Assembly: GCA_937904325.1 (NCBI GenBank)
Contig: CALGTK010000123.1
Span: forward strand, 1 to 49,479
Origin: an uncultured Planctomyces sp.
GTDB taxonomy: Bacteria; Planctomycetota; Planctomycetia; Planctomycetales; Planctomycetaceae
DNA: 49,479 bases
Direction: 5' to 3'
The notes under the pieces are model-generated. The model had not been told where the DNA came from. It was given only the letters and a program-made list of their open reading frames with translations, and searched no databases. Made by a program: the position numbers and the translations under genes. Below, one piece after another: positions 1 to 49,479 of the stretch. Positions within the stretch are counted from its first letter, which is position 1. Every line of letters starts with the position of its first letter.

Positions 1-60
1 CTGACTGTTGATGGCCTGACTGTTGATGGCCTGACTGTTGATGGCCTGACTGTTGATGGC
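1..60 (+). repeat. 15-bp tandem repeat, four perfect copies, in the transposase remnant
   Basis: The unit ctgactgttgatggc occurs four times without mismatch and runs off the left edge, so the array may be longer. In the transposase reading frame each unit encodes Leu-Thr-Val-Asp-Gly, and the last copy continues into the IS630-like segment [11 protein letters not shown]. The repeat therefore looks like an in-frame expansion of a codon block just before the DGPING motif of the remnant. Slippage in unselected sequence is the simplest origin. Confidence 0.95.
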
Positions 61-405
61 CCGATCAACGGTTGCATCTTTCTGGCATGAGTGCGGCAGC
101 ATCTCGTTCCCAACGCTGGCTCCCGGAGACATCGTCGTGATGGATTACCTGTTGAGTCACAAAGTGAAAGGTGTTCGGAAAGCGATCGAATCAGTGGGCC
201 CCGCAGTCCGCTATCTGCCACCATACTCGCCCAATTTGAATCCGATCAACCTTGCATTCTCGAAACTCAAGAAGCTGCTCCGTGATAGAACTGAGTGAAC
301 TGTTGACGCACTTTGAAAGCTATGCGGTCGCATCCTTGACCAGCTCTCAAACGAAGAATGCGCAACTACTTCAAACACGGCGGCTACCGCTACGATGAAC
401 TCTAA
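1..405 (+). pseudogene. IS630-family transposase remnant (C-terminal DDE part, frameshifted)
   Basis: IS630-like landmarks appear in order but are split over frames. [11 protein letters not shown] is in frame 1, with a TGA at 88-90. [14 protein letters not shown] and [12 protein letters not shown] follow in frame 2. After stops at 296-298 and 314-316 comes a further stretch, and a last frame shift leads into NYFKHGGYRYDEL with TAA at 403-405. Intact family members usually read VVMDN..SHK and LNPIE; here the Asn is Tyr and the catalytic Glu of NPIE is Asn, so the enzyme would be dead even without the frameshifts. The 5' half lies outside the window. Its stop overlaps the stop of the convergent gene at 402-404. 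No terminal inverted repeat could be identified at the right end. Confidence 0.85.
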
Positions 406-3275
406 TCGGTTCGAATCACTTCAAATCCACTAATGAGTGACTTGCCACTTGTGGCATTCATCGTAATTTTCAGTGTGCCGTCGACAAGGACGTCATCGAA
501 TTGCCGGAGGACTCCGGACATTGATGCCATTGCTGCATCTCGGATCACGAAATCTCTCAAGACAATGTCACCCTGAAAGTAGATCGTCTGAATGCGTTCT
601 CTGGATGTGATGTCGTCGAGTTCTGCGAAGTACAGTTTCACTGTGTAGTTCCCAGGTTTAAGGTCGTGGAGAGTTATTTCTTCCAACCCCTCGACGGCTG
701 ACGCGGCAACCCACGGCCAGGCTTCGTCTCCCTTCATCCAATTGCTGTGTCTGTAGCGGAACGTTGGCTTCTCGGGCTTCGTAACGACTGTGATCTGAGG
801 CGACGGACCACCGATGGATGGGTAGTCCAACCAGAGAGTTCCGTCTCGGGTTTTGCGATCGCCGGGAGCTCCGAAGTTAAGGCCGATTCTTTCGATCGAT
901 GCCGGCTTGACCGTATCCGTACCCCACGATGACCACTGCTCGTGAGTTTCGGGCATTGCCACCATCGAGAGTGCAGTCGGTAGCGGGTAGCTGCAGGTAC
1001 AGCCTTCGTAGAAGTACGGGACATTCAGCAGGCCGCCTGATGGGATAATGCTGTTGGTACAGCCACTGCGTGGGCCGCTGATGAAGACCGTTCCGCTTTC
1101 CAGTGTCTTGTCATAGAAGGCGGCCGTACCGCTACGAAGTGTGTAAAACATTCCGTAGTCAACTCCGCCGTCGCAGCCGTATGTCTTGGGGAAGACTCGC
1201 GGTTCTTTCAGACCGGTCAACGGGTTAATTCGTTCGCCAGCGAGTATCGGATCGGGTGGATTTGGGAGCAGAGCCGTCTTCTGGTCCGGTGCGTGGTAGT
1301 AACTTTGCTGCGGCGTTTTGAGATCCAGAGGCGGCAACGACTTTCGCAGTGCCGCTTCTTCGCTTTCGTCGAAGACTCGGCCGGTGTAAATGTCTGAAAG
1401 GACGGGGCGCATCAGCGGGTAATCGACCGACCAGTTGCCTTTAATCCGAGGCGCGTGCCAGCCCTTCGGTCGGGAAACCATGACGCCGTTCTTGAAGAGT
1501 GGCTGTGGCGACCTTTTGAAGTGAGCCAGCGTGTCGTCAAACCAAAGTACTCCCAGTGGAAACCGAACAAGCGCGTCCTCGCAATGGGCGTAGTTGCCTC
1601 GGTAATCGGCTGTGCCAGGCAGCGCACCGATTCGGCGGATCAGAACATTGCCATCCAATTCGGCAGCCAGAAATCGGCCGGGATTTTGTGACTGTAAAGC
1701 TTCCTTCGACACGAACTGGCTGCCCGGCTTGCATCCCAGAACAGCAACTCCACCGAACGGTCGCAGCGACTGCAACACATTTGGTGAAACGTCCTTAAGC
1801 CCACCAAGCATCTCCGTTGTGATCAGAGTTGCGAGATACTTAGGCAATGAGATCGTTCTCGGATCACCCTGCAGAACCGCCGCTCGCGGACCGTACATTC
1901 CTGCCGACTGGAGCTGCTCTCGCAGATGGGCAACTCGATCGAGGTCATTGTCGATGGCAATCACGTGGTAGTTTGATTCCCGAAGCAACGCTCGAACGAG
2001 ATCGCCATCGTTCAGGCCAAGAACGACAGCGACACCGTGAGGACTGGCCGCTTCGGCAACAAGACTTGCCGCCAGCTTTCTGCTCTGCGGATTCGTTGTC
2101 AGTGACGCTTCGGGCTCGTTCCATATCGTCGCGTTTGCCGCCGCAGAACCGGATTTGGCAAAGCAGTAAATGCTCCCGGTCTGCGTCGACACGAACAGCT
2201 TTGCATCTGCGACAATCATCGAGTGGACCTGCCCCTTAATTCCCTTGAGCTTCAACTCAGCGATTGCGTCGTCGAACTTCAACGATCGGTCGCCGGAGTG
2301 AATCGTCCGGCTGATTCCGGTTTCGCCCTTGCCCTTGTTAATCTTGTCTTCGTGCAACTGCTGATTCACAACGTCGTCGAATGTCAGCTTTCCTCGACGG
2401 ACCGCCTTCGCTGATTCCGGATCGAGAGCCGCGAACCAACCGCCCGGCAACCGCCCAGGAGAGGGCAGCTTGAAGTCGATCAGCTCACCGGTTTCGCGAT
2501 TCAATCGAGCGGGGTAAGCGGTCGAGCATGGCACGATCACTTCATCTTCGTTGACGACTAAATATCCCTGTGGAGCAAGTCCACCGATGGCTTGAGTGTC
2601 GTGCGGCTGCTGGCCGAACATGTAACCAAGACGCTCGTTCCGCCAGACGACTTCCCCCGTCGCGATGTCCATCGCCAGAACGAAAACGCCTTCAAACGGC
2701 CAGACACCTGCCGCAAAGTAAACTTGACCATTGGCAACAACCGGTCCACCTCGGACAGGCCAGACGGAAATCAAACGTTGATTGCCAAGCAACTTCCGAT
2801 CATTCGGCGTCGCTCGATGCTTCCATCGAAGCTTGCCAGTCGACAGCTCAACGCAATAAAGACAGCCATCGTCGGATCCGAAGCAAACGGATTCTTCCCA
2901 CACCGCCGGAGCAAACCTGACGGGACCGTTCGTGCGGTAGGTCCAAAGTTCTTTTCCAGTTTCAGCGTCAAACGCTGTCACCAGATCATTTCGCGAGGAG
3001 GCGACCAGCACTCGGCCATCAGCGACGACGGGTTCGTAGCCGGCGTCAAACTGCAGGCGTGGACTATGAAATGCCGGACTGATCGCGGGCAACTTTCTCA
3101 CCCATTTCAGTTCCAACTTTTCAGGGAGAGATTCCGTAGTCACACCGGTCCGTCCGGCATCGCTCCGCCACATCGGCCAATCATTTGCCCAGCAGAAATT
3201 TACCGAAAATCCAGCCGCAACAGCGGAAGTGGCAATAAAAGAAAGCACGAGCAACCATGGTCGTCGTTGAAGCAT
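402..3275 (-). CDS. Secreted PQQ-like beta-propeller protein with embedded methyltransferase-like domain and C-terminal malectin-like domain
   Basis: A protein of about 957 residues. Starting at ATG 3275 gives a signal peptide (MLQRRPWLLVLSFIATSAVA... ending near CWA|NDWPMW). An in-frame ATG at 3326 would add 17 residues before it and is less likely. Residues about 30-390 carry PQQ/BamB-type blades (DAETGKELWTYR, ELSTGKLRWKHR, DIATGEVVWRNE). A Rossmann-like segment follows at about 398-518: VAVVLGLNDGDLVRALL resembles SAM motif I and HVIAIDNDLD resembles the acidic strand-2 loop. Blade-like sequence then resumes, with CEDALVRFPLGVLWFDD. The last ~110 residues (LKPGNYTVKLYFAELDD, ending GFEVIRTD) look like a malectin-type carbohydrate-binding fold. 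It probably acts in the periplasm or at the cell surface. Whether the Rossmann domain binds SAM is unknown; its glycine motif is degenerate. No operon partner is evident. Confidence 0.85.
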   Translation of the reverse strand: MLQRRPWLLVLSFIATSAVAAGFSVNFCWANDWPMWRSDAGRTGVTTESLPEKLELKWVRKLPAISPAFHSPRLQFDAGYEPVVADGRVLVASSRNDLVTAFDAETGKELWTYRTNGPVRFAPAVWEESVCFGSDDGCLYCVELSTGKLRWKHRATPNDRKLLGNQRLISVWPVRGGPVVANGQVYFAAGVWPFEGVFVLAMDIATGEVVWRNERLGYMFGQQPHDTQAIGGLAPQGYLVVNEDEVIVPCSTAYPARLNRETGELIDFKLPSPGRLPGGWFAALDPESAKAVRRGKLTFDDVVNQQLHEDKINKGKGETGISRTIHSGDRSLKFDDAIAELKLKGIKGQVHSMIVADAKLFVSTQTGSIYCFAKSGSAAANATIWNEPEASLTTNPQSRKLAASLVAEAASPHGVAVVLGLNDGDLVRALLRESNYHVIAIDNDLDRVAHLREQLQSAGMYGPRAAVLQGDPRTISLPKYLATLITTEMLGGLKDVSPNVLQSLRPFGGVAVLGCKPGSQFVSKEALQSQNPGRFLAAELDGNVLIRRIGALPGTADYRGNYAHCEDALVRFPLGVLWFDDTLAHFKRSPQPLFKNGVMVSRPKGWHAPRIKGNWSVDYPLMRPVLSDIYTGRVFDESEEAALRKSLPPLDLKTPQQSYYHAPDQKTALLPNPPDPILAGERINPLTGLKEPRVFPKTYGCDGGVDYGMFYTLRSGTAAFYDKTLESGTVFISGPRSGCTNSIIPSGGLLNVPYFYEGCTCSYPLPTALSMVAMPETHEQWSSWGTDTVKPASIERIGLNFGAPGDRKTRDGTLWLDYPSIGGPSPQITVVTKPEKPTFRYRHSNWMKGDEAWPWVAASAVEGLEEITLHDLKPGNYTVKLYFAELDDITSRERIQTIYFQGDIVLRDFVIRDAAMASMSGVLRQFDDVLVDGTLKITMNATSGKSLISGFEVIRTD

Positions 3276-3613
3276 GAGAGTAATCCTGGATGTACTAAGT
3301 TGCTGGCTGATTTCGGACTCCGACATCAGTTATCAGAACGCAGCCACCAGCAGGCTATCTGATCGAGCCGAACCGGGATACTTTCCCGAGTTGTCGTGCG
3401 GCCACAGGTTAGCTGTCAACAAAAGCGGATCGTATGGAACTACCGCAGGGCAAGCAGTCCTCACCGCTAAACGACGACACGGCATTCGCGTGAGACCTCA
3501 ACGATCTATTGTCAACGCTCTGATTTATTGTCCTTTGCAATGGACTCGTGGCGATCGCACAGCACCGAACTTTCCGACGATGGCATGCGGCCGGACTATT
3601 CCGATCCAACTTT

Positions 3614-3635
3614 CTTTGCCCGGTATCGGGCAAAG
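3614..3635. other. Perfect 9-bp inverted repeat (stem-loop)
   Basis: Arms ctttgcccg and cgggcaaag are exactly complementary around a gtat tetranucleotide. No T-run follows on either strand, so it is not a standard intrinsic terminator. It could be a protein-binding palindrome or an RNA hairpin in a leader. Confidence 0.6.
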
Positions 3636-3740
3636 CAGTTTGAGAAACCGCGAGAGTATTTTCGTAGCGACCCTGTCGCACAACCTGGCAAGCTCAACAC
3701 GCTGCGACTCGAAAAGCAGCCCGGACTCAGCGTTACCTTG

Positions 3741-3781
3741 ATCAGAATTGCGGCCGTTTACTGAACGGCTAAGATTCTGAT
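3741..3781. other. Two-tier stem-loop upstream of the SGNH hydrolase gene
   Basis: The outer arms atcagaat (3741-3748) and attctgat (3774-3781) pair perfectly over 8 bp. Inside them a 4x4 internal loop (tgcg opposite taag) separates a second perfect 6-bp stem, gccgtt (3753-3758) with aacggc (3764-3769), around a 5-nt loop. The element ends 57 bp before ATG 3839. The nested arrangement is more than expected from a random palindrome and suggests a structured leader or an operator; no known riboswitch class was recognised. Confidence 0.55.
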
Positions 3782-3838
3782 GCACACCTCAAAATTTTCA
3801 TCGCTCCGAATCAACACAACTATACATAAGGTCTCAAG

Positions 3839-4600
3839 ATGAAACCGAATCAAATCAATCGACGGCAACTGCTTCAGACCTCAGCCATCGCCGCTGGCAC
3901 CGCCGCGGCTTTGAGTTCAACCTCACACAGCAGTATTGCAGCCTCGTCAAATCTCAAAATCAAGGCAGCTGACATCGTGCTGTTTCAGGGAGATTCAATC
4001 ACCGATGCACGTCGTGACCGAAGGACGGAGGCCCAGGCCAACCATCCCGGCGCGCTTGGAAATGGCTATCCATTTATGATTGCCAGTGGGCTGCTGCTGG
4101 ATCATGCAAAACTCGGTCTGAAAGTCTATAACCGAGGAATCAGCGGCCACAAAGTTCCGGATCTGCAGAAACGGTGGCAGAAAGACACGCTTGATCTGAA
4201 GCCAGCCGTACTAAGCATCCTCGTCGGCGTGAACGATATCTGGCATAAATTCGCGGGACGCTACGACGGCACAGTCGAGGACTACGGCACCGGCTTCACT
4301 GCCCTGCTCAAGCAAACCAAAGAAGCTCAGCCCGAAACAACAATTGTGGTCTGCGAACCCTTCGCTCTGCGCTGCGGCGCCGTGAAGGACGAATGGTTCC
4401 CGGAATTCGATGAGCGTCGATCCGTCGCCAAAGAAGTCGCCAACTCAGCCGGAACATTGTGGGTTCCCTTCCAGACGATGTTCGATGAAGCCATCGCCGC
4501 CGGAACAACTCCCAACTACTGGGCCGGCGACGGAGTCCATCCATCACTCGCCGGTCACGCTCTGATGGCCAAAACCTGGCGAGAAGTTGTTGGCATCTGA
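3839..4600 (+). CDS. TAT-exported SGNH/GDSL-type hydrolase
   Basis: A 253-residue esterase/lipase-like enzyme. The N-terminus has a twin-arginine export motif (NRRQLLQ, Arg8-Arg9) and an alanine-rich segment, so the folded protein is probably exported. All four SGNH blocks are visible: FQGDSITD (nucleophile Ser53), NRGISGHKV (block II Gly), LVGVNDIWHK (block III Asn) and AGDGVHPSLAGH (block V, Asp231 and His234). Such enzymes deacylate small esters or acetylated glycans; the substrate cannot be read from sequence. The start is ATG 3839, with an aaggtc purine stretch about 8 nt upstream. It is followed by a plus-strand gene after 208 bp and may be a single-gene transcript. Confidence 0.9.
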   Translation: MKPNQINRRQLLQTSAIAAGTAAALSSTSHSSIAASSNLKIKAADIVLFQGDSITDARRDRRTEAQANHPGALGNGYPFMIASGLLLDHAKLGLKVYNRGISGHKVPDLQKRWQKDTLDLKPAVLSILVGVNDIWHKFAGRYDGTVEDYGTGFTALLKQTKEAQPETTIVVCEPFALRCGAVKDEWFPEFDERRSVAKEVANSAGTLWVPFQTMFDEAIAAGTTPNYWAGDGVHPSLAGHALMAKTWREVVGI

Positions 4601-4808
4601 TCTGCGTCAGAAGTTTGGCAAACAACCGGTTGTCATAGAACGAACGTATGAGTCCTGGCTTGCACTCAGACGACTGCCTGTCCATGCCTGATACTAATTG
4701 GTACAGATTCCTAACAGAACTCTGTAGACGATCGAGTAACATTCGGGCTCTTTCAAAAAATCCCAGCGGTCAGATTTGCAGGATCGTTTCAGCACAAGGG
4801 TGGCGAAC

Positions 4809-7800
4809 ATGAAACCTGGATTTTCCCTTCTCACAGTCGTGGTTCTGTTCACAGGTCTGGCCGCTGCTTCAGAATTTCAGCACCAACCGTTTAAGCCGAT
4901 TGGGCATCCCACCTTCGTCAGCCCGCACGCCTCGCCAATTGCAATCAACGGGCAGCATGTTTACGTCGTCAATACGCCTTCGGACACTGTCGACGTGATT
5001 GACGCGGCAGCCCGAAAGATCGTCGCCCGTATCAATGTTGGCATCGATCCCGTTGGAATCGCCGTGCGGCCAGACGGCAAAGAAATCTGGGTTTCAAATC
5101 ACGTTTCTGATTCAATCAGCGTGATCGACAGCGATCCTTCAAGCCCAACGTATTTTAATGTTGTTGCCACGGTTCAGGAGTTTGATAGTAAGACAAAGTC
5201 GACTCGCTTTGACGAACCGGTGGGAATCGCCTTTGCCAGCAACAAGAAGGCGTACGTCGCTCTTTCTTCGGAGAACGAAATTGCTGTCATCGATGTGGTC
5301 ACTCGAAAGGTGACCAGGCGGCTGACGATCACAGCTCAGGATCCAAGAGCAATCACCGTCCGAAACAACCGACTTTACGTCATTCCGTTTGAGTCGAATA
5401 ACAAAACGCAGCTCTCTGGTGGCGACAAAATTGATGGCGACCTGGTGACATTTAACGCTTGGGAACACTCAATTCTGCATAACAATGTTCTTTCGCTGGG
5501 GCATGTTGTCGACATCGTCAAACATCCGCGAGTTCCGGATCGAGACCTCTACGTTTTCGACACGGAAACCGACGAACTAATCGAAACTGTCGACACACTG
5601 GGCACGCTGCTTTACGGATTGACGGTCGATTCCAAAGGTCAAGTGTTCATCGCACAGACAGACGCTCGCAACGATGCCAATGGACGATCTGGCTCAAAGA
5701 AGCACGGTCTGAAGGAGCTGGAGAATCGAACTTTTCTGAATCAAATCACGAAGGTCAATTTTGACAATGGTTCTGGGGGCAAACCGGAATTCATCAATCT
5801 TGAGCCACTGCCCCCAATGCATCCTGCAAAGGGCGACGCTCTGGCGACTCCATTTGCAATTGAAATCAGCGGCGATGACTCGACCCTCATTGCGTCGGCA
5901 GCGGGTTCGGACAAACTGTTTACGATCGACGCGACAAACGGCAAAATTCTTGGACGGGTGGATGTCGGAGCTGTTCCGCGAGGCATAGCTCTTGAGAATT
6001 CCGAAAACGGTAGAACAACACGGGCGTGGGTTCTGAATGCCGTCGCGAATACCGTTTCGCTGGTCGACGTTTCTGAAACGTCGAACCTGCAGGTGCAGGA
6101 AACCATCACGTTGGATGACCCGACACATCTGACGGTGAAGCGAGGACGCATTGCGTTTAACACGGCGGCGGCATCGACAACGCAAACTTATTCCTGCGCG
6201 AGCTGTCACCCCGACGGCCACACGGATCAACTGCTCTGGGTTTTAAAAACGCCGATTGTGACCGGTGGCAATCAGATTATGCCTCGCTCGACAATGCCAA
6301 TCCGCGGACTGCGAGACACCGAACCGTATCATTGGGACGGAATTCCAGGCGACCCGTACGGCGGAAACAACAGCGGGAACATCCATGGATCGAATCCACC
6401 CAACAGCAAAGTTGGAATACCGACGACCAGCACACGGCATCTGATCGATGGCGGTCTGGCTGCGACGATGACGATGGTTGGCGACGAAACCGTGAACGAC
6501 GAGGGGAAAGCCGGAGCGTTAACGGCGGCTCAGCGAGAAGACATGGCGACGTTCCTGCTCAGCGTGCCGTATCCGCCCGCTCAGCGACGATCGTATGACA
6601 ACGTCGTTTCAGATCGAGCGGAACAGGGTTTCAAACTGTTTCACATCGACGGCGACCTGGATGACAAAGTCCGACCGAACGTCTGCGGCAACTGTCATCG
6701 CATGCCGTTCCTGGTCAGCACGAATACTCCCGGCACAGGCATGGACGCGCCGACCTGGCGAGGCGCTTACGACCGATTTCTGATTCTGCCACAAGGCCGG
6801 CTGAACATTATCGACTTCGATTTTTATGCACGAGTCGCTGAGCAGGGCATCCCCGAACGTAACGTCTGGCAGTTTTCGTGGGCAGGCCGAAGACGATTCG
6901 ACCCGGTCTGGGAAATGGTGCTGGAAGGCAGCACAGGATTCTCAGGATCCCTCGGTCGGCAGGTGACATTGGATGCCACTACAGCCACCGAACAACTTTC
7001 ACGCGACCTGCTGATTGCTCTGGAACTTTCAGCTTCCGAAGGCGCCGTCATCCTCGCAGGCAACGGAGTTCTTATTGACGATCCCGCTTCTCAGTCAGTG
7101 GCACTCCGATTCGATGCCAAACTCGACGGCGGCACCTACGTCAATAACGGCGACGGCAGTCAAGCATTCACACGCGAGGAATTGTTTGCTCTGGCGACGA
7201 ATGGAAAATTTATCGGAACACTCACCGCGAGGCATGGTTTGAATGCGGATGTCGATCATCCGCAGCCAGCAATCTGGACTCGCGGGCCGATAGAACGTCA
7301 GCGAGGACGGCAACAGTTCCCAACGCTGTATGACGGCAACGACCGCATGAAAGTCAGTGGGCGGCATATCCACAAAGATGCTTTCGTGATCATAGACGGG
7401 CGGCGCGTTAACGGTAACGTGAGCCTTCAGGACTCCGAAAAGGTTGAAATCGAGCTGGCAGCGTTACCGCCAGTCGGCATGCACCTTCTACAACTCCAAA
7501 ACCCGAACGGTCTCTTCAGTAACGACTTCATCTTTCACGTCGCGAAGAATGCCGAAGCTGCGGCTGAATTGACGCGGAAGACTGATCGAGCACATCGAGA
7601 TATCCGAGAAGTCCTGGCAGAGGCCATCGCGAACGGTGATTTGGAACACGTCAAACGAATCCTGAATAGAGCCGGACGCCGCATCAACGAGCGGCAACCT
7701 GCCAGCGGCTCAACGGCGCTCAGCACTGCGGCATTTCATGACAGGATCGACATCGCCAACCTGCTGATCCGCCGCGGAGCGAAAGTCGAGACAACCAACC

Positions 7801-8090
7801 GCGACGGCAACACACCGCTGCTCGTGGCGGCTTTCATGTGTCGCCGGAAAATGGTGCAACTGCTACTTGAGAAGGGAGCTTCTCCGTTAACAAAGAACGG
7901 TCGTGGAGAGACATCGATCGATGTCGTGTCCAGTCCCTGGACAAAGCAGTTGGCAGACATCTACACAGGAATCGACAATGTCGTTCCTGAGTTTAAATTT
8001 AACCTTGAGCGGATCGAACGCGAGCGACCGCAGATGGCCGATCTGCTGCGTAATCACGTTGAACAGGCAAAGACCGAAAAAGAAGAATAG
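4809..8090 (+). CDS. YncE-like beta-propeller / di-heme cytochrome c / TIG-like / ankyrin-repeat fusion
   Basis: A secreted protein of about 1093 residues. ATG 4809 is chosen because aaggg lies 8 nt upstream and a signal peptide follows (MKPGFSLLTVVVLFTGLAAA); an in-frame ATG at 4776 is the alternative. Residues about 25-450 form a YncE/NHL-type propeller (VYVVNTPSDTVDVIDAAARK, IWVSNHVSDSISVIDSD). Two c-type heme sites follow: CASCH at 463-467 and CGNCH at 626-630, in a region resembling di-heme peroxidase-like planctomycete proteins. A beta-sandwich like a TIG domain comes next (MHLLQLQNPNGLFSNDFIFHV region), then at least two ankyrin repeats near the C-terminus (GSTALSTAAFHDRIDIANLL, GNTPLLVAAFMCRRKMVQLL). 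The protein likely transfers electrons or acts as an oxidase outside the cytoplasmic membrane. Ankyrin repeats on an exported cytochrome are unusual. Confidence 0.88.
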   Translation: MKPGFSLLTVVVLFTGLAAASEFQHQPFKPIGHPTFVSPHASPIAINGQHVYVVNTPSDTVDVIDAAARKIVARINVGIDPVGIAVRPDGKEIWVSNHVSDSISVIDSDPSSPTYFNVVATVQEFDSKTKSTRFDEPVGIAFASNKKAYVALSSENEIAVIDVVTRKVTRRLTITAQDPRAITVRNNRLYVIPFESNNKTQLSGGDKIDGDLVTFNAWEHSILHNNVLSLGHVVDIVKHPRVPDRDLYVFDTETDELIETVDTLGTLLYGLTVDSKGQVFIAQTDARNDANGRSGSKKHGLKELENRTFLNQITKVNFDNGSGGKPEFINLEPLPPMHPAKGDALATPFAIEISGDDSTLIASAAGSDKLFTIDATNGKILGRVDVGAVPRGIALENSENGRTTRAWVLNAVANTVSLVDVSETSNLQVQETITLDDPTHLTVKRGRIAFNTAAASTTQTYSCASCHPDGHTDQLLWVLKTPIVTGGNQIMPRSTMPIRGLRDTEPYHWDGIPGDPYGGNNSGNIHGSNPPNSKVGIPTTSTRHLIDGGLAATMTMVGDETVNDEGKAGALTAAQREDMATFLLSVPYPPAQRRSYDNVVSDRAEQGFKLFHIDGDLDDKVRPNVCGNCHRMPFLVSTNTPGTGMDAPTWRGAYDRFLILPQGRLNIIDFDFYARVAEQGIPERNVWQFSWAGRRRFDPVWEMVLEGSTGFSGSLGRQVTLDATTATEQLSRDLLIALELSASEGAVILAGNGVLIDDPASQSVALRFDAKLDGGTYVNNGDGSQAFTREELFALATNGKFIGTLTARHGLNADVDHPQPAIWTRGPIERQRGRQQFPTLYDGNDRMKVSGRHIHKDAFVIIDGRRVNGNVSLQDSEKVEIELAALPPVGMHLLQLQNPNGLFSNDFIFHVAKNAEAAAELTRKTDRAHRDIREVLAEAIANGDLEHVKRILNRAGRRINERQPASGSTALSTAAFHDRIDIANLLIRRGAKVETTNRDGNTPLLVAAFMCRRKMVQLLLEKGASPLTKNGRGETSIDVVSSPWTKQLADIYTGIDNVVPEFKFNLERIERERPQMADLLRNHVEQAKTEKEE

Positions 8091-8223
8091 CGGGTTAAAA
8101 ATCTGCGTAATTCGTAACCGGCAAACGACAACGACGAGACCACGTAGGTTTGTCGAAAGCAGTGCAAGGCTCATCTTCCACCTTGAGACGCACTGCACGT
8201 TCGTCGTGTCACTGTCTTTCTGA

Positions 8224-9720
8224 ATGCACAGACAAATGATCCTCATGAAATCAGCACTCCGGGCTTCGATCATTTTCTCATTGCTGGCGAACATATTTGA
8301 GGGAACCGTTCGCGCGGACTGGCCTCAGTTTCGCGGAGTGAATTCGTCCGGGATCGCCGCTGGCCCCGCACCGCCGATTCAGTTTGGTCCTGGTAAGAAC
8401 GAACTATGGCGAGTCCCGATAGGTGTCGGGCATAGCTCGCCATGCATCGTTGGTCAGTCAATCTTTCTGACGACGTTCAACAAGAAAACCAGGACACTCG
8501 CTGTCGTCTGCCTCGATCGATCGGACGGTGAAGTTCGTTGGACGAAAGGTGTCCCGACAGACGGCATCGAAAAAGGGCATCCGTCGTTCAATCCGGCCAG
8601 CAGTACTCCAGCTTGCGATGGCGAACGCGTCGTTGCTTACTTCGGTTCGTACGGACTGATCTGTTTCGACATAGCTGGAGCAAAGCAGTGGGATGTGAAG
8701 ATGAAGCTTGCTCGATCTTTCAGTGGCAACGCGACTTCGCCGATCATCGTTGGCGACAAAGTTATCCTCTACCGAGGCAACTATGTCGACCACTTTCTGA
8801 TAGCCGTTGACAAACGTTCGGGCAAAGACATCTGGAAGGTGAAACAGCCAGAACGCTTCAGTCCCGACATGGCTGGCACATCGACCCCGATCGTCGCTGG
8901 CGACAAGCTAATTGTGCATTCAGCCCGAGCCGTTCAGGCAGTTGACATTGAGACCGGCAAACAAATCTGGAAGATGAGATGTTCGACAACTGCAACGAGC
9001 ACACCGGTAGTCGCCGGTGACGAAGTGATTGTCGCGACCTGGCATCAAACCGGCGAGACGTCGCAGATTCCGGCACTGTCAACGTTTGAGAAGCTACTCG
9101 AAGATCGTGACAGGAATAAAGATGGCGTCATTGCCGGGAAGGAATTTCCTCGGCTAATGATCTTTCATCGTTCGGAAGGAACGGATGCACCTAAGAATGG
9201 GTTTCCACTACGGATGGGGATGGTCGACCGGAACGAAGACGGACAGGTCGACAAGGAAGAATGGTCAAAAGCAAAGGCAGCTGGCGATGCTCGCCGCGCG
9301 TCGTATGAAAAACACGGGCTACTCGCTATCGACATCGACAGTGAAGGTGAGCCGAAAGCTGGCCAAGTTCGAAGACTTTCTGACGATGGAATCCCCGAAG
9401 TACCTTCGCCGCTGGTTCACGACGAGCATGTTTACTTCGTGAAGAACGGCGGCATCCTGTCTTGTCTGTCTCTAAAGACGGGAGAACGGGTCTATCGAAT
9501 GCGAACGCGCGGCCGGGGTACTCATTACGCATCGCCGTTGATCGCCGACGGCAAGCTGTTCACGACAGCGGGTGCGGGCCAGATCACCGTACTGACTCTT
9601 CGGCCGGATCCAGAGATCCTCGCCGTCAACGATATGGAAGACGGCGTTTATGCCACTCCGGCGATCGTCGATGGGACAATCTACGTGCGGACGCACTCGG
9701 CGCTGTTTGCATTTCGGTAG
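8224..9720 (+). CDS. Secreted PQQ-like beta-propeller protein with EF-hand insertion
   Basis: A 498-residue exported protein. Three in-frame ATGs (8224, 8236, 8245) precede a hydrophobic signal segment, none with a good ribosome-binding site; 8245 would give a neat signal peptide starting MKSALRASIIFSLLANIF. The mature part starts with ADWPQFRG, the common opening of planctomycete PQQ-like proteins. Propeller blades include VCLDRSDGEVRWTKG, AVDKRSGKDIWKVK and AVDIETGKQIWKMR. Two EF-hand loops are inserted mid-protein (DRNKDGVIAGKEF and DRNEDGQVDKEEW), with Asp/Asn at the calcium-ligand positions. The role is probably calcium-stabilised binding or scaffolding at the cell surface; true quinone cofactor use is doubtful. 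It sits 133 bp after the YncE/ankyrin gene and could be co-transcribed. Confidence 0.88.
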   Translation: MHRQMILMKSALRASIIFSLLANIFEGTVRADWPQFRGVNSSGIAAGPAPPIQFGPGKNELWRVPIGVGHSSPCIVGQSIFLTTFNKKTRTLAVVCLDRSDGEVRWTKGVPTDGIEKGHPSFNPASSTPACDGERVVAYFGSYGLICFDIAGAKQWDVKMKLARSFSGNATSPIIVGDKVILYRGNYVDHFLIAVDKRSGKDIWKVKQPERFSPDMAGTSTPIVAGDKLIVHSARAVQAVDIETGKQIWKMRCSTTATSTPVVAGDEVIVATWHQTGETSQIPALSTFEKLLEDRDRNKDGVIAGKEFPRLMIFHRSEGTDAPKNGFPLRMGMVDRNEDGQVDKEEWSKAKAAGDARRASYEKHGLLAIDIDSEGEPKAGQVRRLSDDGIPEVPSPLVHDEHVYFVKNGGILSCLSLKTGERVYRMRTRGRGTHYASPLIADGKLFTTAGAGQITVLTLRPDPEILAVNDMEDGVYATPAIVDGTIYVRTHSALFAFR

Positions 9721-9823
9721 AAATGATTCGCTTCGTCTACCAACGAAATACGCAGACGAAGACTGCAGGGTAGACACCGCTCACCACACCAAAAATATCA
9801 CCGGGACAAAACACCTTACTAAA

Positions 9824-9838
9824 CAGTGCCCACCCTGC
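9824..9838. repeat. REP-like palindromic repeat, half-element
   Basis: The 15-mer cagtgcccaccctgc occurs here and, exactly reverse-complemented, at 15450-15464. It shares the gcccaccct core with the palindrome at 15516-15532. It lies in the short gap between convergent genes at 9720 and 9846. Confidence 0.6.
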
Positions 9839-9845
9839 GAAAGAC

Positions 9846-10685
9846 TCAGACCAGCTCGTGGTACTCGACGATCTGGTTTGATCGGTCGAGCTTTGTGACC
9901 AGGCTCGACGACACCGAGTTGACCAACGCTCCATCGATTTTGTCTTTGTCAGCCGCCATGCCTGCGATCATTGATAATTCGCACAGGCGATTTATCAGTC
10001 GCGGGCAGCCCTGGGTGTGGACGTGAATCTGCAGCGTTGCATCGTTGGTGAAAATCTCGCGGTCGCTGCCGGCCTGTTTCAGCATATCAGTGATAAACTC
10101 ATTGGTTTCATCGAGCTGCAAAGGGGCGAGTTCGACTCGTAGATCGGCAAGTTCGCTGAGGATGCCGCTTAGTCTTGGCAGTTCTTTAGATCGAACGGCG
10201 GTGATGAATGTCGTTAGGCCGCATGCTTCTTCCGCTGTGCAGAACAGGCGTTCGAGCAGTGACAGGCAGGTTGAGTCAGCGCGTTCGAGATGATCGAACA
10301 GGAAGATCGTCTGCGTTCTTGTCATCTGCAGAGAATGCATCTGGTCGGTGATTTTCCTCCAGAGATTCCAGCGGGATTCCGATTCACTTGGAGCCAAACC
10401 GAGTGCCAGGGCCAGATTCCAAAGCATCTCGTGAGCGTCCACACCTAGCAGATTTGTATAGGCGACGTGCCGCTGAGATCGCTTCACCTGCTCGCACAAA
10501 ACCTTCAACGTCAGCGACTTACCGGTCCCGGCAGAGCCGCTGAGCAGCCCAAATCCGCGTTTCTGCTCGATTAAGTAGAACAGACGGGCCAGAGCTTCCT
10601 CGTGGATCTCGCTTTCATGAAACCACTTCGTACTAAGCCGGTTCGAGAAAGGAGAAGCCGACAGACCCCAGTAGGATTCGTACAT
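9846..10685 (-). CDS. ExeA/GspA-like AAA ATPase
   Basis: A 279-residue cytoplasmic P-loop ATPase of the ExeA (general secretion pathway A) type. The N-terminus MYESYWGLSASPF matches the usual 'y..fyGl...PF' opening of that family. Walker A is GSAGTGKS (residues 50-57) and Walker B is TIFLFDHLE. A sensor-like segment (LPRLSGILSELADLRVELAPL) and the typical GCPRLINRLCELSMIAGM follow. Family members with only this domain end about here; full ExeA adds a transmembrane and peptidoglycan-binding part, which is absent. ATG 10685 has a gaggcg purine stretch about 10 nt upstream. It stands alone between a plus-strand gene and an opposing terminator, with no secretin or pilin gene nearby except the prepilin peptidase at 33598-34614. 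Confidence 0.85.
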   Translation of the reverse strand: MYESYWGLSASPFSNRLSTKWFHESEIHEEALARLFYLIEQKRGFGLLSGSAGTGKSLTLKVLCEQVKRSQRHVAYTNLLGVDAHEMLWNLALALGLAPSESESRWNLWRKITDQMHSLQMTRTQTIFLFDHLERADSTCLSLLERLFCTAEEACGLTTFITAVRSKELPRLSGILSELADLRVELAPLQLDETNEFITDMLKQAGSDREIFTNDATLQIHVHTQGCPRLINRLCELSMIAGMAADKDKIDGALVNSVSSSLVTKLDRSNQIVEYHELV

Positions 10686-10887
10686 TTCCAGTCGCCTCTT
10701 ACTGCATCTGGACCGTTAATTAAGAGCGTGGGCGCACGCCGAACACCCGGCGCAATCCGCTCAATCGTTACTATCGGCACCGAGGGGCTCGAAGGATTAC
10801 TGGAAACTTGAGGCCGTGACTCTTCGGGACGGATCGAGAATCTGATCGCAGGTTTGCATCTCGAATCACCACACCACTTCCCTTAAT

Positions 10888-10910
10888 GGTGCGTTAAGAC
10901 GCACCCTGCG
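10888..10910. repeat. REP-like palindrome variant
   Basis: The arms ggtgcg and cgcacc (10888-10893 and 10900-10905) surround ttaaga, and the element continues as ctgcg. The layout, palindrome followed by ctgcg, mirrors the gcccaccctgcg element at 9824-9839. It lies upstream of the ATPase gene in non-coding sequence. Confidence 0.5.
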
Positions 10911-10917
10911 CAATAAA

Positions 10918-10951
10918 AACGCCTCGATCATCTTTCGACGATCGAGGCGTT
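10918..10951 (-). terminator. Rho-independent terminator of the YTV-repeat gene
   Basis: A 12-bp perfect stem (aacgcctcgatc / gatcgaggcgtt) encloses a 10-nt loop. Read on the minus strand the stem is followed by a short T-run (gttttta). It begins 27 bp past the stop codon of the gene at 10978-12417, as expected for its transcript end. Confidence 0.85.
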
Positions 10952-10977
10952 GGTCGTAGTTGGTTCTTCCAGCAATC

Positions 10978-12417
10978 TTAGGTGCTGGAAGCGTCGTCTG
11001 CCGGGCTTGGCTTCGGTGGCTCCGTTGAAGGAGCTTTCTCAGTCAGCGGCTCGACGGGAACTTTCAACGCTTTGTGCTCTGCCGGAACGGCTTCTTCTGG
11101 AACAGGCTTCAGCGTTTCTTCTTCTCTGACGGCCGGCTTGGTTCCACTGTTACCAGTTGCACAGTTGCCAGTTGCACAGTTGCCAGTTGCACAGCCACCC
11201 ATTGTCGGGCAAACAGTAGTTGGGACAACTTTGCAGACTTCGTACTCGACTTCGCGAGCAACCCGTCGACAGTTCATCCGAGTGACCGTGTAAGGAACTT
11301 CCTTCGGCACACAGTGAGCGATCTTCTGAGTGACCGTGTAAGGAACTTTCTTCTCGACGCAGTAAGGAACTTTTCGCGTTTTGGTTTCCGTCACCCACGT
11401 GCAGTTTGTGACCGGGATCTTGCGAACTTTTTCTTCCTGCACGATTCGGCAAGTGCGAGTTGGAACCTTCTTGACGACGGTTTCGTTAACCCACTTGCAG
11501 ACTTTGTACGGCACCTTCTCGACTACTTCTGACTTCACCCAGCGGCATGTCTGAGTAGGAATCTTCTCGACGACGACTTCAGTTTCGTAACGGCGAACAG
11601 TGCACTGAACTTTCTTCGTGACGGTTTCAGGAACCATCACAGTATGCTGCACCTGACGCTGCACCATGTTCGGACACCACTTCTTCATGTTGAAGGCGAG
11701 ACCCGGCGTCTGAGCTATTCCCAGAATCGGCAGCGGGAGCGGCAGAATTGAGCACGGGTTGCACTGCAGCGAAAGAACGGGAAGCGGCAGACCCGGCAGA
11801 CAGTGCTGCTTGTTGACCCACGATCCCTGGTCAACGCAAACGGTTCGGCAAGTCGTCACTGGTTTCATGACCGTGTGGCAGACTTCGCGTTCGACGACTT
11901 CGTCAACCGGTCGGCAAACGGTGCGGCGACATTCGCGTTCGCCCTTCTCGATCACCTTGTTCCAGCTTACTTTGACGCAGTCGCGTTCAGCATTTTCCCA
12001 GACGGGTTTGCGAACAGTGTAGCTGCAGTCGCGTTCACCGGTTTCCCAAACGGGTTTGCAGACGGTGTACTTCTCTTCACGGTAAGAAGTCTCAGTCACC
12101 GGCCGGCGAACTTCGTACTCGCATTCGCGATAGGCGGTTTCGCGGACGACTTTGTAGCAGGTGACGTCTTTGGTTTCGTAAGCGGTTTCGTAGACGGTTC
12201 GGGTCCGAGTAATTTCCTCGGGTTCCCAAACGGTGTCGTACACAGTCTTCTTACACGTCTGCCGTTCAATTTTGCAGGTCGTGTAGCACGAGCTTGGCTG
12301 ACAGGCGACTGTCGGGCAGCAGTTAAATGTGGCCGCTCCACAATACCCCGACGCAAACGCCTGCTGGCTCAACGCTGTGGCCGCACAGAAAGCGACCATT
12401 GCCAACAGATTCTTCAT
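10978..12417 (-). CDS. YTV-repeat cysteine-rich cell-envelope protein
   Basis: A 479-residue exported protein. ATG 12417 is preceded at 7-nt spacing by gaggag, one of the best ribosome-binding sites in the window; a TTG 15 bp upstream falls inside that site and is rejected. The signal peptide is MKNLLAMVAFCAATALSQQAFA. The rest consists of short Val/Tyr/Cys-rich repeats such as YTVCKPVWETGERDC, YTVRKPVWENAERDC and VPYTVTRMNC. These match the YTV domain described for planctomycete cell-wall proteins such as those of Rhodopirellula baltica. Dozens of cysteines suggest extensive disulfide cross-linking in a proteinaceous wall. The C-terminus has three CATGN units and a Pro/Glu-rich tail (PVPEEAVPAEHK). 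The strong ribosome-binding site and terminator suggest an abundant product. Confidence 0.9.
   Translation of the reverse strand: MKNLLAMVAFCAATALSQQAFASGYCGAATFNCCPTVACQPSSCYTTCKIERQTCKKTVYDTVWEPEEITRTRTVYETAYETKDVTCYKVVRETAYRECEYEVRRPVTETSYREEKYTVCKPVWETGERDCSYTVRKPVWENAERDCVKVSWNKVIEKGERECRRTVCRPVDEVVEREVCHTVMKPVTTCRTVCVDQGSWVNKQHCLPGLPLPVLSLQCNPCSILPLPLPILGIAQTPGLAFNMKKWCPNMVQRQVQHTVMVPETVTKKVQCTVRRYETEVVVEKIPTQTCRWVKSEVVEKVPYKVCKWVNETVVKKVPTRTCRIVQEEKVRKIPVTNCTWVTETKTRKVPYCVEKKVPYTVTQKIAHCVPKEVPYTVTRMNCRRVAREVEYEVCKVVPTTVCPTMGGCATGNCATGNCATGNSGTKPAVREEETLKPVPEEAVPAEHKALKVPVEPLTEKAPSTEPPKPSPADDASST
11153..11194 (-). repeat. 15-bp tandem repeat coding for CATGN units
   Basis: The unit ccagttgcacagttg is present about 2.8 times and encodes Cys-Ala-Thr-Gly-Asn on the minus strand within the YTV-repeat protein. 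Perfect nucleotide identity between copies points to recent expansion. Length variation between strains would be likely here. Confidence 0.85.
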
Positions 12418-12428
12418 GAGATGTCTCC

Positions 12429-12704
12429 TCAAAGGTGACGGGTCAATCGATGCGAAAGTTCCGGCTCAGCCGGCCAGCCGTTTCGTCCGAGCAAACGCTC
12501 GATCGTCGCGGCAGTTTGTTTCACAAGTACGAGCCGTTCATGGCTCGGTGGCGATCCATCGCCGAGGAGAACTGCAGTCGGGCTCCGGATACCGATTGTC
12601 ACGACTGGAAGGAAATTCCGTCGCAAACGATCAATCCGGATGCCGGGCAAACCTTCGCGGACTGGTAGGTCCGCTATCCCCGCTCCTGCTTCTATTATTG
12701 TCAC
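12429..12704 (-). CDS. Possible small hypothetical protein coupled to the YTV gene
   Basis: A 91-residue frame starting at GTG 12704, preceded at 6-nt spacing by ggag. Its TGA (12429-12431) lies 11 nt before the ATG of the YTV protein and overlaps the edge of that gene's ribosome-binding region, which would allow translational coupling. The product is Arg/Leu/Gly-rich, without a signal peptide, membrane segment or recognised motif. Against it: no family resemblance, and an open frame of this size can occur by chance at this GC content. If it is not real, this stretch is simply the YTV promoter region. Confidence 0.3.
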   Translation of the reverse strand: MTIIEAGAGIADLPVREGLPGIRIDRLRRNFLPVVTIGIRSPTAVLLGDGSPPSHERLVLVKQTAATIERLLGRNGWPAEPELSHRLTRHL

Positions 12705-13167
12705 ACTCCGCTCCAGGTTGCAAAACCCGGAGGTACGAGTTCATCTAACTAGTCACCTTCCGCTGAAGAGTGCTCCGATTGTTCCGGTCAGGCAATTGAG
12801 GCACTTTACGTGGCTATGTTGAATTCATGCTGCGGCGATGATTCTGCGAATCCTCAGGCTGCCTGCTAAAACCGGTACGAAGTGACAAACTCGCGTGCGA
12901 CCGAATCTCAACCTGCCACGACCGGAATATCTTTCCTGTCGAGAACTGCCGCTACAGCCCGTTCGAGCGTTTCGGGCGGAGTACCTGGCACATCCGGACG
13001 CACAGTCGGTCGATCCATTCCATCCAGCGTTTCCAGCACCAGACATCGAACGCGACTATCCGATCCAGATAGGAGCAGGGTGTGCACAGCTCACCGAATC
13101 ATCATCTGGTGGCGGTGTCTCCCCTGCGTCACGTCATCGCTCGAACGCCCAAACTACAGAGGAAGCT
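12705..13167. other. 463-bp region without a supported gene
   Basis: The plus-strand frame of the gene starting at 13168 is open back to 12895, but that stretch has no ribosome-binding site, signal sequence or recognisable domain. It is treated as upstream region. No clear promoter consensus or long palindrome was found. Confidence 0.5.
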
Positions 13168-13530
13168 GTGCGATATAAAACCGCCATCACACTGGCCCTG
13201 CTGGGAACGGGTGCCTGCTCAAGCGGGTGCGCTCGGACCGTTTTGATTCCTAAAATCGGGTTTGATCACATCGTGGTGCGACCACACTTCGCCGAGCCGG
13301 TTTTCGCTGGTCCGGGTAGTATTGGACCTATCTTCTCGATGCCTCGTATCGTGACTCCGTGTAAGAACTGTGGCCCCTGCGGGAACTCCTGCAACCCGTG
13401 CAATTCCTACGGATCGTGTGGTGACATGGCTGGTGCTCCGCTGCAGCCAATCGACCCATTTGGCTGGCTGCGAGGCGGCTCGATGGGCACGCAGGAAATC
13501 GACCCGGTTGGCTGGGTTTTCGGGCTGTAG
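13168..13530 (+). CDS. Small exported Cys/Gly/Pro-rich protein
   Basis: A 120-residue protein. The GTG at 13168 is preferred over the longer open frame from 12895 because gaggaa lies 3 nt upstream and the protein then opens with a signal-type sequence (MRYKTAITLALLGTGA). Two cysteines follow (ACSSGCA), so it may be lipidated, although neither site is a perfect lipobox. The mature part has a cysteine cluster (TPCKNCGPCGNSCNPCNSYG) and ends with a repeated DPFGWLRGG / DPVGWVFGL pattern. Short Cys-rich exported proteins are common in planctomycetes and usually lack a known function. A palindrome lies just downstream (13543-13559). Confidence 0.65.
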   Translation: MRYKTAITLALLGTGACSSGCARTVLIPKIGFDHIVVRPHFAEPVFAGPGSIGPIFSMPRIVTPCKNCGPCGNSCNPCNSYGSCGDMAGAPLQPIDPFGWLRGGSMGTQEIDPVGWVFGL

Positions 13531-13542
13531 CAGTTACTGTGA

Positions 13543-13559
13543 GTCAGGCTCCGCCTGAC
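13543..13559. other. Perfect 7-bp inverted repeat (gtcaggc-tcc-gcctgac)
   Basis: It lies 12 bp after the stop of the small Cys-rich gene. There is no T-run, so it is not a classical terminator; it may act as a 3' stem-loop or belong to the palindromic repeats seen near 9.8, 10.9 and 15.5 kb. Confidence 0.5.
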
Positions 13560-13724
13560 GAAGTCCAATTTAAACGGGCAGCCACTCCCTCGTTCCCATG
13601 AACCGCTACACGCTTCCAGATTCCGTCAGTCAGGGCCTAACCTGCAAGGAATACGTGGCGATGCCGCTCGTCGCATGACGAGTTATTGATGGATCAGCCA
13701 CAACCTGATAGCCTCGTGTGTTGA

Positions 13725-13800
13725 TTCCTACCGGTTTTGGCCCGCTCGGCGACCGTCCGACAGCGGGACAGAACCTCGCCAGTCTCACTTCCTACCGGTT
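13725..13800 (+). repeat. Direct repeat ttcctaccggtt, two copies, before the DUF1549 gene
   Basis: Identical 12-mers at 13725-13736 and 13789-13800 have starts 64 bp apart and sit directly before ATG 13812. The spacing is about six helical turns, compatible with a pair of regulator sites, but chance or a small duplication cannot be excluded. Confidence 0.45.
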
Positions 13801-13811
13801 CGACTGTCGCC

Positions 13812-15449
13812 ATGTTCCGACTCTGCCTCACCATTGCCTCGATTTTTCTTTGCGCACAGGTTCCGCTGAGCGCTGCCGAGATGCTCCCAGCCGATCAGCC
13901 GATGGAATCGGTCATCGACCATTACGTCGACGATCTAATCAAAACAAACGACGTGCAAACGGCGTTGCAGATCGACGAGCACATTCTGGTTCGCCGCTTG
14001 ACGCTCGACCTCGCCGGGCGCATCCCAACGACAGCCGAACTGCACGCTTTCGTATCTAGCGATCCAACTACACGCCGAGCTGAACTTGTTAATAAGTTAC
14101 TGGCGAGTCCCGACTTCATCGACCACCACCGAAACGAGCTGCAGGTCCTGCTGGAATATCCTGCCCGCCGCAACGACAACGACTTTCGCAAATACCTACT
14201 ATGGGCAACCGAACAGAACCGGCCGTGGGACAGCATGTTTCGAGACATGCTGGCTGGCGACGAAAACGACGAGTACCAAAAAGCGGCGTTGCAGTTTGTC
14301 AAACACCGAGCCAAGAGCCTCGACGACCTGACGAACGACACTGCAATTCTCTTCTTCGGTGTCAACGTGAGTTGTGCGAAGTGCCACGACCACCCGCTCG
14401 TCGAAGACTGGAAGCAGGACCATTATTACGGCATGCAGTCGTTCTTCAGCCGAACGTACCTGACGAAGAAGCAGAGTCTCGGCGAGAAGTTCTATGGCGA
14501 CGTGAAATTCACCACGACGGCCGGTGTCGAGAAGCAGGCTCAGTTCATGTTCCTGAATGGAGCCATCGTTAAAGATGGCACTCCGGAGCTGAACGACGAT
14601 TCCCGCAAGAAGTACGACGAACTCATCAAGAAACTGCAGCAGGACGACAAAGTCGAAGTGTCGTACCCGGAGTTTCGTCCGCGAGAGCGACTCGTCGAAA
14701 CGGCCTCACACAAAGACAACGACGCCTTCCTGGCACGCAACATCGTCAACCGAATCTGGCAACGCCTTACCGGTCGAGGCATCGTCGATCCGCCCGACCA
14801 GTTGCACTCTGAAAACTTACCAAGCCATCCCGAGCTACTCGACTGGCTCGCGCGAGACACGGTAGAACACGAATACGACCTCAAACGTCTGATCCGAGGC
14901 ATCGTTCTCAGCAAGAGTTACTCACGGTCCAGTGAGTGGAACTCTGCCGCCGACCCACCGTCATCTCACTACTTCGCCGTGGCCATTCCACGGCCATTAT
15001 CACCACGCCAGTATGCAATGTCACTGCTGGTCGCCACTCGCAACCCTCCTCACTGGGAACAGTGGCTCACGAAACCGTCCGAAGACTGGAAGAAGGAGCG
15101 CACCGGCCTGGAGAATTCCACAAACAGCTGGGACGACACTTTCGAAATTCCTGGCGAGAACTTTCAGATTGCCGTCGACGAAGCGCTCTTCTTCAGTAAC
15201 AACGACCGAATCGAAAACGATTTTTTGCGGGACTCCGGCGACCGACTCGTCGGACACTTGAAGAAGCTGGACGATCCGCAGGCGGCGGTTTCAGCAGCCT
15301 TCGCAGCAGTAAATTCAAGACCGCCGACCAAAGACGAAAAAAAAGTCATTGTTGAATATCTGGATTCCCGCAAAGACGATTCTCCAGCGGCGATCAAGCA
15401 GGTCGTCTGGGCACTTTTGACCGGCCCGGAACTTCGCTTTAACCACTAA
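13812..15449 (+). CDS. DUF1549/DUF1553 domain protein
   Basis: A secreted protein of 545 residues. ATG 13812 starts a signal peptide (MFRLCLTIASIFLCAQVPLSA); the in-frame ATG at 13737 adds 25 non-signal residues and is rejected. The DUF1549 region has the family hallmark (ILVRRLTLDLAGRIPTTAEL, LLASPDF) and a single heme-type CAKCHDHPLVEDW site near residue 192. The DUF1553 region follows (LARNIVNRIWQRLTGRGIV, LIRGIVLSKSYSRSS). The N-terminal PSD1 cytochrome domain of the longer relatives, such as the product of 46418-49288, is missing. These proteins are a planctomycete expansion usually paired with DUF1501 genes, as here, and are thought to act in polysaccharide use or envelope functions, without a proven reaction. 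Confidence 0.88.
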   Translation: MFRLCLTIASIFLCAQVPLSAAEMLPADQPMESVIDHYVDDLIKTNDVQTALQIDEHILVRRLTLDLAGRIPTTAELHAFVSSDPTTRRAELVNKLLASPDFIDHHRNELQVLLEYPARRNDNDFRKYLLWATEQNRPWDSMFRDMLAGDENDEYQKAALQFVKHRAKSLDDLTNDTAILFFGVNVSCAKCHDHPLVEDWKQDHYYGMQSFFSRTYLTKKQSLGEKFYGDVKFTTTAGVEKQAQFMFLNGAIVKDGTPELNDDSRKKYDELIKKLQQDDKVEVSYPEFRPRERLVETASHKDNDAFLARNIVNRIWQRLTGRGIVDPPDQLHSENLPSHPELLDWLARDTVEHEYDLKRLIRGIVLSKSYSRSSEWNSAADPPSSHYFAVAIPRPLSPRQYAMSLLVATRNPPHWEQWLTKPSEDWKKERTGLENSTNSWDDTFEIPGENFQIAVDEALFFSNNDRIENDFLRDSGDRLVGHLKKLDDPQAAVSAAFAAVNSRPPTKDEKKVIVEYLDSRKDDSPAAIKQVVWALLTGPELRFNH

Positions 15450-15464
15450 GCAGGGTGGGCACTG
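15450..15464. repeat. REP-like palindromic repeat, half-element
   Basis: The 15-mer gcagggtgggcactg is the exact reverse complement of 9824-9838. It starts at the base after the DUF1549 stop codon, and the full palindrome at 15516-15532 lies in the same 103-bp gap. Confidence 0.6.
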
Positions 15465-15515
15465 CCTGCCAATTATGAAGCTCCCGTGAGCGACGCTCGC
15501 GAATCACTAAAACAT

Positions 15516-15532
15516 GGTGGGCGATGCCCACC
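15516..15532. repeat. REP-like palindrome (ggtgggc-gat-gcccacc)
   Basis: Perfect 7-bp arms around gat, followed by ctacg. It shares the gcccaccct core with the element at 9824-9838. It sits 20 bp before the DUF1501 start, between two genes likely to be co-transcribed, where such stem-loops can set relative mRNA stability. Confidence 0.65.
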
Positions 15533-15552
15533 CTACGAGGCAGGAGTTGATC

Positions 15553-16860
15553 ATGGCACAACCCGAAAGCATCTTTTGTGGATCGGCCGATCATGGTTTG
15601 TCACGACGAGGATTCCTGGGAGCAGCCGGAGCAGCAACAGCAGGTACCTTCGCCGCAGACATGACGCGCCTCGACGGGCTGAAGAATCCGCTTCTGGCGG
15701 GCCAAGTCAAACGCCAGCAAAAGAGCGTGATCCTGCTCTGGCTGGCCGGAGGTGCCAGTCAGTTCGAGACGTGGGATCCAAAACCCGGCCAATCGACCGG
15801 CGGCCCTTACGCCAAAATCAAAACAAGTGCCAACGACGTTCACATCAGCGAGCTGCTGCCGAAGATGGCTCAACGAATGAACCACACCGCGATCATTCGC
15901 TCGATAAATTCGAAAATCGGTGACCACGGCGGCGGCGCTTCGCTCATGGAAACCGGGCGTGTAAAAGATCCAGGCCTGATCTACCCGGACATCGGCGCCA
16001 TCGCTGCCAGAGAACTCGGACGTGCTGACAGCCAGGTGCCGGACTACGTCTCGATGTACACGTCGACCGAGGGTCGACGCAAAGGCACCAGCGGATTCCT
16101 TGGTGCCCGTTACGCTCCAATGTTTCTTTCCGACAAGCAGATTCCAGACAACATGCGACGACTGGACGCAATCTCCGATATCGACCACCAGGACCGAGCG
16201 GCTCTGCGTGATCTCCTCTCTAACCGATTCATCAAGGCGCGGCACAGCGAAAAGATCAATAGTCACACGACGGCTTACAGTCGCGTTCACGGTTTGATGT
16301 CCAGCGAGAAACTGTTCGACATCGAGCAGGAGCCAGAGTCTGTCCGAGCCAAATACGGCCCTCGCCAGTTCGCTCAGCAGTGCCTGATCGCTCGCCGACT
16401 TGTCGAAGCCGGAACTCCATTCGTAAAAGTCGCTCGGGCATGGTGGGACAGTCATGGCCAGAACTTCGAAACTCATCGTGAACTCTGTGCAGACCTTGAT
16501 CATGCTATGAGCACACTGCTCGATGACCTTGAAGAACGCGGCCTGCTGAAAAATACGCTGGTCGTCACGCTTGGAGAATTTGGTCGCACGCCAAAGATCA
16601 ACGCAAGTCTGGGACGCGACCATTTCGCGAACGCCTGGAGCTGCAGCCTGTCCGGTTGCGGAGTCCAGGGCGGCTCGTTCTACGGCAGGACAGAACCGGA
16701 AGGTAACACCGTGGCCGATGGCGAAGTCGGAGCCGCTGAAGTCTTCGCAACCATCCTCGAAGCACTCGGCATCGACCACGAAAAAGAATACATGATCGGC
16801 TCTCGTCCGATACCTCTGTCAGACTTCGGTGCAAAACCAATCAAGCAAGTGCTTGCATAG
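15553..16860 (+). CDS. DUF1501 family protein
   Basis: A 435-residue protein. ATG 15553 has aggag 7 nt upstream; the earlier ATG at 15514 would read through the REP-like palindrome and is rejected. The N-terminus carries a TAT-like signal (LSRRGFLGAAGAATAGTFAA), so export in folded form is likely. Features of the DUF1501 / alkaline-phosphatase-like fold are SVILLWLAGGASQFETWDPK, the conserved GDHGGGASLMETGR region, and VVTLGEFGRTPKIN with GRDHFANAWS, where Asp/His/Glu could bind metal. The family belongs near the sulfatase/phosphatase superfamily but has no established substrate. It follows a DUF1549/DUF1553 gene by 103 bp, the standard planctomycete pairing. Confidence 0.88.
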   Translation: MAQPESIFCGSADHGLSRRGFLGAAGAATAGTFAADMTRLDGLKNPLLAGQVKRQQKSVILLWLAGGASQFETWDPKPGQSTGGPYAKIKTSANDVHISELLPKMAQRMNHTAIIRSINSKIGDHGGGASLMETGRVKDPGLIYPDIGAIAARELGRADSQVPDYVSMYTSTEGRRKGTSGFLGARYAPMFLSDKQIPDNMRRLDAISDIDHQDRAALRDLLSNRFIKARHSEKINSHTTAYSRVHGLMSSEKLFDIEQEPESVRAKYGPRQFAQQCLIARRLVEAGTPFVKVARAWWDSHGQNFETHRELCADLDHAMSTLLDDLEERGLLKNTLVVTLGEFGRTPKINASLGRDHFANAWSCSLSGCGVQGGSFYGRTEPEGNTVADGEVGAAEVFATILEALGIDHEKEYMIGSRPIPLSDFGAKPIKQVLA

Positions 16861-16920
16861 CTTGCCGCGACTCAGCAACACGAATCCATCGAGAAACCGT
16901 CCAATCTTCAAGGCAACGTC

Positions 16921-17982
16921 ATGACTTGGTCTGATCCTGAGAAACTGAAACGCGTCAAAGATTTCGGCATTAGCGGTATCGCGTTCTGTGTCGCTCGCGA
17001 ATCGGGTTCGGGCAAGTTGTTCTTCGGCAATTCTGACTTCAACATCTACGAAGTCGACGCTCTTGCTGAGAAACCCGAACCCGCCGCATTCGAGGCGGAA
17101 GGCCACCAAAGTTATGTGACAGGTATCGTACAAAGCAGCGAGAAGCAGCTGGTTTCAGGAAGCTACGATGGCAACTTGATCTGGTGGAATTCCGAGTCGA
17201 AGAAGCCGACACGCTCAATCAAGGCTCATGTACGATGGATTCGCCGAGTGACTGCCAGCCCGGACGGAAACATCGTCGCCAGCGTCGCTGATGATATGGT
17301 CGGCAAACTCTGGGACGCGCATTCCGGCAAGACAATGCACACCCTGAAGGATCACAAAGAAGAAACGCCCGACCATTATCCGTCGATGCTGTACGCCGTG
17401 GCGTTTTCGCCCGACGGCAAGTGGCTGGCGACAGCAGACAAAGTCGGGCACATCGCGGTCTGGGAAGTGTCATCCGGAAAGAAGGCCGCCGAACTGGAAT
17501 CTCCCGGCATGTACACGTGGGACCCTCGCGCGAGACGACACTCGATCGGCGGTATCAGATCAGTCGCCTTCTCGCACGATTCAAAACTTCTCGCCGCAGG
17601 CGGCATTGGCAAAATCGGAAACATCGATCACCTCGGCGGTCCGTCGCGTGTCGAGATCTTTGACTGGCAGAAAAATGAGAGTCTGCACGTCATCGAAGAT
17701 AACAAACTGAAGGGCCTCGTCGAACAAATCGAATTCGATCCAGCCGGTAACTGGCTACTCGCCGCCGGCGGAGACCACAGCGGTTTTGTTTCCTTCTACA
17801 ACGTCGACACCGGCCAGCTGATCAAGCAGGAAAAGGCACCGATGCATGTCCATGAACTCGCGATGAACGACAACTCGACAGGCTTCTTCGCCGTCGGCCA
17901 TGGAAAGATTGCCCACTACGAATTCAAGTCCGATCGTCCGCCTGGTCCAGCAGCGCCACCGCTTCCTCAAGACGCCACCTGA
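16921..17982 (+). CDS. WD40-repeat protein
   Basis: A 353-residue protein without a signal peptide, starting at ATG 16921 with aagg about 9 nt upstream. WD40 blades are visible throughout: GHQSYVTGIVQSSEKQLVSG...LIWWNSE, HVRWIRRVTASPDGNIVAS...GKLWDAHSG, MLYAVAFSPDGKWLATADK...IAVWEVSSG, SIGGIRSVAFSHDSKLLAAG. It probably folds as a single seven-bladed propeller and acts as a binding scaffold. It is the third gene of the DUF1549, DUF1501, WD40 series, 60 bp behind DUF1501. This three-gene set recurs in planctomycetes, and the WD40 member is presumed to act with the other two. Confidence 0.88.
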   Translation: MTWSDPEKLKRVKDFGISGIAFCVARESGSGKLFFGNSDFNIYEVDALAEKPEPAAFEAEGHQSYVTGIVQSSEKQLVSGSYDGNLIWWNSESKKPTRSIKAHVRWIRRVTASPDGNIVASVADDMVGKLWDAHSGKTMHTLKDHKEETPDHYPSMLYAVAFSPDGKWLATADKVGHIAVWEVSSGKKAAELESPGMYTWDPRARRHSIGGIRSVAFSHDSKLLAAGGIGKIGNIDHLGGPSRVEIFDWQKNESLHVIEDNKLKGLVEQIEFDPAGNWLLAAGGDHSGFVSFYNVDTGQLIKQEKAPMHVHELAMNDNSTGFFAVGHGKIAHYEFKSDRPPGPAAPPLPQDAT

Positions 17983-18027
17983 TCAATGCCCTGAGAAGTA
18001 GCGAAGACTGGTCCTGACGTGAACCGG

Positions 18028-21000
18028 TTACTCCGGAAGTTCGCTGAGGAGGATCTTACGGTAGGTGATTCCGCCAGCAATTCCGTCGAGGCAGACCAGG
18101 CCACTGTCGGGAACTGTTTCTTTCGTGGCATCAGTTTCGAGTACTTTGCGGCCATTAATTGTCACGGCAACTTCCTTGTCGACGACTTTGATATCGAGCG
18201 TGTTCCATTGTCCAGATGCTTTGACGACATTCGAGTCGGGGCCTTCCTCACCAAAGAGCGACCCGGAAGAATACTGGTCGGTACCTTCGCCTGAGTCGTT
18301 CGAAAGGTGAATCTTGTGAGCCAGATCGACCAGTTCACCTCGACCGGGGTAATGAAAAAAGACGCCGCCCTGCGCCGTCAGGGTGTTAAGCGTTTTCCAT
18401 TCCAGACTCAGCTCGAAGTTGTGGTACTCTTTTTGTGAAGTAAGTAATGATCCGTTGGCTCGGTCACCGTCAGCCTCATAGGAGTTCCCATCGATATTCC
18501 ATTTTCGAGACCCGACGGTTTGCCAGTTCACGTACTCGTACAACTCTTCTTCCAGTTTTTGCGCTTCACTGGCGACAGGCGTTCCGACGGCCAATACTTT
18601 GGTTTCTTTCAGAAAGCCGACGCCTTTGCCAAAGTTCGTCCGGTCCAGTTCAGCAAGGGCCTGCGCAAGTTTTCGCCTGGCGATTCGTTCTTTGAAAGTG
18701 GCCGCTAAATCCACACAGCGTTCGAATCGCTGATCGCGTGCTCGTTCCACAGCCTGCACGTCGTACGCCAGCAGAATGCCATATTGGTACTGCGTCTGCC
18801 CATCTTCTTTGCCGACACCTGTGTCAAAGATGCCCGCTAGTTCTGTCGAAGCAAGCTCCGTCAGCTTTCGGCGGACTTCTGTATCGTCGCGTTTGCCAAT
18901 CAGTTCCCCGTTTTCGAAGCTGATGACTTCCAGACGAAGCGTACCGATTCGGACAGATTCTCCGGCTTTGATTTCCGAGGCCGTCTTTTCCAGGTCGCGC
19001 CAGAAATCACGGATTGCCTGGAAGTCTTCCTCGTCCCACGCGAGCTGCTCAGAGAACGATTGCATTTCGGGATTCGACTCCGCGTTCCGCAGCAGGTCCT
19101 CAGCTTCGTCGTACTGCCGATCGCTCAGCAATGCAGTGAAAACTTTCCAATGCGATGTGTATGGCAGAGGAAGCGAGCGAGGATCGACAGGTTTGGGCTT
19201 TGGCTTTTCGGGAACGATCATTTCGGTTGGGTCCGGTTCCGACGTCGCCACCACGACAACACGCTTTGGCGAGATCGGCTTGCCACGCGGAACGACGCCC
19301 CATTGTGGGCCCTGGGCAATTCTGGTCATGAACAGGTCGCCGCTCGACTTTGGGTCATCCGAATAAAACAGCCACTGCTCGTCGCTACTGACAAAAAACT
19401 GTCGGTGCGATTTTCTGTGGGCGTAACCTGGCAGAATCAGTTTTGCTATGACGCCGTCGTCGATGAACGCTTTTGACGTGGTGCTGCGGCGGTACCGAGT
19501 CAGTGTTTTGCCATCAAAGGTGTACTGCCGCAAACCGTCTCGCGACATGCACGGGTGGATACCAGCGAGTTTGACCTTCAGAGTTTTCCCAAACACATCG
19601 GTTCGTCGTTGGCGGCTGGAAGTCAGCGTGCGGACGTCGCCATCTGCGGTTTCTTCCACCCAATACAGACGCAATCCGTCGCCGAGAATCTGTGACGAGG
19701 TCCAGGTTGGCGCCAGACTTTTGCTGTGACGCAGCGCGTCTTTGCCGTCGAATCCTGCCAGCGGGTTGGCTCGAGCTAAAGCCATCAGCCGAGCCTTCTC
19801 CGGCACTGCATAAACGATGTAGAGAGAGTCGTCTGTAATGCTGGGCGTTGCTGGCATGTCGGCACTGCGATTGACCAATCGCGGCTCATCAAAATCGTGG
19901 AATGGCGATGGTCGCGTCGCTACAAAGAGGCCTCGACCATCTACTCGATCGCCGACAAACCAGATGGAAAGTCGATCGGGAGTCACATACGGATCCGTTT
20001 CCGGCCGACTTGAATTCAGGCCGGCCAGCGCGATGGGCACTCCGACTTCAGCCCTCAAATGAGGAGCTTTCAGGATATCACTGACGCCGCTCGCGTCGTT
20101 CGAGGGTTCAAGAGTGATCTCACTGTCTTTTGAGACGTCGACCACGCGAGACAGGTCAAATGCACCTTCGCGAAAGACTGTAATCGAGCGAGCCCCCTGC
20201 TCTGCTGTGACCGCACAAGGCGTCGTGACAAACTCGCCTTGAGCATTGCGAACAGGCTCTCCATCGACCATCACCGCGAAGCCAGGTTCTGGCGTGTAAA
20301 CTCGAACGATACCAGTAGGAAAAACTGGTGGCGCAATCCCGAGTGCGGCTGCGGACTGGTCCGTGTCACTATTCTGGGCCTGCAACTGCTCGTCGGAATC
20401 TGATTGAGCGATATTTTCACCGTCGCCGCCGAAAAACAGCATCTGTAGAACAATTGCCATAACCAGCAGGGTAACCACTCCACCGCCGACCATCGCAAGT
20501 CGTTTTGGAGGCTGTGCCTTTACTTTCTCAAGCCATCGCTGAGCGAGGAGAACGAATTTCGCTCGTTCGGTGGTACCGTCGTCGTTTGAATCGTCGTTGT
20601 CAGAATTCGCTGAATCGGAATGCTGTTGAGGGATGTTCGTTTCCGCAGTGCTCTTGCTGCTGGTTGATTTGCGTCGCGGAAAGTATCCGGCGACAGCAAA
20701 TAGTCGCCCGTCGTCATCCTGATAATCGCTGACGAGTAACCGCTTCGGATCGAAACTCGCTGCCTGATCACGGCACCACTTCTTGACTACGGTCGCGACT
20801 GACTTTCGAAAACCTGTTGTATCGTCAGCCTGCCATTCATCCGCCGTCTGAACAATTGTTTCGGCCTTCGAGAAATTCAGTGATACATGCTCACTGCGAA
20901 ACTCAGTTGTCAGCGAATTGGCCTGTTCTGAGGGGTCGAAACCAGACCCGAGCACAAAGAGTACGTGGCAAGTCCGGGAACGTCGGGACGATGCTTCCGG

Positions 21001-21042
21001 TGATCCGTCGTTGAGACCAGATTTACCCGAATCAGCAGTCAT
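18028..21042 (-). CDS. Membrane-anchored DUF1080 (3-keto-disaccharide hydrolase-like) multidomain protein
   Basis: A 1004-residue protein with one transmembrane helix at about 182-204 (LAMVGGGVVTLLVMAIVLQM). Residues 1-181 would be cytoplasmic and include an unassigned domain starting HVLFVLGSGFDPSEQA, then a Ser/Asp-rich linker. Outside the membrane, a PEGA-like beta domain (about 245-315, VYTPEPGFAVMVDGEPVRN) is followed by TolB/WD-like repeats (PSITDDSLYIVYAVPEK, SSDEQWLFYSDDPKSSGD), an alpha-helical part, and a C-terminal DUF1080 domain (about 830-1004: YHNFELSLEWKTL, GGVFFHYPG, WNTLDIKVVDKEVAVTING). DUF1080 is a concanavalin-like fold tied to 3-keto-glycoside hydrolysis or glycan binding. 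Start ATG 21042 has ggag about 11 nt upstream. Confidence 0.85.
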   Translation of the reverse strand: MTADSGKSGLNDGSPEASSRRSRTCHVLFVLGSGFDPSEQANSLTTEFRSEHVSLNFSKAETIVQTADEWQADDTTGFRKSVATVVKKWCRDQAASFDPKRLLVSDYQDDDGRLFAVAGYFPRRKSTSSKSTAETNIPQQHSDSANSDNDDSNDDGTTERAKFVLLAQRWLEKVKAQPPKRLAMVGGGVVTLLVMAIVLQMLFFGGDGENIAQSDSDEQLQAQNSDTDQSAAALGIAPPVFPTGIVRVYTPEPGFAVMVDGEPVRNAQGEFVTTPCAVTAEQGARSITVFREGAFDLSRVVDVSKDSEITLEPSNDASGVSDILKAPHLRAEVGVPIALAGLNSSRPETDPYVTPDRLSIWFVGDRVDGRGLFVATRPSPFHDFDEPRLVNRSADMPATPSITDDSLYIVYAVPEKARLMALARANPLAGFDGKDALRHSKSLAPTWTSSQILGDGLRLYWVEETADGDVRTLTSSRQRRTDVFGKTLKVKLAGIHPCMSRDGLRQYTFDGKTLTRYRRSTTSKAFIDDGVIAKLILPGYAHRKSHRQFFVSSDEQWLFYSDDPKSSGDLFMTRIAQGPQWGVVPRGKPISPKRVVVVATSEPDPTEMIVPEKPKPKPVDPRSLPLPYTSHWKVFTALLSDRQYDEAEDLLRNAESNPEMQSFSEQLAWDEEDFQAIRDFWRDLEKTASEIKAGESVRIGTLRLEVISFENGELIGKRDDTEVRRKLTELASTELAGIFDTGVGKEDGQTQYQYGILLAYDVQAVERARDQRFERCVDLAATFKERIARRKLAQALAELDRTNFGKGVGFLKETKVLAVGTPVASEAQKLEEELYEYVNWQTVGSRKWNIDGNSYEADGDRANGSLLTSQKEYHNFELSLEWKTLNTLTAQGGVFFHYPGRGELVDLAHKIHLSNDSGEGTDQYSSGSLFGEEGPDSNVVKASGQWNTLDIKVVDKEVAVTINGRKVLETDATKETVPDSGLVCLDGIAGGITYRKILLSELPE

Positions 21043-21274
21043 GAGGCGTAAGCTCCGATGAGTAGTTAGTGCGTGCTCAGTTGTGATATCAGAACGTGAG
21101 GGCGTAACCCAACAGCCAAGCCGTTTGTTGATCAGATTTGAAAAATTGCCAGGACGTAAAGAACACAGATTTGACAGAGAGAGAGTTCGTCGTAATCCTG
21201 GTGCTCGCTGTGACGCAATATTTTCGACCAGCTGTAAAGTTCATATGACGCTATTGCAGTTTTTCCGCCGCTGT

Positions 21275-21520
21275 TTATCCACCGCTGACCGGCGGGAAAC
21301 AACTGATTGACTGTGAGTTGTCGAGTGACGCTGTGTCATCCGCGTAGTCTGTCCCAATCGCAACGTGAAGGTTCGAAGTCAGCGGCTCGAGAGTCGGAAA
21401 CTGCTCACTCAGTGAAGACCTCAAGTCGCCGACGGTGGCGTTATCCGGGACTTCGACAGAAATCGTTTCCGAGCCGGCGAGGTCTTTCGCACGGGCGAAT
21501 AATCGAATATTTAACAGCAT
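21275..21520 (-). CDS. moaD: MoaD/ThiS-family sulfur carrier (molybdopterin synthase small subunit)
   Basis: An 81-residue ubiquitin-fold protein. It has the MoaD opening MLLNIRLFARAKDLAG, the central VPDNATVGDLRSSLSEQFP and the essential C-terminal Gly-Gly (CFPPVSGG) that is adenylated and thiocarboxylated. In the cell it would give sulfur to precursor Z with MoaE during molybdenum cofactor synthesis. The length is typical of MoaD. No moaE, moaA or moeB lies in the window. It follows the amidohydrolase and PqiA-like genes on the same strand after a 147-bp gap, so it may have its own promoter. Its ribosome-binding site is weak. A ThiS role is less likely given the strong MoaD-type N-terminus. 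Confidence 0.82.
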   Translation of the reverse strand: MLLNIRLFARAKDLAGSETISVEVPDNATVGDLRSSLSEQFPTLEPLTSNLHVAIGTDYADDTASLDNSQSISCFPPVSGG

Positions 21521-21667
21521 AGCAGATGCGTTACTCGGCGAAGTTTGAGAAGTGGCGCTTGCGAAAAGAAAACCCGGCCCTGCGGCAGTTTTGACAGTAC
21601 GGCCTTCGTGGTAAGGCCAAGTACAAAGTATTGTTCGAAGTTCAGTGCTCGCATTGCAAGTTTCCAG

Positions 21668-22906
21668 TCACAATCCAGGCGTTCGAATCCATGAACCCAT
21701 GACGATTGTTGTAACTGGTTTGGATTCTGCAGCGAACAGCGCCATCCACGGATCATTCGCCGTTGATTCGTTCAATGAGATCACTGTCAGGTCAGCTCGT
21801 TTACCCGGCGTAATCATTCCTGTCTTTTCCCCCTGCCCGAGTGCGGTCGCTCCACGAAGCGTTCCCGCTTCCAGAATCTGCGGCATTCTGTCAGCGCCGG
21901 ATGAGCGGGCCAGAAAATTCAGCTCCGCCCAAAGCGAGTATTCTGGGTTTGAAGATCGCCCGTCCGTGCCGATGCAGACCGTCGCGCCGGCGTCGAGTAG
22001 ACGCTCCCATGGATGATTTGAATGTCCGAAGAAGGCATGCGTTCTCGGACAGAAGACGGTAGCAATGTTGGGATGACTTGCCAGGAAATCGATCTCGTCA
22101 TCGGCGAGGTAGTTTCCGTGAGCAATCAACGCGTGCGGCAGACTGCTCAGCGCTTCCAGATAATCCATCGGGCGAGAGTTTCTGGGAAAAGTCCCTTCAC
22201 GCCAGAGATCAAAGCGGATGAGCATTTCGAAGAACTCGCCGCTGCCCGATTTGAGTAGTTCAAGTTCCATCTGAGTTTCCGCCAGGTGAATACACAACGG
22301 CACCTCTGCAGTTCGAGCCAGATCGACGAGTCCGTGAAACAGTTCCGGGCTGACACTGTAAGGAGCGTGCGGACTAATGGCCGGAAGCAGAACGCGTTGT
22401 TCTGTTTGTTCGGCTGCTCGGCAATCGGCGATGTGCTGATTTGCGAGGTCAAGCTGAGACGCGGACTGATCCGGCAACAGGCCAATCAATTCCCGAAACG
22501 CGACAATGGGCAGGCCATCTTCAGGAACGCAATCCGGTGTCCATTCGCCGGTTACTATATCGCCGACGAGACTCGTTCCGGCTGTCGCGGCTTCGTGAAC
22601 TCCTGCATGGATGAATTGAGTCAATGAGCCCGTTCGTGCCCGACGATGAGCCAGGAGTCTTCCGATCCAATCAGTAAACGGCAAAGCCGGTTCGATCGGC
22701 GAATCGAGGCTGCTGAATTCAAGATGAGCGTGGGCATTCACCAGACCCGGAATGATGGCTACGTCGCCCAGGTCAGTAGTATCGGCATCCGGTTGACCAT
22801 TTAGCGGGCATACGTCGGAAATGACGCCGTTTACAATCTCGACAACTCCTCGCTCAATCGGAGGTTGATCGACGGGAAAAACCCAGCGTGCCAGCAACCG
22901 CTTCAT
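21668..22906 (-). CDS. Metal-dependent amidohydrolase (chlorohydrolase/deaminase-like)
   Basis: A 412-residue cytoplasmic enzyme of the amidohydrolase superfamily. Metal and active-site motifs appear in order: VNAHAHLEFS (His59, His61), ISPHAPYSV, CIHLAETQMELELL, LIAHGNYL and CIGTDGRSSNPEY (catalytic Asp), with PGKRADLTVI near the end. This is the subtype III pattern of S-adenosylhomocysteine, guanine or aminodeoxyfutalosine deaminases. Planctomycetes make menaquinone by the futalosine route, so aminodeoxyfutalosine deaminase is one candidate, but no other menaquinone gene is nearby. Its ATG overlaps the stop of the PqiA-like gene by 4 bp (ATGA, 22903-22906), showing tight coupling. Confidence 0.85.
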   Translation of the reverse strand: MKRLLARWVFPVDQPPIERGVVEIVNGVISDVCPLNGQPDADTTDLGDVAIIPGLVNAHAHLEFSSLDSPIEPALPFTDWIGRLLAHRRARTGSLTQFIHAGVHEAATAGTSLVGDIVTGEWTPDCVPEDGLPIVAFRELIGLLPDQSASQLDLANQHIADCRAAEQTEQRVLLPAISPHAPYSVSPELFHGLVDLARTAEVPLCIHLAETQMELELLKSGSGEFFEMLIRFDLWREGTFPRNSRPMDYLEALSSLPHALIAHGNYLADDEIDFLASHPNIATVFCPRTHAFFGHSNHPWERLLDAGATVCIGTDGRSSNPEYSLWAELNFLARSSGADRMPQILEAGTLRGATALGQGEKTGMITPGKRADLTVISLNESTANDPWMALFAAESKPVTTIVMGSWIRTPGL

Positions 22907-23535
22907 TTCAGCTCCACTTCTTTAGTCTGGCCGTTGCCGAACTGGTCATCGTCTTCCCAGATGGCGTGCGGGGCGAAGCTCATCGACGCGACCATGCTCA
23001 GCGCCACACACAACACGAAGGCGATGACTGCCGAACCGAATTGAAACTCGACGAGACTTCCAATCTTTATCAGCATCACCAGAAACGCCAGCAGCATGAC
23101 ATCCATCATGCTCCACTTCCCGGCGTGTTCCATGATTCGATATATCAGTGATCGAAAGCGGCGATGCGACAGTCGGAAAAGGCTCAGTTCAAGTAGTATC
23201 ACGATCTTGGTCAACGGCAACGCAATCGAAAAAACAAAGACGATCGCACCGACAAACCAGCTTCCATCTGCAAACAGTTCGACGATTCCAGTAAGCACAC
23301 TTGATGCTGACCTGTGTCCGAGTTTTTCAACCTGAAGTATCGGCAGCAGGACCGCCGGCCAGAACAGAAAGAACGCACCCAATGCCGCCGCCGCAGTACG
23401 CGCGGTCACTTTGTCGCTCGAGCCAGGCCGCACAATGACCGATTCACAGCGCGTACACGCCGCCACGTTTCCGGACGCGAGTTTCGGGATGGCGTGAATC
23501 ATGCCGCAGCAGTGGCAGGCTTTGAGATGAGACAT
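22903..23535 (-). CDS. PqiA-like (paraquat-inducible protein A family) membrane protein
   Basis: A 210-residue inner-membrane protein. The N-terminus has two CxxC pairs (ACHCCGMIH and CTRCES), likely a zinc ribbon, followed by four hydrophobic segments at about 47-65, 90-115, 145-165 and 170-190. PqiA hallmarks are LFWPAVLLPILQVEKLGH and GKWSMMDVMLLAFLVMLIKIG. E. coli PqiA has two such units and works with MCE proteins in lipid traffic between membranes; this is a single-unit form and no MCE gene is adjacent. It leads a minus-strand pair with the amidohydrolase through a 4-bp overlap. Confidence 0.85.
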   Translation of the reverse strand: MSHLKACHCCGMIHAIPKLASGNVAACTRCESVIVRPGSSDKVTARTAAAALGAFFLFWPAVLLPILQVEKLGHRSASSVLTGIVELFADGSWFVGAIVFVFSIALPLTKIVILLELSLFRLSHRRFRSLIYRIMEHAGKWSMMDVMLLAFLVMLIKIGSLVEFQFGSAVIAFVLCVALSMVASMSFAPHAIWEDDDQFGNGQTKEVELK

Positions 23536-23852
23536 CTTGAGGACTATGCAATCCGGATTGAAACTGATTTAGCAAAGCATAAACCTGGCCAGCCACTAAG
23601 CGGAAGACTGAGAAGTGGGACTGGATCGAGGAAACCTTAGTCATGGATGGCCACAAATCCACACCGATCAATGGGGGCGTGTCATGAATTATCCGTGTTA
23701 ATCTGTGCGAATTCATAGCTCAGTCCAGCCTGTGATTGACTGAGTTCACGCATCCACAGGAATGGCGTCAGAGAAGATATTCTCGCGTTTTGGCGACTGC
23801 TCTACACTCCGCTCAAAGCAGGATGTCGAATGCCTACGGAAGGGACTCCGAG

Positions 23853-24926
23853 ATGCTCCACACGGTGGTTATGGCTGGTGGTAGTGGGACACGATTCTGG
23901 CCGGTCAGTCGCAGAGAATTGCCGAAACAGTTTCTCTCGCTGTTTGGCGATCAATCTCTGATTCAACAGGCGATACGCCGCTGTGCCGATCTCTCGTCGG
24001 CCGATTCTACGTGGATTGTTACCAACGCTGTCCACGCAGTCGAAACAGGGCGTCAGTTACCGGAGCTTTCCGCCAGTCACATTCTAATCGAACCTTGCGG
24101 CCGAAACACGGCGCCTTGCATCGCCATTACTGCGGCACGACTGCTGGCCGACGATCCAGACGCCATCATGCTGGTGACTCCGGCCGACCATGTAATTTCT
24201 CCCAACGGGGCCTTCGTCGCTGCCGTTGAACGGGCGATGGACACGGTGGCAAAGAATCCTTCACGATTATGTTTGTTCGGCATTGTTCCGACTCGCTCGG
24301 CGACGGGTTACGGATACATTGAGCAGGGCGACGAGTTGACCGATTCGGATCGAGTATTCAACGTCGCACGCTTTTGTGAAAAGCCCGATCTGGAAACCGC
24401 TCAGCATTTTCTGGACGCCGGAAACTTTCTATGGAACAGCGGCATCTTTGTCTGGCGCGCCGACACGATCCTGGACGCTCTGTATCAGCACTGCCCCGGT
24501 GTAACCGAAGTTCTGGAACGTTTCAAAGAACACGCCGGCACAGATAAGTGGGCCAGTTCCCTTGAACGAGAATTCTCAAACATGCCGTCGATCTCGATCG
24601 ATTACGCCGTACTGGAACACTCGGAGAATGTCTGCGTTCTTGAAGCTCCATTTACCTGGGACGATGTCGGAAGCTGGTCGGCACTGCCAAGGGTGCATGA
24701 GCAGGACGCAAACGGCAACACAGTACTCGGTCAGCACGTCGGCATCGCCACGAAGAACTCCACGATTTTTTCATCCGGCGACCACCTTGTGACAACCATC
24801 GGTCTGGAAGATTGCGTGGTCGTTCACACCGAGCGGTCTACACTTGTGGCCAAACTGGATGATGAGGCTCAGATCAAAGAGCTTCTGGCGGCGCTGGAAG
24901 ACGAGGGACTGGAAACATTCCTGTAA
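23853..24926 (+). CDS. manC: Mannose-1-phosphate guanylyltransferase
   Basis: A 357-residue cytoplasmic nucleotidyltransferase that makes GDP-mannose from mannose-1-phosphate and GTP. The signature VVMAGGSGTRFWPVSR (residues 5-20) with RELPKQFLSLFG is diagnostic. Further matches are LVTPADHVI, FCEKPDLETAQHFLDAGNFLWNSG (split by family gaps) and FTWDDVGSWSALP. The length fits the short form without the C-terminal phosphomannose isomerase domain. Upstream in-frame ATGs at 23736 and 23823 lack a usable ribosome-binding site, while 23853 has aaggga about 9 nt before it. GDP-mannose would feed polysaccharide or glycoprotein synthesis. The next gene starts 60 bp downstream on the same strand. Confidence 0.92.
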   Translation: MLHTVVMAGGSGTRFWPVSRRELPKQFLSLFGDQSLIQQAIRRCADLSSADSTWIVTNAVHAVETGRQLPELSASHILIEPCGRNTAPCIAITAARLLADDPDAIMLVTPADHVISPNGAFVAAVERAMDTVAKNPSRLCLFGIVPTRSATGYGYIEQGDELTDSDRVFNVARFCEKPDLETAQHFLDAGNFLWNSGIFVWRADTILDALYQHCPGVTEVLERFKEHAGTDKWASSLEREFSNMPSISIDYAVLEHSENVCVLEAPFTWDDVGSWSALPRVHEQDANGNTVLGQHVGIATKNSTIFSSGDHLVTTIGLEDCVVVHTERSTLVAKLDDEAQIKELLAALEDEGLETFL

Positions 24927-24986
24927 GGCGGCTTTTGATAGCAATCCTGCGACGATGACATCGTCGCAAGCTGATCTACTACGGAA

Positions 24987-26369
24987 ATGCCCATGCCAAT
25001 CTTCGAAAAGTCCTCTGAACTGCCCGTCTCGGCGGATGAAGCTTTCGCGTGGCACTGCCGACCCGGCGCGTTTCAACGGCTTGCTCCACCGTGGGAGTCT
25101 ATCGAACTGCTCTCTTCGGAAGGTATCGAGGAAGGCTCACGAGCCGTGATCAAGATGAATCTCGGGCCATTCTCGAAGAAATGGATTGCCGAACATCACG
25201 ACATCATTGCTGGTCGACAATTTCAGGATCTGCAGGTGAGCGGTCCATTTTCGAAATGGAACCATACTCACTCAATGAACCCCGTTTCGGCGGATCAATG
25301 TATCCTGACAGACCGGATCGACTATCGTCCACCGCTCGGATTTCCGGGGCAATTTTTCGGTGGCCAGTTAATTCGCAGACAACTCGAACGGACCTTCGAG
25401 TACAGGCACTCGTTGACAATCGCCGATCTTAAATTTCACGCAGCTTTCTCAGAGGAGCCTACTATGAAAATTGCCATCGGCGGTTCAACAGGAATGGTCG
25501 GTTCGTCGCTGGTTTCGTTTCTGACGACCGGCGGTCACGAAGTTGCACGGCTCTACCGAAGCGGACCGTCTTTCAATGATGGGACAACGAACATCGTCTG
25601 GGATCCTGCAAAGGAAACCATCGACGCGGCGGCTCTGGAAGGCATGGACGCGGTTGTCCATCTCGGAGGGCATAACATTGCTCACGGGCGGTGGACCGAC
25701 GGAATGAAGCGCCTGATCCGCGACAGTCGAGTCAACAGTACGACTCTGTTGGCAAAGACGCTGGCTGGCTTGGCAAACCCTCCAAAAGTTCTCGTCTGCG
25801 CTTCGGCGATCGGCTTTTACGGTGACCGCGGTCAGGAAGTTATGAACGAAGAAAGTGAACCAGGGCCGACCTTCCTCAGCGAAACCTGCCGTGATTGGGA
25901 AGAATCAACTGCCGCTGCCCGGGATGCCGGAATCCGCGTCGTCAATCTGCGAATTGGAGTCGTGCTGAGCCCACAAGGCGGCGCCCTTAAAAAAATGCTT
26001 CTGCCATTTAAAATGGGCGGCGGCGGAGTCGTCGGCGACGGCAGGCAATGGATGAGCTGGGTTTGCCTGGACGAGCTTCCTCAGATCATCCTTCACGCAA
26101 TTCAGACCGAATCTTTGTCCGGGCCGGTGAACGCAACATCGCCAGGCACAGTCGACAATCGTGAGTTCACCAAGACGCTTGGCCGGGTCCTGAATCGGCC
26201 AACCATCATCCCAATGCCGGCTTTCATCGTGAAGCTGGCTTTCGGAGAGATGGGCAAAGAGCTCCTGCTCGGCAGCACAAAAACTGTCCCGAACCGGCTA
26301 CAGGCATCAGGCTACGAATTCGCGTTTCCGGAGTTGGAGCCGGCACTTCGTCATCTGCTCGGCCGGTGA
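24987..26369 (+). CDS. SRPBCC domain fused to TIGR01777-family epimerase-like protein
   Basis: A 460-residue protein. Residues 1-150 form a SRPBCC/polyketide cyclase-like domain (FEKSSELPVSADEAFAWH, GPFSKWNHTHSMNP). From residue 160 a Rossmann-fold SDR domain of the TIGR01777 (YfcH-like) type begins: IAIGGSTGMVGSSLVSFL (glycine motif 165-172), VVHLGGHNIAHGRWTDGMK, SAIGFYGDRG, and MSWVCLDELPQIILHAI, with the C-terminal DUF1731-type part (NATSPGTVDNREFTKTLGR, PAFIVKLAFGEMG). It is probably an NADP-dependent oxidoreductase or epimerase of unknown substrate. The SDR part begins at an internal ATG (25464) with gaggag 7 nt upstream, so a shorter product could also be made. Confidence 0.87.
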   Translation: MPMPIFEKSSELPVSADEAFAWHCRPGAFQRLAPPWESIELLSSEGIEEGSRAVIKMNLGPFSKKWIAEHHDIIAGRQFQDLQVSGPFSKWNHTHSMNPVSADQCILTDRIDYRPPLGFPGQFFGGQLIRRQLERTFEYRHSLTIADLKFHAAFSEEPTMKIAIGGSTGMVGSSLVSFLTTGGHEVARLYRSGPSFNDGTTNIVWDPAKETIDAAALEGMDAVVHLGGHNIAHGRWTDGMKRLIRDSRVNSTTLLAKTLAGLANPPKVLVCASAIGFYGDRGQEVMNEESEPGPTFLSETCRDWEESTAAARDAGIRVVNLRIGVVLSPQGGALKKMLLPFKMGGGGVVGDGRQWMSWVCLDELPQIILHAIQTESLSGPVNATSPGTVDNREFTKTLGRVLNRPTIIPMPAFIVKLAFGEMGKELLLGSTKTVPNRLQASGYEFAFPELEPALRHLLGR

Positions 26370-26402
26370 CCGCCTGCGATTGTCATAACCTGCACAAGCG
26401 GT

Positions 26403-27422
26403 TCACCGAACTTGCGGGGAGGTTTTGCGCACTTGCTCATAAAGAGCAATCACCCATTGGCGGAAGTTTCGGTCAACCGGGTCGAGGTTTTCAGTGCCCA
26501 GCATTTCGCAGAGCGTTCTGAGGCCACTCGGATCGCTGGTGGCGCGGTCTCTGAACTTGCGATAGAAGAAGGGCAGCAGACCTCGCTCCTGAAGATAGAG
26601 ACAGAAGTATCTGGCGTGGGCATACTCAACGGCTTGCTGCTCTTCACGGATGTTCCGCGACGAAACCAATGATTCAAGATTGCCGAGACGGCGATCCTGC
26701 ATGGCGCTGAGCAGGTGGTTCAATCGCCAGTTGGAAAGTCCATTGAGTTGCAGGCCGTCGTCAGAAAATTCCGCTTCTTCGTAGAGAGACGCCAGACCTT
26801 CGTCGAACCATTCAGGCATGTTTGGAAAATCAAAGTGCCCCAGCGCGTGGGTCAGTTCGTGAGCCAGCGTGCCGTCACCAGTTCCGATGTTGGCAACAAT
26901 GCGACGCTTGGTACGGATGTAGTATCCGTAGTAGTTGGCGGTGTTCCTCCGATCGAGCTTCCAGGCAACGTCACGGTAGGACCGCTCGTTCGAGTAGAGA
27001 AGCAACGTCAAGGGTGTGTCTGGTGACCGATCAAAGTACGCCAGATCGAGAGCACGTTTCGTCGGCAGAATGGTTTCTACGTAGTAGCGGTCCATTTCCG
27101 CTTCTGAGAGATCGCCACCGATAACAAACGGTGGTCGGACGATGATGCGGTCTCGAGCGTTGAGTTCCTGGTCAAGCTGTCTGGCGAGTTCGTCGCACAC
27201 GATGGTCAGCCTTCGCTGTTCGCGTTTGGCTGTTTCTGAGGTCGCGGGGGCAAGTCCTTCTTCCACACCGGCGTGCAGCTCGCCGATGTCGAACTCTCGG
27301 TGCAGAGAGCTGATCGTCGGCGCAGCCTGTACTTTTTGCGAAGGCCTGCCGACTGTCAGGAAGTAGCACCCTGCAATCAGAAAACCAGGCCCGATGACCA
27401 GAAGAATCGCTCGCGTCAACAT
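26403..27422 (-). CDS. Membrane-anchored HExxH metallopeptidase-like protein (DUF1570-like)
   Basis: A protein of about 339 residues. ATG 27422 is chosen because gaggga lies about 9 nt upstream and a signal/anchor follows (MLTRAILLVIGPGFLIAGCYFL); the open frame reaches back to 27479. The putative catalytic zinc site is LAHELTHALGH near residue 190, followed by PEWFDEGLASLYEEAEF, where the Glu residues could be the third ligand, as in gluzincins. DUF1570-type proteins of planctomycetes show the same order, 'HELtHa...P.Wl.EGla.y'. It probably acts in the periplasm. It converges with the epimerase gene (33 bp between stops). Confidence 0.78.
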   Translation of the reverse strand: MLTRAILLVIGPGFLIAGCYFLTVGRPSQKVQAAPTISSLHREFDIGELHAGVEEGLAPATSETAKREQRRLTIVCDELARQLDQELNARDRIIVRPPFVIGGDLSEAEMDRYYVETILPTKRALDLAYFDRSPDTPLTLLLYSNERSYRDVAWKLDRRNTANYYGYYIRTKRRIVANIGTGDGTLAHELTHALGHFDFPNMPEWFDEGLASLYEEAEFSDDGLQLNGLSNWRLNHLLSAMQDRRLGNLESLVSSRNIREEQQAVEYAHARYFCLYLQERGLLPFFYRKFRDRATSDPSGLRTLCEMLGTENLDPVDRNFRQWVIALYEQVRKTSPQVR

Positions 27423-27799
27423 AAACAGACTGTCCCTCACGCCGCCGCCAGCCGTTGTGGAATGCACCATCCGTTTCAACGAACGTGCAGGCTCCCTGGG
27501 GAACCCCTGCGTTGTTTGGAATTGTACTTTTCAGAACCAGCTGTCACGTGATACGAACTTGGATCATTTACCTCCTCGGCTAGAATCGTGGGCGTGTTGC
27601 CGTTGAATTCAGATCAACCGGCAGCCGCAACGTGGCTTGTGAAGCCGGGCTGCCAACTCTGCGGGTTGCGGATCAAATGAGAGTCGGCGTCAGGCGGTGC
27701 TTGAGGCGAACACCTGCTCGGGTATCCTACTGTCACGCAGTAGATGGCAACTGGACTGCTACCGTGCCAATGACGCTGCGATTCGAACGGGGCAAGTTA
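27423..27799. other. 377-bp divergent intergenic region
   Basis: This lies between the divergent peptidase and glgB genes. The glgB frame is open from 27632, but the 5' part lacks glycosidase homology and a ribosome-binding site. No strong promoter consensus, palindrome or RNA gene was recognised. Confidence 0.5.
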
Positions 27800-29650
27800 A
27801 TGAGCAGTACGAAGTACAACGACCTGGGGGCTCAGGTTTCCGAACGTAACGGTGTTGCCGGAACGCATTTTTCCGTTTGGGCGCCGAACGCTCGTGAAGT
27901 ATCGCTCGTCTGCGATTCGAACGACTGGCTGCACGATCGCAACTCACTGACGCCGAGTGAAAGTGGAGTCTGGTCCGGTTTTATCCCGAACATTCTTCCC
28001 GGCGAGAAATACAAATTCTCGCTTGTCGACGTATTCGGAAACACGATCCAGAAAGCGGACCCGTACGCGTTTCGGTCTGAATATAGACCAGCCACGGCTT
28101 CGATCGTCTGCGACCTGAGCGACTACGCCTGGGCCGATGATGAGTGGATGGCTTTTCGCCAGAACGCCAACTGGCTCGAAAGGCCGATGTCGATTTACGA
28201 GGTTCATCTGGGTTCGTGGCGACGCCCTGAAGACGGCCGCGACTACTTCACATGGCAAGAACTCGCAGAGCAGCTCATCGCGTACTGCCACGAACTCGGC
28301 TACTCGCATCTTCAACTGTTGCCGGTGTCGGAGCATCCGTTTGACGGTTCATGGGGTTACCAGGTCACCGGTTACTTTGCCCCGACCAGTCGATTCGGAA
28401 CGCCACACGAATTCATGTTATTCGTCGACCGGTGCCACCAGGCGGGGATTGGCATTCTGGTCGACTGGGTCCCCGCTCACTTTCCGACCGATGCCCACGG
28501 GCTGGGACGATTCGACGGAACCGGCCTGTACGAACACGAAGATCATCGAAAGGGCTACCACCCCGACTGGAACACGTACATTTTCAATTATGGTCGGCAG
28601 GAAGTTCGAGAGTTTCTCCTGTCGAGTGCCCGCTTCTGGTGCGACCTTTACCACGTCGATGGTTTGCGCGTGGATGCCGTCGCATCGATGCTTTACCTGG
28701 ACTACTCTCGAGACTCGGGCCAGTGGGTGCCGAACGAGCATGGCGGCCGTGAAAACACAGACGCCATCAGCTTTATCAAAGAGTTCAACGAAGTCATTCA
28801 CGGAGAATTCCCAGGAGCGGTGACAATCGCCGAAGAATCCACATCCTGGCCCAAAGTTTCCAGACCACTTTATGACGGTGGTCTCGGGTTCACAATGAAG
28901 TGGGACATGGGCTGGATGCACGACACACTGAAATACACAGCTCGCGAATCAATCTACCGAACCCACCATCAGAACGACCTTTCGTTCCGCATGATGTATG
29001 CGTTTTCAGAAAACTTCGTGCTGCCACTCTCGCACGACGAAGTCGTTCATGGCAAAAAGTCGCTGCTGTCACGCATGCCTGGGGACGAATGGCAGCAGTT
29101 TGCCAACTTACGATTGCTCTACAGCTATCAGTTCACGATGCCCGGCAAAAAGTTGCAGTTCATGGGCGGCGAAATCGGCCAGTGGAACGAGTGGAACCAC
29201 GACACGGAACTCGACTGGTCACTACAGCAAATCCCCACGCACGCGGGGATCAGCCGACTGGTCAAGGACCTGAACCGCCTTTACTGCTCAAACCCGGCGA
29301 TGCACCAGTTCGATACTTCTCAGAACGGGTTCCAGTGGATCGACTGCGACGATGCGGAGAGAAGCACCTACTCTTACATTCGTCGTTCGAGCGATCATGA
29401 CGACTTCTTTGTCATCGTGCTGAACTTCACTCCGGTCGTGCGCGAAGACTTCCGACTCGGAGTGCCGAACCCAGGCTACTATCGCGAAGTCTTCAACACC
29501 GACGCTGATATTTATGGCGGCTGCAACGTTGGCAACGAAGGTGGCACGTACAGCGAACCAATCGAGTCTCACGGCTTTGAAAATTCTCTGTCCATCACGC
29601 TGCCGCCCCTGGCGATGGTCGTCTTTCGGCTGGTTACGATTGATAAATAA
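27800..29650 (+). CDS. glgB: 1,4-alpha-glucan branching enzyme
   Basis: A 616-residue GH13 enzyme that forms alpha-1,6 branches in glycogen. ATG 27800 begins just before the CBM48 domain ([19 protein letters not shown]), with a ggggcaag purine stretch upstream; ATG 27770 is a possible alternative. The family segments [11 protein letters not shown] and [15 protein letters not shown] are present. The catalytic triad is visible: nucleophile Asp292 in [14 protein letters not shown], acid/base Glu345 in [16 protein letters not shown], and Asp413 in [14 protein letters not shown]. The C-terminal beta domain is complete. The length fits the short GlgB type without the extra N1 module. No glgA, glgC or glgP is adjacent, so glycogen genes are dispersed. 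Confidence 0.95.
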
Positions 29651-29698
29651 AATGCCCAACACAAATGGAGTCTGAAGGCCGATCAAGTTGCCGCGTAA

Positions 29699-29985
29699 TT
29701 AGGAACTGGCCCAGAAGGCCGTCCTCAGGTAGACAAAATAAATCGTCGAAACAATCGACAGCCCGAGAACTGTCGCTGCGAGAATTCTTGTCCCTGCTGC
29801 GAGTCATAAAATATTCGACGAGAGATCAGACCACTCCAGTAGTAAACCACGAGCGGAACAACGTCTCCAGTAATCGCGATAAAAACTGCCGCTGAACGTG
29901 GACTCAGCGCTCGCCTCGACGTGCCGAATCCATCACGGATGAAGATTGCAACTATTGCGGTCGCAAACTGTTCATCTCTTCTGGA
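29699..29985 (-). pseudogene. Probable frameshifted small membrane protein
   Basis: Two hydrophobic segments lie in neighbouring minus-strand frames. The upstream frame reads AAVFIAITGDVVPLVVYYW; after about 15 more codons (ISRRIFYDS) the membrane-like reading continues in another frame as RILAATVLGLSIVSTIYFVY and ends LRTAFWASS with TAA at 29699-29701. Joined, they would give a protein of roughly 90 residues with two transmembrane helices. The shift falls near 29795-29805. No start codon with a ribosome-binding site was found. It lies directly downstream of the PQQ gene on the same strand. Either an inactivated gene or chance hydrophobic frames; a sequencing error would also explain it. Confidence 0.35.
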
Positions 29986-29995
29986 GTGATCAGGC

Positions 29996-31279
29996 TTACT
30001 TGTTCTTATATACGCAGTAGAGGTAATTCGATGTTCTCAGAAAGATCTCACCGTCGGAGAACGCTGGTGTCGAGTTGCTTGATCCGCTAAGCGAGTTGAC
30101 GGCGAGCTGCTCGTACTTCTCAGTACTGGGTGAGAACACAACCGTCTGACTTTTCTGATTGGTCACGTAGAGTCGTCCGTCGGCAAAACACATTTGCCCC
30201 CAACTGTTGGCTCCGGGGCCGCGGTCTTTCCAGACTTCCTTGCCCGTTTTCAGGTCGATGCACTGCAGAATTCCAGGTCCGGCGTTCGCCATGAAAATGT
30301 GATCACCGACGATGACTCCCGAGCTGATACGTTGCGGCTGTTTTGAATCGTCATGCCAGAGACGGTGAGATTCCGTGACGTCGCCTTTACCATCCAAACG
30401 GAATCCCAAGGCCGGGCCAGCATAACCGCCCATCGCAACTCCGATACCCTTGCTGATCAGCGGCGACGTGTAAACGAGGTTGCCGTTCTTTCCGACCAGG
30501 CCGTCGCACGACCAGATGACCGATCCGTCTTTGGGATCCAGCGAAACGACTCGCGTGGGCATGCTGCAAACAATTTGGCTGTTGCCACCAACGTCAGCGA
30601 TGACAGGTGTGCTCCACGAACCGGCCATCCGTCCGCCACGATCGTCGGTGCCGCCGGGTTCCTTGCGTCTCCAGATTTCGTCGCCAGTTTCGAGGTCATA
30701 AGCAATGATTGCTTGCGCCACTCCCGGGCCGAAGTTCAGAATAACTTTCCCATCGTGGATGACAGGTGACGAACCGTAGCCCCAGATGTGAGTCACTGGG
30801 CCCGGTTGATTTGACCAACGTTGCTTTCCAGCCAGGTCATAGCAGAACAGTCCAGCCGAACCGTGCCAGACGACGACTTTGTTATCACTGACCGCCGGGG
30901 TCGCTGCTCCAAACGGATTCGTCTGGTGAGTCTTTTCGCCAGCTTCAAACTCAACTTTGCGAATCCACTTTTCTGAACCGTCTTCACGATCAAAACAGTG
31001 CAGTCGTCGTTCGCTCCCGTCGTCAGTTGCCGAAGTGACAAAGACCATCTCGGACGCAACGACGGGACTTTCGTTGCCACGATTCGGTAATGCAATTCGC
31101 CATCGAATGTTGTCATCCTCTGACCAGGATGTCGGAAAACCAGTATCGCTGGTTACTCCGACTCCTGCCGGACCTCGAAATGCCGGCCAGTCTCCAGCGA
31201 CAAGATCGGCGACGAATCCAGAAATGCAGGAAAGGCAGATAACTCCACCGATGATCGAGCGACTGAATGACTGCAGCAT
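29996..31279 (-). CDS. Secreted PQQ-like beta-propeller protein
   Basis: A 427-residue exported protein with a signal peptide (MLQSFSRSIIGGVICLSCIS...) and the planctomycete opening GDWPAFRGPAGVGVTSD. Blades repeat as LHCFDREDGSEKWIRKVEF, AYDLETGDEIWRRKEPGG, SLDPKDGSVIWSCDG and CIDLKTGKEVWKDRGPG, giving a single-domain BamB/PQQ-type propeller. Unlike the paralogue at 8224-9720 it has no EF-hands, and unlike 402-3275 no extra domains. It probably acts as a surface or periplasmic binding protein. ATG 31279 opens directly into the signal peptide. It is divergent from the TPR gene across 291 bp. Confidence 0.88.
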   Translation of the reverse strand: MLQSFSRSIIGGVICLSCISGFVADLVAGDWPAFRGPAGVGVTSDTGFPTSWSEDDNIRWRIALPNRGNESPVVASEMVFVTSATDDGSERRLHCFDREDGSEKWIRKVEFEAGEKTHQTNPFGAATPAVSDNKVVVWHGSAGLFCYDLAGKQRWSNQPGPVTHIWGYGSSPVIHDGKVILNFGPGVAQAIIAYDLETGDEIWRRKEPGGTDDRGGRMAGSWSTPVIADVGGNSQIVCSMPTRVVSLDPKDGSVIWSCDGLVGKNGNLVYTSPLISKGIGVAMGGYAGPALGFRLDGKGDVTESHRLWHDDSKQPQRISSGVIVGDHIFMANAGPGILQCIDLKTGKEVWKDRGPGANSWGQMCFADGRLYVTNQKSQTVVFSPSTEKYEQLAVNSLSGSSNSTPAFSDGEIFLRTSNYLYCVYKNK

Positions 31280-31570
31280 GACGATGCCTTATTCACAAGT
31301 TTGAAAATGTTTCCGTGTGATAATCAAATCATGATTCCGCCAACTCTCGATCGCAACCGCCGGACGATCCGGGACTCCTCGAACGTTTGCGTGCTTCTGG
31401 TTGCGAACAAACTGTCGGTAGCCTCGCTCGATTATGCCGAGTTGGGCAAATTCGCTTTGGTTGGATCGTTAAGAGTCTCTTATAATTACCCACGGCCGGG
31501 CAAAGCTGTGACAAGATATCGAACAGGCTCGCCATCGCGTGACGTTCCCGCTTCCTGAATGGAGAGTCTG

Positions 31571-32518
31571 ATGGAGTCCGCTGATTTCGATACTGTGATC
31601 AAGAAGGCTCGCAAAGCTTTCAAGAGGAAAGACCTGCTCGAAGCGATCGATCTCTTTGAGGAAGCATTGGAAATCGAACCCGATGACATTGACGCGCACG
31701 AAGCGCTGGCCACGGCGTGCTATCTTGTGCAGGATCATGCAGGAGCGATCGAGCACTTCACCCGTCTCACACAACTTAAGCCACGAGACTCCACCGCCTG
31801 GGTCAATCTCGGAGCGATCCGCAACCTGCGGCAGGAATACCAGGAAGCGATAAAATCCCTGCGGAACGGAATTCAAAGAGATGGCAAAAATGCGGAAGCG
31901 TATTACAACCTGGGTATAGCTCAGAAGGGGCTCGGCCAGACATCGATGGCGGTGTCGGCCTATCGCGAGGCCGTTCGACTCGATCCAGACAACGTCGATG
32001 CCCATGTTAATCTGGGCAACATCTATATGGATCAGGTGAACCATCGCAAAGCCAAACAGCACTACGAGCAGGCGTTGAGCGTAAATCCTGACTTCGATCG
32101 TGCGAAACGTGGGCTCGCGCTTGCTCAAGAGATGCTCAACGGCGGCAACGCAGAAATGGCCAATCCGTTCGGCCGACTCGTTAACACTGACGAACTCGAC
32201 AAAAAAAACGCCACCGCCGCGAGCGTGCGAAAGCTCACCGCGGAAGAACGATTCGCAGATCGGCAACTGATCCAGTTAGCCGCAGCCGAATCCAGTAACC
32301 TGGCCGCTCATATGCTTACGCACCTGAAAGAGCACGTCGAACCTTCGCTGATGACGCTTGCTAAATTGATCGCCCAGGACGCTGGGCAGCAGCGGGGGAT
32401 GTACGAAGCCAGGCTGGAGTATCACCAGGCCGTTAAGTTTCTGAACGAGATATTCGGCAACTGGCAGGTCGAATTCTACAAGCTCAAGCAGAACGAATCC
32501 GATCTCGCAGCGAAGTAG
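31571..32518 (+). CDS. Tetratricopeptide-repeat protein
   Basis: A 315-residue cytoplasmic protein. ATG 31571 has ggag about 7 nt upstream and is preferred to ATG 31559. About five consecutive TPR units fill residues 10-190, e.g. AIDLFEEALEIEPDDIDAHE, AWVNLGAIRNLRQEYQEAIK, AYYNLGIAQKGLGQTSMAVS and AHVNLGNIYMDQVNHRKAKQ. The C-terminal third is alpha-helical without repeats, ending FGNWQVEFYKLKQNESDL. TPR superhelices bind partner proteins; no partner can be named from the neighbours. Confidence 0.88.
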   Translation: MESADFDTVIKKARKAFKRKDLLEAIDLFEEALEIEPDDIDAHEALATACYLVQDHAGAIEHFTRLTQLKPRDSTAWVNLGAIRNLRQEYQEAIKSLRNGIQRDGKNAEAYYNLGIAQKGLGQTSMAVSAYREAVRLDPDNVDAHVNLGNIYMDQVNHRKAKQHYEQALSVNPDFDRAKRGLALAQEMLNGGNAEMANPFGRLVNTDELDKKNATAASVRKLTAEERFADRQLIQLAAAESSNLAAHMLTHLKEHVEPSLMTLAKLIAQDAGQQRGMYEARLEYHQAVKFLNEIFGNWQVEFYKLKQNESDLAAK

Positions 32519-32660
32519 GTCTAGTCGAAACCTGGCTGATTAGAAAACACCAACAACCACCGATCTTCGCCAATCGTGTAGTGTGCTCGAAACTATTTCG
32601 AACATGCATCTTAGTGAGAATTAACATTCATCATCGTACCGTTTTCAGCCAGCTTCTCGC

Positions 32661-33608
32661 TCAGGACTTGCCGACGTCGTGCGACCAGCCGAGCCTGGGC
32701 AGTTCGAATTCCTTCCCGAGCGCTCCACGGAGCTGGCATGAATCTCCCACTACAATCTCGCCGATGCGTGAAAGAAGAATCGGCAGCGGGTTGTTTGCGA
32801 CAAGTTTCTTTCCATCTTCTGGAGAAACGGTGAAGAGCAGTTCAAAGTCTTCACCGTCGCCAAGAGCATGTTCGAGCGGCGATCGGTCATCGGCGACTGA
32901 CGCAGCAGCTTCGCTGATTGGGATCGAGCTTTGGTTAAGACAGGCTCCAACTTTGCTCTCTTCGATAATGTGATACAGGTCGGCGACCAATCCGTCGCTT
33001 ATATCGATCATCGCGTTGAGCTGGCATGTTTCACGAAGAATCAACGCTTCGCTGACGCGGGGCGTGAAATCGAGATGCCTGCCGGCGATGCTTCCGCCAA
33101 GATTGCCCGTCACGAAAACCCAGTCGCCGACTTTCGCTCCAGAACGAGTGATTGCTTTCCCGGCTGATACTTCACCCGTGATGGCAACATTGATAACGAG
33201 CGGGCCGTCCCACGAATTCGTGTCTCCGCCGACAATGACTGTTTCGAATTCCTCGGCCAGCGAACGCAGCCCATTGAAGAGTTGCTCGGCGAAGTTGTCG
33301 TTTCGATGCTCCCCGAGTCGGCGTGGCAGGGCGAGACTTACCAGTGCGTACTTCGGTCGACCGCTCATCGCGGCGACATCGCTGAGATTCACTGCAAGAG
33401 TTTTGCGACCGATCTGGAATGGCGTGGCCGTTGTCAGATCGAAGTGGACTCCTTCCAGCAGCATGTCAGCCGCGAGAAGAATCAAACCATCAGATGCCGA
33501 TACTACAGCAGTGTCATCACCGATGCCGGTCAGAACGTCTGGACTGCATCCAGTTGTCGAGCGAAAAGACTCGATGAGCCGAAACTCGCTGGACCGCTCA
33601 GGAAGCAT
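32661..33608 (-). CDS. thiL: Thiamine-monophosphate kinase
   Basis: A 315-residue cytoplasmic enzyme that phosphorylates thiamine monophosphate to the diphosphate cofactor with ATP. Motifs of the PurM/ThiL fold are present: GIGDDTAVV near residue 28, LAADMLLEGVHFDL, KTLAVNLSDVAAMSGRP, VIVGGDTNSWDGPLV, MIDISDGLVADLYHI and GDGEDFELLFTV. The length matches the family. Its start overlaps the end of the prepilin peptidase gene by 11 bp, so the two are probably co-translated even though their functions differ. The start region is purine-rich (gaaaagaag) directly before ATG 33608. Confidence 0.93.
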   Translation of the reverse strand: MLPERSSEFRLIESFRSTTGCSPDVLTGIGDDTAVVSASDGLILLAADMLLEGVHFDLTTATPFQIGRKTLAVNLSDVAAMSGRPKYALVSLALPRRLGEHRNDNFAEQLFNGLRSLAEEFETVIVGGDTNSWDGPLVINVAITGEVSAGKAITRSGAKVGDWVFVTGNLGGSIAGRHLDFTPRVSEALILRETCQLNAMIDISDGLVADLYHIIEESKVGACLNQSSIPISEAAASVADDRSPLEHALGDGEDFELLFTVSPEDGKKLVANNPLPILLSRIGEIVVGDSCQLRGALGKEFELPRLGWSHDVGKS

Positions 33609-34614
33609 CTTCTTTTCCGATCGATAGAGATCCGGTCGAACGCGGCTTGCCAGGAATCAGACGGTAGAGTCTCAGACAAATCAACAACGCGACGAACGCG
33701 GCCAGCGAAATACCTCCCAGAATGGCAAGTCCTGGAGCATCGCCAAACAGCTTTCGAATTGAAAACTCGTTGGAGATTTCCAGCATCCACAGTGGCCGCC
33801 AGGCAAACAGAACGACAACTGCCGCAATGCTGAGGTAAGGCCCAAACGGGATATACGTTCTGTTCGTGACAAGTCGAACTCCAAGCCCCATCGCAATACC
33901 GCAAAGTGGGGCGAGCAGAAAAACGAAAACCAGCGGCTGCCATCCGAGAAAACTTCCGATCATCGCCATCAGTGTGACATCGCCCAGCCCGAGGCTCTCC
34001 TGACCAAGCAACACGGACGAAAGCCAGCGGACGGTCCAGGTGACACCGCCGCCGGCAACCAATCCGGTCATGCTCCAAACGAAACCGTGCCAGTGGGTGC
34101 TGTCGCCGATCCACGCCGGAATGTACGGCCCGCGAAGGTCGACCACCGCCTGATTCCAGTCGACCCAGAAGTGCATCAATTGTGTGTCGCCGGAAATCGT
34201 CGCCAGCAGGACACCAGCGATCATTCCCGGAACGGTGATCTGATCGGGAATGATGTACTCGCGAAAGTCGGTCACGGTCGCGGAGATCAGCAACACGAGC
34301 AGGATGAGATGCCCTGTCGCTCGACCATACTTCCAGAACAGCGACGGCAGGACCTCACTTGTCGAATGCATCTGCAAGCCGAAGACTGACAGAAAGTACC
34401 CGGCCAGGATGACTCCAGTCGTGAAAGCAGTGATTAGACGAACCAGCGAACTCTTGTGGTAGCCTGGTGATGTTCCGCTCACACTGGCGTGCTCTTCGCA
34501 GAATTGGTCGCACATTCGCAGCGACCAGACATCGAGGGCCACGCCAAGCAGTAAGCCGAAGACGAATAGTCCGCCTGTGATGGCCTCGAATTGGTCCTGG
34601 ATGAGCTGGTCCAT
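33598..34614 (-). CDS. Prepilin peptidase (A24 family, TapE/PilD-like without N-methylase domain)
   Basis: A 338-residue polytopic inner-membrane aspartyl protease that cleaves type IV prepilin or pseudopilin leaders. The two catalytic aspartates are Asp116 in ATVTDFREYIIPD and Asp212 in the GxGD motif LGLGDVTLMAMIG. About eight hydrophobic segments are visible. The cysteine-containing N-methyltransferase domain of classical PilD is not seen; the N-terminus instead has an extra membrane segment and a ~30-residue hydrophilic loop. An insertion of about 40 residues (145-185, Trp/His-rich) lies between the catalytic sites. No pilin gene is nearby. It heads a two-gene minus-strand operon with thiL. 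Confidence 0.88.
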   Translation of the reverse strand: MDQLIQDQFEAITGGLFVFGLLLGVALDVWSLRMCDQFCEEHASVSGTSPGYHKSSLVRLITAFTTGVILAGYFLSVFGLQMHSTSEVLPSLFWKYGRATGHLILLVLLISATVTDFREYIIPDQITVPGMIAGVLLATISGDTQLMHFWVDWNQAVVDLRGPYIPAWIGDSTHWHGFVWSMTGLVAGGGVTWTVRWLSSVLLGQESLGLGDVTLMAMIGSFLGWQPLVFVFLLAPLCGIAMGLGVRLVTNRTYIPFGPYLSIAAVVVLFAWRPLWMLEISNEFSIRKLFGDAPGLAILGGISLAAFVALLICLRLYRLIPGKPRSTGSLSIGKEDAS

Positions 34615-34698
34615 GAATTGTCGAGAGCTTAGGTCGGAGTCGTAAATTCAAAAGGGAACCAACTGCCGGAAAGTCCCAGAGTCGGCCGGCCAGTAAGT

Positions 34699-34715
34699 TT
34701 GGCACAGCAGTTGCC
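34699..34715 (+). promoter_or_regulatory. Sigma-54 (RpoN) type -24/-12 promoter upstream of amt
   Basis: The sequence ttggcac-agcag-ttgcc matches the sigma-54 consensus (TGGCAC-N5-TTGCW) in every core position except the last. GG and GC are correctly spaced (GG at 34701-34702, GC at 34713-34714). Transcription would start near 34726, giving a leader of about 180 nt before amt ATG 34907. Nitrogen-regulated amt/glnK transcription is commonly sigma-54-dependent, and an activator of that sigma factor is encoded immediately downstream. Confidence 0.7.
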
Positions 34716-34906
34716 TTGCAGTCTGAGCGTATCGCAGCGGGCCATAAGTCGCTACTCACAGAGCCCGCCTGGAAATGAGTATTACAAACATCGTGACGGT
34801 TGCTGCCCGTCGATTACGACCCATGGAAACGTGCCCTCAATAATCGGCCCTCAACCCACACGGTGAATGGTAGTTTCGGCGATCATTTACTGAAAAAGGA
34901 CAGGCA

Positions 34907-36364
34907 ATGCATAGTGCTTCTGGTGTATTCCGGAAATTGATCTTCCTACTGGCTCTGATGCCAATTGTTGCTCAACCGGCCATCGTGTTCGCTCAGGATG
35001 GGACAGACTCAACTGAAGCAGTGGATGCAAATGCACCTGCTGAAGGAGAATCTGAATCTGACACAACTCCCACCGGGGATGAAGGTTCGGGCGAATCTGC
35101 CGAATCGGAGGCTCCTGCCGAGCTGAGCGGGGCCAAGGTTGCGTGGATGCTTACAGCTTCAGCACTCGTGCTCATGATGACAGCACCAGGGCTCGCGTTG
35201 TTCTACGGGGGGCTGGTCCGGAAAAAGAATATTCTCGGCGTCATGATGCAGTGTATCTTTCTGATGGGACTGATGACTGTCGTCTGGGGAGTCATTGGCT
35301 ACAGCCTCGCATTTGGAGGCTCGAACCCATATTTCGGAAACCTCGACCACGTCCTGATGAAGGGAATCATCGCCGACGGAGTTCTTTCTGAAGCGGACTG
35401 GGCTAACAACAGTATTTTCTGCGTGTTCCAGGGAATGTTCTTCATTATCACACCAGCTCTGATCTGTGGAGCATTTGCTGAACGAATGAAGTTCAGCACG
35501 ATGTGCGCCTTCTCCGTTCTATGGGGTTTGCTGGTGTACTGTCCGATTTGCCATTGGGTCTGGGGGGACGCTGGCTGGTTGTGCGAGTGGAATGAAAACG
35601 CTCTGTTTCCAGCACTCGACTTCGCTGGCGGAACCGTCGTCCACATCAGCTCAGGAGTTTCAGCACTGCTTTGTGCTCTGCTGATTGGAAAACGAATTGG
35701 ATATCCGCAAGAGCCGATGCCACCTCACAACCTCACCTACACCTGCATCGGTGCAGCGTTGCTGTGGGTCGGCTGGTTCGGATTCAACGCTGGAAGTGCT
35801 GTCGACGCGAATGCTGCCGCCGTTAACGCCTTCCTTGCAACTCACATGTGTGCGGCAGCTGGCGTGCTGGGATGGTCAGCAGTCGAATGGATTAAGCACG
35901 GCAAACCGAGCATCCTCGGCGCCTGCTCAGGCGCCGTCGCAGGTCTGGTCTGCATCACTCCTGCGAGCGGCTCATGCACGGCGGTCTCTGCGATTCCGAT
36001 GGGAATCATTGCTGGCGTCGTCTGCTACTTCGCCTGTGTCAAACTGAAGCAGAAGTGCGGATACGACGACTCGCTGGACGCATTCGGTGTTCACGGTGTC
36101 GGTGGAACGGTCGGAGCATTGCTGACCGGTGTCTTCGCCAGTAAGCACCTCAGCTCCAAACACTACGGCCTCCTTGACGGAATGCCTGGCCAGATGGTTC
36201 CTCAGATTGTGAGCATCGTTGCCACGGCTGTCTTCGCTTTAATCGGAACCTTCATCATTCTGAAATTTCTGGATGCAGTGATGGGACTGCGAGTCAGCCA
36301 GGAAGATGAAGTTCAGGGACTCGACGTCAGCCAGCACGGTGAAGAAGGCTATATCTTCCTGTAA
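34907..36364 (+). CDS. amt: Ammonium transporter (Amt family) with signal peptide and acidic N-terminal extension
   Basis: A 485-residue inner-membrane channel for ammonium/ammonia. After a signal peptide (MHSASGVFRKLIFLLALMPI..., to about residue 29) comes a ~45-residue Asp/Glu/Ser/Thr-rich stretch, presumably periplasmic, and then eleven membrane helices starting at AWMLTASALVLMMTAPGLAL. The pore twin histidines are His246 in DFAGGTVVHISSG and His396 in DAFGVHGVGG, and the vestibule segment FYGGLVRKKN is conserved. Start ATG 34907 has aagga about 7 nt upstream. PII proteins that would block the channel are encoded downstream (37907 and 38350), the classical amt-glnK arrangement except that an activator gene lies between. 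A sigma-54-type promoter lies ~190 bp upstream. Confidence 0.95.
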   Translation: MHSASGVFRKLIFLLALMPIVAQPAIVFAQDGTDSTEAVDANAPAEGESESDTTPTGDEGSGESAESEAPAELSGAKVAWMLTASALVLMMTAPGLALFYGGLVRKKNILGVMMQCIFLMGLMTVVWGVIGYSLAFGGSNPYFGNLDHVLMKGIIADGVLSEADWANNSIFCVFQGMFFIITPALICGAFAERMKFSTMCAFSVLWGLLVYCPICHWVWGDAGWLCEWNENALFPALDFAGGTVVHISSGVSALLCALLIGKRIGYPQEPMPPHNLTYTCIGAALLWVGWFGFNAGSAVDANAAAVNAFLATHMCAAAGVLGWSAVEWIKHGKPSILGACSGAVAGLVCITPASGSCTAVSAIPMGIIAGVVCYFACVKLKQKCGYDDSLDAFGVHGVGGTVGALLTGVFASKHLSSKHYGLLDGMPGQMVPQIVSIVATAVFALIGTFIILKFLDAVMGLRVSQEDEVQGLDVSQHGEEGYIFL

Positions 36365-36407
36365 GGACGTATCCTTCGATAAGCAGGTGGCTGAAAACCT
36401 GAACGAT

Positions 36408-36439
36408 CGCGGCAGCGAGGCCCCTAAAAGGGTGCCGCG
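36408..36439. other. Stem-loop downstream of amt
   Basis: Arms cgcggca (36408-36414) and tgccgcg (36433-36439) pair perfectly. Inside, ccct and aggg form a second short stem, with a 7-nt bulge on the 5' side. No U-run follows. It may protect the amt 3' end or attenuate reading into the activator gene. Confidence 0.5.
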
Positions 36440-36507
36440 CTGAACGTGTTCAAACTGTGAGTTGCTTACGGAATGGCAAAAGCCAACGGTGCGCGGGTCA
36501 GCGCTTC

Positions 36508-36536
36508 GGCGTGTCGGCCAACATGGCCGGCACGCC
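36508..36536. other. 12-bp stem-loop 36 bp before the sigma-54 activator gene
   Basis: Arms ggcgtgtcggcc and ggccggcacgcc pair over 12 bp with one G-T pair, around a 5-nt loop (aacat), followed by gttt. It is GC-rich and very stable. It could be an imperfect terminator between amt and the activator gene or a leader element. Confidence 0.6.
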
Positions 36537-36572
36537 GTTTCGATTCCGATCGAATGAAACGACGACAGCCCT

Positions 36573-37556
36573 ATGGACGCTGATAATCCAACGCTGAACG
36601 TCATCGGAAGCAGCCCGCCCATGAAGGCCGTGGCTGAGACAATAAAGCGGGTCGCCGACACTGGCGTCGACGTATTGATTCTCGGTGAGACGGGAACCGG
36701 CAAAGAACTGGTCGCCCGATCAGTGCATGACCTGGGGCGACGTGCGGATGGGCCTTTCGTTCCAATCGACTGTGGAGCGATCCCGGAGAACCTTCTCGAA
36801 AGCGAACTGTTCGGCTACGAGCGGGGAGCATTTACGGGAGCAGACCGTCAGCGACGAGGTCTCATGGAAACGGCAAGCGGCGGAACATTCTTTCTGGACG
36901 AGATCGGCGACCTGCCACTGCTGCTTCAAGCCAAGCTTCTACGAGTTCTTCAAGAACGAAAGCTGAGACGCGTCGGCGGCAACGCTGAAGTGGACGTCGA
37001 TGTTCGAATCGTTGCTGCCACGTCGCTCGACCTGGATCAAATGGTTCAGGATAGAACCTTCCGTGAAGACCTCTACTATCGCATCAATGTTGTGAGGATC
37101 GACTTGCCTCCGCTCCGTGAGCGTGGCGACGATCTCGGATTACTGGCCGAACACTTTGCACTTCGCTGTAGCCGTGAAATGGAGCGGCGCGTTCCCGCGA
37201 TCACGCCGGCAGCCTACGCGCTGATGCGACGCTACCATTGGCCTGGCAATATTCGCGAACTGCAGAACATCATCCGACGAGCCATCGCACTATCAGGTGA
37301 CGATCAGATCAGTGCCGACGATCTACCGGTGTCGCTGGTCGCTGCAGCCGGTGCAGCCAACGGAAGCCCCAGTCGCAGTTACTTTGAGATTCGCGATGAA
37401 TACCTTGCTCGTTTCGAACGAGAATACTTTGAGAGCCTGCTGCGGCGTCATGAAGGCAACGTCAAAGAGTCAGCTCGAGAAACTCAGCTTCCTCGCGGAA
37501 CACTGTACCGCCTGCTCAAGAATCACTCAGTCGACCCCGCGAAGTTTCGGCGATAA
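36573..37556 (+). CDS. Sigma-54-dependent transcriptional activator without sensory domain
   Basis: A 327-residue bacterial enhancer-binding protein. It starts almost at once with the AAA+ domain: Walker A GETGTGKE (38-45), the sigma-54 contact loop GAFTGA (85-90), Walker B FFLDEI (106-111), and FREDLYYRINVVRIDLPPLR with RYHWPGNIRELQNIIRRA. The C-terminus (~290-320) is a Fis-type helix-turn-helix (GNVKESARETQLPRGTLYRL). NtrC-type receiver or GAF domains are missing, as in PspF, so activity must be set by a partner protein or by expression. It lies between amt and two PII genes. It could drive the sigma-54 promoter at 34699 or distant targets. The start lacks a good ribosome-binding site. Confidence 0.92.
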   Translation: MDADNPTLNVIGSSPPMKAVAETIKRVADTGVDVLILGETGTGKELVARSVHDLGRRADGPFVPIDCGAIPENLLESELFGYERGAFTGADRQRRGLMETASGGTFFLDEIGDLPLLLQAKLLRVLQERKLRRVGGNAEVDVDVRIVAATSLDLDQMVQDRTFREDLYYRINVVRIDLPPLRERGDDLGLLAEHFALRCSREMERRVPAITPAAYALMRRYHWPGNIRELQNIIRRAIALSGDDQISADDLPVSLVAAAGAANGSPSRSYFEIRDEYLARFEREYFESLLRRHEGNVKESARETQLPRGTLYRLLKNHSVDPAKFRR

Positions 37557-38245
<689 letters not shown>

Positions 38246-38265
38246 CAAATGCTAGTCAACGCTAG

Positions 38266-38688
<423 letters not shown>

Positions 38689-38747
38689 TTAAGAGCTATC
38701 AGCCAGCTTTCGCACAGCATGGTGCGAAGATGTAAAGCAGGCTCAAT

Positions 38748-38778
38748 GAGGCAGAGAGAAGTAACGTCTCTCTGCCTC
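38748..38778. terminator. 12-bp perfect stem-loop between the second PII gene and glnD
   Basis: Arms gaggcagagaga and tctctctgcctc are exactly complementary around agtaacg. The stem is followed only by ttcg, so termination would be partial at best. Its place, 59 bp past the PII stop and 102 bp before glnD ATG 38881, fits attenuation that makes more PII than GlnD. It also argues against reading glnD from 38719, which would place the hairpin within the coding sequence. Confidence 0.6.
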
Positions 38779-38880
38779 TTCGACTGCGCAGGCAGCACTC
38801 CGTCGGGGAAATCTGCATCCGTGGTTGCCGCGTCGCGAGGCACAATTGCCTTGCCCACGATATTTATCAGCTATGCCTCA

Positions 38881-41592
38881 ATGAGAACTGTGTCCACGAC
38901 GATGTCGACTGAAACTCCCGCAGAACGAATTCAAAGACGCAAACAGGCTTTGGAAAAGATCCGGGAGCGTGCCGCAAAACTTTTCGCAGAAGGTGCGCAA
39001 GGGATGCAGATCGCGTCCTGGCTTTCGGACGCGATGGACACTTATACGATCGATATCCTGAAAGGGACGCTCGAAGACTTTACCGAAACAGAGCAATCCG
39101 AACTCGAACAAAACTCTGCAATGATCGCGATTGGTGGCTCGGGAAGAGGAGAAGTCGCACCGTACTCCGACTCCGACTTGATCTTCATCTTTCAACCGCG
39201 AATCGCCGATCTGATCTCGCGGCTGACCAAAAAAATCGTGCCTGACTTCTGGGACGCTGGTATCAAGCTGGGGCAACGCGTCCACACCGTCCGCGACGCC
39301 GCCACCAGCGCGATTGCCGACCCCCATCTCGCATCTTCACTCGTGTATGTACGCACGTTATGGGGCAACGACGATCTGGCGACCCAGCTGAAAACTCAAT
39401 TCTATCGAAAAGTCGTGCGAGCAAGACGTCGGATTTTCGTTGAAGATTGCATCGAAGGGCGAAACGAAGAACGCTCGACCCACGGAGCGAATGGCCAGCA
39501 ACTTGAGCCCGACGTTAAGAAGTCGTTGGGCAGTCTGAGAGACGTCCACCTTCTGCAGTGGATTGCGTTTGCTCATTACCAGACGTCAGACATTGACTCG
39601 CTGCGTCGACGGAACGTGCTGACGCCTGACGACGCTTCACGATTAAAGCGAGGCGTCGAATTTCTGACGCGAGTCCGTATAGACCTGCATCTTCACGCCG
39701 GGAAAGCAAACGACACTCTTTCAAAAGACGAGCAACTACGAATTGCAGAAGCACTCGAAATCTCACACGTTGAAGGTCAGCGGCCAGTAGAGCGATTCAT
39801 GCAGGAGTATTTTTCTCACAGCATGGCAATCGCCGAAATTTCCCAGCGATTCGTAAGCCGGCATCGAGGTCGCACCATTTCATCGACTCTGAAACGGCTG
39901 GTGATGTCGCATCGTGTTAATCGATACTTTGCCCTTAGTGAAGGCGAGCTCGACGTCGCACCGTCACATCTTCCGAAAATTTGCAACACGCTCGAAGACA
40001 TCCTGAAGATCTATCATTCCGCGGCCATGTATCAAGTGAGCCTGTCACCGCGACTGATCGAAGCCATCAAGTCAACAGCTCGCAATCTTCCATCGGGACC
40101 GTCACCGGAAACGTCGCGACTGTTCATGGAAATCCTGGGGACGGTCGGCCTCTGTAGTGTAACGGTCCGAAGTATGCACGACACCAACGTACTTGAACTT
40201 GTGATTCCCGAATGGCACCGAGTACGTTGCCTGTTGCAGTTCAACCAGTACCACCACTTCACGGTCGACGAGCACACGCTTCGATGTCTGGAAATCTGCG
40301 AGGGCTTCGCCGAAGAAGATTCACCGGTCGGCGCGGCTTATCGAAATACGCATTCGAAGCAGTTGCTCCATCTCGCGTTGATTCTTCACGACGCAGGAAA
40401 GGGATTTGAAGAAGACCACAGCGAACTTGGCTGCCGCATGGCTTTGGATATTTGTCAGAGATTAAAACTGAACCAGCACGAAATCGGTATCGTCTGCTTT
40501 CTGGTACATAAACACCTGAAGATGGCCGATCTTGGCTTTCGATATGACACGACTGATCCACAAGTCGTACTCGAATTCAGCCACGAAGTTGGTTCGGCCG
40601 AGAAACTCAGGATGCTTTATGTATTAACTGCCGCCGACGTCAGCGGCGTTGGTCCGGGCGTGTGGACCGCCTGGAAAGCCGATCTACTGGCAGATTTCTA
40701 CAAGCGACTGATGACGACACTGAGCGGTCTGCCACCCAGGTTTCACGAGGAAGAACGACTGCGGGAAATTCGTGAACACGTCTACGATTCGATCGTTCCC
40801 CAGGAACCGGAATCAGAGGAAATCGCGAATTCCTTGCGGCAATGGGTCGACAAGCAATTGGACGGTTTCTCGTCTCAGTATTTGACAATGACGCCCCCCC
40901 CGATGATCGCCCGGGATCTCGACATCATTCGCAGTCTGGAGCCCGGCGACATTCGAGTGGACGGACGATACGATCAAATCAGCGGCACGACCGACTACCA
41001 CGTCATTGCTGACTCGCAATACTCACGAGGTGGTTTCCATCGTATTTCTGGGATGCTGACTGCTCGGCACATGAAGATTCTTGGAGCCGAAATCACAACA
41101 AGTTTTGATGGAGTGATCGTCGACACATTTCACGTCATCGACGAAGACTTTTCCGGCATCGTCCCACAGGCACGCATCGACGAAGTCGCTGACTCAATCA
41201 TCCAGGGCTTACGGCAGGAAGTCACTGCGAAGGAGTTGTTCCAGAAATATCGGCGGTTTGCCACAGAGGCATCGGAAACACCAACGATGGGCTTGCCAAC
41301 GCGAGTAGAAGTCGACACCGACACTTCGGATAAGTCGACGATCGTTCTGGTCTTCGCACATAACCGCCCTGGCTTGCTCTACACCATCTCAAGAACGCTG
41401 TTCAAGCTCGACTTATCCATTGATCTCGCGAGAATCTCTACTCACTTCGATCAGGTCGTCGACGTCTTTTACGTGACTGACAACGAAGGCAGGAAGATTA
41501 CATCCAAAGAAAAGTGCCAGTCGATCTGTGATCGGATGATGGAAGAACTGGAGAAGTTCGAACAGTCGACGTATCGCGAATTCGTGTCATGA
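38881..41592 (+). CDS. glnD: [Protein-PII] uridylyltransferase / uridylyl-removing enzyme
   Basis: A 903-residue bifunctional enzyme that uridylylates PII at Tyr51 under nitrogen limitation and reverses it when glutamine is high. The nucleotidyltransferase site is IGGSGRGEVAPYSDSDLIF (85-101, catalytic Asp pair). An HD phosphohydrolase domain follows (HTLRCLEICEGF, ILHDAGKGFEEDHSELG with His503-Asp504). Two ACT domains complete it: about 705-770 (RGGFHRISGMLTARHMKILG) and 820-895 (VFAHNRPGLLYTISRTLFKL). Length and domain order fit GlnD. ATG 38902 is an alternative start; the frame open back to 38719 is rejected because of the hairpin and the lack of homology. Direct linkage to two PII genes is functionally ideal. 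Confidence 0.94.
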   Translation: MRTVSTTMSTETPAERIQRRKQALEKIRERAAKLFAEGAQGMQIASWLSDAMDTYTIDILKGTLEDFTETEQSELEQNSAMIAIGGSGRGEVAPYSDSDLIFIFQPRIADLISRLTKKIVPDFWDAGIKLGQRVHTVRDAATSAIADPHLASSLVYVRTLWGNDDLATQLKTQFYRKVVRARRRIFVEDCIEGRNEERSTHGANGQQLEPDVKKSLGSLRDVHLLQWIAFAHYQTSDIDSLRRRNVLTPDDASRLKRGVEFLTRVRIDLHLHAGKANDTLSKDEQLRIAEALEISHVEGQRPVERFMQEYFSHSMAIAEISQRFVSRHRGRTISSTLKRLVMSHRVNRYFALSEGELDVAPSHLPKICNTLEDILKIYHSAAMYQVSLSPRLIEAIKSTARNLPSGPSPETSRLFMEILGTVGLCSVTVRSMHDTNVLELVIPEWHRVRCLLQFNQYHHFTVDEHTLRCLEICEGFAEEDSPVGAAYRNTHSKQLLHLALILHDAGKGFEEDHSELGCRMALDICQRLKLNQHEIGIVCFLVHKHLKMADLGFRYDTTDPQVVLEFSHEVGSAEKLRMLYVLTAADVSGVGPGVWTAWKADLLADFYKRLMTTLSGLPPRFHEEERLREIREHVYDSIVPQEPESEEIANSLRQWVDKQLDGFSSQYLTMTPPPMIARDLDIIRSLEPGDIRVDGRYDQISGTTDYHVIADSQYSRGGFHRISGMLTARHMKILGAEITTSFDGVIVDTFHVIDEDFSGIVPQARIDEVADSIIQGLRQEVTAKELFQKYRRFATEASETPTMGLPTRVEVDTDTSDKSTIVLVFAHNRPGLLYTISRTLFKLDLSIDLARISTHFDQVVDVFYVTDNEGRKITSKEKCQSICDRMMEELEKFEQSTYREFVS

Positions 41593-41716
41593 AACCATGA
41601 TTGCTCTTAGCAATAATAACTTCGCCCTCAATTTCTTTGCAGGACTTCCCTGCCGACGGTAGACTCTCCAAACATTCGAGGGCCACGCGTTATTTATTTT
41701 CACTAATCGCGTTCGC

Positions 41717-41736
41717 AGACTGAGTATTTTCAGTCT
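41717..41736. terminator. Stem-loop downstream of glnD
   Basis: Perfect 7-bp arms agactga and tcagtct with loop gtattt, followed by ttg. It lies 125 bp after the glnD stop and abuts the larger palindrome at 41737. It is a possible weak transcription terminator; the T-run is too short to be sure. Confidence 0.45.
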
Positions 41737-41777
41737 TTGATTGCGTCATTCTGTTTACAGAATGAGCGACGAATCAA
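41737..41777. other. Long interrupted palindrome before the CsrA-like ORF
   Basis: The core tcattctgt-tt-acagaatga has 9-bp perfect arms (41746-41754 and 41757-41765). Outside small non-pairing spacers (gcg and gcgacg), ttgatt (41737-41742) and aatcaa (41772-41777) pair again. It starts directly after the hairpin at 41717-41736 and ends 61 bp before GTG 41839. It could be a regulator operator or, as RNA, a bipartite hairpin. Confidence 0.55.
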
Positions 41778-41838
41778 TTTAGACATAAGCAGCCTTTCGA
41801 GGGTATCTCGAAGTCTGATATAGATATGGAGTGTCGCC

Positions 41839-42021
41839 GTGACCGATGAACGCGAACATACCGAAATAACTTTACAGATCGGCGAAGCCATTCGAGTTGG
41901 CGATGCAGTCATCTCGATCATCGAGACTCAGGAAAATCAGGCTGCAGTCCTGGTAGAAGACTTGAGTGTCGCCGACGAGTTCGGTTCTGAGGCTCCGCTT
42001 CCCGCGGCGCAGCCCTTCTAA
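41839..42021 (+). CDS. Small CsrA-like protein (putative)
   Basis: A 60-residue ORF starting at GTG 41839 with ggag 7 nt upstream, an unusually clear ribosome-binding site for this window. Residues 9-38 (ITLQIGEAIRVGDAVISIIE followed by TQENQAAVLVED) resemble the CsrA order 'L..k.GE.i.IGD.I.I.ile..gnqV.LgI.ap'. The classical MLVLTRK start and the C-terminal helix are not preserved; the end is Ala/Pro-rich. CsrA binds GGA motifs in mRNA leaders; whether this protein binds RNA is unknown. It lies alone after glnD, behind two stem-loops. The alternative is an unrelated small beta-rich protein that happens to match. Confidence 0.5.
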   Translation: MTDEREHTEITLQIGEAIRVGDAVISIIETQENQAAVLVEDLSVADEFGSEAPLPAAQPF

Positions 42022-42110
42022 CAACACCTTGCTCGCTCTCGGCTGTCAGATAGTGGGCCGTTCTGAAGTTCCCGCGCAAAGAGACACTCACAAAGAACCC
42101 ATAGAAGGGT

Positions 42111-44780
42111 CTATTCACGGGACGATGCAGCTTTCAGTTGCCCTGCAAACCACTCGGCGACAATTGTCTCGCTAGTTTCTGAGTTACCTGCCGCTCGATC
42201 AATCAGACTAAGATCCTGCGCTTTGACAAGTCGCCTGACCAGTTCGTCACTCGCATGAGCCTCGCCGGTATGCTCGACAACAGACGGGTGGACGACAACG
42301 CAATCCCACGTCGGCGGTCCGAAATTCAGGGACCAGTTCATCGTCCATGCAAATGAACTTGCAAATGCTTCGTCGGTATAAGCAGTTGCCAATATTGGCA
42401 CGGCAATCAGAACGAGGTCTGGCTTTGAAGCACGTACTCGTTTTTTAGCGTCCTGCTCGATCTCTGAGATCGACATCCCGTCAACCGACCACGATGTAAC
42501 CTGGACCTCAACTTCCTTGGCTCGACTTCGCAGTGCCGATTTAATCATTGAGTCGTACGGTGCCATTGCAAGAACACGAACTGGTTTGTTATTTCTGATT
42601 CTGGCGAGCGTTTGCTGCAGTGCAGGCTGCAAGGGTGGCACGTTTGCAAGCGACACTTTCAACCCGGTAGTCGTTTGAGCCAGTTGCCCCGCAAGTCGCT
42701 TGTGCCCGGCCATGTTCGGGTGAATTGAGTCGCTCATCAGAAGACGCCAGTCAAATGCGGCATTTGCACGAACTGCATTCAACTGTCGATACGCGTCGCA
42801 AACTGGAACGTCGAGTTCAATTCCGACATCGCGTACAACGTCACAGTATTGAATGAGCCTGCTAGTGGGACGGGACAGAGTATCGACCACATTGTTCGGT
42901 GTGGCGAGCACAACTTCCGCTCCGATACCACGGCACTTCTGGATAATTGTTTTGAGGTTCGCTCGATAATCGTCCAGCGAAACCCGAGTCATGTCGTTTA
43001 GCCCGAACATGACAGTGACAACGTCGGGTTTGTGGGCTAGCACATCGCGATCTATTCTCGACAACGCGTTGACCGTCGTGTGACCACTGATACCTGCGTT
43101 GATCATTTCGACATTGTCGCTGCCGGAAACTCGCCGCAATGCAATACCGAGCATGTCGGTATAGGCTCGCCGACTGCCGGAGTGGTAGTACACGCCGGTG
43201 ACGCTGTCTCCGAAGCAGACAACTTTGACAGGCTCGCCAGAGAGTAGTTTCTTTCGAATTACGAGCGAAGGCCCGATTGCCGTAACGAGAGCGGGCAGCG
43301 TCGCTTCCGCAAGCTTGCGGTGTCCGTCAGGGTTCGGGTGACAACCATCGGTCGTCCAGGCGTGGAGGTCCGCCCCGGCATTTCGAGCCGTCGACCAATT
43401 AGCGAAATGATCGACGAGCGGCACTCGCCATTCTTTCGCAACGTCACGACATGCCCGGACGAACGGTTCGAGCTTCGCGTTAGGGTTCTCGCCGATCCCG
43501 TTTGTTCCGGCTTTGTCGGACCATCGAGGCTCGGTCATCAGGACGGGTTTGATGCCGCGGCGAAGAAGTTCCGTCACGATCCTATTCAGATTTTTCCGGT
43601 ATTCGTCGACTGTTATGCGGCTGGTCGTTTTACCTTTATCGACATAACTGTCGTTCGTGCCGTACATGATTGTGACGACGTCCGGCTTGTGGCGCAACAC
43701 TCGATCAAAACGTTGAAGTGCCTGGTCGGTACGTTCTCCGCCAACGCCAACATTAACCACTCGAATCGACCGTCCGGCGGCGGCGAGTCGTTTTTCGACC
43801 AGCGAGGCAAACGTCTGCTCGACCGTGACGCCGGACCGGACACCTTTGGTGATCGAATCACCGAGCGTGACGATCGTTAGATGTCGCTGTTGCGGCTGAG
43901 TTTTTTCTTCGATGCTCAACAACGACTCCGCAAAAAGACGCCCGACTTCGAGAGTCCCTTTTGAATCGTAGTGAACCTGGTTAGCGATTGTAGCCGCAGA
44001 GGTGTCGACATATTCCCAGCGAGGATCGAACGAGGCCACCATTTTTTGCTGCTCGATTATCACCGGCACGAATTGGTTTCGACCTTCGAGAAATCTCGTG
44101 TTGACCGCAATTAATGCCGCCAGCTTTGGAACGTTGAGCTCTTTCCGTATAGATGTCAGCATGGCGTTCAGATTCTGAGCATAAATCACCGAATCGTTGG
44201 CGTTGGCATCGCTTTCGCCCTGCACCCACCCGAAAGATCGTGGGCGAAGTTCGATGCCGTCTTTCTTTGCCGCTTCGATCGCCGTGCGTATTTCGGAAAT
44301 CAGCGATCGATAGCACGCCCCAGACTCGCCAGGATCGGTGTGGTCCCAGTCCCGCCGCAAACCGGTTCCACTGAATGCAACTTTGATGACGGCGAGAGGT
44401 TTTTTTTCCCGAGCGTACATCGTTCGAGCAAAGTTAATTTCAGGACCAAAGCCGCCCCGGGGGTGGGTAAAATTTCCGTACTGCCGACCTTGTCTCGGCT
44501 TCTTCGGATCCCCCAATGGCTGGGCCTGCAGATGCAGCCATTTTCCGCCACTCGTTGAGTCATGCTTGTCCGGTGGAGGATCGCCGCACTTCCACCAGAA
44601 CATGATGTGCTGATCGGCCTCGTCCGTCAGCATCTCGTCGGGATCCGTGTCGGCGCCGACGGCATTCGACTGGCCAGCCACAATCAACAGATCAACCTGC
44701 TTCAGATCAGCGGCGTTCGCTGACGGCATGAATACGCTGCTTATGGCCAGGACAATGGCTACTGAAAGAATGCGTCGCAT
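42111..44780 (-). CDS. Secreted multi-esterase: SASA domain plus two SGNH domains and a degenerate third SGNH domain
   Basis: A protein of about 889 residues. ATG 44780 has agaagg about 9 nt upstream and a signal peptide (MRRILSVAIVLAISSVFMPS...); the frame is open to 44849. Domain 1 (about 25-295) is a sialate O-acetylesterase type (SASA) domain with LIVAGQSNAVGA (Ser38) and GWVQGESDAN. Domain 2 (about 300-505) is a complete SGNH hydrolase: TLGDSITKG, NVGVGGERTD, MYGTNDSY, DGCHPNPDGH. Domain 3 (about 518-712) is also complete: CFGDSVTG, NAGISGHTT, MFGLNDM, DSIHPNMAGH. Residues about 735-889 follow the same outline (VLAMAPYDSMIK, KPDLVLIAVP) but have lost the Ser, Asn and His motifs. The protein probably removes acetyl groups from complex glycans outside the cell. 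It lies downstream of the PSD1/DUF1501 pair. Confidence 0.88.
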   Translation of the reverse strand: MRRILSVAIVLAISSVFMPSANAADLKQVDLLIVAGQSNAVGADTDPDEMLTDEADQHIMFWWKCGDPPPDKHDSTSGGKWLHLQAQPLGDPKKPRQGRQYGNFTHPRGGFGPEINFARTMYAREKKPLAVIKVAFSGTGLRRDWDHTDPGESGACYRSLISEIRTAIEAAKKDGIELRPRSFGWVQGESDANANDSVIYAQNLNAMLTSIRKELNVPKLAALIAVNTRFLEGRNQFVPVIIEQQKMVASFDPRWEYVDTSAATIANQVHYDSKGTLEVGRLFAESLLSIEEKTQPQQRHLTIVTLGDSITKGVRSGVTVEQTFASLVEKRLAAAGRSIRVVNVGVGGERTDQALQRFDRVLRHKPDVVTIMYGTNDSYVDKGKTTSRITVDEYRKNLNRIVTELLRRGIKPVLMTEPRWSDKAGTNGIGENPNAKLEPFVRACRDVAKEWRVPLVDHFANWSTARNAGADLHAWTTDGCHPNPDGHRKLAEATLPALVTAIGPSLVIRKKLLSGEPVKVVCFGDSVTGVYYHSGSRRAYTDMLGIALRRVSGSDNVEMINAGISGHTTVNALSRIDRDVLAHKPDVVTVMFGLNDMTRVSLDDYRANLKTIIQKCRGIGAEVVLATPNNVVDTLSRPTSRLIQYCDVVRDVGIELDVPVCDAYRQLNAVRANAAFDWRLLMSDSIHPNMAGHKRLAGQLAQTTTGLKVSLANVPPLQPALQQTLARIRNNKPVRVLAMAPYDSMIKSALRSRAKEVEVQVTSWSVDGMSISEIEQDAKKRVRASKPDLVLIAVPILATAYTDEAFASSFAWTMNWSLNFGPPTWDCVVVHPSVVEHTGEAHASDELVRRLVKAQDLSLIDRAAGNSETSETIVAEWFAGQLKAASSRE

Positions 44781-44947
44781 CTGAAAAAACCTTCTTGAGT
44801 TCATGTTTGCAAGTCGCAGCCCGGAAAGTGCCATGCGAAATAACGACATCCAGAAAACACAAAACCGACGAAAGCACCATGGGTTTCGTGTTTTTCGTGG
44901 TTCAATCTTCTGCAGGGAAATTCGGAGAGCATTTCCAGAACAAGCTT

Positions 44948-46405
44948 TCAGGCAAGCAGTCCTTCAATGATGTGTCCCGGCTGGCCGTCGAGCAGCGTCT
45001 CTTCACGGCCGTTGCGTTTGTAGGTGAGTTGCTCGGGATGAATTCCGAACAGATGCAGAAGCGTAGCATGGTAGTCGTAGTGGTTGACGACGTCGGTGAC
45101 AGCGTGGTGTCCGAACTCATCGGTTGCACCGTACGTGCCACCGCGTTTGAAGCCACCGCCAGCTAGCCACATGGTGAAACCGTAGGTGTTGTGATCTCTT
45201 CCGACCTTACTCGGCCCGGTGTCATTCTGAATCACGGGGAGACGTCCCATTTCGCCTCCCCAATGGACGACCGTTGAATCCAGCATCCCTCGCTGTTTGA
45301 GATCTTTGACGAGTCCTGCAGCGGGACGCTCAGTCTTACGACAAGAAGCTGGCAGTGACGTGCGGATCGAGCCGTGATGATCCCAGTATTGATTCTTCGT
45401 AAAGACCTGAGCAAAGCGGACGCCACGTTCGATAAGGCGTCGAGCGATCAGGCAGCGAGTACCGTATTCCTGGCTGTCCGGTTGATCGATTCCGTACATC
45501 TGCTGAGTCGACTTTGTTTCTTTGGAAATGTCGAGCGCTGCTTGAGCAGCGGTCTGCATTCGCGCGGCGAGTTCGTAGTTCGAAATTCTCGCCGCCAGGT
45601 CGGAGTTCTGTGGATGATCCGTATGATGCTGCTCATTCAGTCGTCGCAGGTATTTCAGATACGCTTCCTGAACCAGCCCGCGTCGTGAGGCTGGTGGATC
45701 GAGATTCAGGATGCGTGGTTCCTGAGGTCGCACAACCGTTCCTTGAAACAGCGATGGTAGCCAGCCGTTTGACCAGTTTAGAACTCCTTCGACAGGAATT
45801 CCCCGTGGGTCGGTGAGTGCGACAAACGCCGGAAGATTCTGCGTCTCGGCACCAAGCCCGTACGTCAGCCAGCTTCCCAGAGACGGTCGACCGCGTTGCG
45901 TACGTCCAGAATTCATCGAATGAATCGACTGGCCATGATTATTCACTCCGGTACGCATGGAGCGAACAACCAGAATGTCGTCGACGACATCGGCGATGCT
46001 CGGCAGCAATTCCGACACGTCAGTGCCGCATTCTCCATACTTGCGGAATTTCCATGGGCTGCCAAGAACGCGTGAACTGGCCTGCGCCGCGTTGTCGTAT
46101 TTGATCGTGCCGGGAAACTTCTTCCCGTCGAGCCGATTCAATTCAGGCTTCGGATCCAGTAGATCAACCTGACTGGGGCCGCCCTGCATAAACAGCGAGA
46201 TCATCGCCTTTGCCTGGGGCTCAAAGTGCGTCGCTCGCCGCTCCAGCGAAATATCCTGTTCGTGAAGGTTCGGCTTGGTCGGCGCACCGAGTACGTCATC
46301 CTGCTTAAGCAGCCACGCCAAAGCAACGGGAGCCAGTCCGAACGCCCCGCTCTGACAGAAGTCGCGACGAGTTTGAGGTAGCTGTTGAGTGATTTGGTTC
46401 AACAC
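44948..46405 (-). CDS. DUF1501 family protein
   Basis: A 485-residue protein starting at GTG 46405. A TAT-like signal (TRRDFCQSGAFGLAPVALAW) precedes the DUF1501 core: MISLFMQGGPSQVDLLDPK, SMRTGVNNHGQSIHSMNSG, RCLIARRLIERGVRFAQVF, VVHWGGEMGRLPVIQND and GRDHNTYGFTMWLAGGGFKR. It has the alkaline-phosphatase-like fold with possible metal ligands His and Asp. It starts 12 bp after the PSD1/DUF1549/DUF1553 gene stop, so the two are surely one operon, and probably act as a functional pair. It is a paralogue of the product of 15553-16860, from the other DUF1501 branch (longer, with the GGEMGR motif). Confidence 0.9.
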   Translation of the reverse strand: MLNQITQQLPQTRRDFCQSGAFGLAPVALAWLLKQDDVLGAPTKPNLHEQDISLERRATHFEPQAKAMISLFMQGGPSQVDLLDPKPELNRLDGKKFPGTIKYDNAAQASSRVLGSPWKFRKYGECGTDVSELLPSIADVVDDILVVRSMRTGVNNHGQSIHSMNSGRTQRGRPSLGSWLTYGLGAETQNLPAFVALTDPRGIPVEGVLNWSNGWLPSLFQGTVVRPQEPRILNLDPPASRRGLVQEAYLKYLRRLNEQHHTDHPQNSDLAARISNYELAARMQTAAQAALDISKETKSTQQMYGIDQPDSQEYGTRCLIARRLIERGVRFAQVFTKNQYWDHHGSIRTSLPASCRKTERPAAGLVKDLKQRGMLDSTVVHWGGEMGRLPVIQNDTGPSKVGRDHNTYGFTMWLAGGGFKRGGTYGATDEFGHHAVTDVVNHYDYHATLLHLFGIHPEQLTYKRNGREETLLDGQPGHIIEGLLA

Positions 46406-46417
46406 CGGATCGTTCTT

Positions 46418-49288
46418 TCAATCAACGTAGAGAAACCGACTCGAACTGAGCAAAGCCTGACAGAACACGCCCAATGCCTCTCGCGCGACGTCTTCTGCTT
46501 TGAGTTTTTGATCAGCTTTGGCGATCAGTGTCCGCTGTGCATAAACAAAACTGCTGGCCTCAGCGAGTTCTTCTTCAGATGAAGGTTTTGCAAAAGTCAA
46601 CTGCCAGGCAAGTGCAATCTGCAAAGGAACGTCTTCACCAACATCGTCAATCACCCGTTGAGCCAGCTTGTTGGAATACTCGATTGAAAAATCGCTGTTC
46701 ATCATGAGTAGCGATTGTGGCGTGACCGTTGAAAAACTTCGGCGGTCGCAATTGGGACTCATCGTTGGGGCATCGAACGTTTCAAACATCGACAGTGTGC
46801 GGGAACGGCGGACCTGCACGTAGACGCTGCGGCGAAATTCTTCTCCGGCCAGGTCAATCGTCTTTGTCGGCTTACGTTCTCCATCGAGATTCTCTTTGCC
46901 GATAACAACGCGGCCGACGCCGTCTTCCATCACCGGCACGGCATCACCATAAAGCTTTGAGTTGAGCTGATCGGTGACCGCAAGGACCGTATCACGGATG
47001 ACCTCGGACTCCAGACGACGGACAGGAAACGCCGAGTAAAATGATGGCTGCGAGTCGCTCGCACGTCGCGATTTCGACATTGACGACTGTCGATAAACAG
47101 TCGAAGTCATCATCAGTCGGTGAAGATGCTTGACGCTCCAGCCATTGTCAACGAATTCGGCAGCCAGCCAGTCAAGAAGACCGGGGTGCGTTGGTCGCTG
47201 GCCAAGGACTCCGAAGTCGCCGGGTGAGTCGACCAAACCTCGTCCGAAGTGGTGCATCCAGATGCGGTTGACAATGACTCTGGCAACTAAAGGATGCTCG
47301 CCGTTCGTCAGGTGTTTTGCGTAGGCCAGACGGCGACCGGTGCTCGGTAGTGAGGAATCGTTCGCATCGATCTTTGGTCCCTGATTCAGAATCGAAAGGG
47401 ATCCGGGAAGAACTTTGTCTTTTGGCTGCTCGTGATCACCGCGGTAAAAGACGAAGGTGGCAGGCACAGTGCTCGCTACTTCGTTCAGACTTCTTAGAAA
47501 TCCTTCCTTCGGTTTGGTGCTGCGAATCTCGGCGGCGCGGTCGGCATAAGACTTCAGATCGACCGCCGCCTTGCTGGATCGCAATTCTTTGGCGGTCTCG
47601 ACGTCAGTTTGCAGTTCGGCGGCAGCTTCCGGATTGAACTTCGAAAGTTCAGCTGCAGTGACCAGAACTCCAGGATACTTCGCGAGCAACGCCTGTTGAG
47701 CATCATTTCGCTTGTCAGTTGCAGTTTTTAAGGCGGCTCCGACTTCTACTTTCAGTTCAGGAGAAACTTTTCCGAGCTCACGTTGCTGGGTCTCGGCAAC
47801 AAACTTTTTTTCCTTGACGATACGGTCGGCATCGAGCTTCCTCGCTCGTTCGTCTCGGCGGCGATCATAAAGATAGAGCGACCCGACACTGATGCTGGCA
47901 ACGCTGGGATACTCTTTCAGCAAGGCCTTCTGATCGTCGTTTCGTTCCTTCGAGACTGTTCGGTAGGCCTTGCGAAGTGGCTCACGGTTTTCTTCCGGAA
48001 CCAGCAGCAGTTCTTCTTCGAGAGTACGCGTGATGTACTTGTCTGCTTGTTTCTGGCGTTCCTGGTCAACCACCACGGCTTCGGCTTCGATCTTCTTTGC
48101 TAGCTCGATGTTGGCGTCCGTGTAGAGTGAGATTTGTCGCGTTGGCGGCGTCCGCCATTTCTTCCAGTTGAGTGCTGGTTCGAAGATCGCTCGCATTCGG
48201 TAGTAGTCCACGGTGGGAATCGGGTCGTAGCGATGATCGTGGCACTGAGCGCAGTTTACGGTCAGGCCGAGAAGCGATGTGCCGACAATCTGCATAGTGT
48301 CCGCGATGACCTGATTGCGAGCGACCGACTGGTCGATTCCGCCTGACGCCGTTCCGTCTGGAGCCATTCGCAGGAAACCTGTCGCTGTCAATTTCTCGAT
48401 CGCGTCTGGTGGCATATTTTTATGCGGCAACGGAACCATCTCGTCCCCCGCAAGTTGCTCACGAATGAACTCATCAAAAGGCTTGTCAGAATTGAAAGCT
48501 CGAATAACGTAATCGCGATACCGGAACGCGTGACTGCGGACTCGGTCCTCGTCGGTGTAGCCTTCGGAGTCGGCATACCCAGCGACATCGAGCCAGTGGC
48601 GTCCCCACCGTTCACCGTAAGCCGGCGAAGCAAGGAGCTGATCGACAAGCCGTTCCCACGCAACGGGCGATTCATTGTCGATAAATGCCGCCACGTCGGC
48701 AGGCGTCGGAGGCAAGCCAATAAGATCGAACGATACCCGCCGAACAAGGCGGAACCGATCGGCGTCCGCCGAGAAGCTCTCACCGTCTTGCATTTCGGCC
48801 AGCAGAAACGCGTCGATCGGAGTTCGCACCCGACTGGTGTCCGGCAAGTTTGGGATGGCAGGTCGTCGTACTGGTTGGAACGCCCAGTAGTTTCGCTCTT
48901 CTTCGGTAAAGAGCGGACCATCGCCGATCTCGGCTGGTTCTTCACGAACGGTCTTCGCGCCGGACTTGATCCAGGCTTCCAGCGTTTGGATGTCAGCTTC
49001 ACTGAGTCGTTTATCATCGCCGGGCGGCATCTCTCCGCTGCGAACTCGCTCTACGAGATAACTTGCGGCCGGAGTGTTTTCGACAATTGCCGGACCGGAT
49101 TCACCGCCCGCAGCGATAAACCGCCGAAGTCTTAGATCAAGCCCGCCCTGTTTCTCTTCAGCTTCACCGTGACACTGAAAACAATGAGCCTTCAGGATCG
49201 GCCGGACATGACTTTCAAATGTCACATCAGAGCCAACCGACGGGATTGCTGAGAGAACAATGAGCACGGGTACAAGGGAACGCAGCAT
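46418..49288 (-). CDS. PSD1/DUF1549/DUF1553 secreted cytochrome c-type protein
   Basis: A protein of about 956 residues. ATG 49288 gives a signal peptide (MLRSLVPVLIVLSAIPSVGS); ATG 49342 is an alternative. The N-terminal planctomycete cytochrome domain PSD1 has heme motif CFQCHGEAE (36-40) and the distal SGEMPPGDDKRLSEADIQTL. DUF1549 follows (RLVRRVSFDLIGLPPTPADV, GERWGRHWLDVAGYADSEGY) with a second CAQCHDHRYDP near residue 347. A charged helical segment of about 240 residues lies between DUF1549 and DUF1553 and contains a near-duplicate (KERNDDQKALLKEYPSV and DKRNDAQQALLAKYPGV). DUF1553 completes it (LVARVIVNRIWMHHFGRGLV, PTHPGLLDWLAAEFV). Redox-linked roles in polysaccharide use are suspected for this family. 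Operon partner: DUF1501, 12 bp downstream. Confidence 0.9.
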   Translation of the reverse strand: MLRSLVPVLIVLSAIPSVGSDVTFESHVRPILKAHCFQCHGEAEEKQGGLDLRLRRFIAAGGESGPAIVENTPAASYLVERVRSGEMPPGDDKRLSEADIQTLEAWIKSGAKTVREEPAEIGDGPLFTEEERNYWAFQPVRRPAIPNLPDTSRVRTPIDAFLLAEMQDGESFSADADRFRLVRRVSFDLIGLPPTPADVAAFIDNESPVAWERLVDQLLASPAYGERWGRHWLDVAGYADSEGYTDEDRVRSHAFRYRDYVIRAFNSDKPFDEFIREQLAGDEMVPLPHKNMPPDAIEKLTATGFLRMAPDGTASGGIDQSVARNQVIADTMQIVGTSLLGLTVNCAQCHDHRYDPIPTVDYYRMRAIFEPALNWKKWRTPPTRQISLYTDANIELAKKIEAEAVVVDQERQKQADKYITRTLEEELLLVPEENREPLRKAYRTVSKERNDDQKALLKEYPSVASISVGSLYLYDRRRDERARKLDADRIVKEKKFVAETQQRELGKVSPELKVEVGAALKTATDKRNDAQQALLAKYPGVLVTAAELSKFNPEAAAELQTDVETAKELRSSKAAVDLKSYADRAAEIRSTKPKEGFLRSLNEVASTVPATFVFYRGDHEQPKDKVLPGSLSILNQGPKIDANDSSLPSTGRRLAYAKHLTNGEHPLVARVIVNRIWMHHFGRGLVDSPGDFGVLGQRPTHPGLLDWLAAEFVDNGWSVKHLHRLMMTSTVYRQSSMSKSRRASDSQPSFYSAFPVRRLESEVIRDTVLAVTDQLNSKLYGDAVPVMEDGVGRVVIGKENLDGERKPTKTIDLAGEEFRRSVYVQVRRSRTLSMFETFDAPTMSPNCDRRSFSTVTPQSLLMMNSDFSIEYSNKLAQRVIDDVGEDVPLQIALAWQLTFAKPSSEEELAEASSFVYAQRTLIAKADQKLKAEDVAREALGVFCQALLSSSRFLYVD

Positions 49289-49479
49289 GATTCGAATACC
49301 GCTGAGAGGAGTAAAGCGACCATTGTCCACTACTCGACGCATCAACGCAACGCGATATGTAGTGATCTGGAAATTGGAGTTATTGGTGCATCGTTTCTTT
49401 TAAATGTCAGGCGTAAATTCGTGACTAGAGCGTCGCATCGTTAAGAATTATTAAGAGTAACGCCATCCTGGCAGTTTGA

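Follow-up and report, generated by a model that had tools for sequence, protein, structure and literature searches.

The window, a stretch of 49,479 nucleotides from an uncultured Planctomyces sp., carries on its reverse strand a four-domain esterase gene whose domains are named here SASA, G1, G2 and C (Table 1). The ATG at 44780 has the Shine-Dalgarno box AAGAAGG 9 nt upstream; the open frame itself starts earlier, at 44849. The signal-peptide-like start ends in SANA before AD, which suggests that the protein is secreted.

A DUF1501 gene lies 98 bp from the longest frame of the esterase gene and is preceded by a planctomycete cytochrome gene. The order PSCyt, DUF1501, esterase is kept in the congeners (L109-L111, of which L110 is cut by a contig end); in L112, from another genus, a non-orthologous PSCyt-DUF1501 pair (38-39%) occupies the same place. 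Nothing in the neighbourhood of the esterase gene names a substrate. In the genome (G000, 8.0 Mb), DUF1501 is matched at least 127 times and sulfatases about 150 times, and with so many DUF1501 genes the DUF1501 neighbour is uninformative on the substrate. A second PSCyt2-PSD1 and DUF1501 pair was observed in the same window, as were two tandem PII-like proteins adjoining a GlnD gene.

Table 1. Features of the window and of related loci; positions refer to the window unless a locus is named
Feature	Position or locus	Strand	Basis
Four-domain esterase gene (SASA - SGNH1 - SGNH2 - pseudo-SGNH), 889 aa, stop codon included	42111..44780	-	
Signal-peptide-like N-terminus, residues 1-23, MRRILSVAIVLAISSVFMPSANA followed by AD	44712..44780	-	read from sequence
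SASA (PF03629), residues 25-292; GQSN, QGE, VH motifs	43905..44708	-	Pfam and conserved residues
SGNH domain G1, residues 298-500; GDSIT, GGE, GTND, DGCHP conserved	43281..43889	-	Pfam and alignment
SGNH domain G2, residues 505-708; GDSVTG, SGH, GLND, DSIHP conserved	42657..43268	-	Pfam, structures, alignment
Domain C, residues 713-889, predicted SGNH fold without catalytic residues, obligate G2 follower	42114..42644	-	
DUF1501 gene, upstream, probable operon partner, order kept in genus	44948..46405	-	
PSCyt1-PSCyt2-PSD1 (planctomycete cytochrome) gene, upstream, 12 bp from DUF1501	46418..49345	-	
Second PSCyt2-PSD1 and DUF1501 pair	13737-16860	+	
Two tandem PII-like proteins (GlnB/GlnK-type)	37907-38688	+	by eye
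GlnD uridylyltransferase gene	38719-41592		
Full four-domain chain	L001, L009 (contig shared with L038), L010, L011, L012, L013, L014, L045		
Four-domain chain split over two contigs	genome of L015		
G1-G2-C without SASA	L016-L020, L040-L044, L046		
Partner: Kelch repeats	L117		Pfam
Partner: alpha/beta hydrolase	L032		Pfam
Partner: M23 peptidase and PKD	L030		Pfam
Partner: second SGNH	L021		Pfam
Partner: FAD oxidoreductase before G1	L074		Pfam
Sulfatase before SASA, SASA about 64% identical to that of the window	L120:7417-9699		Pfam
Propeller-like domain of about 390 residues, no Pfam name, fused to G1	L080:4870-6813		
Propeller-like domain of about 390 residues, no Pfam name, between G1 and G2	L118:6382-9432		

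The first three domains are motif-complete. The SASA match (PF03629) covers residues 29-288 (E 1e-23, 84.6 bits against a cut-off of 24.8), and the catalytic motifs GQSN (36-39), QGE (187-189) and H270 are kept in 11 aligned SASA sequences. The GDSL family (PF13472, E 1.4e-60) matches two stretches, both above the cut-off, at approximately 303-493 (best 306-488) and 509-700. G1 has blocks I (GDS), II (G), III (GxND) and V (DxxHP), with S309, N376, D478 and H481; the same blocks of G2 read GDSVT, SGH, GLND and DSIHP, with S526, N595, D684 and H687. These catalytic blocks are conserved across 48 G1 and 57 G2 sequences. The two SGNH domains are 33% identical to each other, and the closest solved relatives of G2, by both sequence and fold, are 1YZF, Axe2 and AlAXEase. 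Thus the Pfam matches and the intact motif blocks bear out the reading of the earlier note, one SASA and two full SGNH domains.

No match of C above the cut-off was found in Pfam or NCBIfam; PF25182 (NonGDSL) gives 19.7 bits (E 5.8e-4), under the family cut-off of 80 bits, and when the C profile was searched against PDB sequences, just two acyltransferases came up, neither of them significant (E 0.4-0.75). Profile-profile alignment of 57 C sequences with G2 gives E 9e-9 and takes in the lead-in helix before strand 1 (LARIRNNKPVRVLAM versus KKLLSGEPVKVVCFG). In the same kind of profile-profile comparison the probability is 6.5% for G1 and 0.2% for SASA. Since C matches the G2 profile, hardly G1 and not SASA, it was apparently copied from a G2-like domain. 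The AlphaFold2 model of C alone (pLDDT 87.4, pTM 0.84) has five strands alternating with helices. Almost all Foldseek matches of this model with E <1e-3 are SGNH esterases; other proteins, Rossmann-like ones among them, rank lower. The top VIA-align match, with Z 15.4 (3.0 A over 169 residues), is the SGNH part of RiCE17 (6HFZ).

The Ser loop of C is deleted in the profile alignment with G2, block III reads AVP in place of GxND, and neither GxND in block III nor D..H after strand 5 occurs in any of the 57 C sequences. With the catalytic Ser, Asn and Asp-His positions gone, C falls outside the active SGNH hydrolases; as modelled, it has the SGNH fold but not the chemistry that goes with it. This agrees with the earlier note, which had called the last domain an apparently dead SGNH domain: the profile match to G2, the confident model and the missing motifs all point the same way, and the C-terminal segment did not turn out to have an unrelated fold. 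Two details had to be adjusted. The domain outline described there is not due to chance, as shown by the profile match, but it extends over about 177 rather than about 155 residues. Similarly, the lack of Ser, Asn and His holds at the catalytic positions, but a conserved N815 and a common H831 stand elsewhere in C.

The distribution of C is tied to that of G2. In the first collection G2 directly precedes C in every frame that contains C (57 distinct sequences or loci), and a search with C only in 392 genomes of the phylum matched 19, with G2 directly before C in all 19. The searches for C covered Planctomycetota evenly and Verrucomicrobiota via close relatives, with five genomes of the latter in the C-only search. 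G2-type matches without C are limited to L015, L039 and L077, all cut by contig ends. G2 and C were folded as a unit; full-length alignment collapsed G1 onto the G2 of two-domain relatives. The resulting model (pLDDT 91.9; pTM 0.91, the latter being a global score) favours one rigid body. G2 accounts for the VIA-align matches listed for the pair, and none of these chains clearly spans both domains, which does not prove the arrangement new.

Residues W764, V790, P795, N815, W825 and D826 are invariant in 55 C sequences from Planctomycetota and Verrucomicrobiota, and Q855, S817 and D743 are near-invariant. As placed by the model, M739/P741, W764 and P795 would follow strands 1-3, at the former active-site end, and W812-N815 and W825-D826 would sit at the opposite edge from these strand ends. 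One explanation is that C is a pseudo-SGNH domain turned carbohydrate-binding module, whose dead pocket, lined with Trp and polar residues, holds a glycan and feeds G2. The invariant W764, P795, N815, W825 and D826 are consistent with it; W764 and P795 appear in the model after strands 2 and 3, the oxyanion places in active SGNH domains, and a ligand-binding pocket would fit the conserved residues at the ends of strands 1-3 equally well. There is also a precedent for non-catalytic glycan binding, CtCE2 of CtCel5C-CE2, in which the SGNH active site doubles as a cellulose-binding site (PMC2661963); CtCE2, however, retains the Ser-His dyad and esterase activity, whereas C has no catalytic positions. 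Moreover, carbohydrate-binding modules are portable, whereas C is found solely directly after G2 in the genomes searched. Together with the one-body model, this weakens the suggestion of the earlier note that C is a glycan-binding module in the usual sense, and we consider this explanation rather unlikely, although C may still touch carbohydrate.

The earlier note also took the architecture to be unusual. It is uncommon, but not unique, as no fewer than nine genomes carry the four-domain chain. Other chains consist of G1-G2-C without SASA, and in the remaining loci G2-C stands by itself or follows other N-terminal partners. On a quick tree of G2-C the G1-G2-C chains form one clade, explained by one change (SH-aLRT 91), and SASA requires three changes inside this clade. 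The pattern points to stepwise fusion, with a single joining of G1 to G2-C and an addition of SASA inside the resulting clade; SASA may also have been gained once, with later losses. The fusion of a sulfatase to a related SASA in L120 hints at a substrate that is both sulfated and acetylated. No PDB sequence match was found for the propeller-like N-terminal partner in L080.

The case for a sulfated-glycan substrate consists solely of this fusion in a relative and the genomic sulfatase matches. It is improbable that the fused esterases act on the envelope or matrix glycans of the cell itself and not on an environmental polysaccharide. The PSCyt/DUF1501 operon context, which is not a polysaccharide-utilization cluster, would agree with such a target, and SGNH proteins modify envelope polymers too (PMC9487903). 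However, the abundance of DUF1501 genes deprives this context of weight, and the partner domains found elsewhere, sulfatase and Kelch-type propeller, fit the breakdown of external glycans.

There is very little likelihood that C has activity through another set of catalytic residues, e.g. conserved Asp, Asn or Gln, so that the chain would have four activities: the strict conservation of N815 and D826 and the near-invariance of Q855, S817 and D743 would be expected of such a set, but none of these residues is at an SGNH catalytic position in the profile alignment, the Ser loop is deleted, and no other hydrolase family was matched. Compared with two congeners, dN/dS of C is 0.198 and 0.203, with 0.048-0.175 for the other domains (NG86; only pairs with dS estimable for every domain were used, L009 and L010). 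The rate of evolution of C is roughly double that of G2, as might also be expected if its role were a looser, accessory one. Still, dN/dS of approximately 0.2 and the invariant residues in two phyla show that C is not decaying. Hence the view of C as a third SGNH copy that has lost its function and is decaying, to which the loss of all catalytic positions and the faster evolution than in other domains might point, is ruled out by constraint and distribution, as there are no frame breaks and G2 accompanies C in 100% of the loci judged. The dead copy of the earlier note is better described as a long-standing partner of G2, conserved in both phyla.

Tandem SGNH esterases, position-splitting esterase pairs, a binding SGNH pocket and multi-modular planctomycete CAZymes are already known. 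RiCE17 of Roseburia intestinalis (RiCEX, CE17, PDB 6HFZ/6HH9) resembles G2-C in that an SGNH acetylesterase is combined with a non-catalytic partner domain, and its SGNH part, the best structural match to C, matches G2 with Z 22.8. However, the partner in RiCE17 is a CBM35 (PMC9487903), whereas the partner of G2 is SGNH-like by model, and thus G2-C does not have the combination of SGNH and CBM35 that characterises RiCE17-like CE17 proteins. RiCE2 and RiCE17 divide acetyl positions between them (PMC10492685); they are separate proteins, whereas the esterase units here form one chain. CtCes3 of Clostridium thermocellum (tandem CE3) likewise has two SGNH esterase domains per chain (PMC9487903), but these are 97% identical, far closer than G1 and G2, and the chain considered here has SASA and the pseudo-SGNH domain in addition. 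Axe2 of Geobacillus stearothermophilus, AlAXEase and 1YZF are single-domain proteins without a pseudo-SGNH partner. Planctomycetota CAZymes with three or more modules have been reported (PMC11131199), and the available part of that report describes no SASA-SGNH-SGNH-pseudoSGNH chain. Neither Pfam nor NCBIfam yielded the conserved pseudo-SGNH companion. The literature searched, mostly without subscription papers, gave no account of an SGNH esterase paired with an inactivated SGNH domain, which is weak evidence of novelty.

We consider it fairly probable that the gene encodes a secreted multi-catalytic carbohydrate de-esterase in which C is a fixed pseudo-subunit of G2. One chain would then combine a SASA acetylesterase unit, the SGNH esterase G1 and the two-domain SGNH esterase G2-C, with C as a putative duplicated SGNH domain that has lost the Ser loop, the oxyanion Asn and the Asp-His loop. 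We infer the activities of the units, the acetylated-glycan substrate and the structural role of C. To judge from the confidence of the model, C may pack on G2 and complete or shape the substrate cleft, or contribute to stability, probably without independent action. From one polysaccharide the three active units would remove groups that differ in position or in type, either acetyl or a related acyl, by analogy with RiCE2 and RiCE17 acting as separate proteins. Among kinases, pseudo-enzyme partners retained within one chain are a familiar arrangement. More tentatively, G2-C may be an undescribed esterase family of Planctomycetota and Verrucomicrobiota with the inactivated SGNH copy as a required pseudo-subunit, later built stepwise into a three-activity deacetylase that would strip several acyl positions from one glycan.

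If so, the chain would be a natural three-in-one deacetylase. Given that the genome has about 150 sulfatase matches, acetylated algal glycans, about whose esterases little is known, would be reasonable candidate substrates. Finally, the pairing of a catalytic with a dead domain, fixed across two phyla, lends itself well to studying what an inactivated copy is for.
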